This document shows, piece by piece, positions 1-57,885 of a stretch of DNA of 57,885 nucleotides. The position numbers and the translations under genes were made by a program. The notes beneath the pieces are model-generated. The model was not told where the DNA came from, did not search any database, and was given only the letters and a program-made list of their open reading frames with translations. Positions within the stretch are counted from its first letter, which is position 1, and every line of letters starts with the position of its first letter. This DNA comes from Desulfotomaculum sp. (GTDB lineage: Bacteria > Bacillota > Desulfotomaculia > Desulfotomaculales > Desulfallaceae). The DNA lies in NCBI GenBank assembly GCA_016841675.1, contig JAENYQ010000013.1, forward strand, positions 1 to 57,885, in the 5' to 3' direction.

Positions 1-12
1 TACAGTGGTTGG

Positions 13-70
13 ATTCATAGCAATGACACGACGCTGTACCACTTACTGAGTTAACAGTATAATCATGAAA
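13..70 (+). repeat. Dispersed 58-bp repeat, copy 1
   Basis: The block from attcatagcaatgacac to the cagtataatcatgaaa end recurs at 30719-30770 on the same strand and at 57798-57857 inverted, with only a few mismatches. It carries the conserved inner words gacacgacgctgta and cttactgagttaac. There is no coding sense in any frame. Unlike the other two copies it is not visibly preceded here by the GAGCGCAGC hairpin, but the window edge may hide that. Confidence 0.8.
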
Positions 71-219
71 ATTTATTTGATAGATAAAAGATAAGTTGGC
101 TCGTTGCGGCAGGGGGGATTAGTTGTATTAAAGTTTATAGATAAGCTTTGTTGTGGGGATTATAACTAGGCTGTAACAATTTTTAAAATGCTAGTAATTA
201 AGAGGTGGCAAGGTTGGTT

Positions 220-384
220 TTGAATTGGAAACAAAATCTTGGTAACATTGATAGAATAATTAGAACGGCGATAGGAATATTGCTGGTGGGTCTAGTTCTT
301 GCTAAAGCACTTACCGGCCTCTGGGCTATCGTTGCTATAATATTTGCTTTTTTTCAATTTGTTGAGGCCTATTTTGCTTACTGA
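220..384 (+). CDS. DUF2892-family small membrane protein (54 aa)
   Basis: Short gene with a TTG start at 220. A TTG at 214 in the same frame is an alternative, and a GAGGTGG ribosome site lies at 202-208. The N-terminus begins NWKQNLGNIDRIIR, the typical opening of DUF2892/YgaP-type inner-membrane domains (polar N-terminus with N, D and R, then two hydrophobic segments). Membrane segments are at roughly residues 17-32 and 34-51. Family members are 55-70 aa, so the gene is full length. The domain occurs alone or fused to rhodanese domains; its biochemical role is not known. It is unlinked to the next gene by 263 bp, which hold only a weak hairpin (about 399-420) and no other gene I can support. 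Confidence 0.72.
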   Translation: MNWKQNLGNIDRIIRTAIGILLVGLVLAKALTGLWAIVAIIFAFFQFVEAYFAY

Positions 385-647
385 ATTGTTTATGATCTTT
401 GCGGTTGGTCAACCCGCAAAAGAGATGTGAAATAAGTTTAGACACTAGTGGCCGAATCGAAGGAGACTATGGCTTCCATCATACTGAAGTACTTTTATGG
501 ATGTGTTTAAAATAAAACTGAATGTAATGGTTGGGGAGTCTGAGTAAACAAGTAGTCAATAGTCTGTCATGTTTGCTTGCATAATTTAAAGAATTGTGTT
601 ACAAGAGAAATGGTGTAATAGTTTGTTTTTATAACAGGAGTATACTT

Positions 648-1388
648 ATGAACGATATAAAAAAGCATGAAGCGGAAATCCTTCAGATACTATGTCGAGA
701 AACCAAACCGATGGGCTCCGGTCAACTTAGGGCACTTTTATTGCAGCGGGGCTTTAATCTCAGCGAGGCCACCGTGGGCAGGATGCTTTGCGATATGGAT
801 ATGAAGGATTTGACTGAAAAACTGGGTTTTAAAGGCCGTCAAATCACCGAGCAAGGCCGTAAAACCCTTGAAAGGGTCAATATCGCCAGTCAACAGAGCG
901 TCAATAGTTCCCGGTTATTAAAGTTATTAAATTCCACCCGGCGGGAAGACCTTATTGACATGCTTGCAGCTAGACGGGCTATCGAAAGGGAATTGGCCAG
1001 ATTGGCTTCGCTAAATGCCACCGCCAATGAAATAAAACAGTTGGAAGCGGTGCTGCATGAACAGGAACAACTTTCCTTAAGAAATGAGATGTCTGCTGAA
1101 CAGGACCTGATTTTTCACCGGCTTATTGCCACGGCAGCAAAGAATAAAGTGCTGGCTGCAGCTCTGGACCTGATCCGCCAGGGCAGACAAATGACGGCCA
1201 TTCTGGAATACATTCGTAAAGAAGTCCAAGGTGCAATGGCCGTGGAACACGTTCGGATATTGAGGGCCATAATAAGCCGGGACCCGGAAAAATCCGAACA
1301 GGCCATGGTTGAACATATTGACAGTCTCATCTCCGACGTGGAAAAGTACTGGCAAGGACTGAACGCAAAAAATAAACCCAAAACGTAA
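648..1388 (+). CDS. FCD-domain transcriptional regulator with NrpR/RNase R-type winged helix
   Basis: A 246-aa regulator. The frame is open from 594, but AGGAG at 636-640 places the start at ATG 648. Residues about 3-70 form a winged helix of the kind found at the N-terminus of NrpR and RNase R (it opens IKKHEAEILQIL). Residues about 100-225 are an alpha-helical FCD ligand-binding domain as in the GntR/FadR group, with the characteristic ARRAIERELARLA segment. FCD domains bind organic acids, usually through a metal site. It is divergent from nothing and precedes the FAD oxidoreductase at 1621, separated by a bidirectional terminator. Control of that neighbour is plausible but unproven. The pairing of this HTH with FCD is less common than the canonical GntR HTH. 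Confidence 0.8.
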   Translation: MNDIKKHEAEILQILCRETKPMGSGQLRALLLQRGFNLSEATVGRMLCDMDMKDLTEKLGFKGRQITEQGRKTLERVNIASQQSVNSSRLLKLLNSTRREDLIDMLAARRAIERELARLASLNATANEIKQLEAVLHEQEQLSLRNEMSAEQDLIFHRLIATAAKNKVLAAALDLIRQGRQMTAILEYIRKEVQGAMAVEHVRILRAIISRDPEKSEQAMVEHIDSLISDVEKYWQGLNAKNKPKT

Positions 1389-1427
1389 AAGTAAATCGGC
1401 TGACTTCTATAATGGCTATAAATAAAA

Positions 1428-1472
1428 AGCTAACCCAATTTCCTGAACGAGAAATGGGCTGGCTTTTTTTTA
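1428..1472 (+). terminator. Intrinsic terminator, probably bidirectional
   Basis: Imperfect arms agctaacccaatttc and gagaaatgggctggct flank a 6-nt loop and run into eight T. It lies 40 bp after the regulator stop. Confidence 0.75.
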
Positions 1473-1620
1473 TAGTGTATTACCGAACGTGACTAATCAA
1501 AAAATAAACATTGATCCTTTAAATTAAACAATTTTGCACACATTAAAGGTTCTATACATAAGTAATAATAAACAGCTGGTTTGGTAATAGTTGGCATAAT
1601 ATAAGTAAGGGGGTTGCCCT

Positions 1621-2904
1621 ATGGCAAAGGTTGTAATAGCAGGCGGCGGTTGGGCCGGCACCGGGGCTGCCGTGGCGGCAGTCCAGGCCGGAGCGGATGT
1701 AACCTTGCTGGAACGTACGGACATGCTCCTGGGGACCGGCCTCGTGGGGGGAATAATGCGCAATAACGGTCGGTTTACCGCTACCGAAGAAGCTATTTTT
1801 ATGGGTCTGGGCGACATTTTCATGGCCGTAGAAATGACCGTCAGGCACAGGAACATCGATTTTCCGGGTCATAAACACGCCACATTGTACGATGTGGCCA
1901 AAATAGAATCCTGCACTAAAAAAATGCTGCTTAAAAAGGGAGTCAAAATTCATACCCATAGCCGGGTTGGGAACGTGGTCATGGGAGACGGGCAGATTAA
2001 GGCGGTGGTGCTGGATTCAGGTGCACAAATTGAAGGCGACGTGTTTATCGACGCCACCGGCAGCGCTGGTCCCATGGGTAACTGCGCCAAGTACGGGAAC
2101 GGTTGCGCAATGTGCATTTTGCGCTGCATTACCTTCGGCGGTCGGGTAAGCCTAGCCGGCCAGGCCGGGGTCCAGGAATACATGGGCTGCAAAGCCGATG
2201 GCTCCCCGGGGGCCATGAGCGGGTCCTGTAAACTTAACAAGGAGTCTCTGGATAAGAGTATTCTGGATCAATTAAACAAGCAAGGTGTGGTGGTTATCCC
2301 CGTGCCCGCGACATTACGCAAGGGCAAAAATATTCTAACCAAGAAGGCCTGCCAACAATATGCATTAACAGATTTTACAGAAAACATCATCCTACTCGAT
2401 ACTGGGCACGCCAAGCTTATGTCGCCCACTTATCCACTGGACATGCTCAGGCAGGTGCCGGGATTTGAGAGTGCCCGTTTTGAAGACCCCTATGCCGGCG
2501 GCGTGGGTAACTCCATCAGGTATATGGCTCTATCGCCCCGGGATAACTCATTAAAGGTTGAGGGCTTGACCAACCTGTTCTGTGCCGGAGAAAAGGCTGG
2601 TCCCATGGTGGGTCACACCGAGGCGATAGTCACGGGGGCCCTGGCCGGACACAACGCGGTGCGTTTGACGCTGGGGCAAAATTTATTGGAAATACCAACA
2701 ACCCTGGCTAGTGGCGATTATATAGCTTTTGTTAACGACCAAGTCAAGGCGGGAGACGGCCTGAAACAGAAATTTACTTTTTCCGGTTCGGTTTATTTTA
2801 AGCGCATGGTCGAAAATGGTCTCTACACAACCGATGTAATGACTATCCGTAACCGGGTGGATATGTCCGGAATGTCTAATGTTTACACAAGGTTATCCGG
2901 TTAG
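1621..2904 (+). CDS. FAD-dependent oxidoreductase (FAD_oxidored / TrmFO-GidA-like fold)
   Basis: A 427-aa protein opening with a dinucleotide-binding Rossmann motif GGGWAGTGAA at residues 8-17 and an acidic ELR end to the second strand (LLERTD). A second FAD-contact segment near residues 315-350 (GLTNLFCAGEKAGP followed by GHTEAIVTGALAGHNAVR) resembles the C-terminal flavin segment of GidA/TrmFO and of PF12831 oxidoreductases. Cysteines at 155, 162, 165 and 169 (CAMC plus C) could bind a cluster or a disulfide. The start ATG follows AAGGGGG. The substrate cannot be read from sequence. Length and the lack of a tRNA-binding domain argue against true TrmFO. It stands alone between the regulator and the MerR gene. 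Confidence 0.75.
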   Translation: MAKVVIAGGGWAGTGAAVAAVQAGADVTLLERTDMLLGTGLVGGIMRNNGRFTATEEAIFMGLGDIFMAVEMTVRHRNIDFPGHKHATLYDVAKIESCTKKMLLKKGVKIHTHSRVGNVVMGDGQIKAVVLDSGAQIEGDVFIDATGSAGPMGNCAKYGNGCAMCILRCITFGGRVSLAGQAGVQEYMGCKADGSPGAMSGSCKLNKESLDKSILDQLNKQGVVVIPVPATLRKGKNILTKKACQQYALTDFTENIILLDTGHAKLMSPTYPLDMLRQVPGFESARFEDPYAGGVGNSIRYMALSPRDNSLKVEGLTNLFCAGEKAGPMVGHTEAIVTGALAGHNAVRLTLGQNLLEIPTTLASGDYIAFVNDQVKAGDGLKQKFTFSGSVYFKRMVENGLYTTDVMTIRNRVDMSGMSNVYTRLSG

Positions 2905-3066
2905 GCTTCGGTTGATTATGTGCACATTAGCAATAGGCTTAGTTCCGTGTCATGCTAAAAGGAACGAGGTGAAATGAAAAACTTTTAAGCCGCTAAATAA
3001 TTTTGATTCTTGCGTACATTTGCTAGGCCAGGATAAAAATTTAGCAAAAGACACTGTAACGTAGGA

Positions 3067-3096
3067 CTGTACAGTTTGTAACGATAAGGTTATAAT
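3067..3096 (+). promoter_or_regulatory. Predicted promoter/operator of the merR-htpX unit
   Basis: A consensus TATAAT at 3091-3096 follows a weak -35 (ctgtac, 3067-3072) at an 18-bp spacing. The -35 lies inside a 10-bp palindrome ACTGTACAGT (3066-3075), itself between two direct copies of tgtaacg. A palindrome overlapping a long-spaced promoter is what MerR-type autoregulation would use. Confidence 0.45.
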
Positions 3097-3125
3097 ATTC
3101 TTGAGGTGGTGTAACCAATGGGGCG

Positions 3126-3575
3126 ATGATGAGATATAAAATTGGCGAAATCGCCAGGTTGGCGGGGGTTAGCAAAAGAACTATAGATTACTATACCACC
3201 TTGGGACTGTTGAGGCCGGTAAGATCTGAGAGTAATTACCGTTACTACGGTGGTGAAACGCTGGTGCGCTTAAAAATGATCGAAAGTATGAAGATCAGCC
3301 GTTTTACCTTGGAAGAGATTAAGAAGCAGTTAGGCATTTTGGATGATGATAATTTCCTACCGGTTCCCGGGACGGAAAGAAATAAAATTAACGTGGAATT
3401 GCTCCGCCGGCAGCTTAAACAGCTTGAAAAACAGCTTGTTCAACTGCAGCCTGGCAGCGTAGAGGGACTAAACGAAGCCCAGACTGTCCGGTTGCGAAAC
3501 AAGATCATGCTGCAGAGTATGACGGTATTCCAGTCACTGATGCTTTACATTAACGAAATCAACTTATACCTTTAA
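3126..3575 (+). CDS. MerR-family transcriptional regulator
   Basis: A 149-aa protein with the canonical MerR winged helix at the N-terminus (YKIGEIARLAGVSKRTIDYY, wing residues SNYRYY) and a long coiled coil at residues about 95-120 (LRRQLKQLEKQLVQLQ). The C-terminus lacks the cysteines of metal sensors, so it is probably not a CueR/ZntR-type metal regulator. The ribosome site GAGGTGGT at 3103-3110 is 7 bp from an ATG at 3118 that encodes only MGR-stop; the TGA of that mini-frame overlaps the ATGATG start region at 3126. Translation may therefore be coupled to a 3-codon leader. It is followed at 38 bp by htpX, which it probably co-expresses and may control. Confidence 0.85.
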   Translation: MMRYKIGEIARLAGVSKRTIDYYTTLGLLRPVRSESNYRYYGGETLVRLKMIESMKISRFTLEEIKKQLGILDDDNFLPVPGTERNKINVELLRRQLKQLEKQLVQLQPGSVEGLNEAQTVRLRNKIMLQSMTVFQSLMLYINEINLYL

Positions 3576-3613
3576 TCAATTCTAAAGTTTTTACAGGGAG
3601 GTTGGGTTAAGCA

Positions 3614-4453
3614 ATGAATACAATGAAAGCATGGCTTTTAATGGGCGGCCTGACTGTACTGCTGGTAATGTTGGGCAGAGTTTTATTCGGTCCTTCCGGG
3701 GCGATGATGTTCTTTGTAATCGCCATGGCGCTTAATTTTTTCAGCTACTTTTATAGTGATAAGATTGCCATCAAGATGACCAAATCGTACCCGGTCACCC
3801 GGGCCGAGGCACCCGAGCTTTACGAGATGATTGGCCGTCTCTCCAGACGGGCTGGTATCCCCATGCCCAAACTATATGTAACCCCGTCTGCTCAGCCCAA
3901 TGCATTCGCCACGGGACGCAACCCGGCCAATGCAGCGGTGGCGGTAACCGAGGGGATCATGCGCCTTTTAACTCGCACCGAGGTGGAAGGTGTGCTGGCC
4001 CACGAACTGGCCCACATCAAGAACCGTGACGTACTGGTGGGTACCATTGCAGCGGCGCTGGCCGGTGCTATTACCATGATGGCCAATGCTTTCCAGTGGG
4101 CAGCTATATTCGGTATGGGCCGTGATGACGAAGGGGGTGGCGGCCTGATTGGTGGTTTGATTATGGCCTTTTTAGCACCGCTGGCGGCCATGGTCATCCA
4201 GATGGCTATTTCTCGGTCCCGGGAATACTCGGCTGACGCCACCGGTGCCCAGATTGCCGGCTCGTCCGAAGGGCTGGCCAACGCGTTGCTGAAGCTGGAA
4301 TCAGCGGCGCAGCGTATACCTATGCAGACCAATCCCGCCACTTCGCACTTGTTTATTGTCAACCCACTGTCCGGGAAGACCATGGCCCGGCTTTTTAGCA
4401 CCCACCCACCTATCCAGGAACGGGTAGAAAAACTACGCTCCATGCGAGTATAA
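3614..4453 (+). CDS. htpX: HtpX-like M48 membrane zinc metalloprotease
   Basis: A 279-aa integral membrane protease for quality control of membrane proteins. Two N-terminal membrane segments (about 6-24 and 28-48) are followed by the zinc site HELAH near residues 130-134 and, after two further hydrophobic segments, by the third ligand region SREYSADATGA. This is the standard order of the HtpX family and the length is normal. GGGAGG upstream is a good ribosome site. It sits in a run MerR - htpX - DedA-like - P-type ATPase, all plus strand, suggesting an envelope/ion-stress unit. Confidence 0.93.
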   Translation: MNTMKAWLLMGGLTVLLVMLGRVLFGPSGAMMFFVIAMALNFFSYFYSDKIAIKMTKSYPVTRAEAPELYEMIGRLSRRAGIPMPKLYVTPSAQPNAFATGRNPANAAVAVTEGIMRLLTRTEVEGVLAHELAHIKNRDVLVGTIAAALAGAITMMANAFQWAAIFGMGRDDEGGGGLIGGLIMAFLAPLAAMVIQMAISRSREYSADATGAQIAGSSEGLANALLKLESAAQRIPMQTNPATSHLFIVNPLSGKTMARLFSTHPPIQERVEKLRSMRV

Positions 4454-4461
4454 TCGCGCTT

Positions 4462-5025
4462 GTGTCCATCATAAAGGAAGTACTGGTGGCAGCAGCGGAG
4501 CAGTACGGCGTTTGGGGGCTGATTCTGGTAACCTTTTTGGACTCCTTTATCAGCCCCATACCGCCGGAGGTTGTTTTGATACCCCTAAGTCTTCTTAATC
4601 CATCCGGCGCCCTGTGGCTGGCGTTAATAACCACCGGCACATCTGTAGCGGGAGCAGTTGTCGGTTACAGCCTTGGGCACAAATGCGGCAGGCCGCTGAT
4701 GTGCCGTTTCTTTGCCGCCGCGAAGGTTAACCGGGCCGAACAATTTATCGGCAACCACGGTGTAATGGCGGTATTACTGGCTTCATTTACCCCAATACCT
4801 TTCAAGCTGATTACCATAGCCTCCGGGATCTTGAGCATGTCCCTGGTCAAACTGCTATTTTGGTCCACCTTGGGCCGGGCGGCACGTTTTTTTTTGGAAG
4901 CCGTCGTGATTATGGCTTATGGCCGCACAGCCATGGAATTCCTCAGTGGCACCCAGTTTTCCATTTTGACCCTGGGTCTTGGCCTGCTGGCCCTGACCAT
5001 CTATATCATTCGGCGCCGTCAATAG
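4462..5025 (+). CDS. DedA/SNARE-associated (YqaA-like) membrane protein
   Basis: A 187-aa multi-spanning protein with the DedA signature of prolines and charges in re-entrant segments (DSFISPIPPEVVLIPL near the N-terminus; FTPIPFKL in the middle). Members flip or transport lipid carriers such as undecaprenyl phosphate or maintain proton motive force; which applies here is unknown. The GTG at 4462, 9 bp after the htpX stop, has no ribosome site. A GTG at 4486 in frame is preceded by AAGGAAG at 5-bp spacing and may be the true start (179 aa). It is co-oriented with htpX and the ATPase. Confidence 0.8.
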   Translation: MSIIKEVLVAAAEQYGVWGLILVTFLDSFISPIPPEVVLIPLSLLNPSGALWLALITTGTSVAGAVVGYSLGHKCGRPLMCRFFAAAKVNRAEQFIGNHGVMAVLLASFTPIPFKLITIASGILSMSLVKLLFWSTLGRAARFFLEAVVIMAYGRTAMEFLSGTQFSILTLGLGLLALTIYIIRRRQ

Positions 5026-5101
5026 ACCCCTTTTCTTTGCATTGAAGATCTTCCGACAGGTAATGATAATAGCACATATCAGCACTGCGGAGGATAGTCT
5101 A

Positions 5102-7777
5102 ATGAATATAAAAGAAGCACATGTGATGGATACCGCGCAGGTAATTGAACAGTTGGGAGCCGACCCGGAAAACGGGCTTAGCGGTACCGATGCCGCAGAT
5201 AGGCTGCAAAAATATGGTGAGAACCGGCTACAGGAACACGGGGGCGTGTCGCCCTGGGTAATCCTGGTCAACCAGTTTCGCAACATCATTATAGTGCTGC
5301 TGGTGGCGGCCACGTTGATATCATTGGCGCTGGGGGATTACGTTGAGGCGGCGGCCATAGTTGTTGTAATTTTGTTAAACGCTGCGTTTGGGTTTATTAC
5401 CGAGCACCGGGCCGGACGGGCCATGGAAGCGTTAAAGGAAATGGTGGTGGCCACCGCCAAGGTGGTCCGGAACGGCCGGATTATGGAACTGAATGCGACC
5501 CAGCTGGTCCCGGGCGATGTGCTGCTGCTGGAGGAAGGAGACCGCATCACCGCCGACGGGCGCCTGTTCGAGGCCGAGAATCTGGCGGTGGTAGAAGCCT
5601 CACTTACCGGAGAATCGCTGCCTGTGGATAAAAAGACTTCCACTTTGCATGATGCTTCCCTGGCGCTGGGGGACCGGGTGAACATGGTGTTCATGGGCAC
5701 TATGGTGGTGCGGGGTAACGGCCGGGCAGTGGTTACCGCCACCGGCAACGCTACCGAAATGGGTGGCATATCGGCGCTGCTGGAGGATGCGGGGCAGGAA
5801 GACACGCCACTGGAGAAGCGCCTGGCTGTGCTGGGCCGATCCCTGGCCGGTATCAGCCTGGGCATTGCCGCTTTCATGGCGCTGGTGGGTATTGCCCTGG
5901 GGCGGCCGGTGGTGGAAATCCTGGAAACCTCCATCGCCCTGGCCATCGCTGCCGTGCCCGAGGGATTGCCGGCAGTGGCTACCATTACCCTGGCCATCGG
6001 CATGACCCGCATGGCCAGGCAAAACGCCATTATTCGCCGGCTGCCGGCAGTGGAAACGCTGGGTTCAACCACTATCATCTGTACCGACAAAACCGGCACC
6101 TTGACGGAAAACGAGATGACCTTGGAGGAAATCTGGCTGGGGGGCCGCACCGTTAATGTCACCGGCAGCGGCTACCGTCCCGAAGGGGGATTTAATGACG
6201 GAGACCACCGGGAAGAGGTGCGGGGCGACCTGGAACTGTTCCTTAAAGCCGGGGCCCTGGCCAGCAACGCTGCCATTAATAAAAATGAGACGGGGCAATG
6301 GGACGTAGTGGGCGATCCCACCGAGGGCGCCCTGGTGGTGGCAGCTTTAAAAGGAGGTTTTGACCCGGAAGCGGGCAGACATGGTGAATATAAGGAATTA
6401 AAGGAGATACCCTTTAACTCCGAGGAAAAAAGAATGGCCGTTTATTACCGTATGCCCGGGGGCGAACAGCTACTGATGGCCAAGGGAGCTCCCGGGGTGA
6501 TCTTGGCCAACTGCACCGGGATGCTGCAAAACGGGCAAATCCTGCCACTGGATGACGCGGCAAGGGAAATGATTACCACAGCCAACGACCACATGGCCGA
6601 GCGTGGCCTGCGGGTGCTGGCCCTGGCCTATCGCTCTGTGCAATCCACCGAGGAAGAAGCTTACCATGATTTGGTACTGCTGGGTCTGGCCGGCATTGCC
6701 GACCCGCCCCGGCAGGAAGCTGGCCAAGCCATCGCCGAGGCCGGCGGGGCGGGCATCCGCACGATCATGATTACCGGTGATCAACCCGAAACGGCAAAAG
6801 CCATAGGTAAGCGGCTGGGCTTGCCTCCCGGCCGGACGATGCACGGCGCGGCGATGCACGCCATGTCCATGGCCGAGTTTTCGGATGAACTGGCCCACAC
6901 TAGCATTTTCGCTCGGGTTAACCCCGAAGACAAACTGGACATCGTAGAATCGCTACAGAAGCAGGGGCAAGTAGTGGCCATGACCGGCGACGGGGTTAAT
7001 GATGCCCCGGCCCTTAAAGAAGCCGACATCGGCATCGCCATGGGCATTGAGGGCACCCCGGTGGCCCGGGAGGCCGCCGACATGGTCCTTACCGATGATA
7101 ATTTTGCCACCATTATCAAGGCGGTGAAAGAAGGGCGGGTAATATTTGATAACATCGTCAAATTCATCCAATACCTGTTCTCCTGTAACCTAAGCGAGAT
7201 TATTGTTATTTTCATGGCTTTACTTCTGGGTATACCTTTACCTCTGGTGGCATTGCAGATACTATGGCTCAACCTGGTCACCGATGTATTTCCAGCCTTA
7301 TCCCTGGGTTGGGAACCGGCGGAACGGGGCATCATGAGTCGCCCACCCCGGGACTCCGACCGGGCTATCCTTACCAACCGTTTCAAATTGCGCATACTAA
7401 TTCAGGGAGTGGTGCTGGCCCTGGGTACCCTGGCTGCTTATATATACGTGCTCAATACCACCAATGACGTAGTCATGGCCCGGACCGTGGCCTTCGTCAC
7501 CCTGGCGGCGGTACAGCTTTTTCATGTGTTTAATGTGCGGGGCGGCGGAATACTGCGCTTGGACCGCACGGTGTTTTCCAACCCGGTGCTCTGGGGTGCC
7601 ATAGTGCTGGTACTGGCGCTGCAAGCCCTGGCGGTTTACCAGCCGCTGTTGAACAGAGTGCTGCAAACGGTACCGCTGGGCGCTGGTGAGCTAATCACTG
7701 TCACGGTGGCCACTTTGTCCACCCTATTGATCATCCAGTTGCTGAATCGCTTCCGGTTCATGTCCGAACCGGCTTAA
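5102..7777 (+). CDS. Calcium-type P2A cation-transporting ATPase
   Basis: An 891-aa pump. GCGGAGGA at 5087-5094 fixes the start at ATG 5102, although the frame is open from 5042. It has an N-terminal cation-ATPase domain, the actuator TGES loop (about residue 169), the phosphorylation motif DKTGTLTENE with Asp about 329, the hinge GDGVNDAPAL near 629, and the M4 motif VPEGLPAVATITLA. M6 reads NLVTDVFPALSLG, with the Asn and Asp expected of SERCA/PMR1-type calcium binding. It probably extrudes Ca2+ (or Mn2+) at the cost of ATP. Length is normal for the family. A decayed duplicate of its last 80 codons lies at 8125-8364. Confidence 0.92.
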   Translation: MNIKEAHVMDTAQVIEQLGADPENGLSGTDAADRLQKYGENRLQEHGGVSPWVILVNQFRNIIIVLLVAATLISLALGDYVEAAAIVVVILLNAAFGFITEHRAGRAMEALKEMVVATAKVVRNGRIMELNATQLVPGDVLLLEEGDRITADGRLFEAENLAVVEASLTGESLPVDKKTSTLHDASLALGDRVNMVFMGTMVVRGNGRAVVTATGNATEMGGISALLEDAGQEDTPLEKRLAVLGRSLAGISLGIAAFMALVGIALGRPVVEILETSIALAIAAVPEGLPAVATITLAIGMTRMARQNAIIRRLPAVETLGSTTIICTDKTGTLTENEMTLEEIWLGGRTVNVTGSGYRPEGGFNDGDHREEVRGDLELFLKAGALASNAAINKNETGQWDVVGDPTEGALVVAALKGGFDPEAGRHGEYKELKEIPFNSEEKRMAVYYRMPGGEQLLMAKGAPGVILANCTGMLQNGQILPLDDAAREMITTANDHMAERGLRVLALAYRSVQSTEEEAYHDLVLLGLAGIADPPRQEAGQAIAEAGGAGIRTIMITGDQPETAKAIGKRLGLPPGRTMHGAAMHAMSMAEFSDELAHTSIFARVNPEDKLDIVESLQKQGQVVAMTGDGVNDAPALKEADIGIAMGIEGTPVAREAADMVLTDDNFATIIKAVKEGRVIFDNIVKFIQYLFSCNLSEIIVIFMALLLGIPLPLVALQILWLNLVTDVFPALSLGWEPAERGIMSRPPRDSDRAILTNRFKLRILIQGVVLALGTLAAYIYVLNTTNDVVMARTVAFVTLAAVQLFHVFNVRGGGILRLDRTVFSNPVLWGAIVLVLALQALAVYQPLLNRVLQTVPLGAGELITVTVATLSTLLIIQLLNRFRFMSEPA

Positions 7778-7847
7778 TATGTGTCAAAAACTTTTATATT
7801 GATGATAGTTGATGTACAATAGATGCAAAAAAACAGAGGTGTGAACA

Positions 7848-8027
7848 ATGAGTACAAATGAAATGGTTTTGGAAACCTTAAAAAATTCACCTGAACCCCT
7901 AAAAGCGGGGGATATTTCAGAAATGGCAGGTATTGACAAAAAAGAAGTTGATAAAGCTATAAAAGCACTAAAGAAAGAAGGGAAAGTAGTCACGCCAAAA
8001 AGATGCTACTACACTATAAATGAATAG
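7848..8027 (+). CDS. Small winged-helix protein (59 aa)
   Basis: ATG at 7848 is preceded by AGAGGT at 7-bp spacing. The product starts MSTNEMVLETLKNSPEPL, continues with a helix-turn-helix (AGDISEMAGIDKKEVDKAI) and ends with a short wing (KVVTPKRCYYTINE). This is the layout of minimal MarR/DprA-type winged-helix domains. It lies between the intact ATPase and the ATPase remnant and is more AT-rich than both. It may be a regulator of the pump or a separate insertion. It is a full reading frame with a normal start, so I regard it as real. Confidence 0.7.
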   Translation: MSTNEMVLETLKNSPEPLKAGDISEMAGIDKKEVDKAIKALKKEGKVVTPKRCYYTINE

Positions 8028-8080
8028 AAACCCATGCCGCTGACTTGGCACTGACAGTTAATAAAAATTACAATGCCATT

Positions 8081-8124
8081 TTGAGCGAAGTGAAAGATAT
8101 TAAGATCCTTTGCTTCGCTCAGGA
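8081..8124. repeat. GAGCGAAG-type REP hairpin at a gene break
   Basis: Arms ttgagcgaag and cttcgctcag belong to the same family as the large hairpin at 30621-30694. It abuts the 5' breakpoint of the ATPase remnant. Confidence 0.65.
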
Positions 8125-8364
8125 TGGGGTATATTACGCCTTGACCGTACCCTTTTTAACAACCCGGTGCTATGGGGGGCTATTGTGCTGGTGCTGGGAC
8201 TGCAGTTTTTAGCGGTATACCAACCGCTGCTAAACCGGGTGCTACAAACGGTACCCCTACCCCTGGATGTCTCCAATGTCATCATGGCAACAGTTGCTTC
8301 CCTGGCGACCCTGGTGGTAATTCAGGTGCTGAATAAGATTAAATACATGCGCGCACCGGCTTAA
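8125..8364 (+). pseudogene. 3' remnant of a second calcium-type ATPase gene
   Basis: The reading frame (open from 8110) encodes the last ~80 residues of an ATPase closely matching the C-terminus of the upstream pump: both read NPVLWGAIVLVL, then YQPLLNRVLQTVPL, with divergence after that. Everything upstream of M9-M10 is missing, and the homology starts immediately after the REP hairpin at 8081-8124. It most likely results from tandem duplication followed by deletion, or from recombination at the repeat. A 60-80 aa membrane peptide could in principle still be made, but there is no ribosome site. Confidence 0.8.
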
Positions 8365-8442
8365 AAAAGGTGCGAGGGTACTGAAAAAAACTAGCTCCGT
8401 GTAGTTTTGGGATGAAAAGAAGTGAAATGAAGAATCTCTAAA

Positions 8443-8494
8443 AAAGGGGATAGGCTGCTTTTTCGTTTTTTGAAAAAGTTGCCTATCCCCTTTT
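8443..8494. repeat. GGGGAYAGG-family palindrome
   Basis: Arms aaaaggggataggc and gcctatcccctttt enclose an inner hairpin of A/T tracts. It is a variant (GATAGG) of the elements at 12864, 31942 and 52050. The run of T on either side could also make it a terminator. Confidence 0.75.
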
Positions 8495-8512
8495 GTGTTT
8501 TTATTGGTAAAG

Positions 8513-8549
8513 GTCAGTTAAAGTAAAAACTAGCCTGTCCCCTTTTTTT
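8513..8549 (+). repeat. Half palindrome, inverted partner of 10115-10161
   Basis: The sequence from gtcagttaaagtaaaaac to the tagcctgtcccc end equals the reverse complement of most of the 10115-10161 element. The two copies therefore frame the corC gene in inverted orientation. Confidence 0.75.
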
Positions 8550-8551
8550 GA

Positions 8552-9895
8552 TTAACCAGCTATGCTTATTTGTTGTGCAGTGTCATCGTTTAATACCCGC
8601 AATCTGATGCGGCGCACACGCAGACGGTGCATTTCCGCCACCTCCAGCTTATAACCGGGCAGTTCAACAACATCGCCCACCCGGGGGCGCTTGCCCAACC
8701 GGCCGAACATATACCCGCCCAGGGTGTCGTATTCTTCCTCGTCATCCACTGGCAGGTTGAATACCTCAGCCGCCTCTTCCAAAAGGAATCGACCATCTAC
8801 CAGATAGGTATTTTCATTCTCGGGTAGAACTTGCGGCTGCTCCTCGTCGAATTCGTCCTGAATTTCACCCACAAGTTCTTCCAGTATATTTTCCATAGTG
8901 ATGATACCGGCGGTGCCGCCGTATTCATCCACCACCAAGGCCATATGTTGGTGTTTTTGCTGGAACTTATGCATTAGTTGATCCAGGGGCATTCCTTCGG
9001 GAACCGGCATGATGTTGCGGCGCAACTCGTTCAATCCGGTCTCATCGTTCAAGCGGAATAGATCCTTGATGTGAATCAAACCCAATACGTTATCCCGGTC
9101 GCCGTCACATAAGGGGAAACGGGTGTGGCCGGATAACCGGGCGGTTTCAATATTCTTATCCAGGCTCTTGCTCAGGTCCAGGTATACCACCTCGGGCCGG
9201 GGCACCATGACGTCCCGGACAACTTTGTCCTCGAAATCGAACACGTTTTGCAGCAGGCGCCACTCTTCCTTGTCCAAATGGCCACCGCGATAACTTTCTG
9301 ATACCAGCATTTGCAGCTCTTCTTCACTGTGGCTTTCTTCGTGTTCGCTGGCAGGCCTGATTCCCGCAAGGCGTAGAATCCGGTTCGCGGTACCATTGAA
9401 CACAATAATTCCAGGGTAGAAAACGAAATAAGCCGCTCGCATAGGCATAGCCAACCACAGGGTGACAGCCTCAGCCCGCTGAATGGCCAGAGACTTGGGT
9501 ACCAGTTCCCCAAATACAACATGCATGAATGTCACCAAGGAAAAGGCGATAATGAATGATATGGAGTGGGTTGCTGTCGGGGAATTGACGCCCGCCAGGT
9601 GCAACAGCGGTTCCAACAACCTGGCCACTACCGGTTCGCCCAACCAGCCCAACCCCAGGCTGGAGATGGTAATACCCAACTGGCACACGGATAGGTAGGC
9701 GTCGATGTTATTAATGCAGCACTGGGCGATTTTGGCCATCCGGTTGCCTTCGTCCACCAACTGGGCCAGCCGCGTGGGTCTCACTTTAACAAATGAAAAT
9801 TCCGCTGCCACAAATAAACCGTTCAATAATATTAAGAACAGGGCCAGCAATATTTGCAGCGCGGTGATCATACTGAATGACATGCCGTCATCCAT
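8552..9895 (-). CDS. CNNM/CorC-HlyC family membrane protein (DUF21-CBS-CorC)
   Basis: A 447-aa protein with an N-terminal DUF21 transmembrane domain (residues about 1-190, including the NGLFVAAEFSFVKVR and CQLGITISSLGLGWLGEP motifs), a CBS pair (about 205-330, DVMVPRPEVVYLD and VVDEYGGTAGIITMEN) and a C-terminal CorC/HlyC domain (about 345-435, VDGRFLLEEAAEVF, TLGGYMFGRLGKRP). Members are Mg2+/Co2+ efflux or Mg2+ homeostasis proteins gated through the CBS pair by adenine nucleotides. Length and order are normal. The gene is isolated and framed by inverted repeat copies on both sides. Confidence 0.9.
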   Translation of the reverse strand: MDDGMSFSMITALQILLALFLILLNGLFVAAEFSFVKVRPTRLAQLVDEGNRMAKIAQCCINNIDAYLSVCQLGITISSLGLGWLGEPVVARLLEPLLHLAGVNSPTATHSISFIIAFSLVTFMHVVFGELVPKSLAIQRAEAVTLWLAMPMRAAYFVFYPGIIVFNGTANRILRLAGIRPASEHEESHSEEELQMLVSESYRGGHLDKEEWRLLQNVFDFEDKVVRDVMVPRPEVVYLDLSKSLDKNIETARLSGHTRFPLCDGDRDNVLGLIHIKDLFRLNDETGLNELRRNIMPVPEGMPLDQLMHKFQQKHQHMALVVDEYGGTAGIITMENILEELVGEIQDEFDEEQPQVLPENENTYLVDGRFLLEEAAEVFNLPVDDEEEYDTLGGYMFGRLGKRPRVGDVVELPGYKLEVAEMHRLRVRRIRLRVLNDDTAQQISIAG

Positions 9896-10114
9896 AGTAA
9901 CTTATCCATCCCCTTTAAGGCGTTATACTAAGCTTTTAGTTTTGCCCTTTTAACTTATATTCTTAACCCTCATACTATATTAGCAGATTAACTGATTTAA
10001 TCAAAACATTGTATCGGCTCCCTGTGGGGTTTTAAATGGCTGTATCAAAGCTTTAACATTTTGCAACCCGCGTTTATGTGTGTTATCTCACCCGCACTCT
10101 TCGGTAGACCAATA

Positions 10115-10161
10115 GTCAGCTAAAGTAAAAAGGGGACAGGCTAGTTTTTACTTTGACTGAC
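10115..10161 (-). repeat. GGGGACAGG palindrome overlapping the end of the MFS gene
   Basis: Arms gtcagctaaagtaaaaa and tttttactttgactgac (two mismatches) flank ggggacaggctag. The last codons and the stop of the MFS gene (…QSK-stop) lie inside the right arm. Confidence 0.8.
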
Positions 10162-11320
10162 CTTGAGGTTCCCTATCGCTGAGCATTATATAGGCCACCA
10201 GAGCCACCAGGGCCGGGATGGCGGCGAGTAGGTACATCAGGGAGTAGTCGGTAAGCTTGGAAACAACCCCCCACATTGTGGCTCCGATACCGATACCCAG
10301 GTCAAAGGAAGAAAAGAAAGTGGCATTGGCCGCTCCCCGCCGGTTGGGGGGTACATTTTTTACCGCCATTGCCTGCATGCCGGGCGGCACCAAGCCGAAG
10401 CCGACCCCATAAATAACGCCGGCCAGTAAAAACATCGGCAATGTTTGCGCTTGGGATAATACTAGCATGGACACGCCGATGCAAATAATACCCGGTATAA
10501 CCACTACGTTGAAACCCCTGCGATCCACCAATATTCCGGCGACAGGGCGGATTAAAGTCAGTACCACCGCGTATATGGTAAAGAAAATGCCAATGTTGAC
10601 TATACCCCTCTGAGCCCCGTAAAGGGCAATAAAGGAAACCACAGCACCGTAAGTGGTGGTCACAAAAAACATCACCAGTGAAGGGCGCAAAGCAGATCGT
10701 TCATACAGGGTGCCCCGCTGGCCGTCACCGGCGATTTTCTCGTAATGAATTAACGAACCCAAAATAAAGGTGGCCAACCCAAAAGCCGCGGAAATTACAA
10801 AAAGGGTGGTAAAACTGGCGCTGCCGATAATATAAAGGCCCGCCGCCGGGGCGACAGCCATAGACAGGGTGGTGGCCAGGCCGTAATAGCCCATCCCTTC
10901 ACCCAGTCGCTGTTTGGGAATCACGTCGGTGGCAATAGTGCCACCGGCGGTGCTGGCTGCGCCCCAACCAAAGCCGTGGATAAACCTGATAGCCAGCAGC
11001 ATCGCCACGGTGGGGACCCAGTTATAGGCCAGGGAGGAGAGGAGAAAAATTAGCAGGCCGACCAAGTAAATAACCTTCCTGCCGTAAATATCCAGAGCCA
11101 TGCCCACAAAGGGCCTGATTAATACAGCTGAAACGGTGAACACGCCGATCACCAAACCGGCCATCGCTTCGTCCCCGCCCAAGTGTTTTACGTACACGGG
11201 CAGGGTGGGCAGCAGCATTTGGAAACCGAGAAAAATGGTGAGGTTGGCCAGGCAGATTAGAATAAAGTCCCGAGTCCATAAAGGAACCTTCTGGCTGGAT
11301 TGGATTGCTTTTTCCGTCAC
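10148..11320 (-). CDS. MFS transporter (drug/sugar exporter type)
   Basis: A 390-aa, 12-segment major facilitator. Loop 2-3 carries GMALDIYGRKV, the A-motif equivalent, repeated in the second half as GILVDRRGFN. The start GTG is preceded by AGGAGG. The N-terminal half (LLPTLPVYVKHLGG, RFIHGFGWGAASTA) resembles YfcJ/YhhS-like and multidrug exporters; the substrate cannot be predicted. It is transcribed away from treT. The C-terminus is formed by a repeat element (10115-10161), so a repeat insertion may have replaced the ancestral last residues. Confidence 0.85.
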   Translation of the reverse strand: MTEKAIQSSQKVPLWTRDFILICLANLTIFLGFQMLLPTLPVYVKHLGGDEAMAGLVIGVFTVSAVLIRPFVGMALDIYGRKVIYLVGLLIFLLSSLAYNWVPTVAMLLAIRFIHGFGWGAASTAGGTIATDVIPKQRLGEGMGYYGLATTLSMAVAPAAGLYIIGSASFTTLFVISAAFGLATFILGSLIHYEKIAGDGQRGTLYERSALRPSLVMFFVTTTYGAVVSFIALYGAQRGIVNIGIFFTIYAVVLTLIRPVAGILVDRRGFNVVVIPGIICIGVSMLVLSQAQTLPMFLLAGVIYGVGFGLVPPGMQAMAVKNVPPNRRGAANATFFSSFDLGIGIGATMWGVVSKLTDYSLMYLLAAIPALVALVAYIMLSDREPQGQSK

Positions 11321-11369
11321 AATTACCTCCTGATTGATTGAGCTTTGTTAAAAAGTTGTATTGACAACT

Positions 11370-11398
11370 ATTATAGGATAGTCCTGTCTATTGCGCAA
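11370..11398 (-). promoter_or_regulatory. Predicted sigma-A promoter of the MFS gene
   Basis: On the minus strand TTGCGC and a perfect TATAAT are separated by 17 bp, 50 bp upstream of the GTG start. Confidence 0.6.
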
Positions 11399-11525
11399 TT
11401 ATCAATATTCAGTCAAAGCAAAAGGGGGAAGCAAGGGATGCTGGTTGTTTGTTTCCGTATGATATGAAGCAATCTCAGGGAAAATAAGACAGGCAACTTG
11501 GAATCGTCGAAAGGAGACAGGCCAA

Positions 11526-12737
11526 TTGGTTAAACTTGAAGATTACCAACCCATTATCGGTTCGGAGCGGGTGGAGGCCATCAGGGAATTGGCCGCGCCA
11601 CTACAGGGTAGCGTGGTTCAACACATCAACTCTGCGGCGGTAGGCGGTGGGGTGGCGGAGATACTGAAAAGACTGGTGCCCCTGATGGAGGACGTGGGGC
11701 TGGTCCCCCGCTGGGACGTGCTGCGGGGCACTGATGAGTTTTTTTTCATCACCAAGACCTTCCACAACGCATTTCACGGCCTGCCCGTGGAAATAAATGA
11801 GTTCATGTTCGATACTTATCGGGAGGTATCCAGGCAGAATTTCGATCTGGTGGACGCCGCCGCCGATTTTGTGATTCTGCATGACCAGCAGCCCTTAGGC
11901 CTGGCTGAAATTCGCCCGGACCACTTGGGACACTGGATCTGGTATTGCCACATCGACCCGGTGGACGTGGATCGCAGGTTGTGGAATTTTCTACGGGACT
12001 ACGCTGCTCGGTGCGATGTGGCGATTTACCACCTGCCCGAATACGTAAAGGAGTTGGGCAGCCGGGTGCATGTGACGCCCCCGGCCATAGACCCCCTGAG
12101 CGAAAAGAACAGGGACGTGCCCGAAGAGGAGCGCTGCGCCATCCTGGCCCGCCTGGGGGTGCCCGATGATCTGCCCCTGGTAGTGCAGGTTTCCCGCTTT
12201 GACCGGTTAAAGGACCCAGTAGGTGTAATCAGGTCCTTCAAGCTGGTGCGGGAGCAGGTGCCCTGTCGTCTGGTCCTGGCGGGCGGCGGTGCCGGTGATG
12301 ATCCCGAGGGCATACAGGTGCTGCAAGAAGTACGCCGGGAAGCAGACGGGGACCCCGGTATCATGGTCCTGGAACTTGCCCCCACCGCCGACCTGGAAAT
12401 AAACGTGCTGCAGCGGTCGGCCGCCGTGGTGGTGCAGAAATCGGTACGCGAAGGGTTTGGTCTCACCGTTACCGAGGCCATGTGGAAGGGTCGCCCGGTG
12501 GTAGCCTCTCCTGTAGGTGGCATCCGCATCCAGGTACTTCACGAGGAAACTGGCCTGGCGGCCAGCGGTGACCAGGCTGTAGCCGAGGCCGTGGTGCGCT
12601 TGCTGAAGGATCCCGAACTGGCTGCTTTCATAGGCCGGTCTGCCCAAGAGATGGTAAGACGCAATTTCATTATGCCGGTGTACCTGGAGCGGTGGATTGG
12701 CATGCTGGCCGCAATGATGCCAGGTGTGGCATGTTGA
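11526..12737 (+). CDS. treT: Trehalose glycosyltransferring synthase (TreT, GT4)
   Basis: A 403-aa GT4 retaining glycosyltransferase that joins NDP-glucose and glucose to trehalose, reversibly. Diagnostic stretches are the N-terminal HINSAAVGGGVAEIL, the acceptor region WYCHIDP, and the GT-B donor site RFDRLKDPVGVIRSF and EGFGLTVTEAMW with conserved E-x7-E. It starts at TTG 11526 after AAAGGAGAC. Length is typical (about 400). It is divergent in orientation from, and next to, the treY/treZ cluster, so the organism encodes two trehalose routes. A trehalose phosphorylase of the same fold is the main alternative. Confidence 0.88.
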   Translation: MVKLEDYQPIIGSERVEAIRELAAPLQGSVVQHINSAAVGGGVAEILKRLVPLMEDVGLVPRWDVLRGTDEFFFITKTFHNAFHGLPVEINEFMFDTYREVSRQNFDLVDAAADFVILHDQQPLGLAEIRPDHLGHWIWYCHIDPVDVDRRLWNFLRDYAARCDVAIYHLPEYVKELGSRVHVTPPAIDPLSEKNRDVPEEERCAILARLGVPDDLPLVVQVSRFDRLKDPVGVIRSFKLVREQVPCRLVLAGGGAGDDPEGIQVLQEVRREADGDPGIMVLELAPTADLEINVLQRSAAVVVQKSVREGFGLTVTEAMWKGRPVVASPVGGIRIQVLHEETGLAASGDQAVAEAVVRLLKDPELAAFIGRSAQEMVRRNFIMPVYLERWIGMLAAMMPGVAC

Positions 12738-12804
12738 ATGAAACGAAGTGCAATGGAGAATCTCTAAAGCCGCTTAAATACTTAGATTCTTCGCTACGCT
12801 TGTC
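12735..12804. repeat. Degenerate REP hairpin (GAAGTG…CTTCGC type)
   Basis: The words gaaacgaagtg and gattcttcgctacgc form degraded arms of the 30621-type hairpin. It is located just after the treT stop. Confidence 0.5.
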
Positions 12805-12863
12805 TATTTTCCATATTAATTGACTTTTTCAGTACCCTCGCTGGTAGGCCGTTCCTGTGGCAC

Positions 12864-12920
12864 AAAAAGGGGACAGGCAACTTTTTTCAAAAACCGAAAA
12901 AAGTAGCCTGTCCCCTTTTT
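12864..12920. repeat. GGGGACAGG palindrome
   Basis: Arms aaaaaggggacaggc and gcctgtccccttttt with an inner A/T-rich stem. It lies between the convergent ends of treT and treY and may double as their terminator. Confidence 0.85.
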
Positions 12921-12929
12921 GCCTGCCCC

Positions 12930-15900
12930 TTAAGCTCCGGCCAGCAACGCCACGGGGAAATGCTGCCATACTAAAGCCAGCGGCAGTACTTTGCGGCCTG
13001 GTGGAGCACTCATCCCCGGGCCAGCTTCGGCTGTGAGGGTTTCGCCTGTGAGTACGTTCCGCCACAGGCCGGGTGCTTCTTCGGGCAACACGAGGATGCT
13101 GTTGCCCCACGTTTCCTCACCCAGGGGGTGAATAAAACCGGGCGGTTCGCCCGCCGGTTTGTTCTTGTTCAGGTTACCAAAATGGGGTGAACTGCCGTCG
13201 CCCGTCCGCAACAGCGCAGTCAGCCTGGGTACCGCCACCAGGGCCCAGCTTTCGCCGGTATGCCTGGCAAATGCACAGGCGTGCCCGGCACCAGGACCTG
13301 ATGTTTCCAGTGGGATATATTCGCCGCGGGTAAAAATTTCGGGTCGGGTTCTGCGAAACTGCAGTGTTCGGTAAACCAGGAACAGCTTGACCCGACCGTC
13401 CGGCCAGGAGTCTAGTGTTTCCCGGGCCAGTACTGTAAGTGCCATCTTTCCGCCTGCTTCCCGCTCTTGGATCCGGGCTAGCATTTCGGACCGGGCCTTG
13501 AAGTCCACCGGGCGCCGGTTGTCGGGGTCCACCAGACTAAAGTCCCAGAGTTCGGTGCCCCGGTAAAAGTCAGGCACCCCCGGGGAGGTAACCTTCAATA
13601 ATACCTGAGCCAGCGAGCCCAGGGCACCGTAGTACGCAACCGATGCTTGGAACCGGAGAAAATCAGGTAAAAACAGGTTTCCCTGCCCGGGTTCCAGGAT
13701 GGATATGGTGAACCGCACCAGCGCCTTTTCATAGTTCTCGTCAGGCTGAAGCCATTTTGTGTGAATCCCGGCTTCCCGGGCTGCTTTGACCAGGTAGCCT
13801 GATAACCGTTTTTTAAAATCGGAAACCTCTTTTGTATGGAGAGGCCAGGCCCCTACCAGGGTCTGGTAAATGAACTGTTCCATATTCCCGCCGGGTACAG
13901 GGCGGCTGTAGTGTGCAGGCTTATGTCTGTCATTCCAGCACCGCCACGATTCTAAGCGCTCAGCCCACAGGGCGGGAATTTCCGACAGCACGTTGATGCG
14001 CATACGCACGTCCTCGCTGCGCTTGGTGTCGTGGGTGGATGTAGCGTTCATGGTATGAGGATGGCGCTCCAGCCGGTTCCGGTTGATGCGGTGGAATTCA
14101 GCCACCGATACTACTGCGGTATCTGGCTCGCTGCCGACCTCGTTAAGGGAGAGCAGCCGATTGTAGACGTACATAGCTGCGTCTTCCACCCCTTTGGCGG
14201 TAACCGGGCCGGTGAACTGCTGCCAGCGCATTACAAACTGCAGCCAGGCCTGCCGCTGTTCCTCGGGTTGGTTATCCCCGCATTCCAGTAGCATCACCCG
14301 GCGTAGAAAGCTGCTGGCCCGGGCGATGCCGGGGTTCCTTTGCAAGGCTAAAGCCAGTGCCTGTTCTATATACGCTCGGTCTTGGGCTGTCACTGTCAAA
14401 CTGCTTGTGTAGGTGCGATAGACCGGGAAAGAGGCGATTACCTCCACCATGGCTTCCTCCAGTTGGTCCAGGGTCAGGTCGAGGCCGTGCCGGTCCTGTT
14501 CTGCCAGGCGACCCAGCATTTTGGCCAGGGTGCGCATTTCTCCGCCAAATAAATCCGCCATGGCCCGCTTTTTAAGGCCGTACACCGTCTCCTCAAATGA
14601 AGCCGCCGAGCCGCCGTAGCGGCGGTATATGCCAGACAACTCGCCCAGTCCGGCATCGTGTACGAACAGCCCATTGACCAGGTTGAGAAAATCATACCCG
14701 CTGGTGCCGTGTACCGGCCACTCCTCGGGAATTTCCTCATACATTGGGGACATTCTTTGGCCCCAAAGCTCTGACCCCATTATTGGAGACATTCCTCGCC
14801 CCCAAAGTTTCTCTGACTCCATCATTGGGGACATTCCTCGACCCCAAAGTTTTTCTGACCCCAAATCTAAGGTGTGTCCCCTGACCGCTTTGGTGTGTCC
14901 CCTTCCCTTACCCGCCAAAATTTTTTCCACCACCACGTAAAAGCCGGGGTGCTCTCCCGAACCGGTCAGGCGTTCCTGGAGTCGGCAAAGGTAAGCCTTC
15001 GGATCATGCAGCCCGTCGATGTGATCAATGCGCAACCCGGAAACCTGACCAGTCCGGGCCAGGTGCATAACCAGATCGTGGGTAGCTGCAAAAACATGTT
15101 CATCCTCAACCCGCATCGATACCAATTCACTGATACTAAAGAACCGCCGGTAGTTAATTTCCCGGTTTGCCGTCCGCCAGAACGCCAAACGGTAGTGCTG
15201 CCCGGCCAGTAGCTTGTCCAGGTGCGCAAAGCTGCCCGGATCCCCCTTGATGCCGTTAATTGTCAGTAGAGCTTGCTCAACTAGAGCCCTGGTTTTTGAA
15301 TTGGTCTGGTAAAGCTGCCACAGCCGGCCTGTAATTTTTAGCCATGCTGCCATGTACCCGGGGTCGCTGTAGGGCGGCAGTTGGTCCAGATTAGCTACTA
15401 GTTCCTCGAGCTCGTGGGGTACGGGACCAGGGGCCAGGATTTGGCGGTATGAATCGGGCCTGACAGGCAGTATAGTCCCGTAGTACTGCACTCCAAAGCC
15501 ATTCTTTGTTAGCACCAGGGTAAATTCCCCATTTTCCAGCGCCTGGCCGTAGGGTGAACCTAAAATAGGCAGCAGTACTTTGCCGGCCATCCCGGGTCGG
15601 ATGGGCTGCCAGTCGAGATCAAAGTAGCAAGCATAGGGTGACTCAGGCCCATGCCGGAGCAGATCCGCCCACCAAGGGTTTTCGACGTCGGCGGCCATGT
15701 GGTTGGGCACGATGTCCAACACCAGCCCCATATCCCGCTGCCGTAAGGCTTCGGTTAGTTTAAAGAACGCTTCATTCCCACCCAGTTCTCTGTTTAACTG
15801 GGTGGGATCCGCTAAGTCGTAACCGTGACCGCTGCCTTCCCTGGCCTGCAGCAGGGGGGAAGCATAAATGTCGGTTACACCCAGCTGATGCAGGTACGGC

Positions 15901-15983
15901 ACCAGGGTTAGGGCGTCATTCAGGCTGAACTCGCCGTTGAATTGAAACCGGTAGGTAGCCGAGGGAATCCGTAGCTCTGCCAT
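12930..15983 (-). CDS. treY: Malto-oligosyltrehalose synthase (TreY, GH13)
   Basis: A 1017-aa enzyme that rearranges the terminal alpha-1,4 bond of maltodextrins to alpha-1,1, giving maltooligosyl trehalose for TreZ. The N-terminus IPSATYRFQFNGEF, the GH13 regions YASPLLQAREGSGHGYD, DIVPNHMA, SGLRIDHIDGLHDP and the C-terminal TSPGVPDFYRGTELWD are all present, so the catalytic residues are intact. Between the strand ending VVEKILA and the EEIPEEWPVHGTSGYDF segment, normally a few residues apart, about 59 residues are inserted (roughly residues 357-416), made of a 14-residue tandem repeat. It is the last gene of malQ-treZ-GH57-treY and starts 1 bp from the GH57 stop. Confidence 0.93.
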   Translation of the reverse strand: MAELRIPSATYRFQFNGEFSLNDALTLVPYLHQLGVTDIYASPLLQAREGSGHGYDLADPTQLNRELGGNEAFFKLTEALRQRDMGLVLDIVPNHMAADVENPWWADLLRHGPESPYACYFDLDWQPIRPGMAGKVLLPILGSPYGQALENGEFTLVLTKNGFGVQYYGTILPVRPDSYRQILAPGPVPHELEELVANLDQLPPYSDPGYMAAWLKITGRLWQLYQTNSKTRALVEQALLTINGIKGDPGSFAHLDKLLAGQHYRLAFWRTANREINYRRFFSISELVSMRVEDEHVFAATHDLVMHLARTGQVSGLRIDHIDGLHDPKAYLCRLQERLTGSGEHPGFYVVVEKILAGKGRGHTKAVRGHTLDLGSEKLWGRGMSPMMESEKLWGRGMSPIMGSELWGQRMSPMYEEIPEEWPVHGTSGYDFLNLVNGLFVHDAGLGELSGIYRRYGGSAASFEETVYGLKKRAMADLFGGEMRTLAKMLGRLAEQDRHGLDLTLDQLEEAMVEVIASFPVYRTYTSSLTVTAQDRAYIEQALALALQRNPGIARASSFLRRVMLLECGDNQPEEQRQAWLQFVMRWQQFTGPVTAKGVEDAAMYVYNRLLSLNEVGSEPDTAVVSVAEFHRINRNRLERHPHTMNATSTHDTKRSEDVRMRINVLSEIPALWAERLESWRCWNDRHKPAHYSRPVPGGNMEQFIYQTLVGAWPLHTKEVSDFKKRLSGYLVKAAREAGIHTKWLQPDENYEKALVRFTISILEPGQGNLFLPDFLRFQASVAYYGALGSLAQVLLKVTSPGVPDFYRGTELWDFSLVDPDNRRPVDFKARSEMLARIQEREAGGKMALTVLARETLDSWPDGRVKLFLVYRTLQFRRTRPEIFTRGEYIPLETSGPGAGHACAFARHTGESWALVAVPRLTALLRTGDGSSPHFGNLNKNKPAGEPPGFIHPLGEETWGNSILVLPEEAPGLWRNVLTGETLTAEAGPGMSAPPGRKVLPLALVWQHFPVALLAGA
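14743..14905 (-). repeat. In-frame tandem repeat insertion inside treY
   Basis: Three units of 39, 42 and 42 bp, each starting attgggGACATTC and containing ccccaaag…tctgacccc, begin at 14743, 14782 and 14824. They are followed by two shorter ggtgtgtcccc words up to about 14905. All unit lengths are multiples of three. The encoded unit is SEKLWGRGMSPMM with variants. The ggggaca/tgtcccc words tie it to the GGGGACA repeat group. Confidence 0.85.
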
Positions 15984-15984
15984 T

Positions 15985-18420
15985 TCAGGAGCCCCTTACC
16001 ATCTGCAGTTTTTCACCCAGGTTATCGAAACGGTTTAACCAGATGCGGGCGTTTTCATCCCCCTGCTCTGCCTGCTCCCGATAATTTGGGTAAACATCCT
16101 GTAGCAGTCGGTGGTAAATATTTTGCGCTTTCCAGAGGTCTACGTAAAAAGGCAGCGACCGGGCCAATTCGGTCATGGCCAATAGCAGCTCCAGCCTGGC
16201 GATGTCAGCGGGATCGGCCTGTAAATCTACGGCCGACTTAACCATGGCTTTTTCCAGCACATAACTGAGACCCTCGTCTTCCAGTTCGATGCTTAGGGCG
16301 CCCGCCTCGTCCAAAAGACTGTTGATTTTTTCCTGGTTCAGCACATCGCGGGCGAATGTACGGCGCAGGCTGGTGTTTAGGTAAAAGTCCGCGGAACATA
16401 CCAAAGCCTGGGGCAAGGGGATGTTTAGGTCCTTTAAGAACAGCATCAATGAAGCATGGCGTTCATATATTTTTCGGTAATCCTCTTCCAATTCGTAAAG
16501 GGTGGAAGTTAGGATCAGGTCCAGAATCTTGCGCTGCTGATCTCGGAAAAGCTGTTTCAGTGAATAAATATTACCGTTTTTAAAATAATGATTAAGCAGA
16601 TTGATTACGGCGGGAAAGTCGGCTCGGTTAAAGGCCTCACTGACCCCCTGTTCCATTTCCCTGAATTCATTTGCTCCGGAAAATTCCCGAACACCGCCGC
16701 TTACGTTGTGGTACCCGAAGTAGATGACCCCGTAGCTGACCAGGGCCGACTCCAGAGTAACCCCAGAGGTAACCCGGGCCTGCCCCACAACCAGTTTTGA
16801 TTTGCCTGCTTCCAGGATCCGGTTGTCCAGACGGTCTACGGTATAACAAAAGATCGGGGTTTGGTGTCCATAATCGTTAAACAGGGAACTGATGGCGTAG
16901 TGGGCGCCCACCTTGGGCAGGTCTACCATGGCCGGGGTGGCAAATTTTTCGTAAATATGAGCTCCGTCCCGGTGCTGAGGCATATTGCTTTTGGCCTCTT
17001 TTAACATGGCCAAAAACTCGGGCTCCGGATTGGTATCGAACAAGTCTTGGGCCAGTTGGATTACCCGCCTGGCGTACTGAATCACCTGCACCGTTTCAAT
17101 GCCCGATATTTCGTCAAAAAACCAGCCGCAGCTGGTGTACATCAGCATGGCGTGCCGCTGCAGTTCCAGCAATTTAAGCGCGGTGACCTTTTCTTCTTCC
17201 TTTAACGGTTGAGTGGCCTGGGTGGTGAGCCACCGGTGCAAATTTTCAGGCGAGCGGTCCAGCACGACCTCGATATAATCGTTACGGGCCTGCCAGGGGT
17301 CTTTAAGAAGCTGGTGGGCCCGTTCCTCATAGCTTGGGGCCAGGGTATCCCGCAGCCAGTCCAGGGCGTGCCGCAGCGACGCGCGCCAGGCCTGGTTCCA
17401 ACCCTCGTGCATACCCGTGTTACAGCCGCAATCCCCCTGCCACCGGCCCACCCCGTGGGCACAGCTCCAGGCGGTGTGCTCATGAATTTCCACTTCGTGG
17501 GTGGGCGGGTGCAACGCCATAAATTCACTGTAGTTGGTAATGCGCGCCAGGTTGTTGGCTTCAATGTATTGCAGTGCGTACGCCAGCGCCATTTGCCCGT
17601 GGCGGTGGTGGTGTCCGTATGTTTCACCATCGGTGGCGATGTGCACCAACTGGGGACGGCGCCGGGCATCGGAAAAGCCGCCCAGCAGGCGGTGGGCGAA
17701 ACGTTCACCATTGGTGAGCAGTTTCTCAAAGGCCACGGCCTGGGAAATGGGCCCGTCGTAAAAAAAGATATTGATGGACCGACCCGAGGTGGGAATGTTT
17801 AACCGGTAGCACATCGAGGGATCGATACCCCTGGTGCTCACCTCTTGCCAGTCACCACCTTCTATTTTGCGTACCCGTCGGGCCTGATACTGAGTGAGGA
17901 CGGTGAAGGTGATACCGTACTCGGCCATGATGTCCAGAGTCTCCAGGTCCACCGCGGTTTCCGGCAGCCACATCCCCTCGGGGCGGCGGCCAAACCGGCT
18001 TTCGAAGTCCCTGATGCCCCAGATTACCTGGGTATACTTGTCACGCCGGTTGGCCAGGGGCATAATCATATGGTTATAGGCTTGGGCGAAGGACGAGCCG
18101 TGCCCGGAAAAGTGCTTCATACTTTCGCGATCGGATTCAATTATCGCCCGATAAATATCAGGGTCATTCGATTCCAGCCAGTCCAGCAGGGTGGGCCCAA
18201 AATTGAAGCTGATTTTACTGTAGTTGTTGATGATGTTCCTAATCCAGCCGCATTCGTTTAGGATGCGTGCTGCCGTGTTGGGCGCGTAGCACTCGGCAGT
18301 AATTCGCTCGTTCCAGTCGTGGTATGGATGGGCTGAATCCTGCAGTTCTACCGCCTCCAGCCACGGGTTCTCCCGCGGCGGCTGGTAAAAGTGGCCGTGC
18401 ACACAAAGGTAACGATCCAT
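15985..18420 (-). CDS. GH57 family glycosidase with DUF3536 (alpha-amylase/glucanotransferase-like)
   Basis: An 811-aa protein. AAAGGAGG abuts an upstream ATG (18429) but lies 9 bp from ATG 18420, which I take as start. The N-terminal GH57 (beta/alpha)7 domain opens CVHGHFYQPPRENPW, contains the PEGMWLPETAVDLETLD nucleophile segment and the DGETYGHHHRHG proton-donor region, and is followed by a long DUF3536-type C-terminal domain. GH57 enzymes of this subtype act on alpha-glucans, but the exact activity (amylase, branching or transferase) is unproven. Its place between treZ and treY implies supply or trimming of maltodextrin substrates for trehalose synthesis. Confidence 0.85.
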   Translation of the reverse strand: MDRYLCVHGHFYQPPRENPWLEAVELQDSAHPYHDWNERITAECYAPNTAARILNECGWIRNIINNYSKISFNFGPTLLDWLESNDPDIYRAIIESDRESMKHFSGHGSSFAQAYNHMIMPLANRRDKYTQVIWGIRDFESRFGRRPEGMWLPETAVDLETLDIMAEYGITFTVLTQYQARRVRKIEGGDWQEVSTRGIDPSMCYRLNIPTSGRSINIFFYDGPISQAVAFEKLLTNGERFAHRLLGGFSDARRRPQLVHIATDGETYGHHHRHGQMALAYALQYIEANNLARITNYSEFMALHPPTHEVEIHEHTAWSCAHGVGRWQGDCGCNTGMHEGWNQAWRASLRHALDWLRDTLAPSYEERAHQLLKDPWQARNDYIEVVLDRSPENLHRWLTTQATQPLKEEEKVTALKLLELQRHAMLMYTSCGWFFDEISGIETVQVIQYARRVIQLAQDLFDTNPEPEFLAMLKEAKSNMPQHRDGAHIYEKFATPAMVDLPKVGAHYAISSLFNDYGHQTPIFCYTVDRLDNRILEAGKSKLVVGQARVTSGVTLESALVSYGVIYFGYHNVSGGVREFSGANEFREMEQGVSEAFNRADFPAVINLLNHYFKNGNIYSLKQLFRDQQRKILDLILTSTLYELEEDYRKIYERHASLMLFLKDLNIPLPQALVCSADFYLNTSLRRTFARDVLNQEKINSLLDEAGALSIELEDEGLSYVLEKAMVKSAVDLQADPADIARLELLLAMTELARSLPFYVDLWKAQNIYHRLLQDVYPNYREQAEQGDENARIWLNRFDNLGEKLQMVRGS

Positions 18421-18439
18421 GGCGGTCATCCTCCTTTAT

Positions 18440-18515
18440 GGTGCCAGGTGTTGCAAGTTGGATTTGTTGCAAGTTGTTCAACTTGCAACAAATCCAACTT
18501 GCAACACCTGGCACC
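18440..18515. repeat. Perfect 36-bp inverted repeat, GGTGCCAGG family
   Basis: Two 36-bp arms, ggtgccaggtgttgcaag… and its exact complement, enclose a 4-bp loop. It lies between treZ (start of IR 7 bp beyond its stop) and the GH57 ribosome site, i.e. inside an operon. No T run follows, so it is not a simple terminator; it may cause partial polarity or processing. Confidence 0.93.
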
Positions 18516-18521
18516 AAACAT

Positions 18522-20369
18522 TTACACTTGTCGATACAATAAGCAGTGTTTGGGCCCTACCGTAATTTCCAATGTTCCCGGTGATTCAAATTCACCAGGC
18601 GCGGTGCTGCCTGGCCCCAGCCACTGTTCCTCGGATGTGTCCAGCAGCCTTTGCCAGCGTCCCGCAGGCACGGGCAGGGTGGTGACCGCAGCGGCCTGGT
18701 TAAAGGACAGCACCAGGCACACCTGGTCTGTGCCGCTCCAACGTCGGATGAACAGAAGTTTTTCCGGTTCCCTGTCCAACACCTCCATGTTCTCCCTGTC
18801 TTGTTCTTTCAGGGCCGGCACCTCGCGGCGCAGCCGCAGCAGTTTCCGGTATAACTGATACAGCACCCGGTGGTGGTCCTGGTCACGCAGTTGGTGGTTA
18901 AGCCGGGAGCGTAAAAAGGTGGCCGCTTTCTGCGGGTCGGGCACTTCGCCCTCCCAGCCGAAGTCGGCGAACTCCTGCTCCCGACCTTCCCGTACATCCT
19001 CGGCCAAATCTTGGTCCGGGTGGCTGGTGAAATATTGGAAGGGCGCCGTCTCACCATACTCTTCGCCCATAAAAATTAAAGGGACGAAAGGGGAAAGGAT
19101 TACCACACAGGCAGCCAGCTTTAATCCGTCAAAGGTAGTCAGGGCGGAAAGTCTCTTGCCCCGGGCACGGTTGCCCACCTGGTCGTGGTTCTGGGCAAAA
19201 ACGATAAATTGGCGGGCGAGGGATAGCCGGGGTGTGCTGCCATGACTGCGCCCGCGGTACTCGGAATACTGGCCGGTATAAACATAGCCGTGGTTGAAGG
19301 CCCGGGCCAGATGCCGCAGTTTGCCGTAGTCCAGGTAATACCCGTCCTGTTCTCCGGTCAGGAGACTGTGTAGGGCGTGGTGAAAGTCGTCGGTCCATTG
19401 AGCATCGAAACCGTACCCTCCGATTACCCGGGGCAGAATCACCCGGGGATCGTTGAGGTCACTTTCGGCAATCATGTATACCCTGCGGCCCAGTTTTTCG
19501 CCTTGGTTGTTTAAAGCGTCGTTCATTTCTCCTAGGAAGGGCCGGGCTGAAAAGTCCATGATGGCGTGCACGGCGTCTAGCCGAAAACCGTCCAAGTGAA
19601 AATCGGTCAGCCAGTACAAGGCGTTGGCGATGAAGAAGCGTCTCACCTCGTCGCTGCCTTCCCCGTCAAAATTGATGGCTGGTCCCCAGGATGTGGTATA
19701 ACGGTCGGTAAAATAAGGGCCAAATTCAGCCAGGTAATTGCCCTCGGGTCCCAGATGGTTATATACAACGTCTAGGATTACCGCCAACCCTTTTTGGTGG
19801 CAAGCGTTCACCAGCCGCTGTAATCCCTCGGGCCCACCATACGAGTACTGTACGGCAAAGGGGTATACCCCGTCGTAACCCCAGTTCCGTTGACCCGGAA
19901 ACTGGGCCAACGGCATAATCTCCAGCGCGTTGACGCCCAGTTCCGTTAAAGAGTCAAGGCGGGGAATGATAGCGTCAAAAGTGCCCTCCATGGTAAAGGT
20001 GCCCACATGCAGTTCGTATAAGATCAGTTCGTCCCGGGGCGGAGCGAACCAGCACTGGTCTGTCCAGGTGAATGCGCCGTTGTCCACCACCCGGGAAGGA
20101 CCGTGCACCCCATCCGGTTGGTGGCGTGAGGCCGGGTCGGGACGCTCCTTTTCTCCATCAAGCAGGTAGAAGTAAAGACTGCCCGGTTCGATCCCTTCAA
20201 AAACTCCGTGGTAGTAGCCTCGTTTATTACGGAGCAGGGGCAGGGTTTGTTCCTGGGGTGCCACAATCCGCACAGCCACATGCTCAGCCAGCGGAGCCCA
20301 AACTATAAACCGGCAGCGGCCACTGCCCAGATATACAGCACCGGGGTTATTATAACCGTTACCTGTCAT
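18522..20369 (-). CDS. treZ: Malto-oligosyltrehalose trehalohydrolase (TreZ, GH13)
   Basis: A 615-aa enzyme releasing trehalose from the product of TreY. It has an N-terminal CBM48/isoamylase N domain (FIVWAPLAEHVAVRI), the TreZ signature PDPASRHQPDGVHGPS, and GH13 regions DVVYNHLGPEGN, DGFRLDAVHAI (nucleophile Asp), MIAESDLND (acid/base Glu) and FAQNHDQVGNRARG. Length is normal (580-620). It overlaps the end of malQ by 4 bp, so the two are translationally coupled. Confidence 0.95.
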   Translation of the reverse strand: MTGNGYNNPGAVYLGSGRCRFIVWAPLAEHVAVRIVAPQEQTLPLLRNKRGYYHGVFEGIEPGSLYFYLLDGEKERPDPASRHQPDGVHGPSRVVDNGAFTWTDQCWFAPPRDELILYELHVGTFTMEGTFDAIIPRLDSLTELGVNALEIMPLAQFPGQRNWGYDGVYPFAVQYSYGGPEGLQRLVNACHQKGLAVILDVVYNHLGPEGNYLAEFGPYFTDRYTTSWGPAINFDGEGSDEVRRFFIANALYWLTDFHLDGFRLDAVHAIMDFSARPFLGEMNDALNNQGEKLGRRVYMIAESDLNDPRVILPRVIGGYGFDAQWTDDFHHALHSLLTGEQDGYYLDYGKLRHLARAFNHGYVYTGQYSEYRGRSHGSTPRLSLARQFIVFAQNHDQVGNRARGKRLSALTTFDGLKLAACVVILSPFVPLIFMGEEYGETAPFQYFTSHPDQDLAEDVREGREQEFADFGWEGEVPDPQKAATFLRSRLNHQLRDQDHHRVLYQLYRKLLRLRREVPALKEQDRENMEVLDREPEKLLFIRRWSGTDQVCLVLSFNQAAAVTTLPVPAGRWQRLLDTSEEQWLGPGSTAPGEFESPGTLEITVGPKHCLLYRQV

Positions 20370-22423
20370 TGCTTAGTCCCCTTTTTTCTATACTTGTTAA
20401 TCATTTTTAACATTTCCAGCACACCCGGCATCCGGTTTAAATCGTCCAAACCACGACGAGCTTTGCGCCGCCAGTTGGGTTTTTCGAGGCCGGTGCCGGG
20501 GATGTTTTGAGGCGCCATCTCCAGCCACAGGTCCTCCAGGTTGATCAACACAATACCCGCTTGCCCGGCGGCCAGGTACTTGTAGCAAGCCTTAAGCACG
20601 GCCTGTACGTTGCCTTTTGGTGTCCGTAGTAGACCCCGGTGGTACAGGAACCTGGCCAGGGCTGCCCGGGTGGCTGGTTCGCTTTGCCGCCAGAAGGTGG
20701 TAAAAGTCGGCATGTCGTGGGTATTCAAACAGGCCAGGGAGCCGGCGGGGACAGGGCGCAGACTCCGGCGGGGAACCGGCTGGAATTCGAAAGGCAGTAC
20801 GTACATGCGGCTGAGCCCGTTTTTAGACATGGCTGTCCGAACACTCTCGGGAACAGTACCCAGGTCTTCGCCCACCAGCAAAGTCCGGTGGCGCCGGGAT
20901 TCCAAGGTCAATATGGCGTAAAATTCCTCGGCCGGATAGCGTACGTATACCCCTTCGCCAGCCGGCAGCCCCGCGGGGATCCAAAAAAGCCGGTGCATTC
21001 CCATCACGTGGTCCAGCCGCAGTACACCAGCATGCCGGAGGTGGTGGCGCAGACCGGCGATAAAATAGCGGTAGGCCTGCTGTCTTAGCCCATCGGGATG
21101 CAGGGGCGGAAATCCCCAGTTTTGCCCCCCTGTATTAAGTCGGTCCGGCGGTGCTCCGCAGGTCGCCCCGGTGGCGAAAGCATTGCGCTCACGCCACACG
21201 TCATATCCGCTGCCGTGGACACCCAGCGGGAAATCAAGGTACAACCCCGGTCCGTGCTTGCGGGCACGTAGCGCCAGTTCGCGAAACTGTTGGTGGGCTA
21301 TCCACTGCACGTACAAATGGTAGCGCTCTGCTTCCGGGTCGAAGTCACCCTGTTTTAGGTCCCCGCTGCGCAACCGTTCCGGCCATTGTGTCCATACCGA
21401 GCGCTGTCGGATGATGGCCGCCCGAAAGCGGGCGTAGTCCTGTGCTTGCGGGTTTAGCGCCGCCCAGCGGCGCAGTTCGGCCAATCTAGCGGACTCTCCT
21501 GTGAAACAACACTGCGTCAGCAGTTCCAGAGCTCTGCGCTTCACGGCCATTCCCCGGCGATAGTCTACCAGGGGTGCTTTGCCGAGAGCTTCAATTTCTG
21601 CCTGGAACACCGGTGAATTTAATAATTCCTGTGCCGGTGGGCAACTTGCCAGTTCCGGAATTCGGGTCACGTCCAGGTAAAATTCGTTCCAGAACATCCG
21701 GCTCACCGGCGCATAAGGGCTGGGGTCGAATGGTTCGTCCAGGAAGGCGGCCAATAGCGGCAGTGTGCCGGTCAGGACGCCCCCCAGTGACCGGACCCAG
21801 TTGTGAAGTGTCTCCAGGTCGGTAACATCACCGGCGGCCCAGCTCTCTTTGGAACGGAGGGCGTAAAGCGGCACGAACACCCCCCACAACCGATTGGCGC
21901 CAGCTGGTAATGCATACGCCCGGTTTGGCGCAGATATTATCGTTGTCTCACAGATACCGTCAGAAAATTGGATGCTCAGCCGGTGGTAGCCCGGCGGCAG
22001 TCCTGCAGGCAGGGGCAGCCGCCGGGCTATGTAATTCACTCCGTCTACTTTTTCCGTTTTCACCACGGGCAAATGGGCCGGTTCAAATGACCACTCCATG
22101 GGTTCGCCCTCTTCAAGTTCCAAACGGCAGAGGAGTCGACCGGCACACCGGTGGGCCTTCAGACGCAGTTCCAGGGTGGAATTTTCACCCTCCCGGCATA
22201 CCGTCACCGGCTCACAGAGGCGCTGCCAAAGCTCAAACTTGCGGTGGTGCAGCGCGTCCGGTATATCCGCCGCGCCGGCCACCGACGCTCCCAGTACGCC
22301 CAGGGTTGCCAATAGTGCGTGCGGCGACGCTTGCCGGATCTGGCCGGTATAGTCCCGGTATGTAGTTGTGATGCCGTACAACCCGGCCAGTTGTTGAAGG
22401 GAACGCAGACTGCCGTTATCCAT
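20366..22423 (-). CDS. malQ: 4-alpha-glucanotransferase (amylomaltase, GH77)
   Basis: A 685-aa enzyme (687 if the ATG at 22429 is used; GGAGG is 9 bp from ATG 22423 and only 3 bp from 22429). GH77 hallmarks are YLDFPLGVHGSGYDVW, the nucleophile segment LRLDHVMGMHRLFWIP, the acid LLVGEDLGTVP, and LNTHDMPTF near the end. It disproportionates maltodextrins, lengthening short chains so that TreY can use them. It is the first gene of the four-gene minus-strand operon. The 258 bp upstream are AT-rich with no promoter I would call. Confidence 0.93.
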   Translation of the reverse strand: MDNGSLRSLQQLAGLYGITTTYRDYTGQIRQASPHALLATLGVLGASVAGAADIPDALHHRKFELWQRLCEPVTVCREGENSTLELRLKAHRCAGRLLCRLELEEGEPMEWSFEPAHLPVVKTEKVDGVNYIARRLPLPAGLPPGYHRLSIQFSDGICETTIISAPNRAYALPAGANRLWGVFVPLYALRSKESWAAGDVTDLETLHNWVRSLGGVLTGTLPLLAAFLDEPFDPSPYAPVSRMFWNEFYLDVTRIPELASCPPAQELLNSPVFQAEIEALGKAPLVDYRRGMAVKRRALELLTQCCFTGESARLAELRRWAALNPQAQDYARFRAAIIRQRSVWTQWPERLRSGDLKQGDFDPEAERYHLYVQWIAHQQFRELALRARKHGPGLYLDFPLGVHGSGYDVWRERNAFATGATCGAPPDRLNTGGQNWGFPPLHPDGLRQQAYRYFIAGLRHHLRHAGVLRLDHVMGMHRLFWIPAGLPAGEGVYVRYPAEEFYAILTLESRRHRTLLVGEDLGTVPESVRTAMSKNGLSRMYVLPFEFQPVPRRSLRPVPAGSLACLNTHDMPTFTTFWRQSEPATRAALARFLYHRGLLRTPKGNVQAVLKACYKYLAAGQAGIVLINLEDLWLEMAPQNIPGTGLEKPNWRRKARRGLDDLNRMPGVLEMLKMINKYRKKGTKQ

Positions 22424-22687
22424 ACCCATCGGCCTCCATCCGCAATTTTAGTAACATAAACGCGCCAAGTTAGACTAGTATGCATATAATCGCTTTTTAA
22501 GATATATAAATTAGTTACAATGGGTATTTTGCGCATTTTTTAAATTTTTACCACTACAGCGTTTCTTTTCATTTTAAAGAGCTTGTCCTTTGCAGATATA
22601 AATGATGCCGGTCAAGCGTAATTGTCCATTAACCGGCAAAACATACATTAGTACGAACTTAATAACCTTAAAAATAAATTTTATTGT

Positions 22688-23422
22688 TTACTTTTTCATT
22701 AGTAACCAAAATAAAAAAATGGCCAAATACGAGTAAAAAAAAGCAGCGGAAGTGAACTCCTTTTTTGGGGGGGGATACGCAATTCTTTTTATAAGCCCCA
22801 CGTTTGGTTCTATCGGCAAAATATCAAGCACAGGCGGTTGGCAGGGTTGTCTAAAAATAATTTTTTCTGGAAGCAACCGGTGAAGTTGCTGGTAAATTAT
22901 TTGGTGATATTCAATTTCACCTGCCTTGCCTGAGTTGTTAAGCCCGACACCATGGTTTTCCACCGGTCGGTAACAATTTGTCTGAGCACAGCTATTATCT
23001 TTTCCCGACATGTTTAAATTAGCCTTATTAATTGTGCTATTTTGTTCCGGCATCTCTTCTGCGCAAGGCTGTACGGTATCTGGTTCCTGCTCGGTACACG
23101 GGTCCTTAAGGGCTATGACCTGATAATAAAACGACTTCCTTGTTAAGTGCGGCTTGCCGGCCCTCACTTTAAACTTCATAAGATTGGGATTATCCGGAGG
23201 CCTCGGGATAGAAATAAAGTATCTGCCATCATCGCCGGTCAAGGTGTGTGCCAATGGTTTTTCCAATCCACCATTAAAACAGGCAAATACCATAACAATT
23301 GCATTTTCCACAGCTAGGCTTTGATTGTCCCCAACCACACCATGGAAATGAATCCACGCGTTAATTCTTTGGTCTGCAAAATTATATTCTTCAGAAACTT
23401 GCCCGGTTGAGTTTTTATCCAT
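22688..23422 (-). CDS. Carboxypeptidase-regulatory/prealbumin-like domain protein with C-terminal anchor
   Basis: A 244-aa protein of unknown function. Residues about 24-100 form a prealbumin-like beta sandwich (HFHGVVGDNQSLAVENAIVMVFA, then LAHTLTGDDGRYFISI), the fold of carboxypeptidase-regulatory and Cna-B domains. A low-complexity middle with several cysteines follows, and the protein ends in a single hydrophobic segment FFYSYLAIFLFWLLMKK, a tail anchor. It is related to the next gene (23485-23808), which has only the sandwich. Neighbours suggest spore-envelope association; this is inference. No ribosome site is strong (gagcgggtt upstream). Confidence 0.6.
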   Translation of the reverse strand: MDKNSTGQVSEEYNFADQRINAWIHFHGVVGDNQSLAVENAIVMVFACFNGGLEKPLAHTLTGDDGRYFISIPRPPDNPNLMKFKVRAGKPHLTRKSFYYQVIALKDPCTEQEPDTVQPCAEEMPEQNSTINKANLNMSGKDNSCAQTNCYRPVENHGVGLNNSGKAGEIEYHQIIYQQLHRLLPEKIIFRQPCQPPVLDILPIEPNVGLIKRIAYPPPKKEFTSAAFFYSYLAIFLFWLLMKK

Positions 23423-23484
23423 AGAACCCGCTCCTAGTGATAGTTGCCACCGGCATTCGCCGGAACCTAACCCGCCAGCCGTTT

Positions 23485-23808
23485 TTAGCCGGTGTCGGAA
23501 GAACGATTGCCGGCGCTGGCCCTGACAATAATTTCAGTGATATCCTTCGGTATTATCTCCTTATCAATATAAAGCAAATAATGGCCATCATAGCCACTAA
23601 TCGTATGGCTAAGGGGTAATTCTTGTCTATTAATGGTCCGGGCAAATACCTTAACCAGTGCTCCCGAGACAGGTTTGTTCCCATCATCTTCCGTTACCAC
23701 ACCGTGAAAAACTATTTCATTTACTTTTGTAATCTGTATGTTTCCTTCAAAGTGATCCTGTTCTTTCAAAGATGTATCAAATTCCACAAAACCCGGCACC
23801 CAGGCCAT
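23485..23808 (-). CDS. Small prealbumin-like domain protein
   Basis: A 107-aa protein. The frame opens at 23859, but AGGGGGT followed by ATG at 23808 (product MAWVPGFVEF…) is the better start. The body is a single prealbumin-like sandwich: IVFHGVVTEDDGNKPVSGALV, VKVFARTI, LSHTISGYDGHYLLYIDKE, parallel to the same segments in the 22688-23422 product, of which it is a paralogue. There is no signal peptide or membrane segment. It is probably structural. Confidence 0.6.
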   Translation of the reverse strand: MAWVPGFVEFDTSLKEQDHFEGNIQITKVNEIVFHGVVTEDDGNKPVSGALVKVFARTINRQELPLSHTISGYDGHYLLYIDKEIIPKDITEIIVRASAGNRSSDTG

Positions 23809-24044
23809 GAAAATACCCCCTAGAGAATCTATGTTGCCATATAGCTTTAATTTATTCATGACTCCTATATCTTGTTACAAAAGATAGCCCCTGTCATTAA
23901 ATACCTATATGTTACCAAGGGTTATTGATTAAGTTTTTTAATCAAAAAGATATGCACAAACATAATATATTGCAGATAATCCCGGTAATCATGACAGTGT
24001 TTTGTTCACTGATGAATTAATTATTCATAAAAAGGAGGGAAACC

Positions 24045-24320
24045 GTGCAAGTTAGCCAACCCCAAGAACAAATTATAATAGAAATTAATAAAGAGGAAGA
24101 TTTAAATAAAATTTCCGGTTTGCAACTGAACCTGGTGCTTCCCCGGAGCAAACATAAAGTAAGTAAACACAACAAGGTGTCTAAGACTGAGCCCTTACTG
24201 GTTTACGAACTAGCTGCCAAAGTTCAAGAAATTACACCCATGAAAGAAGCAACAGTTGAGGTTAATTCAGTTACTGTTACTTTAATCAAACAAAAAATAA
24301 TGGTTCAAAGAGAGCAATAA
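24045..24320 (+). CDS. Hypothetical protein (91 aa)
   Basis: GTG start at 24045 after AAAGGAGGG. The product is polar and strand-rich with a basic patch (SKHKVSKHNKVSK) and no cysteine, membrane segment or recognisable domain. It is the only plus-strand gene in this stretch and is followed by a long terminator. The strong ribosome site and terminator support a real gene. Confidence 0.6.
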   Translation: MQVSQPQEQIIIEINKEEDLNKISGLQLNLVLPRSKHKVSKHNKVSKTEPLLVYELAAKVQEITPMKEATVEVNSVTVTLIKQKIMVQREQ

Positions 24321-24350
24321 TTATAAAGATGCATTAAAAAATGCAAGAGA

Positions 24351-24410
24351 AAAAGCCAAGATGTAATCAAGGGCACTGAAAAAGTGCCCTTGATTACATC
24401 TTGGCTTTTT
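24351..24410. terminator. Strong bidirectional terminator
   Basis: A 27-bp arm aaaagccaagatgtaatc… pairs exactly with its complement around a 4-5 nt loop and has A and T tracts on its two sides. It serves the convergent genes at 24045 (+) and 24466 (-). Confidence 0.9.
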
Positions 24411-24465
24411 AATTAGGTTAGTTGCAAGCTTTCCGGTTGCTGCTAATTATAGATGCCGTTGATTG

Positions 24466-25218
24466 CTACCTGCAGAACCCGCTGCCAACGATGGCTACCT
24501 GTTGTTTCTGCAATACCTTAAGGGTTAGGTCGATAACCATTTTTTCTTGAATGCTTGTGAATTCGAATTCCTCAAAAGGATTTTCGCCGTACGGGTCGCT
24601 GCGGTGGATTGCCTCGTTAAACTCGGTAATGGTGGCGCTAATTAATTCACAGTACGGAAGCTCGTTAAAAAATTCAGTAGTCACCTGATTAAGCTCGGTG
24701 AGGTCTCCGGACATCAATTTATCTTTGGCCGGGAATTTTGGGCCAAGATCCTGTTCTACCAGGTATTCAAATTGATTATTAGTACTAAATAGCACGGGGG
24801 TGGGGTCGGCCACGTTGAAATTAAGAGCTGTCACGCAGCTCCAGGGTACATCGACTGTGCAGTGGCCGATATTCCCGCAGATACCCTCTTGGTTTGATAA
24901 TTTGCGAGTAGAGTATTCAATGTTCTTACGGACAAAACCTCTTAAGAATAACTTATTGGTATTTTGCAAAAGCCGGCATTGGACAACTTTTAAGCGCTTC
25001 CCTACGCGTTTAATCTCTATGGCTGGTTCGGGCAGGTCTATTTTTGCATCAACGTTAATCTGCAAAGTTAGCTCTGCTAGAACAACCGGTATTTTGGCTA
25101 TGGCAGATGTTACCGGTGTCGGTGTAACGGGAGTATTTTCACATAATACCTGATCATCAGCGGTAACATTTAACACTTGTTTTTGTTTTTCTTCTGCAAC
25201 AGCATCAATTTCATACAT
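24466..25218 (-). CDS. CsxC-like spore-surface protein, copy A
   Basis: A 250-aa protein. The frame opens at 25290, but AAGGAGG directly precedes ATG 25218. After a variable N-terminus comes a proline-rich stretch (VTPTPVTSAIAKIPVVLAE) and a beta-rich domain with KRVGKRLKVVQCRLL, FLRGFVRKNIEYSTRKL, CGNIGHCTVDVPWSCVTAL. This resembles the SPOCS/DUF3794 style of spore proteins and what I recall of the CsxC exosporium family. It has four conserved cysteines plus one near the C-terminus (GFCR). It is a tandem duplicate of the 25481-26236 gene. Confidence 0.65.
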   Translation of the reverse strand: MYEIDAVAEEKQKQVLNVTADDQVLCENTPVTPTPVTSAIAKIPVVLAELTLQINVDAKIDLPEPAIEIKRVGKRLKVVQCRLLQNTNKLFLRGFVRKNIEYSTRKLSNQEGICGNIGHCTVDVPWSCVTALNFNVADPTPVLFSTNNQFEYLVEQDLGPKFPAKDKLMSGDLTELNQVTTEFFNELPYCELISATITEFNEAIHRSDPYGENPFEEFEFTSIQEKMVIDLTLKVLQKQQVAIVGSGFCR

Positions 25219-25339
25219 TTTTTTCCTCCTTAAATATTTACTTGCGTTACCAATGTATGAAAATGATGCTAAATTGTTATTGGTTGTCACCCAAAAAAAT
25301 GATAAAAAATTTATTAAAATATATCAAATAAAAAAATAT

Positions 25340-25441
25340 AAGCCTATAAAGTTAACGTTATTCTGATTTTAGTAAATATACCGTTGCAATATAAATATTT
25401 TGTTTAATTTATCTGAACCAGGTAACTCTTTATAGGCTTTT
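25340..25441. terminator. Long-range inverted repeat, possible terminator
   Basis: Arms aagcctataaagttaac and the complement of gtaactctttataggctt enclose about 65 AT-rich bases, with T runs on both outer sides. It lies between the two CsxC-like genes. The 262-bp gap holds no gene. Confidence 0.5.
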
Positions 25442-25480
25442 TTCAACCAGGGTCGGGTTGTAAGTTACAGGCTGCTACTG

Positions 25481-26236
25481 TTATCCGTTGCCGTTGTTGT
25501 TGATGGCTACCTGTTGTTTTTGCAATACCTTAAGGGTCAGGTCGATAACCATTTTTTCTCTAATACTTTTAAATTCGAATTCCTCAAAAGGATTTTCGCC
25601 GTACGGGTCGCTGCGGTTGATGGCCTCGTCAAACTCGGTAATGGTGGCGCTGATTAGCTCACAGTAAGGTAGCTCGTTAAAAAATTCGGCACTCACCTGG
25701 TTATGCTCAGTCAAGTCTCCAGACATTAATTTGTCTTTAGCCGGGAACTTTGGTCCAAGGTCCTGTTCTACCAGGTATTCAAATTCATTGGCAAAGTTAA
25801 ATAACACAGGAGCCGGGTCGCCCACGTTAAAATCAAGAGCTGTTACGCAGCTCCATGGTACATCGACCGTGCAGTGGCCGATATTTCCGCAGATACCTTC
25901 TTTGTTAGATAATTTACGAGTAGCGTATTCAATGTTCTTGCGGACGAATCCTCTCATGAATAATTTATTGGTATTCTGTATAAGCCGGCACTGGACAACT
26001 TTTAAACGCTTTCCAACACGCTTGATCTCGGTGGCAGGTTCGGGCAGGTTTATCTTTGCATCAACGTTAATCTGTACGGTAAGTTCGGCAAGAACAACCG
26101 GTATTTTGGCTATGGCAGTCGTTATCGGTGCCGGAGTGACAGGCGTATTATCACACAATGACTGGTCGGTAGCGGTAACATCCAATACCTGTTTTTTAGC
26201 TTTTTTGTCTGAATCAAAAGCATCAACTTCAAACAT
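25481..26236 (-). CDS. CsxC-like spore-surface protein, copy B
   Basis: A 251-aa paralogue of copy A, near-identical through the core (KRVGKRLKVVQCRL, CGNIGHCTVDVPWSCVTAL, YLVEQDLGPKFPAKDKLMSG, RSDPYGENPFEEFEF) and different mainly at the first 20 residues and the last 8 (no terminal cysteine; ends NNNGNG). GGAGGCAATAAAAA precedes the ATG. The pair arose by tandem duplication and may build mixed assemblies on the spore surface. Confidence 0.65.
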   Translation of the reverse strand: MFEVDAFDSDKKAKKQVLDVTATDQSLCDNTPVTPAPITTAIAKIPVVLAELTVQINVDAKINLPEPATEIKRVGKRLKVVQCRLIQNTNKLFMRGFVRKNIEYATRKLSNKEGICGNIGHCTVDVPWSCVTALDFNVGDPAPVLFNFANEFEYLVEQDLGPKFPAKDKLMSGDLTEHNQVSAEFFNELPYCELISATITEFDEAINRSDPYGENPFEEFEFKSIREKMVIDLTLKVLQKQQVAINNNGNG

Positions 26237-26373
26237 TTTTTATTGCCTCCTTAGATATTGTTTTTACAGTTTCAAAATATTCCAGAGGCACTTGGTGTGT
26301 GACAAAATAAACCAGTTAATGAAAAAATTGTTTATAATTTAGTTAGTTCCCCCTGAAAAACAAGCCTTTCGGA

Positions 26374-26426
26374 GGGGTTTGGTGTTATCGGAAGGATGCG
26401 TAGGAGCTTAGATAACACCAAACCCC
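26374..26426. repeat. Inverted repeat, 16-bp arms
   Basis: ggggtttggtgttatc and its exact complement flank a 21-bp loop. There is no T run on either side. Function unknown; a protein operator or a REP element is possible. Confidence 0.75.
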
Positions 26427-26462
26427 TAATCAAGACTTTTTCATGAGAAACTAGTTAGAGTA

Positions 26463-26508
26463 AAATAAAGGGAGGACCTTTTTAGAGGTTCTCCCTTTAT
26501 TTATTATA
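26463..26508. terminator. Terminator-like hairpin
   Basis: Arms aaataaagggaggacc and ggttctccctttattt around tttttaga, with A/T tracts. It is followed by a lone half-site gcacctggcacc (26529-26540) of the GGTGCCAGG family, 10 bp from the sulfite reductase stop. The 314-bp gap holds these elements and no gene. Confidence 0.6.
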
Positions 26509-26550
26509 TTAGGCAATTATTTAACTTCTAAGCACCTGGCACCACGGTTT

Positions 26551-27207
26551 TTAAAGGATTGCTTTTTTAAACTCCTCAATACCAATCCGTTCAATAAATT
26601 TGGAAGTACGCTCCCGCTTGTTGGCGTTGGCGACGTAGTAGTCGAAACATTTTTTGGCCAGGGCCACAACTTCCTCACTGCTTAAGTCCTCAGCTATAAC
26701 ATCGCCGATTCTGGGTTTACGGCCGGAGTTACCGCCAAATGAAACCGTCCAACCCGACTTTTTGCCGAAGGCGCCAAAGTCCCGTACCAAGCCCTCGCTG
26801 CAGTTGTTCGGGCAACCTGAAATGCCAATTTTAGCCTTAGCAGGCAAATCTAATGTCCCTACAAATAGTTTCTCGAGTTCGCCACCCAGCCCTAGGGAGT
26901 CCTGAATGCCGTATTTACATACCGCAGTGCCCGGGCAGGCTTGCACGTAGTGCACGCATAACTCCACTGCCGGACCTACGTCCAGCCCCAGATCTACCCA
27001 CACTTCATCTACAACTTCCGGATCCATGCCCACCAGGGCCAGCCGTTGACCCGAGGTAATTTTGATGATGGGTATGTTATGTTTGCGGGCTGTTTGAGCA
27101 ATGTTTTCCATCACATCGGGGGTAATTAGCCCCATGGGTGTTCTAGGCACAATGGCGAAAGTCTTTTTGTCTCTTTGAATAAATGCCCCCTTGGGTGTTT
27201 CAGACAT
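26551..27207 (-). CDS. Low-molecular-weight siroheme sulfite reductase-like protein
   Basis: A 218-aa protein. The frame opens at 27267, but GAAAGGAAG places the start at ATG 27207 (MSETPKGAFIQ…). It consists of one nitrite/sulfite reductase ferredoxin-like half (TPMGLITPDVMENIA) and one siroheme/[4Fe-4S] half with the cluster ligands C91-x5-C97 and C132-x3-C136 (ACPGTAVCKYG, GCPNNCSEG). Length and layout match the assimilatory-type low-spin sulfite reductase (P590) of sulfate reducers, not the larger DsrA/B or NirA. It carries out six-electron reduction of sulfite, or possibly nitrite, in the cytoplasm. It is a lone gene, divergent from the CoxE-like gene. Confidence 0.85.
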   Translation of the reverse strand: MSETPKGAFIQRDKKTFAIVPRTPMGLITPDVMENIAQTARKHNIPIIKITSGQRLALVGMDPEVVDEVWVDLGLDVGPAVELCVHYVQACPGTAVCKYGIQDSLGLGGELEKLFVGTLDLPAKAKIGISGCPNNCSEGLVRDFGAFGKKSGWTVSFGGNSGRKPRIGDVIAEDLSSEEVVALAKKCFDYYVANANKRERTSKFIERIGIEEFKKAIL

Positions 27208-27408
27208 TGTACACTTCCTTTCTGATAATGCGATTGATAAAATTAACCATAAGGTAAGATTCAACATTAACTGGGTATCTCCTTCCTCAGTGGGTTTTTA
27301 TAAATCGGTCTCGCGGAATAACGGATATCATGGCACTGGTCGGAGCTGCCGTGTTACAATAAAAAAAATGACAGCAACAAAAAACACAAAAGAGTTGGGG
27401 ATATAGCT

Positions 27409-28842
27409 ATGGAACTTAATGTTCAGCAGATAGCAGCGATACTGGAAGATCTGGGAGGGCCGCAACCAGCTGAGTTTTTTCACCGTCTGGCCCGGTTTGT
27501 AGCCGTGCTGCGCAGTTTGGGTATAAACGCCGGTACCTCCGAATTGAACGACGCCGCCTCGGCACTGGCCAGGGTAGATGTGCTAAACAAAGAACAATTC
27601 CGTCTGGCATTGCGGGCTACCTTGGTCAAGAAGCAGCGGGATGTCAGGGTCTTCGACCTGGCTTTTGAAAGGTTTTTTGCGCCCGGTGAGGTTCAAGAGC
27701 AAATACGCCGCCAAGAAGCCGAGGCGGTGGAGGAACGGGAGCGTTTAATAGGGCAGTCCCAGGCCGAGATCAGGGAAGGGGTGGCCCAAAGCGGCGGCGA
27801 CTGGGCCGGGGGAGCCACCGAACACTTGAGTCTTACCTCTAAACAGTTGGAAACATACTCCAAATTGCCGGAGGCTGAAAAGAACAGGATCCATAACCTG
27901 TTGGAAAATTACCGGGGCAACCCGGTTAATGATCCATCCAGCCTAATTGCCCAGGTGGTTGAAGCGTCGCTGGAATACTGGCGATACCACTTGAATCGAC
28001 AAGAAAGCGAAAACCATTCACACTTCCACGACCCGGTAGTAAATAGCAGTGGGGACGAGATGGTTGACCAGGTGGTCCGCTCAGTGGCCCGGGACCTGGC
28101 GGGAGAACCCGAGGAGTCACTGTTGGAAAGGGACATGCTGGCTATTAAGGAGCAGGAAATGCCAACAGTGACGGTTTTGTTGCGTAAAATGGCCCGGCGG
28201 CTGGCCACTGGACTTTCGCGTCGCTACCGCAGCAGTCGTAAAAAGCAATCTATAGACATCCGGCGCACCGTGCGGGGCAGTGTGCGATTTGGCGGCCTGC
28301 CCCTGAAGTTGCATTATCGGGGCAGGCGGGTGCAAAAACCCAAGCTGATTCTGGTCTGTGACGTGTCCGCCTCCATGGCGTCATACGCCCGCTTGGTAAT
28401 CCAGTTTGTTTACGGTCTCTCCGATGTGGTGCGGGACATAGAGACATTTATATTTGCCGAGGAGTTGGAGCGCATCACCCCTCAATTGCGCCAGCGCATG
28501 GGTTTTGCCGCCACCATGTCCGCCGTAATGGCGACCAGCACTCAGTGGGGTAAAACCACCAACATGGCAGCCGCGCTGCGCACCTTGACCGGAGATTACA
28601 ACCGTTTACTTACCCGTAACAGTTACCTGATTATAGTCAGCGACACCAAAACTATGGCACCGGATAACTCAGTTGAGCTGCTGGGTGATCTCAGACGGCA
28701 GGTAAAAGAGGTACTGTGGCTTAACACACTGCCCCGCAGCCAGTGGCAGGAAGTGCGGACCGTGGGCCTGTTCAGGCGGGAAGTGCGTATGCTGGAAAGC
28801 AATACTCTGGCCCAACTGGAAAAATCAATGCAGGTTATTTAG
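27409..28842 (+). CDS. CoxE-like VWA-domain protein
   Basis: A 477-aa protein. The N-terminal helical region (FHRLARFVAVLRSLGINAGTSE) and the C-terminal von Willebrand factor A domain with the MIDAS DVSASMASYARL (about residues 319-330), TQWGKTTNMAAAL and IVSDTKTM are typical of the COG3552/CoxE group. These proteins usually work with a MoxR-type AAA+ ATPase in metallocofactor maturation, but no such ATPase is in this window, which is unusual. The middle region is charged and probably coiled (QEQIRRQEAEAVEERERL). The gene is monocistronic and ends in a strong terminator. Confidence 0.85.
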   Translation: MELNVQQIAAILEDLGGPQPAEFFHRLARFVAVLRSLGINAGTSELNDAASALARVDVLNKEQFRLALRATLVKKQRDVRVFDLAFERFFAPGEVQEQIRRQEAEAVEERERLIGQSQAEIREGVAQSGGDWAGGATEHLSLTSKQLETYSKLPEAEKNRIHNLLENYRGNPVNDPSSLIAQVVEASLEYWRYHLNRQESENHSHFHDPVVNSSGDEMVDQVVRSVARDLAGEPEESLLERDMLAIKEQEMPTVTVLLRKMARRLATGLSRRYRSSRKKQSIDIRRTVRGSVRFGGLPLKLHYRGRRVQKPKLILVCDVSASMASYARLVIQFVYGLSDVVRDIETFIFAEELERITPQLRQRMGFAATMSAVMATSTQWGKTTNMAAALRTLTGDYNRLLTRNSYLIIVSDTKTMAPDNSVELLGDLRRQVKEVLWLNTLPRSQWQEVRTVGLFRREVRMLESNTLAQLEKSMQVI

Positions 28843-28854
28843 TAAAAGAGGGGA

Positions 28855-28890
28855 AAAAAAGAGCTTCCGTATTATCGGAAGCTCTTTTTT
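28855..28890 (+). terminator. Intrinsic terminator
   Basis: Perfect arms aaaagagcttccg and cggaagctctttt around tattat, followed by T. It serves the CoxE-like gene and, on the other strand, the gene ending at 28905. Confidence 0.92.
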
Positions 28891-28904
28891 AAAGTTGTTG
28901 TCAA

Positions 28905-29525
28905 TTACCTTTTCCAGTCCTTGGGGCACTGGGGTGGGAACAGTTCCGGCGGGCATACAAAGGGAGGCCCGGGTGAGACCTGTTCGCAGACCTTTGGAGT
29001 GCAGAAACCAAAGGAAGGTACCAGTAATTTAACTAAGGCCACGGATTGGATAACGATGCACAGGTCAAATGTACAGCAAATTTGGTTACCCATAATCAGG
29101 CAGGGTCCGCAGGCGGCGTTAACCACATTGCATATTGTTTGTGTGCCTTCGGGAGCGCACAGGACAACAGTCTTGGTGAAACCAAAGGTGGACACATCGG
29201 CAAATAAAACGGCGCCTTGGGGGCCGATAACCTTTACTTTCGCCTCCACGGTAACGGCAAAAGTAACGTTTGCCCGCCCCTGGTCATCAGGCTCTGAACG
29301 ATCGATTTCCTCGCAGCAGGTATCTAAAATCTTACACTTAATTTGTGACCCCGCGGGAACTTCCGTTCCGCCAAGGTCAAAGCAATTGTTTTCGCGCCGC
29401 TCTGATTGGAAGCAAAAATCATAAACTTTGAATGTTTCGATGCAGACAACTTCAGTTTTGTGCTTCATTTTGGGGTCAAAACCTGCTGTCAACTCCTCGT
29501 ACGCAAGAGTATTCTCGTCTGACAT
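28905..29525 (-). CDS. Cysteine-rich hypothetical protein, possible spore-coat component
   Basis: A 206-aa protein with about 19 cysteines, several paired (DTCCEEID, NQICCTFDLC, AACGPCL). It alternates beta-strand-like segments (VTFAVTVEAKVKVIG, VSTFGFTKTVVL) and ends in a proline/cysteine tail. There is no signal peptide or membrane segment. The high cysteine count in a cytosol-made protein is typical of disulfide-linked spore-coat or exosporium material. AGGAGG sits 5-6 bp before the ATG. I cannot assign a named family; appendage (Ena/DUF3992) or ExsY-like proteins would be the first comparisons. Confidence 0.55.
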   Translation of the reverse strand: MSDENTLAYEELTAGFDPKMKHKTEVVCIETFKVYDFCFQSERRENNCFDLGGTEVPAGSQIKCKILDTCCEEIDRSEPDDQGRANVTFAVTVEAKVKVIGPQGAVLFADVSTFGFTKTVVLCAPEGTQTICNVVNAACGPCLIMGNQICCTFDLCIVIQSVALVKLLVPSFGFCTPKVCEQVSPGPPFVCPPELFPPQCPKDWKR

Positions 29526-29691
29526 TTTATTACCTCCTTGGTAGTTTGCAGGTGTACTGGTTTTATATGTAACAATTTATGTTTATTACCCCAACTTTGT
29601 GCTAAAATAACCTATTTTTTTCAACGTTATAAATTAACAAAAAAAGGCTCGGGCCAGTATAATAAACAAAACAAATTGTGAGGTGATTGAC

Positions 29692-30339
29692 ATGCCCTTG
29701 TTTTGGCGCCCCTTTCGGGGGTTCTTCTGGGTTGATCATCCCCGGGTACCGGGTAATCAGCAGCCGGGTAAGGCCGGCGCTGGTAAAAATGGAAACACCT
29801 GTTGCGATACGATAGGATATGCTGTCGATAATGGAACGGTACACTTAGAACTGGAACCAACACAGGATGACTGTACAAAAGATGGCATCGCTTTGGAGGC
29901 AGTAATAAATACTGGCCACAATGTTGTGGCCACAGATGATGAACGTAATAAACATATTGAAGGGCCTGTGCAAGAGAAATTTGCGGTGGAGAAACCAGCC
30001 CTGGAAAATAAAACTGGAGAAGCCGATAAAAAAGATTCAGCGGACATTTACGTCGCGATACCTGCTGATTGTGACAGCGATACATCCGGTAAGACAACTG
30101 GATCCGGCGTAGTCCAGCGCCCTGAAAATAAAGAGTCGTTTCCGGAAGATAAATTCCATATGGTTGGACCGGGGATGTACCAGTTTTCCAGGGACTTTAT
30201 GAACAGCAGTCCCGGTCCGGGGTTTGCCAAAGGCGGTGATAGTGTCTCATACCCCGGTGCGGCTCTACCCACCTCCCTGAAACACTATATCAAAATCTAT
30301 AACACCAGGGACGGTATGCCTGTTTATACAGTTAAATGA
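29692..30339 (+). CDS. Hypothetical protein (215 aa), Trp/Pro N-terminus
   Basis: ATG at 29692 follows GTGAGGTGA; the frame extends 3 codons further to a GTG. The N-terminus MPLFWRPFRGFFWVDHPR is rich in aromatics, the middle is acidic and disordered (ENKTGEADKKDSADIY), and the C-terminus FHMVGPGMYQFSRDFM … YIKIYNTRDGMPVYTVK is conserved-looking. There is no recognised domain. It is divergent from the Cys-rich gene and followed at once by a perfect terminator, which supports a real transcription unit. Confidence 0.5.
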   Translation: MPLFWRPFRGFFWVDHPRVPGNQQPGKAGAGKNGNTCCDTIGYAVDNGTVHLELEPTQDDCTKDGIALEAVINTGHNVVATDDERNKHIEGPVQEKFAVEKPALENKTGEADKKDSADIYVAIPADCDSDTSGKTTGSGVVQRPENKESFPEDKFHMVGPGMYQFSRDFMNSSPGPGFAKGGDSVSYPGAALPTSLKHYIKIYNTRDGMPVYTVK

Positions 30340-30340
30340 A

Positions 30341-30377
30341 AATAATAATAGCCGGCGGGCCGCCGGCTATTATTATT
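30341..30377. terminator. Palindromic terminator
   Basis: Arms aataataatagccggc and gccggctattattatt around ggg form a long GC core with flanking AT, directly after the stop. Confidence 0.8.
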
Positions 30378-30620
30378 TGCTAATCCAGTTAAACTATATT
30401 AGGTTACATGATTATTCCCTTTACTCAGTAATCCCCATTGAAGATAAACATTTTTAATAACAATTGTGCACCGCGGGGGGAGAGCTGTCATCTAAGAGCG
30501 TTAGCGAAGGATCTAGATTCTTCACTTCGTTCAGAATTACCACGCGTACCCGCACCACGATAAACGAATACAACTTACTGGTTGTTATTTATAATTTACA
30601 AAATTAACTATTTTAAAGAT

Positions 30621-30694
30621 TAAGCTTGTCATCCTGAGCGCAGCAAAGGATCTGGGCTTTAAGATTCTTCGCTGCGCTCAGAATGACAGGCTTA
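30621..30694. repeat. REP hairpin, GAGCGCAGC type (best copy)
   Basis: Long imperfect arms: taagcttgtcatcctgagcg…aaggatct against agattcttcgctgcgctc…caggctta. Degraded relatives lie at 30487-30545, 8081-8124, 12735-12804, 39438-39470, 45703-45752 and at the right edge. In this copy and at the right edge it sits next to the 58-bp repeat. The 446-bp gap 30340-30785 holds only these repeats. Confidence 0.85.
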
Positions 30695-30718
30695 ATGACA
30701 AGGTTCTTCAATTCTTGT

Positions 30719-30770
30719 ATTCATAGCAATGACACGACGCTGTAACACTTACTGAGTTAACGGTATAACC
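30719..30770 (+). repeat. Dispersed 58-bp repeat, copy 2
   Basis: Same core as copy 1 (attcatagcaatgacacgac … cttactgagttaacggtataac), 25 bp downstream of the REP hairpin. It diverges after the last ataacc. Confidence 0.85.
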
Positions 30771-30785
30771 TTGTTAGGTTTTTAA

Positions 30786-31703
30786 TTAATTGCCTGCAAA
30801 CAACTGGGTAACGTAAACCCCCGAGGAAGTGCTGACAATACCGATGCCAATGATAGTGTGCCTGGTATCCAGAATATTAGCCCGGTGACCCGAACTGTTC
30901 ATCAGTAAATCGTGGGCTCTGGTTACAGAAGCAGCTTTGGCGATATTTTCGGCGCCCATAACCCGGTAACTGATACCTGCTTTTTTCTCCATATCATAGG
31001 GAGAACCGTAGGTAGGCGAGGTATGGCTGAAATAATTGTTTTGATACATGTCCTTGCTTTTCTGACGGGCCAGGTTAACTAGTTGAGAGTCGACCTTGAA
31101 AGCGGACAGTCCGGCTTTTGCTCTTTCCTGGTTAACCAGATCCAACATCTGCTTTTCAATGGCAGATTGAGACCCTACATCGCCAGGATTGGTTGTTGGA
31201 CTGGGAGTCGGTGTTCCCGTGTTGCCTCCCCCTGTAGGATTTGTATTCTCGGGGGTGGTAGCCTGGTTATTATCCACCGGGGTGGTGCTGCCCGGATTGG
31301 CCGGGGTTGTGGTTCTGGTGTCGGTGCCTGGATTATAACCGTTTCGGTTGTTAATAATGCGCTGGTAATAATCAAAACGGCTTGTGTTGAGGCTATTTGT
31401 AGTGGGCGCGACTGGGTTCTGGTAAGAGGCGCCGGGATTATTTTGATTATTGACATTGACCGGGGCATTATCAGGTTGTTCATTGCCTGCAGCGGGTGCC
31501 GGTTCCGGGACATTTACATTGTTGGCCGGATTTTCCGGTGCCGGGCTGGTAACGGTGGTTGACTGGCTGTTTTGCGTTCTATTCCAGAGGGCATAGTATT
31601 CCGAGGGTGAGATATAGGCCTGTGCGGTTCCCGCGTGTAATGATGTGCCAATCATGGCGGCCAGTGCCAGCATAATAATTCTCCTACCGATATTAGTGTT
31701 CAA
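30786..31703 (-). CDS. Secreted CAP-domain (SCP/YkwD-like) protein
   Basis: A 305-aa protein with a signal peptide (IIMLALAAMIGTSLHAGTAQA, cut near residue 29), a long Pro/Thr/Asn-rich linker (residues about 45-185) and a C-terminal CAP domain starting QMLDLVNQERAKAGL and including SKDMYQNNYFSHTSP, GENIAKA and SGHRANIL. The His and Glu of the CAP cavity are present. Spore formers use such proteins in spore-coat assembly (SafA/YkwD type), but the biochemical role is unsettled. GGGAGG precedes the start. The repeat pair at 30621-30770 lies immediately downstream of its stop. Confidence 0.88.
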   Translation of the reverse strand: MNTNIGRRIIMLALAAMIGTSLHAGTAQAYISPSEYYALWNRTQNSQSTTVTSPAPENPANNVNVPEPAPAAGNEQPDNAPVNVNNQNNPGASYQNPVAPTTNSLNTSRFDYYQRIINNRNGYNPGTDTRTTTPANPGSTTPVDNNQATTPENTNPTGGGNTGTPTPSPTTNPGDVGSQSAIEKQMLDLVNQERAKAGLSAFKVDSQLVNLARQKSKDMYQNNYFSHTSPTYGSPYDMEKKAGISYRVMGAENIAKAASVTRAHDLLMNSSGHRANILDTRHTIIGIGIVSTSSGVYVTQLFAGN

Positions 31704-31941
31704 AGTGGTAACCTCCCTTAATTATATAAGTTGTTGCACCAGATTTATTAGTTTAATATAAACTGACAGATTAATCAAAATCCGGCTCCCTACCAAATGA
31801 GTTATGAGGACAAGTTGTCGGTAAAATGGGTAAGCTGACACCCTAATCCTAAAAAGGAGGCTACTGTACCACTTTATGCTAAGGAAAAATAACCCGTGCA
31901 GTATCAAAAACAGTAATAGAAAACAATGCCAGTCGCGCAAT

Positions 31942-31997
31942 AAAAAGGGGACAGGCACCTTTTTCAAAAATCGAAAAATGAGCCAGTCCCCTTTTTA
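31942..31997. repeat. GGGGACAGG palindrome
   Basis: Arms aaaaaggggacaggc and the slightly degraded gccagtccccttttt, with the usual inner A/T-rich stem (ttttcaaaaatcgaaaa). The 375-bp gap 31704-32078 otherwise holds nothing I can support. Confidence 0.8.
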
Positions 31998-32078
31998 TTG
32001 TACTTATCTTAGCAATACAAAAACCACTCGTTGTGTGCGAGTAATTTTTGTGCATAAAATAAATTATATGCATTTAAA

Positions 32079-32252
32079 TTACTCGGTAAGAGATACCGGT
32101 TTCCACAGACCGTCAATTAGTAGTTCAAGGTTAATCTGTTTGCCCAGTTGTAGATATGTCTGTATGTATATTGCGGTTACGCGTCTTGATTGAAGGTGGT
32201 ACTGGCGGGGCATATTGCCGCCGATGGTAATCCGGTAAGTATTAGTTTTCAA
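32079..32252 (-). CDS. Small hypothetical protein (57 aa)
   Basis: TTG start at 32252 with GAGGTGG at a 6-bp spacing and a near-consensus promoter 60 bp upstream. The product starts MKTNTYRITIGGNMPRQY, continues HLQSRRVTAIYIQTYL and ends INLELLIDGLWKPVSLTE: a basic, probably alpha/beta mini-protein without membrane segment. It was too short for a 60-residue cutoff. The function is unknown; a good promoter plus a good ribosome site makes it credible. Confidence 0.65.
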   Translation of the reverse strand: MKTNTYRITIGGNMPRQYHLQSRRVTAIYIQTYLQLGKQINLELLIDGLWKPVSLTE

Positions 32253-32284
32253 TCTCAGCCACCTCTTTAACTTATATTATGCAT

Positions 32285-32314
32285 ATTATACATAATAGGT
32301 GGTTAATCTGTCAA
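32285..32314 (-). promoter_or_regulatory. Predicted sigma-A promoter of the 57-aa gene
   Basis: On the minus strand a perfect TTGACA and a perfect TATAAT are 18 bp apart. It is the best vegetative promoter in the window. Confidence 0.7.
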
Positions 32315-32340
32315 CCATTGGTGTTCCCATTTTTTTGGGT

Positions 32341-32478
32341 TTATTCTTTTTTACTGGCTGCCCGGCCGGAGATTACAGCTGTGAGCAGCAAAAAGGCGGG
32401 CAGCACAAGTGATATAAAAAGGATGTAACCGGATATTTGCAGGCTTATGTTTTCATACTCCGCAACACTTTTACTCAC
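32341..32478 (-). CDS. Small single-span membrane protein in germination operon 1 (45 aa)
   Basis: The GTG start at 32478 follows directly on the TAA of the upstream gene (same frame, zero gap), so translation would be by reinitiation or readthrough. The product VSKSVAEYENISLQISG is followed by one hydrophobic segment (YILFISLVLPAFLLLTAVI) and a basic tail SGRAASKKE, predicting a tail inside. No independent ribosome site is visible. It is the fifth and last gene of the operon. Confidence 0.5.
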   Translation of the reverse strand: MSKSVAEYENISLQISGYILFISLVLPAFLLLTAVISGRAASKKE

Positions 32479-32700
32479 TTACTTTGGCGTTAACCATTCG
32501 GCAAAAGGTTTGAAAATTAGCTCTATGGGCGCGTTGGGGCTGGGCAACTGCAGACCCAGTGCCTGCGGTATGCTAAGCGCCATGCCGAAAGAAAGCAAAA
32601 CTGCAAAGGCGGTAAGTTCGCGCCACATTTTTTCTTTTACCAGCCCGGGTACCTCTAGGGCTATGATGACCAGAAAAACCAACACCACTACAATGACCAT
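32479..32700 (-). CDS. Small membrane protein in germination operon 1 (73 aa)
   Basis: GAGGTG lies 9 bp before ATG 32700; a TTG at 32721 would add 7 residues. Two hydrophobic segments (MVIVVVLVFLVIIALEVPGL and ELTAFAVLLSFGMALSI) are separated by a charged VKEKMWR loop and followed by an amphipathic LIFKPFAEWLTPK end. It is co-directional with gerC at 29 bp (from the ATG). I recall similar unnamed small membrane genes beside ger operons of clostridia; a role as an accessory subunit is inference. Confidence 0.65.
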   Translation of the reverse strand: MVIVVVLVFLVIIALEVPGLVKEKMWRELTAFAVLLSFGMALSIPQALGLQLPSPNAPIELIFKPFAEWLTPK

Positions 32701-32729
32701 TCTTGTGTACACCTCATGCAATGCAATTA

Positions 32730-33959
32730 TTACTCTTCTTGGGAAATCCTGTTGGTGGTAAGGCCGGTGCGCCGTATCTTGGCCTCTACGGTTATATGTA
32801 CATCCGCAGTTTTAAATTCCTCATCCCAGCGGTCTTTTAAAGCCGGCCACTCATTGGGGTATTTCCTGTGCCAGGCATCGCCAAACCCGAATATATCTAC
32901 CCCGAAAACTTGCTGGGTTTTTTCCAGGACGGCGCGGGATTTTTCCTCAATCCTGAGGGCCAGCGATTTTTCCAAGGCGGCAAAAATTTGCGGTTCAGTT
33001 ATTTTTTCCATGGATTGCTGTTCCCATAGTTCCCCATCCATACGCATTTTAACGTCAAACCAAATGTTTTGCCCGTCGTAATACGGCTCAACCTCGGTTG
33101 TGCCGCGGTCGATGCGGATCGATAAATGTTTACCCGGCTCGGTGAGGGAAGGGATGGTTATTTCCCCTTTTTCTATTTCGTCTCTTAGCCAGAGCATGCC
33201 CCTGGATTCCATCATGCCCAACCACCCCACCAGTCGGTCATCGTTAAAGACCCCGGTGCCGGTGATGGTGAGTTCAGCGTGCGTGTGGGTCCCATGTGAA
33301 GGTTCGGTTTGGGCTTGAGGTATGTTTTCTTTCATCCCCGGTCCCTGAGGGGTTCCGGATGCGGTAAGTTCAATGCGGGGCAACACGGGGTTAGTGCCTT
33401 TGCTGGCCAGCATCATGCTTAAATCCTTCATCATCACCGGCACGCCCACCCCTGACCTGACCATTGCCCCCACGCCCTGGGCCGAAGTGTTTTCCAGCTG
33501 GGAATGGCTGTTCAGTACCTCGCTGGCGGCACCCCGGGACACCAAAACCCAGATTGTTTCCCGGGTGTCCGGTGCGCGGGAGAAAAAGTTAAACGCTTTG
33601 CGGATGCCCTCCCGGGCTATTTGTTCGCCTAAAACCAGGAGCATGGTATGGCCCCAGTATAATTCCCGTGACACCTTGGCTTCCAGGTACCTCTGGGCAT
33701 CGTAAACTGTATCCCCGGTCTGGGAAACCACCCACACATTATTTTGTTGCGGCCCGGCAGCCCTTTGCCCGTTGTCCCCGCCGCCAAAAGCGCTAGGCCG
33801 GGCTAGTTGCACGGTGAGCATAATTTTGCCGTCGGGTGCACTGTCAAGACCAGCCGCCAGTACTATGGCCAAATCACCGAGTTCTTGGCGGCTCCAGCAA
33901 CCTCCCAACGGTAATAACAAACATAAAATTAACAGCAAACATAAGGTTTTTTTAATCAT
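32730..33959 (-). CDS. Spore germination lipoprotein, Ger(x)C family (operon 1)
   Basis: A 409-aa protein with a lipoprotein signal (LCLLLILCLLLPLGGC, lipidated Cys21) followed by the conserved WSRQELGDLAIVLAAGLD opening and the Ger(x)C C-terminal domain (DIFGFGDAWHRKYPNEWPAL … VHITVEAKIRRTG). It is the C subunit of a GerA-type nutrient receptor in the spore inner membrane. It overlaps the gerB stop by 4 bp. Confidence 0.93.
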   Translation of the reverse strand: MIKKTLCLLLILCLLLPLGGCWSRQELGDLAIVLAAGLDSAPDGKIMLTVQLARPSAFGGGDNGQRAAGPQQNNVWVVSQTGDTVYDAQRYLEAKVSRELYWGHTMLLVLGEQIAREGIRKAFNFFSRAPDTRETIWVLVSRGAASEVLNSHSQLENTSAQGVGAMVRSGVGVPVMMKDLSMMLASKGTNPVLPRIELTASGTPQGPGMKENIPQAQTEPSHGTHTHAELTITGTGVFNDDRLVGWLGMMESRGMLWLRDEIEKGEITIPSLTEPGKHLSIRIDRGTTEVEPYYDGQNIWFDVKMRMDGELWEQQSMEKITEPQIFAALEKSLALRIEEKSRAVLEKTQQVFGVDIFGFGDAWHRKYPNEWPALKDRWDEEFKTADVHITVEAKIRRTGLTTNRISQEE

Positions 33960-35053
33960 TTACTTTTGTTCCCTCTGTTTTTAATTAAAGCTATCCCCAG
34001 CAGCGCCACCGGGAAACCGAATTCGAAGGTGAATAATGCGTAAAAGGGCCAGTAATGAGCGAGAAAACTAAACATCTGCAGCGTGCTTGCCGAGACATTT
34101 AACGAAAGTGCTGCTAAGATGGCCCCCACTGGCAGCACTAGCGGGCGATAACTCTTAAGTTGCAGCAGTTGGGCGCTGCCTAGAACGATAATATAATAAA
34201 AAAAGGTTACCTTAAACAGGCCTCCCGTTACCCACACCGTCATGATTAACGGCTCCGGCCGCTCAATAACCCTGGACAGGGAAATTACCCGGGTCACGTT
34301 TAAGATGGGATAATTCATATTCGCCAAACCCGGCCCGAACACTGCCAGGCCCACGACCACCAGTAAAAAAAATATCAGCCCTAAAATAATGAATGTAAGG
34401 ATCACAATTTTTCCGGCCTCCCCCGGTTTGGCCAGGAAGGGGATAACCATGGCAAAAGCAATAATTTCACCATACCAGGCCAATGGAGCCAACGAACCCT
34501 TGAAAATTTGCAGTCCGCCGGCCTCCAGCACGGGTTGTACCCTGGCCAGATCCATCTCGGGTATGACCAACAGAAACGTTAGCACCAGAGACCCTATGAC
34601 CCAGGGGAAAAATAACTGGTTGGACCGGGCCAGCACTTCCAGGCCCAGTTTAATGATGTAGGCGCTGATGATTAAACCCATGGCGTTAACAACAGTGATG
34701 GGGGTGCCGATTAAAAACACGTCCACCAGGAAGCTCCCGTACTCCCTGACCATGATCGAAGTAATATGCGTAAAATATAGCAGGTACAAAAGCCCCAGAG
34801 CTTTGCCTGGCCACCGGCCTAAAATGTCATCCAGGTATTGAATGAGCGTTTGGCCCGGGTATAGGGAGCTTAGCTTCACCGTAATCCATGCTATCGGTAG
34901 CCCCAGCATGGTGGCCAGCAGTGCTGACAACCAGCCGTCCTGCCCGGCCTGGGCAACCATGATGGCCGGGGCGCCTAGTAAGGCTGTGGCGGAAACCATA
35001 ATCACATTCAGGAATACGGCCTGCCAGGTGTCAATTTTGCCTCCTTCCAGCAT
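33956..35053 (-). CDS. Spore germination permease-like protein, GerAB family (operon 1)
   Basis: An APC-superfamily-like membrane subunit that binds the germinant. AAGGTGG is 8 bp before ATG 35053; GTG codons up to 35065 are alternative starts (369 aa). About ten membrane segments are visible, with the typical opening KIDTWQAVFLNVIMVSATALLG and LYPGQTLIQYLDDILG. It overlaps the 3' end of the gerA gene by some 20 bp, giving coupled translation. Confidence 0.92.
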   Translation of the reverse strand: MLEGGKIDTWQAVFLNVIMVSATALLGAPAIMVAQAGQDGWLSALLATMLGLPIAWITVKLSSLYPGQTLIQYLDDILGRWPGKALGLLYLLYFTHITSIMVREYGSFLVDVFLIGTPITVVNAMGLIISAYIIKLGLEVLARSNQLFFPWVIGSLVLTFLLVIPEMDLARVQPVLEAGGLQIFKGSLAPLAWYGEIIAFAMVIPFLAKPGEAGKIVILTFIILGLIFFLLVVVGLAVFGPGLANMNYPILNVTRVISLSRVIERPEPLIMTVWVTGGLFKVTFFYYIIVLGSAQLLQLKSYRPLVLPVGAILAALSLNVSASTLQMFSFLAHYWPFYALFTFEFGFPVALLGIALIKNRGNKSK

Positions 35054-36683
35054 CTGCATCACCACCTTTTTGAGCCGTGGTTTGGGGAGGCTTAGGCCTC
35101 ATCCCGGACGCCTCCCGCACCGGGTTATTCTGCCCCACCAGATGCGGGCGTTTTATCATCGCCCACCAGGGCGCTCGTACGATCGAGTCTTTTAAGTCCC
35201 CGGGGACCAGTGGGCCAATGGGGGCCAGGTAGGGCACGCCAAAGGAACGCAGGCTGGTCATGTGCACCACGATAACGATCAGCCCCGCAATTAGCCCGAA
35301 CAGCCCGAACGAGGCGGCCAGAAACATTAAGGGAAACCGCAGCAGGCGAAAAGCGAGACTGCCGCTGTAATACACTACAAAGGAGGCCATGGCGGTAAGG
35401 GCCACCACAATGATCGTGGCGCCGGCCACCAGCCCGGCCTGGACCGCGGCCTGGCCGACAATCAGCGCGGCCACGATGCTTATCGCCTGCCCCACCTGCC
35501 GGGGTAACCGAATACCGGCCTCCCGGATGATTTCAAAGGCTATTTCCATCAGCAGGGCCTCGACAAAAACCGGGAAAGGTACGGCTTCCCGCTGGGCTGC
35601 GATGCTTAGCAGCAGAGGCGTGGGCAACATTTCCTGGTGAAAAGATATAATGGCCACGTACAGCGAAGGCAGCGTCAATGCGATAAGCAGGCTGCCGATG
35701 CGTAATAACCGCACAAAGGAAGTAAATAAGGCCTGTTCGTAGTAATCTTCAGGTGTTTGGATCGCTTCGACAAAAAAATGGGGCACGGTTAACACCATGG
35801 GTGTGCCGTCCACGAAAATAGCCACCCGGCCCTCCAGCAAATTGGCGGCTACCCGGTCGGGCCGGTCGGTATGGCCTACGGTGGGAAACATGCTCAATGG
35901 GTTGTCCCGGATCAGTTCTTCGATGTAGCCCGACTCCAGTATGCCGTCAATTTTTATCCGGGTCAGCCTTTGTTTAACTTCTGTCACCAGGTCTTCATTA
36001 ACAATCCCCTTGATATAAGCCACTGCGATATCGGTTCTGGTTACTTCCCCCAGGGTTAAGCTTTCTATTTTTAAATCTTTATTTTTGATTTTACGCCGCA
36101 CTAGCGAGGTATTGGTGCGCAGCGTCTCTACGAAAGATTCCCGGGGTCCCCGGACCACGCCCTGAGTTTGGGACTCCTCAATAGAACGGGCTTCCCAGCC
36201 TCGGCTGCCGTTAATTACAGCGGTGGCATGCCCGTCCACCAGCAGTATGGAATCCCCCGACAGGATTGCTTCCACCGCTTCCTGCAAATTTTCGGTTTCC
36301 TTGACCTGGTGGATGCACAGACCCCTCATTTTTACGTAATGCAGGGCGTTGGCTTTGGTAATGACAGTGTTGTCGGTAGCCGCGGGTATTTCCAGGGACA
36401 GGGCGCGCATTACCTGGTCGCTTAGCTGGGACTTATTGGTCAGCCCGTCGACATACACCAGGGCCAGCTTGATTTGCTCGCGCTGAGCAAAAAGAAACTC
36501 CCGGAAGACCACGTCGCTGCAGTCGGCAAAGCTTTGTTTTAGAAACCTCAGGTTTTCATCTAAATCAGGGCTCAAGAGCAAACTTTGGGCGATCTGTTTT
36601 TTGCTGCCCTGGCCGCTATCGCGGGTGTTAGGCTTTGCGTCTGCCGGCCCGGTTTTTTTGCGTCTTCGAGAGAAGAAAGCCAT
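35031..36683 (-). CDS. Spore germination protein, GerAA family (operon 1)
   Basis: A 550-aa A subunit. AAGGGG precedes ATG 36683 (open from 36707). It has a soluble N-terminal domain (residues about 35-270; DCSDVVFREF, VYVDGLTNKSQLSD, GPRESFVETLRTNTSLVRR) and four to five membrane segments (about 290-480) with the conserved DRVAANLLEGRVAIFVDGTP and HQEMLPTPLL motifs. The basic N-terminus (FSRRRKK) and the P-rich tail are variable, as usual. It is the first gene of gerA-gerB-gerC plus two small genes; expression should be forespore sigma-G, though no clear sigma-G box was found. Confidence 0.93.
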   Translation of the reverse strand: MAFFSRRRKKTGPADAKPNTRDSGQGSKKQIAQSLLLSPDLDENLRFLKQSFADCSDVVFREFLFAQREQIKLALVYVDGLTNKSQLSDQVMRALSLEIPAATDNTVITKANALHYVKMRGLCIHQVKETENLQEAVEAILSGDSILLVDGHATAVINGSRGWEARSIEESQTQGVVRGPRESFVETLRTNTSLVRRKIKNKDLKIESLTLGEVTRTDIAVAYIKGIVNEDLVTEVKQRLTRIKIDGILESGYIEELIRDNPLSMFPTVGHTDRPDRVAANLLEGRVAIFVDGTPMVLTVPHFFVEAIQTPEDYYEQALFTSFVRLLRIGSLLIALTLPSLYVAIISFHQEMLPTPLLLSIAAQREAVPFPVFVEALLMEIAFEIIREAGIRLPRQVGQAISIVAALIVGQAAVQAGLVAGATIIVVALTAMASFVVYYSGSLAFRLLRFPLMFLAASFGLFGLIAGLIVIVVHMTSLRSFGVPYLAPIGPLVPGDLKDSIVRAPWWAMIKRPHLVGQNNPVREASGMRPKPPQTTAQKGGDADAGRRQN

Positions 36684-36844
36684 AAATCTACCCCTTATAA
36701 TTGACAATCAGGTATTATTTTGCACAATTTATGCTTATCTATGAATCGGGTTGTTATTGCGGTACAATAGAAGCAAGTAAACAAACACTGGAAGGCGTAC
36801 CATATACTGCTTCGGGGCACACTGTATTAGCAGGAGGCGCAAAA

Positions 36845-37519
36845 ATGAAACAAATTTTCGTGGTGGACGACGACGTTAATATAGCTGAGATAATTAAAAA
36901 ATACCTGGAGCGGGAAAGTTACGGGGTCAAAGTATTTCACGACCCGCAAAAGGTGCTGGCGGTGATGGAATCCGCAGGGCCGCCGGACATGTTTATTTTG
37001 GACATTATGATGCCGGGCATGGACGGGCTGGAATTATGCAGGGCGATCCGGCGCTTGGGCAATGTGCCGATCATTTTTGTTTCCGCCCGGAGCGGGGAAA
37101 TGGACCGGGTGATTGGTTTGGAACTGGGCGGAGATGATTACTTGACTAAGCCGTTCAGTCCCCTGGAACTGGTGGCCAGGGTGCGCACAGTGTTTCGCCG
37201 CACGGACGCCTCGCGGGATGAGGATGAACTGCGGGTAGGTGATTTGGTTGTTTACCCGGGCCGACGGGAGGCTGTGGGCAACGACCAGACCCTGGAACTG
37301 ACGGCAAAGGAGTTTGAACTGCTGCACTTTCTAGCCGGGCACCCCGGTCAGGCGCTTAGCCGCGACCAGATCTTGGACCGGGTCTGGGGTATGGATTACG
37401 TTGGTGATACCAGGGCCGTAGACGATGTGGTAAAACGATTGCGGCGCAAAATGAAGGAGAAAGGGACTCGGATTAGGGTCAGCACCGTCTGGGGATACGG
37501 TTATAAAATTAATGCTTAA
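36845..37519 (+). CDS. OmpR/PhoB-family response regulator
   Basis: A 224-aa regulator starting at ATG 36845 after AGGAGG (the open frame from 36701 is not needed). The receiver domain has the acidic DDD at 8-10, phospho-acceptor Asp53 (ILDIMMPGMDG), Ser80 and Lys102 (YLTKPFSP). A C-terminal winged helix (LELTAKEFELLHFLAGHPGQ, then DRVWGMDYVGDTRAVDDV) follows. It overlaps the kinase gene by 8 bp. Confidence 0.95.
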   Translation: MKQIFVVDDDVNIAEIIKKYLERESYGVKVFHDPQKVLAVMESAGPPDMFILDIMMPGMDGLELCRAIRRLGNVPIIFVSARSGEMDRVIGLELGGDDYLTKPFSPLELVARVRTVFRRTDASRDEDELRVGDLVVYPGRREAVGNDQTLELTAKEFELLHFLAGHPGQALSRDQILDRVWGMDYVGDTRAVDDVVKRLRRKMKEKGTRIRVSTVWGYGYKINA

Positions 37520-38897
37520 CCAAGGGAGTATTGCCAGACGTATTGCGCTCAGCCACCTGATGGTTATTTTGCTCACCGGTTTGTTAATGGGGGCCGCGTT
37601 CTGGCTGCTGTTAAGCCGGCACCTGGAACAGGCCGCTCGGGATAGTCTACAGCAGGATGCTCTTAACGTGGCTGGGCTAGTCAGTGGGCTACCTTCTGAA
37701 GAGGATGGCCATGGCGGGATGATGCGCGGCATGTTCACTTACCACATGCTGGGCCGGGTTATCCAGGGGGAGTACCTGTTGGTTAACCGGCGGGGGTTAG
37801 TGTTGGAAAGCAGCATCGAGCAGATTCCGGTCGGCAGCGTGCTGGCTGCCGGAGTGGTGGAACAAATAGTTGCCCCGGGTATTTACGAGGGCCGGGTTAC
37901 CTTGGGCGGTGAACGATATGTGGCCGCAGGCAGGTACCTTGATCAACAAACTAATCGGGGGAGCACTGTTTTGCTTTTAACCAGGGTGGCCGGGCTGGAT
38001 GAAATCCGCAATGAATTACTGGTCCTTTTTTTAATCAGCCTAAGCCTGGCTATCCTGGTTGCTCTTGGCATGACAGTGCTTTTAGCCCGTCATATTTCAC
38101 GGCCGCTAAAACTGCTGCAGGAGAAGGCCCACCGGGTGGCCGAGCGCAATTTTGGCTGGCAGATCGAGGTAAATACCAGGGATGAATTGGGGGAACTGGG
38201 CCAGGCGATCAATGCCATGGACGAAAAATTGGCTGATTATGACCGGGCACAAAGGCAATTTTTCCAAAACGCATCCCACGAGCTTAAGAGTCCGCTAATG
38301 TCCATCCTGGGTTATTCCGAAGGAGTACGGGACGGTGTCTTTAAGGGCGCAGAGGCCCGACATGCCCTGGATGTGGTGGCGCGGGAAACCGGCCGGCTGA
38401 AAAACATGGTGGATGAACTGGTCTTCCTGGCCCGACAGGGAAACCCTTCCCAAATCTATAATTTTGAAGAAACTGAGCTGCAGGAAGTATTGGAACAGGC
38501 GGTTGATTCCCAGCAAGTGCTGGCCGCAGAAAGAGGTGTTGTTCTGAAACTGGATGCGCCGTCCGAGGTGCTGCTGCGGGCTGACGGTGAAAAACTGGTC
38601 CGGGTATTTATCAACCTGGTTACCAATGCAGTACGCCATGCCATCAAAGAGGTACAGATCAAGGCCGAGATTCAAAAAGGGGCGGTGCATATTACAGTCC
38701 GGGATGACGGGATTGGTTTCACCAGTGAAGACTTGCAGCACTTGTGGGAGCGGTTCTACAAAGGTGCGCGGGGTGGCAGCGGGCTGGGCCTGCCAATTGC
38801 CCGGGCCATCGTTGAGGAACACGGTGGCAGTATCAGGGCCGGCAATGTACCCGGCGGCGGGGCTGAAATAGAGGTAATAATGCCGATTGAAAATTAG
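37512..38897 (+). CDS. HAMP-containing sensor histidine kinase
   Basis: A 461-aa membrane kinase with TM1 at about residues 12-34, an extracytoplasmic sensor of about 130 residues, TM2 at 167-194, HAMP (ISRPLKLLQEKAHRV), HisKA with His256 (NASHELKSPLMSILGYSEG), and HATPase N/G boxes (NLVTNAVRHA, VRDDGIGF, GGSGLGLPIARAIVEEHGG). The signal is unknown. It is the partner of the upstream regulator, and the micro-peptide unit at 39118 lies 220 bp downstream and may be a target. Confidence 0.95.
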   Translation: MLNQGSIARRIALSHLMVILLTGLLMGAAFWLLLSRHLEQAARDSLQQDALNVAGLVSGLPSEEDGHGGMMRGMFTYHMLGRVIQGEYLLVNRRGLVLESSIEQIPVGSVLAAGVVEQIVAPGIYEGRVTLGGERYVAAGRYLDQQTNRGSTVLLLTRVAGLDEIRNELLVLFLISLSLAILVALGMTVLLARHISRPLKLLQEKAHRVAERNFGWQIEVNTRDELGELGQAINAMDEKLADYDRAQRQFFQNASHELKSPLMSILGYSEGVRDGVFKGAEARHALDVVARETGRLKNMVDELVFLARQGNPSQIYNFEETELQEVLEQAVDSQQVLAAERGVVLKLDAPSEVLLRADGEKLVRVFINLVTNAVRHAIKEVQIKAEIQKGAVHITVRDDGIGFTSEDLQHLWERFYKGARGGSGLGLPIARAIVEEHGGSIRAGNVPGGGAEIEVIMPIEN

Positions 38898-38992
38898 CGC
38901 TTTTGAATCCAACATTATTTTCATCAGGTGGTTATTCGGAGTGCTTATACGGCCGTTCAACCGTATTTAATGTTTTTTTAACATAAACATGT

Positions 38993-39020
38993 TTGAACTT
39001 TTACAAATTAATTATATAAT
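38993..39020 (+). promoter_or_regulatory. Predicted promoter of the micro-peptide unit
   Basis: TTGAAC and a perfect TATAAT are 16 bp apart, leaving a leader of about 90 nt before the 39118 start. Confidence 0.6.
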
Positions 39021-39117
39021 ATATACGATAGCGGACACACCTCAGCTAAAAGGTCAAATACTTTGGGGTCGTGGAATGTCCCTAACGAAAGAATTATTTT
39101 AAAAAGGAGGTATGTTA

Positions 39118-39225
39118 ATGACCAAGGAATTAATTGATCAAATCCTTGAAGACATTGGGCTGGAAAAGATTATTTTTGAGCCGGATGGCACTAGGCGAGA
39201 AAACTTGACCGAAAAAAAGGATTAA
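39118..39225 (+). CDS. 35-aa peptide gene
   Basis: AAAAGGAGG lies 7 bp before ATG 39118. The peptide begins MTKELIDQILEDIGLEKIIF and ends EPDGTRRENLTEKKD: an amphipathic acidic helix with a charged tail, no cysteine and no hydrophobic span. It has its own promoter, ribosome site and, after a second micro-frame, a terminator, so it is likely expressed. A signalling peptide, leader peptide or small regulator are all possible; I do not recognise it. Confidence 0.55.
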   Translation: MTKELIDQILEDIGLEKIIFEPDGTRRENLTEKKD

Positions 39226-39254
39226 CCGAAAAAAGTTTAAAGGAGGTAATAGTG

Positions 39255-39275
39255 ATGAGCAAGGATAATCAGTAA
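39255..39275 (+). CDS. Micro-ORF of 6 codons with full ribosome site
   Basis: AAAGGAGGT stands 7 bp before ATG (preceded by an in-frame GTG), encoding MSKDNQ and a stop that overlaps the first base pairs of the terminator stem. The placement suggests a ribosome-mediated effect on termination or the truncated start of a lost gene rather than a functional hexapeptide. Confidence 0.3.
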   Translation: MSKDNQ

Positions 39276-39320
39276 CCGGGGGCCGGTTTTACAAAAAAAA
39301 CCTGCCCCCGGTTCCGTTTT
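39274..39320 (+). terminator. Intrinsic terminator of the micro-peptide unit
   Basis: Arms aaccgggggccggt and acctgcccccggtt around an A-rich loop, followed by ccgtttt. The rest of the gap to 39515 has a degraded REP (39438-39470) and no gene. Confidence 0.8.
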
Positions 39321-39515
39321 GTAAAGGCCCTTTCTGACAAAGCCCATCTTATTTCCCCGACATTGTTCTTTCCATTTTCCCTCTGATTGGTGTCCTATCC
39401 ACCCAGCAAATACTACCCGGAAAATACTTTAGGAAAGTTGTCATCCTGTACGTTAGCGAAGATCTGGTTGCTCCACTAATGGTGCCGCGAAAAAGTCAGG
39501 GTTTCTGTCCGTAAT

Positions 39516-40733
39516 TCAATCTTGCGCCGGTTCACCGCCGTTGTCTCCTAAAATCAGTGGCTCGTTCTTTATCGCGGGGATACTATCCCGCTGTAAGAGC
39601 ACCCGCCGTGGGTAAGGGATTTCGATACCCGCCCGGTCCAGGGCATACTTGAAACGGCGGCGCAGTTCTCGTTCCACTGCCCAATGCTCCCCGGCTTTGG
39701 TTGGAGCGATGGTACGGATATTTACCGCTGAATCAGCCAGTTCTACTATTCCCTGCACTTGTGATGTGTCCAGGATGGTATCGATTTCCCGGTCGGCCCT
39801 TGCGCTTTCCTGCCGCAAAACGTCAATAGCCTGGTCGATATCCTCCTCGTATGCGATACCTACCTCCACCACTGCCATCATTTCTCCCCGGTTGTAATTG
39901 GTGACCCGAGTAATTTCACCATTGGGAATTACATGCAGTTGGCCGGTCCACTGACGAATCTTGCAGGTTCGCAGTCCCACTTCCTCGACAGTACCGACAA
40001 CCCCGGCCGCCTCCACAAAATCCCCCACGCTGAACTGATCTTCGAAAAGAATAAAAAAGCCGCTAATGACGTCTTTAACCAGGTTTTGGGCGCCAAAACC
40101 GACCGCCAGGCCCAGGATGCCGGCGCTGGCCAGAATGGCGCTGGTGTTAACGTTAAATATCTGCAGTATGGTCAGGGCGGCCAAGAAAAAAACAATATAG
40201 GTAAGTACGCTGCGCAGCAACAATTCCAGCGTTTGGGCCCGGCGGGTTTCGATAAGGTCCTCATTGAATCTGTGTTTCTCAAAAATCTGCTTAATGGCCA
40301 GGTGGCTGAAGTTAACGATCAGCCTGGCCCCCACCAGAACGCCGATTACCTTAAGTGCCATAACGCCTACAGTCTTAAGGTCCGCCGCTGATATTGTTTT
40401 AACGTTGAATATTTCCAGAATGATGTTGGCGGCCACGAAGTACCCGCCATAGAGGAGAAGGGTCCGAATCAGCACTTGAACCGAGCGAATGAAACTGTCG
40501 GAGAGAATACCATTGTTTTCGGGTTCTTCCTGTTCGCCGGTACTGTTGTTATCCCTGATCATCCGGTCCAGCAGGCGGGAAAAGATTTTAATCAGTAGAT
40601 AAGTGACTATTAGAACCAGGAGAGATAGGGCTAGCCTGATAACTAGTTTTTCAATGTTATCAGGTGAAAACCATTCTAAGACCCGGTATGTTAGAACTAT
40701 AAACTGTTCTCTAATTTCTGGAATTACAAACAC
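39516..40733 (-). CDS. MscS-family mechanosensitive channel
   Basis: A 405-aa protein. Membrane segments lie at about residues 28-50, 85-107, 120-145 and 165-185, with the pore helix TSAILASAGILGLAVGFGAQNLVKDVISGFFILFE (about 190-225), then the MscS beta domain (DQFSVGDFVEAAGVVGTVEEVGLRT, IPNGEITRVTNYNR) and a C-terminal alpha/beta domain. It releases osmolytes on hypo-osmotic shock. A fit with the trehalose genes in the same window is plausible but not linked by operon. Confidence 0.92.
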   Translation of the reverse strand: MFVIPEIREQFIVLTYRVLEWFSPDNIEKLVIRLALSLLVLIVTYLLIKIFSRLLDRMIRDNNSTGEQEEPENNGILSDSFIRSVQVLIRTLLLYGGYFVAANIILEIFNVKTISAADLKTVGVMALKVIGVLVGARLIVNFSHLAIKQIFEKHRFNEDLIETRRAQTLELLLRSVLTYIVFFLAALTILQIFNVNTSAILASAGILGLAVGFGAQNLVKDVISGFFILFEDQFSVGDFVEAAGVVGTVEEVGLRTCKIRQWTGQLHVIPNGEITRVTNYNRGEMMAVVEVGIAYEEDIDQAIDVLRQESARADREIDTILDTSQVQGIVELADSAVNIRTIAPTKAGEHWAVERELRRRFKYALDRAGIEIPYPRRVLLQRDSIPAIKNEPLILGDNGGEPAQD

Positions 40734-40824
40734 CCCGCATTACAAGTCTAAGTTTGCTGCATTGCGGGTATTATAACACATATTTTTCCGGTTACCCAAG
40801 GGGTCTAGTTTCACCCTTTAATTG

Positions 40825-40854
40825 GGGACATGCCTCCGCATGAAGGTATGTCCC
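40825..40854. repeat. GGGACAT hairpin upstream of gerA 2
   Basis: Arms gggacatgcc and the complement in ggtatgtccc around tccgcatgaa. It is the same GGGGACA word group as the insertions in treY and in this gerA gene. It lies in the 270-bp gap before germination operon 2. Confidence 0.6.
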
Positions 40855-41003
40855 TGTCTTTGGTATGGAAATATAAATTCAGGATATCCTGTAACCACAA
40901 AAGCATGCGGTGCAGGATTAGCCACATAAACCACATAATGCCAGGGTATATTAAACTGGTATATCCGGAGTGAAATTTATGTCCCTGCGGGGAGGTTGCA
41001 TAT

Positions 41004-43040
41004 TTGTTTTCCTGGTTAAAGACACTGTCTAAATTCATCATGTATCAAAAGCCACAGCCTGCACCGTCTGTGTTTGAGTCCGGCATTGAAGACAGACCGC
41101 TAGAAGAGGGGGAAAAGTCCAAGGCCAAGTCCAAGGCCAAGTCCAAGGCCAAGTCCAAGTCCAAGGCCAAGTCCAAGTCCAAGTCCAAGTCCAAGGCTGG
41201 TGGTAACGGCGGTAGTGATACAGATAGCAACGATTCCGGCCAAGGTAACCAGGATCAACACCAGTTAAGAGATAGTGAGCAAAACAACCGGAAAAACGGT
41301 AGTCGTAAACGGAACAGTCGGAGGGGAAAACCGCGCAACGCAGCGATACAGAAAAAATATTCGGACAAGGTTGCAGAAAACCAGGATATAGACCAGATAT
41401 TGAACCAAAAGGTTGAGCTTTCCTACCGCCTGGAAGAGAACAAACAGGTGCTGGAAAAGCTTTTTCGAGTGCCCGAAAACAAAGACGCGGTGTTTCGCAG
41501 TTTATCTATCGGTACCGAACCGCCCGCCCAGGCGATGCTGGTGTTTATCGACGGCATCACCAACGCCCAGGTGCAAAACCTGGCGGTGCTGCAGCCCCTG
41601 ATGCTGCTTTCCGGCGCCCGGGATATTCGCCAAAATAGGAAAGGGGACACACCTGCTGAAGCCGGGGTATTCCTTCAGGGACAGGAATGTCCCCGATTAG
41701 GGCCCGGTAACGGGGAAAACAAGGAAACGGCAGTATATAAAGACTTTTTTGACCGGGTGAAGCAGGCTGTATTGCCCAACAACCAGGTAGCCGAAGGGCG
41801 CACCTATGACCAGGTTGTTTACGATGTGCTGAACGGCAACAGTGCGCTGTTCATTGAGGGGTATAACCAGGCGCTGCTGCTGGAAACCAAGGGCTGGCAT
41901 TTCCGCAGCGTATCTCCTCCTCAGGTGGAGGCGGTGATCCGGGGACCTCAGGAGGCGTTTACCGAAATGCTCAGGGTGAACACCTCCCTGGTGCGCAAGA
42001 TTATTCACCGTTCCTCCCTGGTGACCGAATTCATCAAGGTGGGGTACAACGCCCCCATGCAGTGCGCCGTTATGTATGTGGCGGACCTGGCCAACCCCGA
42101 CCTGGTTAAGGAAGTCAAGCGGCGCCTTGAGTCTATTAGGGCTGACCAAACGTATGAAACCGGCCTGGCGGAGCAGATGATTGAGGATAACCCCTTGCAC
42201 ATGGTGCCTCAAGTTTTGACCACCGAACGGCCCGACCGGGTGGCCGCCAGCCTGCTGGATGGGAAAGTTGCAGTGCTGATGGATGGCAACCCCTTTGTCA
42301 TGATCATGCCCTGCACCTTTTTCAATCTGATGCAGTCCCCGGAAGATGCCTACGTGCGCTGGCCCTTCGGAGCATTTATGAGGCTGATCAGGTACGCCGG
42401 CCTTTTCCTGGCCCTGCTGTTACCGGCTCACTATGTGGCTATTGTAGCTTACCACCAGGAATTTATCCCCACCGACCTGCTGATGGCTATCACCGGCGCC
42501 AGGGAAAAGGTTCCTTTCCCTTCCATCGTCGAGGTACTAATTATGGAGGCGGCTTTTGAGCTAATCCGAGAGGCCGGGGTCAGGATCCCAGGCACCATCG
42601 GAACCACCCTGGGTATTGTAGGGGCTCTGATCCTAGGCCAGGCCGCGGTGGCCGCCAACATCGTCAGCCCAATCCTGATTATCGTGGTGGCGGTGACTGC
42701 TCTGGGTTCCTTTGCCATACCCAATTACTCCTTTTCCCTATCCATCAGGCTACTGCGCTTTGTTTATATTCTTTTTGCCTCGCTGTCCGGTCTGCTGGGT
42801 ATTCTGGTGGGAGTTTTCATCCACGTGGGTGTAATGAGCACTGTGAAATCATTTGGGGTACCCTTTCTGGCCCCCGCTGCGCCGGTCACCAGAAAAGGAC
42901 GCGATTATTTTATGCGGGGCCCGGTGTGGCAGCAGGAAACCAGGCCCGATTACTTGGACCCGCTTAAAACAAAGCGCCAACCACAGTTTAGTCGCGGCTG
43001 GCTTAACGACGGCGACGACAAGGGGGGGGCAGAGCGCTAA
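41004..43040 (+). CDS. Spore germination protein, GerAA family, with Lys/Ser repeat (operon 2)
   Basis: A 678-aa A subunit, about 120 residues longer than the copy in operon 1. TTG 41004 follows GGGGAGG. Two extras explain the length: a SKAK/SKSK tract near residues 38-65 followed by a basic, Gly/Asn-rich region, and an insertion within the soluble domain around residues 212-235 (GDTPAEAGVFLQGQECPRLG). The core is normal: VFIDGITNAQVQ, GPQEAFTEMLRVNTSLVRK, DRVAASLLDGKVAVLMDG, HQEFIPTDLLMAI, five membrane segments. The very basic N-terminus would face the core side of the inner membrane and could touch DNA or dipicolinate-rich cytosol; that is speculation. Confidence 0.92.
   Translation: MFSWLKTLSKFIMYQKPQPAPSVFESGIEDRPLEEGEKSKAKSKAKSKAKSKSKAKSKSKSKSKAGGNGGSDTDSNDSGQGNQDQHQLRDSEQNNRKNGSRKRNSRRGKPRNAAIQKKYSDKVAENQDIDQILNQKVELSYRLEENKQVLEKLFRVPENKDAVFRSLSIGTEPPAQAMLVFIDGITNAQVQNLAVLQPLMLLSGARDIRQNRKGDTPAEAGVFLQGQECPRLGPGNGENKETAVYKDFFDRVKQAVLPNNQVAEGRTYDQVVYDVLNGNSALFIEGYNQALLLETKGWHFRSVSPPQVEAVIRGPQEAFTEMLRVNTSLVRKIIHRSSLVTEFIKVGYNAPMQCAVMYVADLANPDLVKEVKRRLESIRADQTYETGLAEQMIEDNPLHMVPQVLTTERPDRVAASLLDGKVAVLMDGNPFVMIMPCTFFNLMQSPEDAYVRWPFGAFMRLIRYAGLFLALLLPAHYVAIVAYHQEFIPTDLLMAITGAREKVPFPSIVEVLIMEAAFELIREAGVRIPGTIGTTLGIVGALILGQAAVAANIVSPILIIVVAVTALGSFAIPNYSFSLSIRLLRFVYILFASLSGLLGILVGVFIHVGVMSTVKSFGVPFLAPAAPVTRKGRDYFMRGPVWQQETRPDYLDPLKTKRQPQFSRGWLNDGDDKGGAER
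41116..41195 (+). repeat. Hexanucleotide tandem repeat in gerA 2
   Basis: Alternating tccaag and gccaag units, about 13 in a row, encode the SKAKSKAK tract. Such perfect hexamers are prone to slippage but always keep the frame. Confidence 0.9.
41638..41697 (+). repeat. GGGGACA insertion inside gerA 2
   Basis: The stretch from aggaaaggggacac to aggaatgtcccc is bounded by ggggaca and tgtcccc and has an inner palindrome (ctgaag/cttcag). It is in frame and absent from the operon 1 paralogue at the matching position. Confidence 0.6.
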
Positions 43041-44146
43041 TGAGCCGTTTCAAACCCGTGATGGGGGTTTCGGAAGGAATAACGTTGCTGTTCATATTCA
43101 TCTCTGCCAAAGTATTCCTGGCCCATGTTACTTTTATTCTGCATGACGGCATGAACGCTTCCTGGGTGATCCCCATTATCAATACTCTCATCGGCCTGCT
43201 GGGGGTGCTGCTGCTGGTAGCGGTGCTGAACGGGCACCCGGGTAAGGACTTGGTGGAAATTGGGGAAGAACTGGCCGGCCCCTATATCAACACCTTATTC
43301 TCTCTGTTCTACCTGGCGGTGTTCGTGATCGGTGCCGGGTTCACCCTGCGCTTTGTTAGCGAGCGGGTGGTGGCGGGGTTCCTACCGGATACCCCCATCA
43401 GCATGGTGACCCTCTCTTTCCTGGTGGGCACCGTGACGGTGGCGTACCTGGGACTGGAGGCAGTGTCCCGCACCGCCCGGTTCCTGGTAGTTGTCCTGGT
43501 GGTCAGCACCCTGGCGCTGGTGGTTTTGACTATACCCTTCTGGCAGGGACATGTGTTTTATCCCTTGCTGGGCGCGGGGGTATGGGATGTGTTGCGGGGG
43601 GCACTGACCACCACCGGGAATTACGTGCAGATACTGCTGCTGGGGATAATTTATCCCTTTCTGCCCCAGGGAAAGGCCAGACTGGTGGGGGTATGGGGAG
43701 TGCTCATAGCCGGGTTTTTTTTCACTATATTGGTAGTGGTGCCGCTTTTAATATTCACCTTCCCCACAGTTACGGAAATGTCGCTCCCCACCTTCGAAAT
43801 GTCCAGAATTATTAACATTGGGCGCTTCGGCCAGCGCATGGAAGTGGTTTTCCTGCCCATCTGGGTCTTTTCCAATATGATCTTCATGGCGGTTTCCCTG
43901 TATGCAGGCGCCGCGGTGCTGGCCCGTCTCTTTAAACTGGGCGACTACCGGCCCTTTGTGCTGGCGGTGACCGTGTTCACCACGGTGATGGCGTACATGC
44001 CCCTGAACTCACCCCAGGCCTCTTACTGGAACCACGATTACTTGAGCCGCTACAGCTTTTATGTCCTGGTTTTAATCATGCTGATCCTGCTGCTGGCCGC
44101 CCGGCTAAAGGGTAAGGGAGGCGCCAAAAATGAAAAGGGTGTTTAG
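43040..44146 (+). CDS. Spore germination permease-like protein, GerAB family (operon 2)
   Basis: A 368-aa, about ten-span protein overlapping the gerA stop by 4 bp (TAATG type). The opening SRFKPVMGVSEGITLLFIFISAKVF and the NGHPGKDLVEIGEELAGPYIN region are those of endospore permeases. It is the germinant-binding subunit. It overlaps the next gene by 17 bp. Confidence 0.92.
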   Translation: MSRFKPVMGVSEGITLLFIFISAKVFLAHVTFILHDGMNASWVIPIINTLIGLLGVLLLVAVLNGHPGKDLVEIGEELAGPYINTLFSLFYLAVFVIGAGFTLRFVSERVVAGFLPDTPISMVTLSFLVGTVTVAYLGLEAVSRTARFLVVVLVVSTLALVVLTIPFWQGHVFYPLLGAGVWDVLRGALTTTGNYVQILLLGIIYPFLPQGKARLVGVWGVLIAGFFFTILVVVPLLIFTFPTVTEMSLPTFEMSRIINIGRFGQRMEVVFLPIWVFSNMIFMAVSLYAGAAVLARLFKLGDYRPFVLAVTVFTTVMAYMPLNSPQASYWNHDYLSRYSFYVLVLIMLILLLAARLKGKGGAKNEKGV

Positions 44147-45371
44147 TGTTGTGCTGTTGCTAGCCACGGTTATGATGCTGGGCGGCTGTTATGATTACTC
44201 CGAGCCCGATGAAAAGGCCTGGATCCTGGCCTTGGGTTTGGATAAGGGTAGACAGAACGTGTTAACCGTCACCGCCGTGATCGCCATCCCTAAGGCTATT
44301 GCAGGGGGGGGCGGGGGTGAACCTGCCGCCGGTGGAGCCGGCGGCGGCACTTTTTTTATCGTGTCTATGGAAACGCCCACCCTGCTGTCGTTTCTGGAAT
44401 TGCTGGACACCGTGGTGGACCGGCGGGCTGACATGAGCCAGACCAAGTGGTTGGTTTGTTCCCGGGAACTGGCCGAAGAAGGCATCGGGAGGTATTTCGG
44501 ACCCGTTACAAGATTTTACCAATTTAGGCGGTCTGCCCACGTCGTTATATGTGAGGGTCGAGCCGAGGATTTCCTTGAACAGGGTAAGCCGATACTGGAG
44601 GACAATGTGGGCAAATACTACGAACTGTTGATGAGGGGTTGGCGCTATACCGAATTTATACCTTTTGACACTTTTCACTTTTTGCACCTGAAGTCAAATA
44701 CGATCGGAGTGGCGCCAGTTGCCCCCCTGGCCGCCCTGAACCGGAAAGAACCTGTCTATGATGATAACACCCCTAAGCCCAAGGGAGCATACCAGGCGGG
44801 CCGGCTCCCCCGCAGGGGCGGTGGTGAAATTGAGGTCATGGGAGGAGCGGCGTTTAAGGCGGGCCGCATGGTAGGCACTCTGGATGCTGACCAAGTGGGG
44901 GTGCAGAAAATGTTTTTCGGTAATTTGAAACGCACTATAATGGACGTGCCCGACCCCGAACACCCGGGATTTTTTATCATTGTGGATGTCAAACCCCGGT
45001 ACAACCCCAGGGTGGACGTGCGGATAGGTGAAGATGACCTGCCTGAAATATCAGTTGAAGTTGGCCTTGAAGGTACCATTATGAGCATTCAGAGTGGCGA
45101 GGAATACGAGACTCCGGATCGTCTGCCCGTACTTGAACAGGCGGTGGAAAGGGCTTACCTGGAGGATATAAACAAAACCGTGGCCAAAAGCCAGGCACTG
45201 GGGGCGGATTTTCTGGGTTTGGGCCTACACGCCAAAAAACTTTTTCTCACCTGGCCCCAGTGGGTGGCCTACGATTGGGACACCAAATACCCCGACGCCA
45301 CAATAAACGTGAGCGTAGATTACAGGGTACGCCGGGTGGGCTTGATCCACGAGACTGTGCCGCTGAAGTAG
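44130..45371 (+). CDS. Spore germination lipoprotein, Ger(x)C family (operon 2)
   Basis: A 413-aa protein with signal and lipobox MLGGC (Cys20), then YDYSEPDEKAWILALGLDKG. It carries a Gly-rich loop (GGGGGEPAAGGAGGG) and a C-terminal domain ending DWDTKYPDATINVSVDYRVRRVG that aligns with the end of the operon 1 paralogue. Third gene of operon 2. Confidence 0.92.
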   Translation: MKRVFSVVLLLATVMMLGGCYDYSEPDEKAWILALGLDKGRQNVLTVTAVIAIPKAIAGGGGGEPAAGGAGGGTFFIVSMETPTLLSFLELLDTVVDRRADMSQTKWLVCSRELAEEGIGRYFGPVTRFYQFRRSAHVVICEGRAEDFLEQGKPILEDNVGKYYELLMRGWRYTEFIPFDTFHFLHLKSNTIGVAPVAPLAALNRKEPVYDDNTPKPKGAYQAGRLPRRGGGEIEVMGGAAFKAGRMVGTLDADQVGVQKMFFGNLKRTIMDVPDPEHPGFFIIVDVKPRYNPRVDVRIGEDDLPEISVEVGLEGTIMSIQSGEEYETPDRLPVLEQAVERAYLEDINKTVAKSQALGADFLGLGLHAKKLFLTWPQWVAYDWDTKYPDATINVSVDYRVRRVGLIHETVPLK

Positions 45372-45426
45372 CATACACACATAAGGATGAAAATTCTCAT
45401 ATTGCGGGAGACATTGAGGTGGGTTT

Positions 45427-45606
45427 GTGTTCAGAGCGTTGATTGTGCTGGTGGTGCTTCTGGTGGCAGTGCGCGTGGCCAGTTACGGTTTATATGCTTG
45501 GCGGGAGGAGAACAACAAACGGGGGGCGGCGGGGGCGTTTGTCACCGCCGTGGTGACGTTGCTGGCCCCGATGCTGCTTATGTGGTATTACGCTTATTTC
45601 ACCTAA
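45427..45606 (+). CDS. Small two-span membrane protein closing germination operon 2 (59 aa)
   Basis: GAGGTG lies 5 bp before GTG 45427. The product has two hydrophobic segments (ALIVLVVLLVAVRVASYGLY and AFVTAVVTLLAPMLLMWYYAYF) joined by the charged loop AWREENNKRGAAG. It differs from the 73-aa product of operon 1 in sequence but has the same position, size and topology. Below the length cutoff of simple gene finders. An accessory germination subunit is inferred from position only. Confidence 0.62.
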   Translation: MFRALIVLVVLLVAVRVASYGLYAWREENNKRGAAGAFVTAVVTLLAPMLLMWYYAYFT

Positions 45607-45702
45607 AGGGCCAGGCCCTGCAAAGTTGCAAAAAAAGCGAGTTTGATGAAAAAGTCTAGGTATCTGCTTGTCTTGAATGAAAAAACTAGGTGAACTAAAG
45701 GA

Positions 45703-45752
45703 TTTCTAAAGTCGCTTAATTACTAAGATTCTCCGCTACGCTCGGAATGACA
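45703..45752. repeat. Degraded REP half-hairpin
   Basis: Ends agattctccgctacgctcggaatgac, one arm of the GAGCGCAGC family (the middle is a shared ctaaagtcgcttaa… block also found at about 2985 and 12763). Confidence 0.55.
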
Positions 45753-45768
45753 ATCCAATTTGCCACCA

Positions 45769-46257
45769 TTAGATAAAACGGCCGAAATACCGGCAGCCCC
45801 AGCGGTAAAAAGCGATAAAGACCCGGGATACCAAGAATGCGACGGCAAGGCTTAATAAAGTGTCATACCAGTGCCAGTTGGTATACTCAATCAAATCGGT
45901 GTATAACTCCAGGGGGTATTCCACCGCCGTGATGCCGGCACTGAACAGGACGGCATAATAAAATATGGGCCACAGACCTCGTTTTCTGGTGACCTGGTTA
46001 TACAGGATACACAAAACGGGAAAAACCCAAATTTCAAATAACAGGCTGGTGTCAAAGATCGCCCCGGCAATGCGCTCGGGGTAACTAATCAGGCCCTTTT
46101 TTACAACAGTGTTACCTACTATCAAGTCAAGGTTTGTTTTAAAAAGAAAAATCACCACCCAGTCCCGGAAATGCCGCCAGTCCACAGCAAAGATTAACAG
46201 TAATAGGGTTATAACTGCAGCAATGACCGTAATGGTTAGCTCAGCGCCTGGCTGCAT
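45769..46257 (-). CDS. CBO0543-like multi-span membrane protein
   Basis: A 162-aa protein starting at ATG 46257 after AGGGGG (the open frame runs to 46317). Four to five membrane segments; motifs DWVVIFLFKTNLDLIVGN, LFEIWVFPVLCILYNQVTR and AVEYPLELYTDLIEYTNWHWYDT are those of the CBO0543 family known from spore formers, function unknown. It overlaps the end of the upstream gene by 17 bp, so the two form an operon. Confidence 0.7.
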   Translation of the reverse strand: MQPGAELTITVIAAVITLLLLIFAVDWRHFRDWVVIFLFKTNLDLIVGNTVVKKGLISYPERIAGAIFDTSLLFEIWVFPVLCILYNQVTRKRGLWPIFYYAVLFSAGITAVEYPLELYTDLIEYTNWHWYDTLLSLAVAFLVSRVFIAFYRWGCRYFGRFI

Positions 46258-47017
46258 CGACCAATCCCCCTGCCTTTCCGTATTTGAGCCGCAGGTAATC
46301 CTTCTGAGCATCGTCAAAAAGACTGTTTAGTTCCACAGCGTCGCTATAGGAGTCCCAGATGGCAAAAATATAAAAGGACGGGAAAAAAAGCAGCCACTGG
46401 TAGTCCACTACTTCCCGGGCACGTTGAAATTGCCCGGTTAGAGTGGCAATGATACCATCGTTGACGTGGGAGAAATGGATAATGGCAGCCGCCCAGACCA
46501 TCAAAATTGCCGCTTTAACACCTTTATTATTATAAAGGTGTCCAAACCCAGTGAATAAAGTCGACCAGGCCAGGGCTACCCAGGGATTATTTTTATCCAG
46601 GTAATTGAAACTGGTGGGTGACAGGCTAACCAGTTTAAAGTACCTGCGCCGCTGTGCTTTTTCCAGTCGGGCCAGCATGTTATGTTCGACCGCGGTGCGG
46701 TAACTATCACAAATGGCAAAGACAAAAATGGCCCCGTATATTATTGCCCATTCAGCATTTATCGTTTCTGCCGCCTTTTGCCATTGACCGGTAAAGGTAT
46801 AAAGAATGGCCAGGTTCAGGTGGGCCTTAAAATTTACTAATATCTCCCACAACATCAGTATTAGGCCTTTGAAGTACATACCCTGGCAGAAATGGCCCAG
46901 ACCGGGCATGGCGGCGGACCACCACATAGGCAGCCAGGGGTTTTTGGTATGCAATATGGATATGTCAAGCCCGGAAATGGCCATGCCGGGGATCCTGAAC
47001 TCATTTATCTGTTTCAT
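46241..47017 (-). CDS. Membrane protein with internally duplicated domain
   Basis: A 258-aa protein. Residues about 26-118 and 143-238 are two copies of one unit: NPWLPMWWSAAMPGLGHF against NPWVALAWSTLFTGFGHL, then LYTFTGQWQKA against IATLTGQFQRA, then IFVFAICDSYRTAVE against FYIFAIWDSYSDAVE. Each unit has a G-x-GH loop and two or three hydrophobic segments, like TM2/DUF5683-type proteins. The ribosome site is AAGGAG. It forms a two-gene operon with the CBO0543-like gene. Function unknown. Confidence 0.65.
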   Translation of the reverse strand: MKQINEFRIPGMAISGLDISILHTKNPWLPMWWSAAMPGLGHFCQGMYFKGLILMLWEILVNFKAHLNLAILYTFTGQWQKAAETINAEWAIIYGAIFVFAICDSYRTAVEHNMLARLEKAQRRRYFKLVSLSPTSFNYLDKNNPWVALAWSTLFTGFGHLYNNKGVKAAILMVWAAAIIHFSHVNDGIIATLTGQFQRAREVVDYQWLLFFPSFYIFAIWDSYSDAVELNSLFDDAQKDYLRLKYGKAGGLVDAARR

Positions 47018-47114
47018 TTTTGACCACTCCTTATTATAACTGGCATAAATTAGAATAACCCGGGCTGTTTCCGTTTATCCTAACTCGTAACTGCCCTGAA
47101 AATAGATTTTCATC

Positions 47115-47130
47115 AACGGTATAACCATGA
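47115..47130 (+). repeat. Fragment of the dispersed 58-bp repeat
   Basis: The 16-bp word aacggtataaccatga is identical to the right end of copy 3 and occurs just before the ribosome site of the 47138 gene. Confidence 0.5.
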
Positions 47131-47137
47131 GGTGTAT

Positions 47138-47593
47138 ATGATAAACGTTTATGGCCTTTTTAAACCGTCGCTGGCACTTGAGCTGGGAATTAACGCCTTG
47201 GAAAAAGAAGGATTTGAAAAGAGTAAATTGCAGTTGGTAACGCTGGAGCCGGGCCAGCCTGGTAAACAGCGCCTTTTGGATACTACGTACGCTTCAGACG
47301 GCATGAGCCTAATGGACGGGGTGGCGATATCGGCATCGTTGGGGATGGTGCTAGGGGCGATTTACGGTTCGGTGGTTTTCATAGGGCCGGTGGCTTTGGG
47401 GCTGGTTGGCATGGCGGGCGGGGGCGGTCTTGGTTTTTTGCTGGACCGGTGGAAACAACGAAAAAACGGGCCCAAATACACTGTTCCCACCGGGGATATC
47501 ATTGTCGTGGTGCGTTGTGGTAATGAGGAACTGGCGGCACGAGCGGAAGATATTATGCGGGAGTACAGCTCCACCGCGCTAGGCCGGGCGTAA
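47138..47593 (+). CDS. Hypothetical protein with glycine-zipper-like membrane hairpin (151 aa)
   Basis: ATG 47138 has GAGG 5 bp upstream; a GTG at 47132 is in frame. The N-terminal 50 residues look like the alpha/beta fold of heat/general-stress (YflT-like) proteins, the middle is glycine-rich and hydrophobic (GMVLGAIYGSVVFIGPVALGLVGMAGGGGLGFLLD), and the C-terminus IIVVVRCGNEELAARAEDIM resembles a ferredoxin-like strand-helix. A membrane-associated stress protein is the best guess. Confidence 0.5.
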   Translation: MINVYGLFKPSLALELGINALEKEGFEKSKLQLVTLEPGQPGKQRLLDTTYASDGMSLMDGVAISASLGMVLGAIYGSVVFIGPVALGLVGMAGGGGLGFLLDRWKQRKNGPKYTVPTGDIIVVVRCGNEELAARAEDIMREYSSTALGRA

Positions 47594-47598
47594 AAAGA

Positions 47599-47676
47599 AT
47601 GGGGTCAGGCTCTTAACTTATTAACTTATTGGCTGTATTTTGCCAATAAGTTAATAAGTTAAGAGCCTGACCCCAT
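47599..47676. repeat. Perfect inverted repeat, GGGGTCAGG family
   Basis: Two 34-bp arms atggggtcaggctcttaac… and exact complement enclose a 10-bp loop. The end is followed by ggcacc. It lies between convergent genes 6 bp after a stop codon. Confidence 0.93.
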
Positions 47677-47683
47677 GGCACCA

Positions 47684-47716
47684 AAAAAAATCTATCGGGT
47701 TTTAATGCCCGATAGA
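47684..47716 (-). terminator. Intrinsic terminator of the biotinyl-domain gene
   Basis: On the minus strand ctatcgggcattaaaacccgatag is followed by eight T. Confidence 0.9.
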
Positions 47717-47742
47717 AGTAAAAAATCAATCCTTAGGGTTGT

Positions 47743-47955
47743 CTACTCGAGAGTCATAATTACTGTGTCGTTATTGACCACATCGCCGGCGTTTACTTTG
47801 ATTTCCTGAACAGTGCCGTCTGAGGGAGCGTAAATCTTAACCATCATTTTCATAGCTTCAATAGTTGCTACTCCATCATTCGCTTTTACCTGGTCGCCTA
47901 CTTTTACATCAATTGATACTAACTTGCCTACCATGGGTGATAATACGTTAGCCAT
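47743..47955 (-). CDS. Biotin/lipoyl attachment domain protein (BCCP-like)
   Basis: A 70-aa stand-alone biotinyl domain: MANVLSPMVGKLVSIDVKVGD at the start and the EAMKMM biotinylation site with Lys36. Such free domains are the carrier subunits of Na+-pumping decarboxylases (gamma-type), methylmalonyl-CoA decarboxylase/carboxytransferase or pyruvate carboxylase-like complexes. No partner carboxylase is nearby, so the client enzyme must be elsewhere. GGAGGAAC lies before the ATG. Full length for an isolated domain. Confidence 0.9.
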   Translation of the reverse strand: MANVLSPMVGKLVSIDVKVGDQVKANDGVATIEAMKMMVKIYAPSDGTVQEIKVNAGDVVNNDTVIMTLE

Positions 47956-48152
47956 TTCTTGTTCCTCCTCAAGTTCTTTTTTTTATTTTGCGTACAAAGT
48001 TTAAGCAATTTAAAATTTAATTTAAAATTTACTTGTAAATTAATTCTAAAACCAGGGTCTGGTAGCTTGTGCTTTTGGCTTTCTCCCGCGTTTGATTTTT
48101 AAAAAATAACGCCCGTTACAGTAACCGCCAAGTTTAGTATGCCTAAAACCAG

Positions 48153-48306
48153 AAAAACGGATATAATACCTGTAAAGGAACTACACAGATGCTGTAGTAT
48201 CTACCGTTTTTCCACCCTCTAAAAAGGGTTATAGTTGGGCATGCGGTTCCGGCGGTCGAATTAACTCGTCTTCATTTAAGCATCCTGTACCCAGTCCGCC
48301 CGAACC
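48153..48306. ncRNA. Candidate structured RNA, class unknown
   Basis: In the 736-bp gap between the biotinyl gene and tig, three stems follow each other: an outer pair aaaaacgg (48153-48160) / ccgttttt (48204-48211) with an inner ctaca…tgtag, a short accct…agggt, and an 11-bp closing stem ggttccggcgg (48245-48255) / ccgcccgaacc (48296-48306) with one mismatch. GC is much higher than in the flanking AT-rich DNA. Strand is not certain: minus would make it a leader of the biotinyl-domain gene, plus a free RNA or distant leader of tig. It does not match any riboswitch, 6S or SRP consensus I know. Confidence 0.4.
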
Positions 48307-48432
48307 TTAATTTATGTATGGCTAATTGAAATTATTACATAATTTAAAATTAACGTCAATTGTCAAATCAGAGATTTTTATTTATTATACGCAAAAGGTG
48401 TTCTTTGTAAGCGGGTTTTAAGTTCATTTTAG

Positions 48433-48461
48433 TTGCGGTTGTGGATAAATTATGCTAAAAT
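48433..48461 (+). promoter_or_regulatory. Possible tig promoter
   Basis: TTGCGG and TAAAAT at 17 bp with an upstream TGC extension. It would give a leader of about 230 nt containing the inverted repeat at 48625. Confidence 0.4.
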
Positions 48462-48624
48462 TAAATGTCAATCATACCTATTGAAGAGCATGTTTATAAT
48501 ATCTATTACCGGATGGCCGGTTAAAGTGAAAAGGGAATATCTAATATTTAGGCAGGAAACATTTGCATGATTACAGAATAACACTGATAGTATTGTGTTA
48601 AAGCATTTTTTTTATTGGTTGTAG

Positions 48625-48654
48625 TAAGGATACTTATTATATTGAGTATCCTTA
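48625..48654. promoter_or_regulatory. Perfect 10-10-10 inverted repeat upstream of tig
   Basis: taaggatact and agtatcctta are separated by 10 AT-only/near-only bases, 38 bp before the tig start. The geometry recalls CIRCE-type operators (9-N9-9), but the sequence is not CIRCE. No T run follows, so it is not a usual terminator. Confidence 0.55.
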
Positions 48655-48691
48655 TTAAAAACATTACATATGATTACTCACAAGGGGGAGC

Positions 48692-50026
48692 ATGATGAAG
48701 GCTACCGCGGAAAAATTGGAAAACAATGAAGTACTTCTTGATGTAGAGGTTGATGCAGGCCAATTGGATCAGGCGTTAGAGCAGGCTTACCGCAAACTGG
48801 TTAAGACTGTCAACGTACCAGGATTCCGCAAAGGCAAAGTCCCGCGGATGGTATTTGAAAATTTCGTAGGTAAGGCGGCCCTGTATAACGAAGCTGTAGA
48901 GATTGTAGTTCCGGAAGCATATATGCAGGCCGTTCAAGAAACCAATGTAAAGCCGGTGGCCCAGCCCAAAGTTGAACTGGTGCAGGTAGAGGAAGGTAAG
49001 CCGGTAAAGTTTAAGGCTACTATTAAGGTTAAGCCGGAAGTAACCCTGGGGCAGTATGCAGGATTACAGGTTAAGAAGCCGATCCTGAAAATAACTGACC
49101 AGGATGTTGAAAATGAATTGAAAAAGCTGCAGGATAGACATGCCCGGTTGGTGAACCTGGAAGAAGGCTCAGTGGAGCAGGGTGATATTGCCGTTATTGA
49201 TTTCCTCGGTCGTAAAGACGGTGTGGAATTTGAGGGCGGCAAAGGAGACGATTATTCCCTGGAGATTGGCTCTGGCACCTTTGTGCCCGGTTTTGAAGAC
49301 CAGTTGGTGGGGGAGCAAATAGGCGGGAGCACCGAGGTAACTGTTACGTTTCCCGAAGAATACCCCAATGAAGATCTTAAAGGCCAGGAAGTGGTATTTT
49401 CAGTAACTATAAAAAGCGTAAAGCGTAAGGAAATTTCCGACCTGGATGACGAGTTTGCCAAAGACGTCAGCGAGTTTGATACAATTGAAGAACTAAAGGC
49501 CGATATTTCTAATAAGTTAAAGGAAGCAGCCGAGAATCAGGCCCAGCACCAGATCAATAACGAAGCGGTGAAACAGGCAGTTGAAAACGCCGAGGTAGAT
49601 ATCCCCGAGGAGATGATCGACCTGCGGCTATTGGAAATGATGGACAACATGGAACATCGGTTGCAGTCTCAAGGTATGGATATGGAGAAATATCTCCAGT
49701 ATACCAACTCAACCATTGAAGATCTTAAAAATAGTCTGCGAGATGACGCAGCCAGGGGGGTCAAGACCACCCTGGTGTTGGAGACAATCGCTAAAGATGA
49801 AGGCATTACCGTCGGTGACGAGGACCTGGAACAGGAAATTGCCAGGATGGCCGGACATTACCAGCAGGAACCTGAGGTATTGCGTAAAATACTAGAAGGA
49901 CAGAACCAACTTGAGTTTATTCGAGAAAGCCTGATGCAGCAAAAGAGTATTGAGTTTATCGCTGATAAGGCCGAACTAGTGGAAGAAACAAAACAGGAAG
50001 ACACCAAACAAGCGGACGGGGAATAA
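48692..50026 (+). CDS. tig: Trigger factor
   Basis: A 444-aa ribosome-associated chaperone and prolyl isomerase. The N-terminal ribosome-binding domain includes VPGFRKGKVPRMV (the GFRxGxxP signature). The FKBP domain (about 160-245) has the GDIAVIDFLGRKDG and FEDQLVGEQIGG segments, and the C-terminal chaperone arms are helical. Length is normal. It starts at ATGATG after GGGGGAG. First gene of the tig-clpP-clpX run. Confidence 0.97.
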   Translation: MMKATAEKLENNEVLLDVEVDAGQLDQALEQAYRKLVKTVNVPGFRKGKVPRMVFENFVGKAALYNEAVEIVVPEAYMQAVQETNVKPVAQPKVELVQVEEGKPVKFKATIKVKPEVTLGQYAGLQVKKPILKITDQDVENELKKLQDRHARLVNLEEGSVEQGDIAVIDFLGRKDGVEFEGGKGDDYSLEIGSGTFVPGFEDQLVGEQIGGSTEVTVTFPEEYPNEDLKGQEVVFSVTIKSVKRKEISDLDDEFAKDVSEFDTIEELKADISNKLKEAAENQAQHQINNEAVKQAVENAEVDIPEEMIDLRLLEMMDNMEHRLQSQGMDMEKYLQYTNSTIEDLKNSLRDDAARGVKTTLVLETIAKDEGITVGDEDLEQEIARMAGHYQQEPEVLRKILEGQNQLEFIRESLMQQKSIEFIADKAELVEETKQEDTKQADGE

Positions 50027-50047
50027 TTTGTTTGGGTGGGGTTATCT

Positions 50048-50076
50048 TTGACCATTGATAGTGGTATAGTTGTATT
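50048..50076 (+). promoter_or_regulatory. Possible clpP promoter
   Basis: TTGACC and tgtatt are 17 bp apart in the 86-bp tig-clpP gap, about 37 bp before the clpP ATG. The word tttgacc equals one CtsR heptad in reverse, but the second heptad is missing. Confidence 0.35.
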
Positions 50077-50112
50077 AAATGAAGTATAATCTTTTTTAAG
50101 GAGGGGATAACC

Positions 50113-50706
50113 ATGTCCTACCTTGTTCCTATAGTGGTTGAACAGACTAGTCGGGGTGAAAGGTCTTACGATATTTATTCCAGGCTTCTAAAAGACCGGA
50201 TTATTTTTATCGGCGGCCAGGTTGAGGACCACATGGCCAACCTGGTTATTGCCCAATTATTGTTCCTAGAAGCAGATGACCCGGAAAAGGATATCAATAT
50301 TTACATTAATTCGCCCGGTGGAGTGATCACAGCCGGGATGGCCATATATGACACTATGCAGTATGTCAGGGCCGACGTTTCTACCATTTGCCTGGGGCAA
50401 GCGGCCAGCATGGGTGCTTTTCTTCTGGCAGCGGGCACTCCCGGTAAACGTTACGCCCTACCGTATGCTCGGATTATGGTCCATCAGCCGGCCGGCGGTT
50501 TTCAGGGCCAGGCTACGGATATAGATATCCAGGCTAGAGAAATACTGCGGATGCGGGAAACTATGAACACGTTAATGGCCAAACACACGGGGCAGGCCGT
50601 GGAGAAAATTGCCCGGGATACAGAACGCGATTACTTTATGTCGGCCAATGAGGCCATGGAGTACGGGATTATTGACAAAGTATTTCTGAGGTCCCAGCCA
50701 AGCTAA
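50113..50706 (+). CDS. clpP: ATP-dependent Clp protease proteolytic subunit
   Basis: A 197-aa serine protease with catalytic Ser99 (GQAASMGAF), His124 (MVHQPAGG) and Asp173 ([11 protein letters not shown]). Mature-type N-terminus (LVPIVVEQT). It forms the 14-mer peptidase with ClpX (next gene). AAGGAGG lies 8 bp before the ATG. Confidence 0.98.
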
Positions 50707-50742
50707 AAGGAAAAGGAATTTTCCCAATTAATGAGGTGAATT

Positions 50743-51993
50743 ATGTTTAATGAAAAGGGTCAACTGAAATGCTCCTTCTGTGGCAAGCTGCAGGACCAGG
50801 TAAAAAAACTTGTAGCCGGACCGGGTGTATATATCTGCGATGAATGTATCGAACTATGCAATGAAATTATCGAGGAAGAACTGAACGAAGACATCGGTCT
50901 TGATCTAGGGGATGTTCCCAAGCCCAAGGAAATAAAGGACATTCTGGACCAGTACGTAATCGGTCAGGAAAATGCTAAAAAAGCCCTGGCGGTAGCTGTA
51001 TACAACCACTATAAGCGCATTAACCTGGGCGGCAAGATTGACGATGTGGAATTGCAAAAAAGCAATATCGTTATGCTAGGTCCCACCGGCAGTGGTAAAA
51101 CACTGTTGGCCCAGACACTGGCCAGACTGCTTAATGTGCCCTTCGCCATTGCTGACGCAACTTCTCTAACCGAGGCCGGTTACGTTGGTGAAGATGTGGA
51201 GAATATACTGCTGAAACTAATCCAGGCTGCTGATTATGACGTGGAAAAGGCTGAAAAGGGCATTATCTACATCGACGAGATTGACAAGATTGCCCGCAAG
51301 TCTGAAAACCCGTCTATAACCCGCGATGTTTCCGGCGAGGGTGTGCAGCAGGCTCTATTAAAGATACTTGAGGGTACCGTAGCCAGCGTGCCGCCCCAAG
51401 GAGGCCGTAAACACCCGCACCAGGAGTTTATCCAGCTGGATACCACCAATATCTTGTTTGTCTGCGGCGGTGCTTTTGATGGTATTGATAAAATTATTCA
51501 AAACCGCATCGGTCAAAAAGTTATGGGATTTGGCGCTGATATAAAGCCCAAGCAGGAGCAGAAAATTGGTGAAATACTGTGCCAGATTCTGCCGGAAGAT
51601 CTGCTTAGATACGGGCTGATTCCCGAGTTCGTAGGCCGTCTGCCTATCATAGTTACTTTGGAGGCTTTAAATGAGGACGCCTTGGTGCGCATCCTTACCG
51701 AGCCGCGTAATGCTTTGGTCAAACAATATGAGAAACTGTTCGACCTGGACGGGGTAAGCCTGGAATTCCAGGCCGATGGCTTAAAGACCATTGCTCAGGA
51801 AGCACTGCGGCGCAAAACCGGTGCTCGAGGACTGCGTTCAATTCTGGAAGATATTATGTTGGAAATTATGTACGACATTCCTTCCCGTGATGATATATCC
51901 AAGTGTGTAATCACCAGGGATACTATTTTGAAGAAAGAAAAGCCTATGCTGGTGACCATGGAACGGAAAAAGAAAAAAGAAGAATCAGCTTAA
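50743..51993 (+). CDS. clpX: ATP-dependent Clp protease ATP-binding subunit ClpX
   Basis: A 416-aa AAA+ unfoldase with an N-terminal zinc-binding domain (CSFCGKLQ, then CDECIELC), Walker A GPTGSGKT, Walker [11 protein letters not shown], pore loop GYVGED, and the ClpP-docking IGF-type loop (here [10 protein letters not shown]). Recruits and unfolds substrates for ClpP. Normal length. AATGAGGTG precedes the ATG. Confidence 0.98.
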
Positions 51994-52005
51994 ACTGATA
52001 ACGTC

Positions 52006-52036
52006 AAAAAGCCACACCTTTGCTGGTGTGGCTTTT
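52006..52036 (+). terminator. clpX terminator
   Basis: Perfect arms aaaagccacacc and ggtgtggctttt around tttgct. Confidence 0.92.
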
Positions 52037-52049
52037 AAAATGTAGCCCC

Positions 52050-52102
52050 AAAAGGGGACAGGCTGCTTTTTCGTTTTTTGAAAAAGATGCTTGTCCCCTT
52101 TT
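52050..52102. repeat. GGGGACAGG palindrome
   Basis: Arms aaaaggggacaggc and gcttgtcccctttt with the inner A/T-rich stem (tttttcgttttttgaaaaa), directly after the clpX terminator. Confidence 0.85.
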
Positions 52103-52161
52103 GCTTTTAAACACTATATTATCGCATTCATTATATTGTTAACCGGAATAAGCCGCTCTTA

Positions 52162-52187
52162 TAAAAAAGTAGCCTGTCCCCTTTTTA
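52162..52187 (-). repeat. GGGGACAGG half element
   Basis: Contains only the right arm tagcctgtccccttttt, adjacent to the engB stop. Together with the 52050 element it fills the clpX-engB gap. Confidence 0.7.
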
Positions 52188-52200
52188 CCTTGTTTGACTT

Positions 52201-52791
52201 TTATGTTGCGGTGACCCATTTTTCTATAATCGACCAGACATCGTCTTTGCCTTGGCCGGTGGTGGACGAAAATAATACTGGTGGTTCATCTTGGGACATT
52301 TCCAGTTCAGCTTTGATCACTTTAAGGTTTTGCATGGCCCGGCTGCGGCTCAGCTTGTCGGCCTTGGTGGCCACCACCGCCGCAGGAACACCGTAATGTC
52401 TCAGCCACCCCAGCATTTGTTTATCGTCAGTGGTGGGCTTGTGCCGGATATCCACCAGCAATATTAAACCGCGCAGCTGACTGCGCCCGGTTAAATATTT
52501 TTCAACCATTTGGCCCCATTGTTCCCGCACTTGCAGCGGTACCTTGGCGAACCCGTAGCCCGGTAAATCCACCAGGTGAAAAGAATCATTGACCTGGAAA
52601 TAGTTAATCAGCCTTGTACGCCCGGGGGTATTGCTGGTGCGGGCGAGCTTCCTGCGGCCTACCAGGGCGTTAAACAGGCTGGACTTGCCCACATTAGAAC
52701 GACCGGCCAGGGCCACCTCTGGGTGGTCCCCGGCCGGGCAGTTATGCAATCCGGTAGCACTGGTAACAAACTCAACTGTAGTTATTTTCAT
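52201..52791 (-). CDS. engB: Ribosome biogenesis GTPase EngB/YsxC
   Basis: A 196-aa TrmE-Era-EngA-EngB-type GTPase needed for 50S assembly: G1 [10 protein letters not shown]3 [10 protein letters not shown]4 TKADK. Its start lies within the 3' end of lonA (20-bp overlap), as in the classic lonA-ysxC operon of Bacillus. Confidence 0.97.
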
Positions 52792-55210
52792 TGGGTTGTT
52801 CGATGCCTCCCTCGGTTTCTACGACGGAGCCGTAGGTCACCTCGGGTGAAACCTCTGGAGGCGGTTCTATTTCCGCTTTCCGGGGCGCCATTTTGGTTTC
52901 CCGCAGGGCGACATTAAGCACTTCGTCCATATGGTCAACCAACACCAGTTCCAGCTGTTTTTTTACATTGGCGGGTATCTCTTCGGTGTCCTTGCGGTTA
53001 TCCATGGGCAGAATAATTGTCTTGATGCCGGCCCGGTGCGCGGCCAGTATTTTTTCTTTTAAACCGCCAATGGGCAGTACCCGACCTCGCAGGGTGATTT
53101 CGCCGGTCATGGCCACATCGTGCCGAACTTTACGGTTGGTCAGAGCTGATGCCAAGGCCGTCGCCATGGTGATGCCGGCCGATGGGCCGTCCTTGGGTAT
53201 GGCGCCTTCCGGCACATGGATATGCAGGTCGTATTTTTCAAACATACTTTCATTGATGCCCAGTTCGGCGGCGCGACTGCGCACATAGCTGTAACTGGCC
53301 TGGGCTGATTCCTTCATTACGTCGCCCAACTTACCGGTTAGGGTAAGTTTACCCTTGCCCTTGTACATGGTGACTTCCACCTGCAGTGTATCTCCGCCTA
53401 CCTCGGTCCAGGCCAGGCCGGTGGTAATACCTATTTGGTCTTCAAGCTCGGCGGTGCCGTAACGGAACCGCGGCTTACCTAAAAACTGTTCCATTTTTTG
53501 TACATTAACCCGCACCCGCTTGGTCTTACCGGCCACTATTTGTTTGGCTGCTTTGCGGCACAGTGAGGCGATATTGCGCTCCAGGTTGCGCACACCGCTT
53601 TCCCTCGTGTATTCCCGGATTACCCGCTGCACAGCTTTTTCGGAAATCTGAATCATCTTGTCATCCAGGCCATGTTCTTTAATTTGCTTGGGTACCAGGT
53701 GGCGCATAGCGATTTGCAACTTTTCTTCCTCGGTATAGCCCGGGATATAAATGATCTCCATGCGGTCCTGCAGCGGCCTGGGGATATTGTGCTGCACATT
53801 GGCCGTGGTAATAAACATGACGTTGCTCAGGTCGTATGGTGTTTCAATGTAGTGATCGCTAAAGGTACTGTTTTGTTCGGGATCCAAAACTTCCAGCAGT
53901 GCGGAAGAAGGGTCGCCCCGAAAGTCCATGCTCATTTTATCCACTTCATCCAGCAGGAAAACCGGGTTTTTGGAACCGGCAGTTTTCATACCCTGAACAA
54001 TCCGGCCCGGCATTGCGCCCACATAGGTGCGCCGGTGACCGCGGATTTCAGCCTCATCCCGCACGCCGCCTAGAGATAGACGCACGAATTTACGTTCCAG
54101 CGCCCGGGCGATGGAGCGGCCCAGCGATGTTTTACCCACGCCGGGTGGTCCCACGAAGCAAATGATGGGGCCTTTCATTTTTTTAGCCAGCTTGCGGATG
54201 GCCAAATATTCAAGGATGCGCTCTTTGACAATGTCCAGACCATAATGATCCTCGTTCAGGATGATTTGGGCTTTATTAATATCGAGCCGGTCGCGGGTGC
54301 CCTTGGTCCAGGGTAGTGCCAGCAGCCAGTCCAAGTAGTTGCGTACCACTGTGGCCTCAGCGGCCATAGGGGGCATTTTCTCCAAACGATCCAGTTCTTT
54401 AAGCGCTTTTTCCTCTACCTCTTTGGGCAATTTGGCTTTTTCTATTTTGTCCCGAAGTTCTTCGCCCTCGGCCATACGGTCGTCTTTGTCGCCTAGTTCA
54501 CGCTGAATAGCTTTAATCTGCTCCCGCAGGTAGTATTCTTTTTGGGTTTTTTCCATCTGTTTGCGGACCCGGACATTGATTTTGCGTTCCAGTTCCACAA
54601 TTTCCAGCTCTCTGGCCATGATGGAGCAGAGTTTTTCTAAGCGGGGCACGGTTTCCACCGCCTCCAGGATGGCCTGCTTATCTTCGATGCGCAGGTTAAG
54701 ATGGGAGGCTACGATATCGGCCAACCGGCCCGGTTCCTCAATGTTTACCACTGCCACTACTGTTTCCGGCGGAATTTTTTTGCTTAGTTTAACGTAGTGC
54801 TCGAATTGGGTGACCAGATTGCGCATCAGCGCTTCTACCTGGGCATTTTTCCCGTCTATTTCGTCATATTGCTCAATGTTTACAGTAAAAAAGGGGTCCT
54901 GGCTGGCGTAGTTTTTAACCTTTGCCCTGGCTATACCTTCTACCAGCACCCGAATAGTGCCGCCAGGCAGTTTTAAAAGCTGCTTGACTTCAGCCACAGT
55001 GCCAACGGTGTATATATCATCTTCACCGGGGTCATCGGTTTGGGCATCCTTTTGGGTGGCCAAGAAAATGGCCCTTTCTTTAAGCATTGCTTCTTCAATG
55101 GCTTGCACTGATTTTTCTCTGCCTACGTCTAGGTGGATGACCATGTATGGAAAAACCAGTATCCCTCTTAAAGGTAAGAGGGGTAAAACCCGTTCATGTG
55201 TCGGATTCAA
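52772..55210 (-). CDS. lon: ATP-dependent protease La (LonA)
   Basis: An 812-aa cytosolic AAA+ protease: N-terminal LAN domain ([19 protein letters not shown]), coiled linker, Walker A GPPGVGKT, and C-terminal peptidase with catalytic Ser ([10 protein letters not shown]) and Lys ([14 protein letters not shown]). TTG start after GGGAGGTG. Degrades damaged and regulatory proteins. It is preceded by lonB on the same strand and overlaps engB. Confidence 0.98.
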
Positions 55211-55322
55211 AGGGGCACCTCCCTTGGTGAGTTTTTACTTCTATTACCTTATGTGCATGGACTGTTTCATTGTAACACACCTGCTGGGGCACTGCTATAG
55301 AAATAAGTGTCATGAGGGCGTG

Positions 55323-55344
55323 AAACCCGGCCTGAGCCGGGTTT
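55323..55344. repeat. Short perfect hairpin in the lonB-lonA gap
   Basis: aaacccggc-ctga-gccgggttt. No T run on either side. It could be a weak terminator or attenuator between lonB and lonA. Confidence 0.5.
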
Positions 55345-55450
55345 GGGCAGGAATAATGGTGTATTGCTCCCATTTTTAGCCTTGTTGTGGGTTGCTGGTA
55401 TCATACTAAAATAATTTTAACGTCTGAAACCAGTGTTTAAAGATCAGTGT

Positions 55451-57163
55451 TTAAAGATCAGTTGGGACTGGTGCTCCGGCAGCGGGGAGAAAGGATCCGG
55501 CGGGCTCCCGTCGCCCGGCCAGGGTCAGCTTTTTCTCTTGGCCGGGCAGCAGTGATCCCCTAATTACTTCTTCCAGGGTTTCTACGGGCACTACTTCGGC
55601 TGCTTTAAAGTGGCGAAACATTTCCTGGTAATTTTCAGCCGGGATAAACACTTTTTTAGCCCCGGCATGAGCCGCTGCTTCCACTTTGGGCACCACGCCG
55701 CCAACGGGCAGCACCAACCCCCGGATGGAGACCTCGCCGGTCATGGCCACGGTGTTATCCACCAAGGTGCCCGTAATTGCTGAGTAAACAGCGGTGGCTA
55801 TGCCTACACCGGCGGAAGGACCGTCAACCGGTGCGCCGCCGGGAAAATTGATGTGCAAATCGTAATCTCTGTAATCTACATCCATGGTGTATCGCAGCAC
55901 GGTGAGCACATTTTCCACTGAGCCCCGGGCCATGCTTTTACGCCGTATGGTCCGACCCCGGCCACCCAGTTCCTCTTCGTCAACCACCCCGGTAATCACC
56001 AACCGGCCCTGGCCCCGCGGGGCTGGAATAGCGCCTACCTCAATCTCCAGTAGTGCTCCGGTGTTGGGACCGTATACCGCCAGTCCGTTGACCAGTCCCA
56101 CCTGGGGTCGGGTCGGGATTTTTTTCTCGGGACGGGGTACGTATTGGCCGCTGTTGACCACCCATTCCACATCTGGTTTTTTTATTTCTTTGCCGTCTTC
56201 GGCAATGACAATACCCGCTGCCAGCTGGATAATGTTCACTGCCTCCCGGCCGTTACGGGCATATTTTTGTACAGTTTCCAGCGCTTCGGATTCCAGGGGA
56301 AACTCAATTTTATTTGCTGCATTGGCGGCTATGATGCCGATTTCATTCGGGTTAATTTGCCGAAAATAAATCTCCATGCAGCGGGACCGGATCGCCGGGG
56401 GGATATCCTCCGGGGTGCGGGTGGTGGCACCAACCATGCGAAAATCAGCGGGTAGGCCGTTCTGGAATATATCGTGGATATGGCCGGGGATGCTGGTATC
56501 TTCTGAACTATAGTAAGCGCTCTCTAGCAGCACCTTGCGATCTTCCATTACCTTTAATAGTTTATTCATTTGAATGGGATGCAGTTCACCGATTTCATCA
56601 ATAAACAGCATGCCGCCGTGGGCCTTGGTTACTGCCCCGGACTTGGGCTGTGGAATACCCGCCATGCCCATGGGACCGGCACCCTGGTAAATGGGGTCGT
56701 GTACTGAACCAATCAAGGGGTCGGCGATGCCCCGCTCGTCAAAACGGGCGGTAGTGGCGTCTACTTCAATGAATTTGGCATCTTCTTTAAATGGAGAAGC
56801 AGGGTTTTTTTTGGCTTCTTCCAGGATCAGCCTGGCTGCAGCCGTTTTACCCACCCCCGGAGGCCCGTAGATGATCACATGCTGCGGGTTCGGGCCGCAC
56901 AGGGCAGCCCGCAGTGATTTTAGGCCTTCGGATTGACCAATGATTTCATCAAATGTCATGGGCCTGGTTTTTTCTGCCAGCGGTTCGGTTAGGGAAATCT
57001 GCCGCAGGCGGCGCAGTTTTTCCAACTCCTTGTGGGATTCCCTTTCCACCGCTGTTTTGTTGCCCTGTTGGGCCTTAAGAAGGTTCCAGAAGTACATGCC
57101 GATAATGACGGCGAAAAACACCTGAATAAAAGTTACGAAGCTGCCCAAACCAAAAAACTCCAC
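55451..57163 (-). CDS. lonB: ATP-dependent protease LonB (sporulation type)
   Basis: A 570-aa membrane-anchored Lon-like protease. One N-terminal hydrophobic segment (FVTFIQVFFAVIIGMYFW), AAA+ domain with GPPGVGKT and the GMLFIDEIGELHP Walker B, and a Lon peptidase with Ser in VDGPSAGVG and Lys in VPKVEAAAHAGAKK. Bacillus LonB is expressed in the forespore, so this gene links the proteostasis block with the sporulation genes. GTG start after AAGGAGG. Confidence 0.95.
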   Translation of the reverse strand: MEFFGLGSFVTFIQVFFAVIIGMYFWNLLKAQQGNKTAVERESHKELEKLRRLRQISLTEPLAEKTRPMTFDEIIGQSEGLKSLRAALCGPNPQHVIIYGPPGVGKTAAARLILEEAKKNPASPFKEDAKFIEVDATTARFDERGIADPLIGSVHDPIYQGAGPMGMAGIPQPKSGAVTKAHGGMLFIDEIGELHPIQMNKLLKVMEDRKVLLESAYYSSEDTSIPGHIHDIFQNGLPADFRMVGATTRTPEDIPPAIRSRCMEIYFRQINPNEIGIIAANAANKIEFPLESEALETVQKYARNGREAVNIIQLAAGIVIAEDGKEIKKPDVEWVVNSGQYVPRPEKKIPTRPQVGLVNGLAVYGPNTGALLEIEVGAIPAPRGQGRLVITGVVDEEELGGRGRTIRRKSMARGSVENVLTVLRYTMDVDYRDYDLHINFPGGAPVDGPSAGVGIATAVYSAITGTLVDNTVAMTGEVSIRGLVLPVGGVVPKVEAAAHAGAKKVFIPAENYQEMFRHFKAAEVVPVETLEEVIRGSLLPGQEKKLTLAGRREPAGSFLPAAGAPVPTDL

Positions 57164-57451
57164 GCCATTGCCTCCTTGTATACGTTACCTAAAATCAAAA
57201 GGTGTGTCCTCTTTCCGAATCGTCTCAATAATTGCAGAAAGGAATATTTGAATCAGGTTTATTCAGTACTATTATTGCTAACTTTTGCATAATTTATCCC
57301 GTTTGCGGAGATAAAAAACGTTTAGGCACAGAGTGCGTAAAAGTCTTGGTATTACCACCCGGTTATTTATAATGTAGTATGATAAAAACGTCCTAAAATA
57401 TTTTTTATACTTTTTTCAATAAGGTGAAAGAAAAACGATGCCAACGTCATC

Positions 57452-57597
57452 TAAAGGATAGAGGCGGAGATGCGCCGGGACGGACCCAAGGCGGAATACA
57501 ACCACACTGTGGGCGAAGGTAAGGGGATGGCCGGTAGGTACCGGCTCGGTGCAGATAATTGTGCAGTAAATATAAAAAAGTGCCATATCCTTTCATA
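57452..57597 (+). ncRNA. Candidate structured RNA / leader, class unknown
   Basis: A closing stem aaaggata (about 57454-57461) / tatccttt (about 57587-57594) encloses a GC-rich stretch with a ggcg…cgcc hairpin, a ccaca-c-tgtgg hairpin, a perfect gccggt-aggt-accggc hairpin and a tgca…tgca pair, followed by a terminator at 57604. This is the architecture of a riboswitch with expression platform or of a free small RNA. An internal open frame of 64 codons has poor codon sense. Known lysine, cobalamin, c-di-GMP, TPP and FMN consensus sequences do not fit. Confidence 0.45.
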
Positions 57598-57603
57598 TTT
57601 AAA

Positions 57604-57650
57604 GAAAAGGCGCAAGCAAGCTGTAACAAAGCTTCTTGCGCTTTTCGTTT
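57604..57650 (+). terminator. Intrinsic terminator after the candidate RNA
   Basis: Arms gaaaaggcgcaagcaagct and aagcttcttgcgcttttc around gtaaca, followed by a short T-rich tail. No gene follows before the window ends, so the RNA may be free-standing. Confidence 0.8.
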
Positions 57651-57797
57651 ATGATGCGACATAAAAATTCCTGAAACTAAAGCCCTTTTTAATGCCCGGC
57701 ATACAGAGAAAAAGATAAATCTCAGCCATTATGTTTATATATAGCCATGATTAGTTTGGTGGTTAATTAATATAAATTTTAGCTATAATAACAATTA

Positions 57798-57857
57798 TTT
57801 TTCATGGTTATACCGTTAACTCAGTAAGTAGTACAGCGTCGTGTCATTGCTATGAAT
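57798..57857 (-). repeat. Dispersed 58-bp repeat, copy 3 (inverted)
   Basis: Reverse complement of copies 1 and 2. Extends over the same limits as copy 1, including the catgaaaa end. Confidence 0.85.
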
Positions 57858-57864
57858 ACAACGA

Positions 57865-57885
57865 ATCTGTCATTCTGAGCGCAGC
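57865..57885. repeat. REP hairpin arm cut by the window edge
   Basis: Ends tctgtcattctgagcgcagc, the arm of the 30621-type hairpin, at the same side of the 58-bp repeat as in copy 2. Confidence 0.7.

Follow-up and report, generated by a model that had tools for sequence, protein, structure and literature searches.

The treY gene of this Desulfotomaculum genome carries an in-frame insert that is most probably (we would put it near 90%) a copy of a small dispersed palindromic element, which would have entered treY on a single occasion and afterwards grown here and shrunk in a relative of the same genus. The gene lies at positions 12930-15983 on the minus strand of the window, by which we mean the whole analysed stretch of 57,885 nucleotides. 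It is an intact ORF for a protein of 1017 residues, which scores 905.9 bits against the NCBIfam equivalog TIGR02401 (cut-off 498.65) and preserves the VVEKIL motif, with E353 invariant, and thus belongs to the GH13 malto-oligosyltrehalose synthases. Alignment to 21 relatives and codon-level comparison place the insert at 14739-14912 (minus strand), where it adds 174 bp and 58 residues (358-415). It begins five residues past E353, the Glu of VVEKIL, which we take to be the general acid from what is known of GH13 enzymes. A low-confidence AlphaFold model based on six sequences (mean pLDDT 57.8, about 20 within the insert) hints weakly that the insert may be a loop without regular structure.

Along the treY sense, the insert reads as parts of a hairpin element (two heads, one core and three tails) in the order head, head, core, tail, core-tail, core-tail. 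Heads with the sequence GGGGACACACC occupy 14892-14902 and, 21 bp further on, 14871-14881, and the sole complete element runs for 55 bp from head to tail at 14827-14881 (all minus strand). Three tandem core-plus-tail units lie at 14742-14863 (minus strand), which is the top-scoring tandem array that TRF finds in the window (period 42, 3.0 copies, score 167); a repeat search gives spacings of 39 and 42. Units of 39, 42 and 42 bp with the frame kept had been proposed in a first-pass annotation of this DNA, and both points agree with these results and with the intact ORF. The same annotation had placed a segment of about 59 residues at 14743-14905, which is real but slightly too narrow. Its 14-residue repeat is indeed tandem, but the units are better given as SEKLWGRGMSPMME, SEKLWGRGMSPIMG and a shortened SELWGQRMSPMY. 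The words ggggacatt and tgtcccc, which it recorded merely as words, do belong to the element and are in fact the two heads, which read GGTGTGTCCCC on the plus strand. Its link from the insert to GGGGACA words also stands: a similarity search with the insert found 74 similar places across the source genome, and the window holds 18 copies of GGGGACA, compared with 9.7 +/- 3.0 in shuffled sequences, none of which (0 of 100) reached 18.

Among 21 other TreY proteins of the same order, 19, including the distant ones, align without any such segment. A genome from another genus of the same family (G010) has one unit, HKKRGHTSDLGSELGGRGMSPTN, of about 63 bp at exactly the insert site. A genome of the same genus (G002), which matches a contig of Peptococcaceae bacterium BRH_c8a, has a short stretch there, GGAATGTCAAATAATGAAAGGGG, which resembles a tail-head junction after erosion and may thus be a remnant of the insert. 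These comparisons bear out the first-pass expectations that the family normally has a short loop here (a full unit is found only in G010) and that the segment is not conserved in distant species, and they show that unit number varies (several units in the source genome, one in G010 and the remnant-like stretch in G002). They also support its central claim that a dispersed repeat family created new protein sequence in TreY, as relatives lack the segment and the element occurs genome-wide. The treY genes of the source genome, G002 and G010 form one clade (support 99/97) in a tree that omitted sparsely filled columns and hence most of the insert, so one insertion event suffices. The simplest reading, and the one that fits best, would be a single ancestral treY insertion that was later expanded or eroded. 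Over about 54 nt, the inserts of the source genome and G010 are approximately 93% identical, and the whole genes 75%. The insert value equals that of the most conserved 18-codon windows of treY, and the excess similarity would also fit gene conversion or a second hit at the same place.

The element consists of a head GGGGACACACC, a core and a tail GGAATGTCCCC, and is mainly 31 or 51-53 bp long, with nested forms in addition. Reading the stretches around similarity and pattern matches gave at least 83 loci in the source genome, 17 of which lie inside long ORFs. Of 95 head-tail cores, 28 are 31 bp and 48 are 51-53 bp long; nested head-head-tail-tail forms reach about 73 bp. Stable hairpins, built of two inverted REP-like arms, are predicted for the 31-, 52- and 73-base consensus forms. 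Conserved flanks precede (AGGAAA) and follow (AAYKTATG) the core, and some 40-bp copies have GGAAA in the loop. One intergenic copy is in the window (39031-39083, plus strand). Of 60 relatives, 19 have the arm pattern, as do 14 members, source genome included, of a sample of 398 genomes from the phylum, with arms conserved and cores variable; searches of plasmids, and of viral contigs for the exact short form, returned no matches. A distant member of the phylum has a tandem array of six identical 49-bp elements with the same arm type, spaced by exactly 60 bp (G143:C17:1106571-1106919). We considered whether the open reading frames of the element reflect adaptation to coding and rejected this, as the four of six frames that are open when the 31- and 52-bp forms are taken with their flanks do not exceed dinucleotide shuffles (fractions 0.58 and 0.37).

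Pfam and NCBIfam matches gave names to most of the 17 intragenic loci: treY, a gerA-family gene, purS-purL, a bPH2 protein, mfd, an Orn/Lys/Arg decarboxylase, livF, ligA, stiP, topB, addA, wecB, rusA and an AAA-ATPase-like ORF. No clear name could be given to the others, of which L129 is perhaps not a gene at all. The first-pass annotation was right about treY but underestimated the family, which has in-frame copies in some fifteen further genes. The frames and orientations used vary between genes, giving peptides such as RGHTS..GGMSP, KGDTP..EECPQ and KGTHL..NVPN. The copy in the GerA-family spore germination gene lies in the window at 41643-41694 (plus strand), within the ORF at 41004-43040 and with PF03323 matching across it. 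Its peptide, RKGDTPAEAGVFLQGQECPRLG, is the same in G002 and absent in G001, G010 and G013. The same ORF has a hexamer array (AAGTCC, 13.5 copies) at 41115-41195, which encodes a KSKAKS-rich stretch near the N-terminus. Similar inserts occur in G002 in an RsmB-like ORF (before DAPCSG) and a corrinoid-protein-activator-like ORF, and in G013 and G015 in PEP-synthase-like ORFs, all named by reading the sequence. In three of the PEP-synthase-like loci (L095 and L113 in G013, L094 in G015), different insertions lie directly ahead of one and the same motif, xxRPITTL/ARPVTAL, or close to it, and this may be a hot spot for the element.

For purL, mfd, topB, ligA, livF, addA, stiP and the decarboxylase gene, orthologous sites are empty or hold a smaller insert. 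The one fully clean empty site is in mfd, where G002 reads GAGGAAACAATT and the source genome GAGGATA, GGGGACACACCTCCTGCGGAGGAATGTCCC and CAATT, a net gain of 30 bp at GGAAA^CAATT without target duplication; the other sites differ by further small changes. At the topB site, G002 and G010 have no element and carry GGGAAACAA as natural sequence, and the source gene is 177 bp longer than that of G002. Units in purL number zero in G001, G013 and G010, one (42 bp) in G002 and two in the source genome. The source livF has three units, two of them identical (42 bp) and the third a variant, with a possible remnant in G010, and addA has a nest in G002 and a larger one in the source genome. In ligA, the source genome has 84 bp more than G001 just before YVVELKIDG, which includes the catalytic motif KIDG, and G002 has a shorter stretch. 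No other gene in this genome (rated completeness 99.98%) has an NAD-ligase adenylation domain, so LigA presumably tolerates its insert, unless a ligase of another kind stands in for it. The first-pass suggestion that the TreY insert probably leaves the enzyme active gains indirect support from this ligA case. At or near the element sites of the G002 ligA (L194) and decarboxylase (L244) genes are in-frame stretches of about 18 bp, TTGGGGACAGGGG..TTTCC, that look like collapsed copies. None of the intragenic copies read disrupts its host frame: they contain no stops, and their net lengths are 30, 42, 57, 63, 84 and 177 bp. A heuristic search found no clear frame-breaking copy within a single gene; its six candidates were assigned, by their end sequences, to junctions between two genes. 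This lack is what would be expected if selection removes such copies.

The treY site could also have been hit twice, independently in the source/G002 lineage and in G010, if the element preferentially targets the sequence immediately following VVEKIL. The element does seem to favor GGAAA, and the similarity of the two inserts, which equals that of the best conserved treY windows, would allow for it; however, the three genes form one clade for which one event is enough, and we consider parallel insertion unlikely. Less likely again is that the insert is a loop kept by selection because it changes the enzyme. Its retention in two genera and its place five residues after an invariant Glu could be read that way, but most of it is gone in G002, the number of units varies widely and the same peptide appears in unrelated proteins, which indicates that the DNA, and not the protein, is the unit.

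Translation itself may be questioned, as ribosomes hop over hairpins in the byp elements of yeast mitochondria, and the element might similarly be bypassed, or be removed from the RNA or the protein. The strong predicted hairpins and the insertions near catalytic motifs of enzymes that should be working are in line with this, but bypassing needs neither a kept frame nor freedom from stops, both of which hold for every intragenic copy read, and the candidate frame breaks were judged to fall between genes, so we regard an untranslated element as very improbable. We found no support for an ordinary TreY-family loop or an assembly artefact; the 19 relatives without the segment contradict the former, the related unit at the matching site of an independent genome speaks against the latter, and either reading is scarcely credible.

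We therefore return to a single entry of a mobile hairpin. The element would have entered treY in the common ancestor of the source, G002 and G010 genes, then grown in the source genome through duplication of parts and shrunk in G002. More generally, a hairpin GGGGACACACC...GGAATGTCCCC (31 bp, 51-53 bp or nested) would settle next to GGAAA; the copies within genes have net lengths divisible by three and a stop-free frame in use, so that translation would run through them and add a loop to the protein, one that TreY may bear near-neutrally. Nested growth could come from insertion into the element's own loop, with the loop GGAAA of some 40-bp copies as target. The insertion, its frame, the shared treY site, the other genes, the empty orthologous sites, the tandem and nested growth and the apparent loss in sister genomes can be read from the compared sequences. 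We infer movement from the pattern, because a transposase flanked by the element was not found; the pattern suggests single-strand transposition in trans by a Y1/RAYT-type enzyme. IS200/IS605-type elements insert next to a fixed short target without duplication; the one clean site, in mfd, may hint at such movement, and in topB of G002 and G010 GGGAAACAA is natural sequence.

Among the scanned loci of the source genome and about 25 others (a subset of the Y1 loci), no RAYT/Y1 gene is directly flanked by the element. RAYT genes in the examined genomes have flanking hairpins with similar feet (GGGGACAGGC, GGGGACGGTTCT and GGGGTCAGGC), none with GGGGACACACC. Another hairpin family, AAAAAGGGGACAGGC..GCCTGTCCCCTTTTT, has two long perfect members in the window, at 12865-12922 and 52050-52100, and hairpins of this type flank a RAYT gene elsewhere in the source genome (L181). 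Single arms of that family (GGGGACAGGC) lie at 8440-8540 and 10120-10160, on either side of a CNNM/CorC-type gene (8552-9895).

Rickettsia palindromic elements (RPEs), as parts of the literature describe them, are dispersed palindromes of about 150 bp that lie in frame in unrelated protein genes and are translated (Ogata 2000, 2002, as summarized in PMC10969869 and PMC3733652), and those checked in R. conorii have CGTC at the end (PMC3733652). The Desulfotomaculum element is likewise a dispersed palindrome in frame within many unrelated protein genes, but it is 31-73 bp long (cores of 31 and 51-53 bp), is from Firmicutes and has copies nested within copies; unlike both RPEs and CGTC REPs, it is without CGTC and is flanked by AGGAAA and AAYKTATG. 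Intragenic GTAG and CGTC REPs are 20-40 bp hairpins that also lie within genes, often those for replication and repair, including a DNA ligase gene of O. terrae (PMC3733652). The element shares this leaning toward replication and repair genes, but its flank profile has neither GTAG nor CGTC at the hairpin foot and, in contrast to GTAG REPs and REPINs, it flanks no scanned RAYT gene. Like REPINs, it has two inverted arms that start with GGGGAC and form one hairpin. Its feet resemble those of the RAYT-flanking hairpins, whereas the second half of its arm differs and no RAYT of matching type was found. In cyanobacteria, small dispersed repeats are tiny mobile repeats that enter genes and one another, and the element may resemble them in this. 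A search of the open-license literature for the arm sequences gave 16 matches, none with a title that concerns bacterial repeats.

Judged by its sequence, the element is a distinct family with RPE/REP-like behavior, whose end tags differ from those of both. We think it somewhat probable that this is a previously undescribed family of self-nesting hairpins, patchy in Firmicutes, with conserved arms and variable cores, that is routinely in frame in essential and repair genes and is a continuing source of loops near active sites. Palindromic repeats that lie in frame are familiar chiefly from Rickettsia and certain other Gram-negatives, and the same behavior would now extend, through a distinct family, to the Desulfotomaculales and other Firmicutes. 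Here mobile DNA appears to have been turned into new protein stretches next to catalytic sites, and orthologues display the stages: empty, one unit, several units, nested and eroded. The sole NAD-ligase gene, with its insert before KIDG, is a natural test of the tolerance of an essential kind of enzyme for a foreign peptide, and the element-bearing genes would make it possible to test directly, by assay and proteomics, how mobile DNA is turned into protein.
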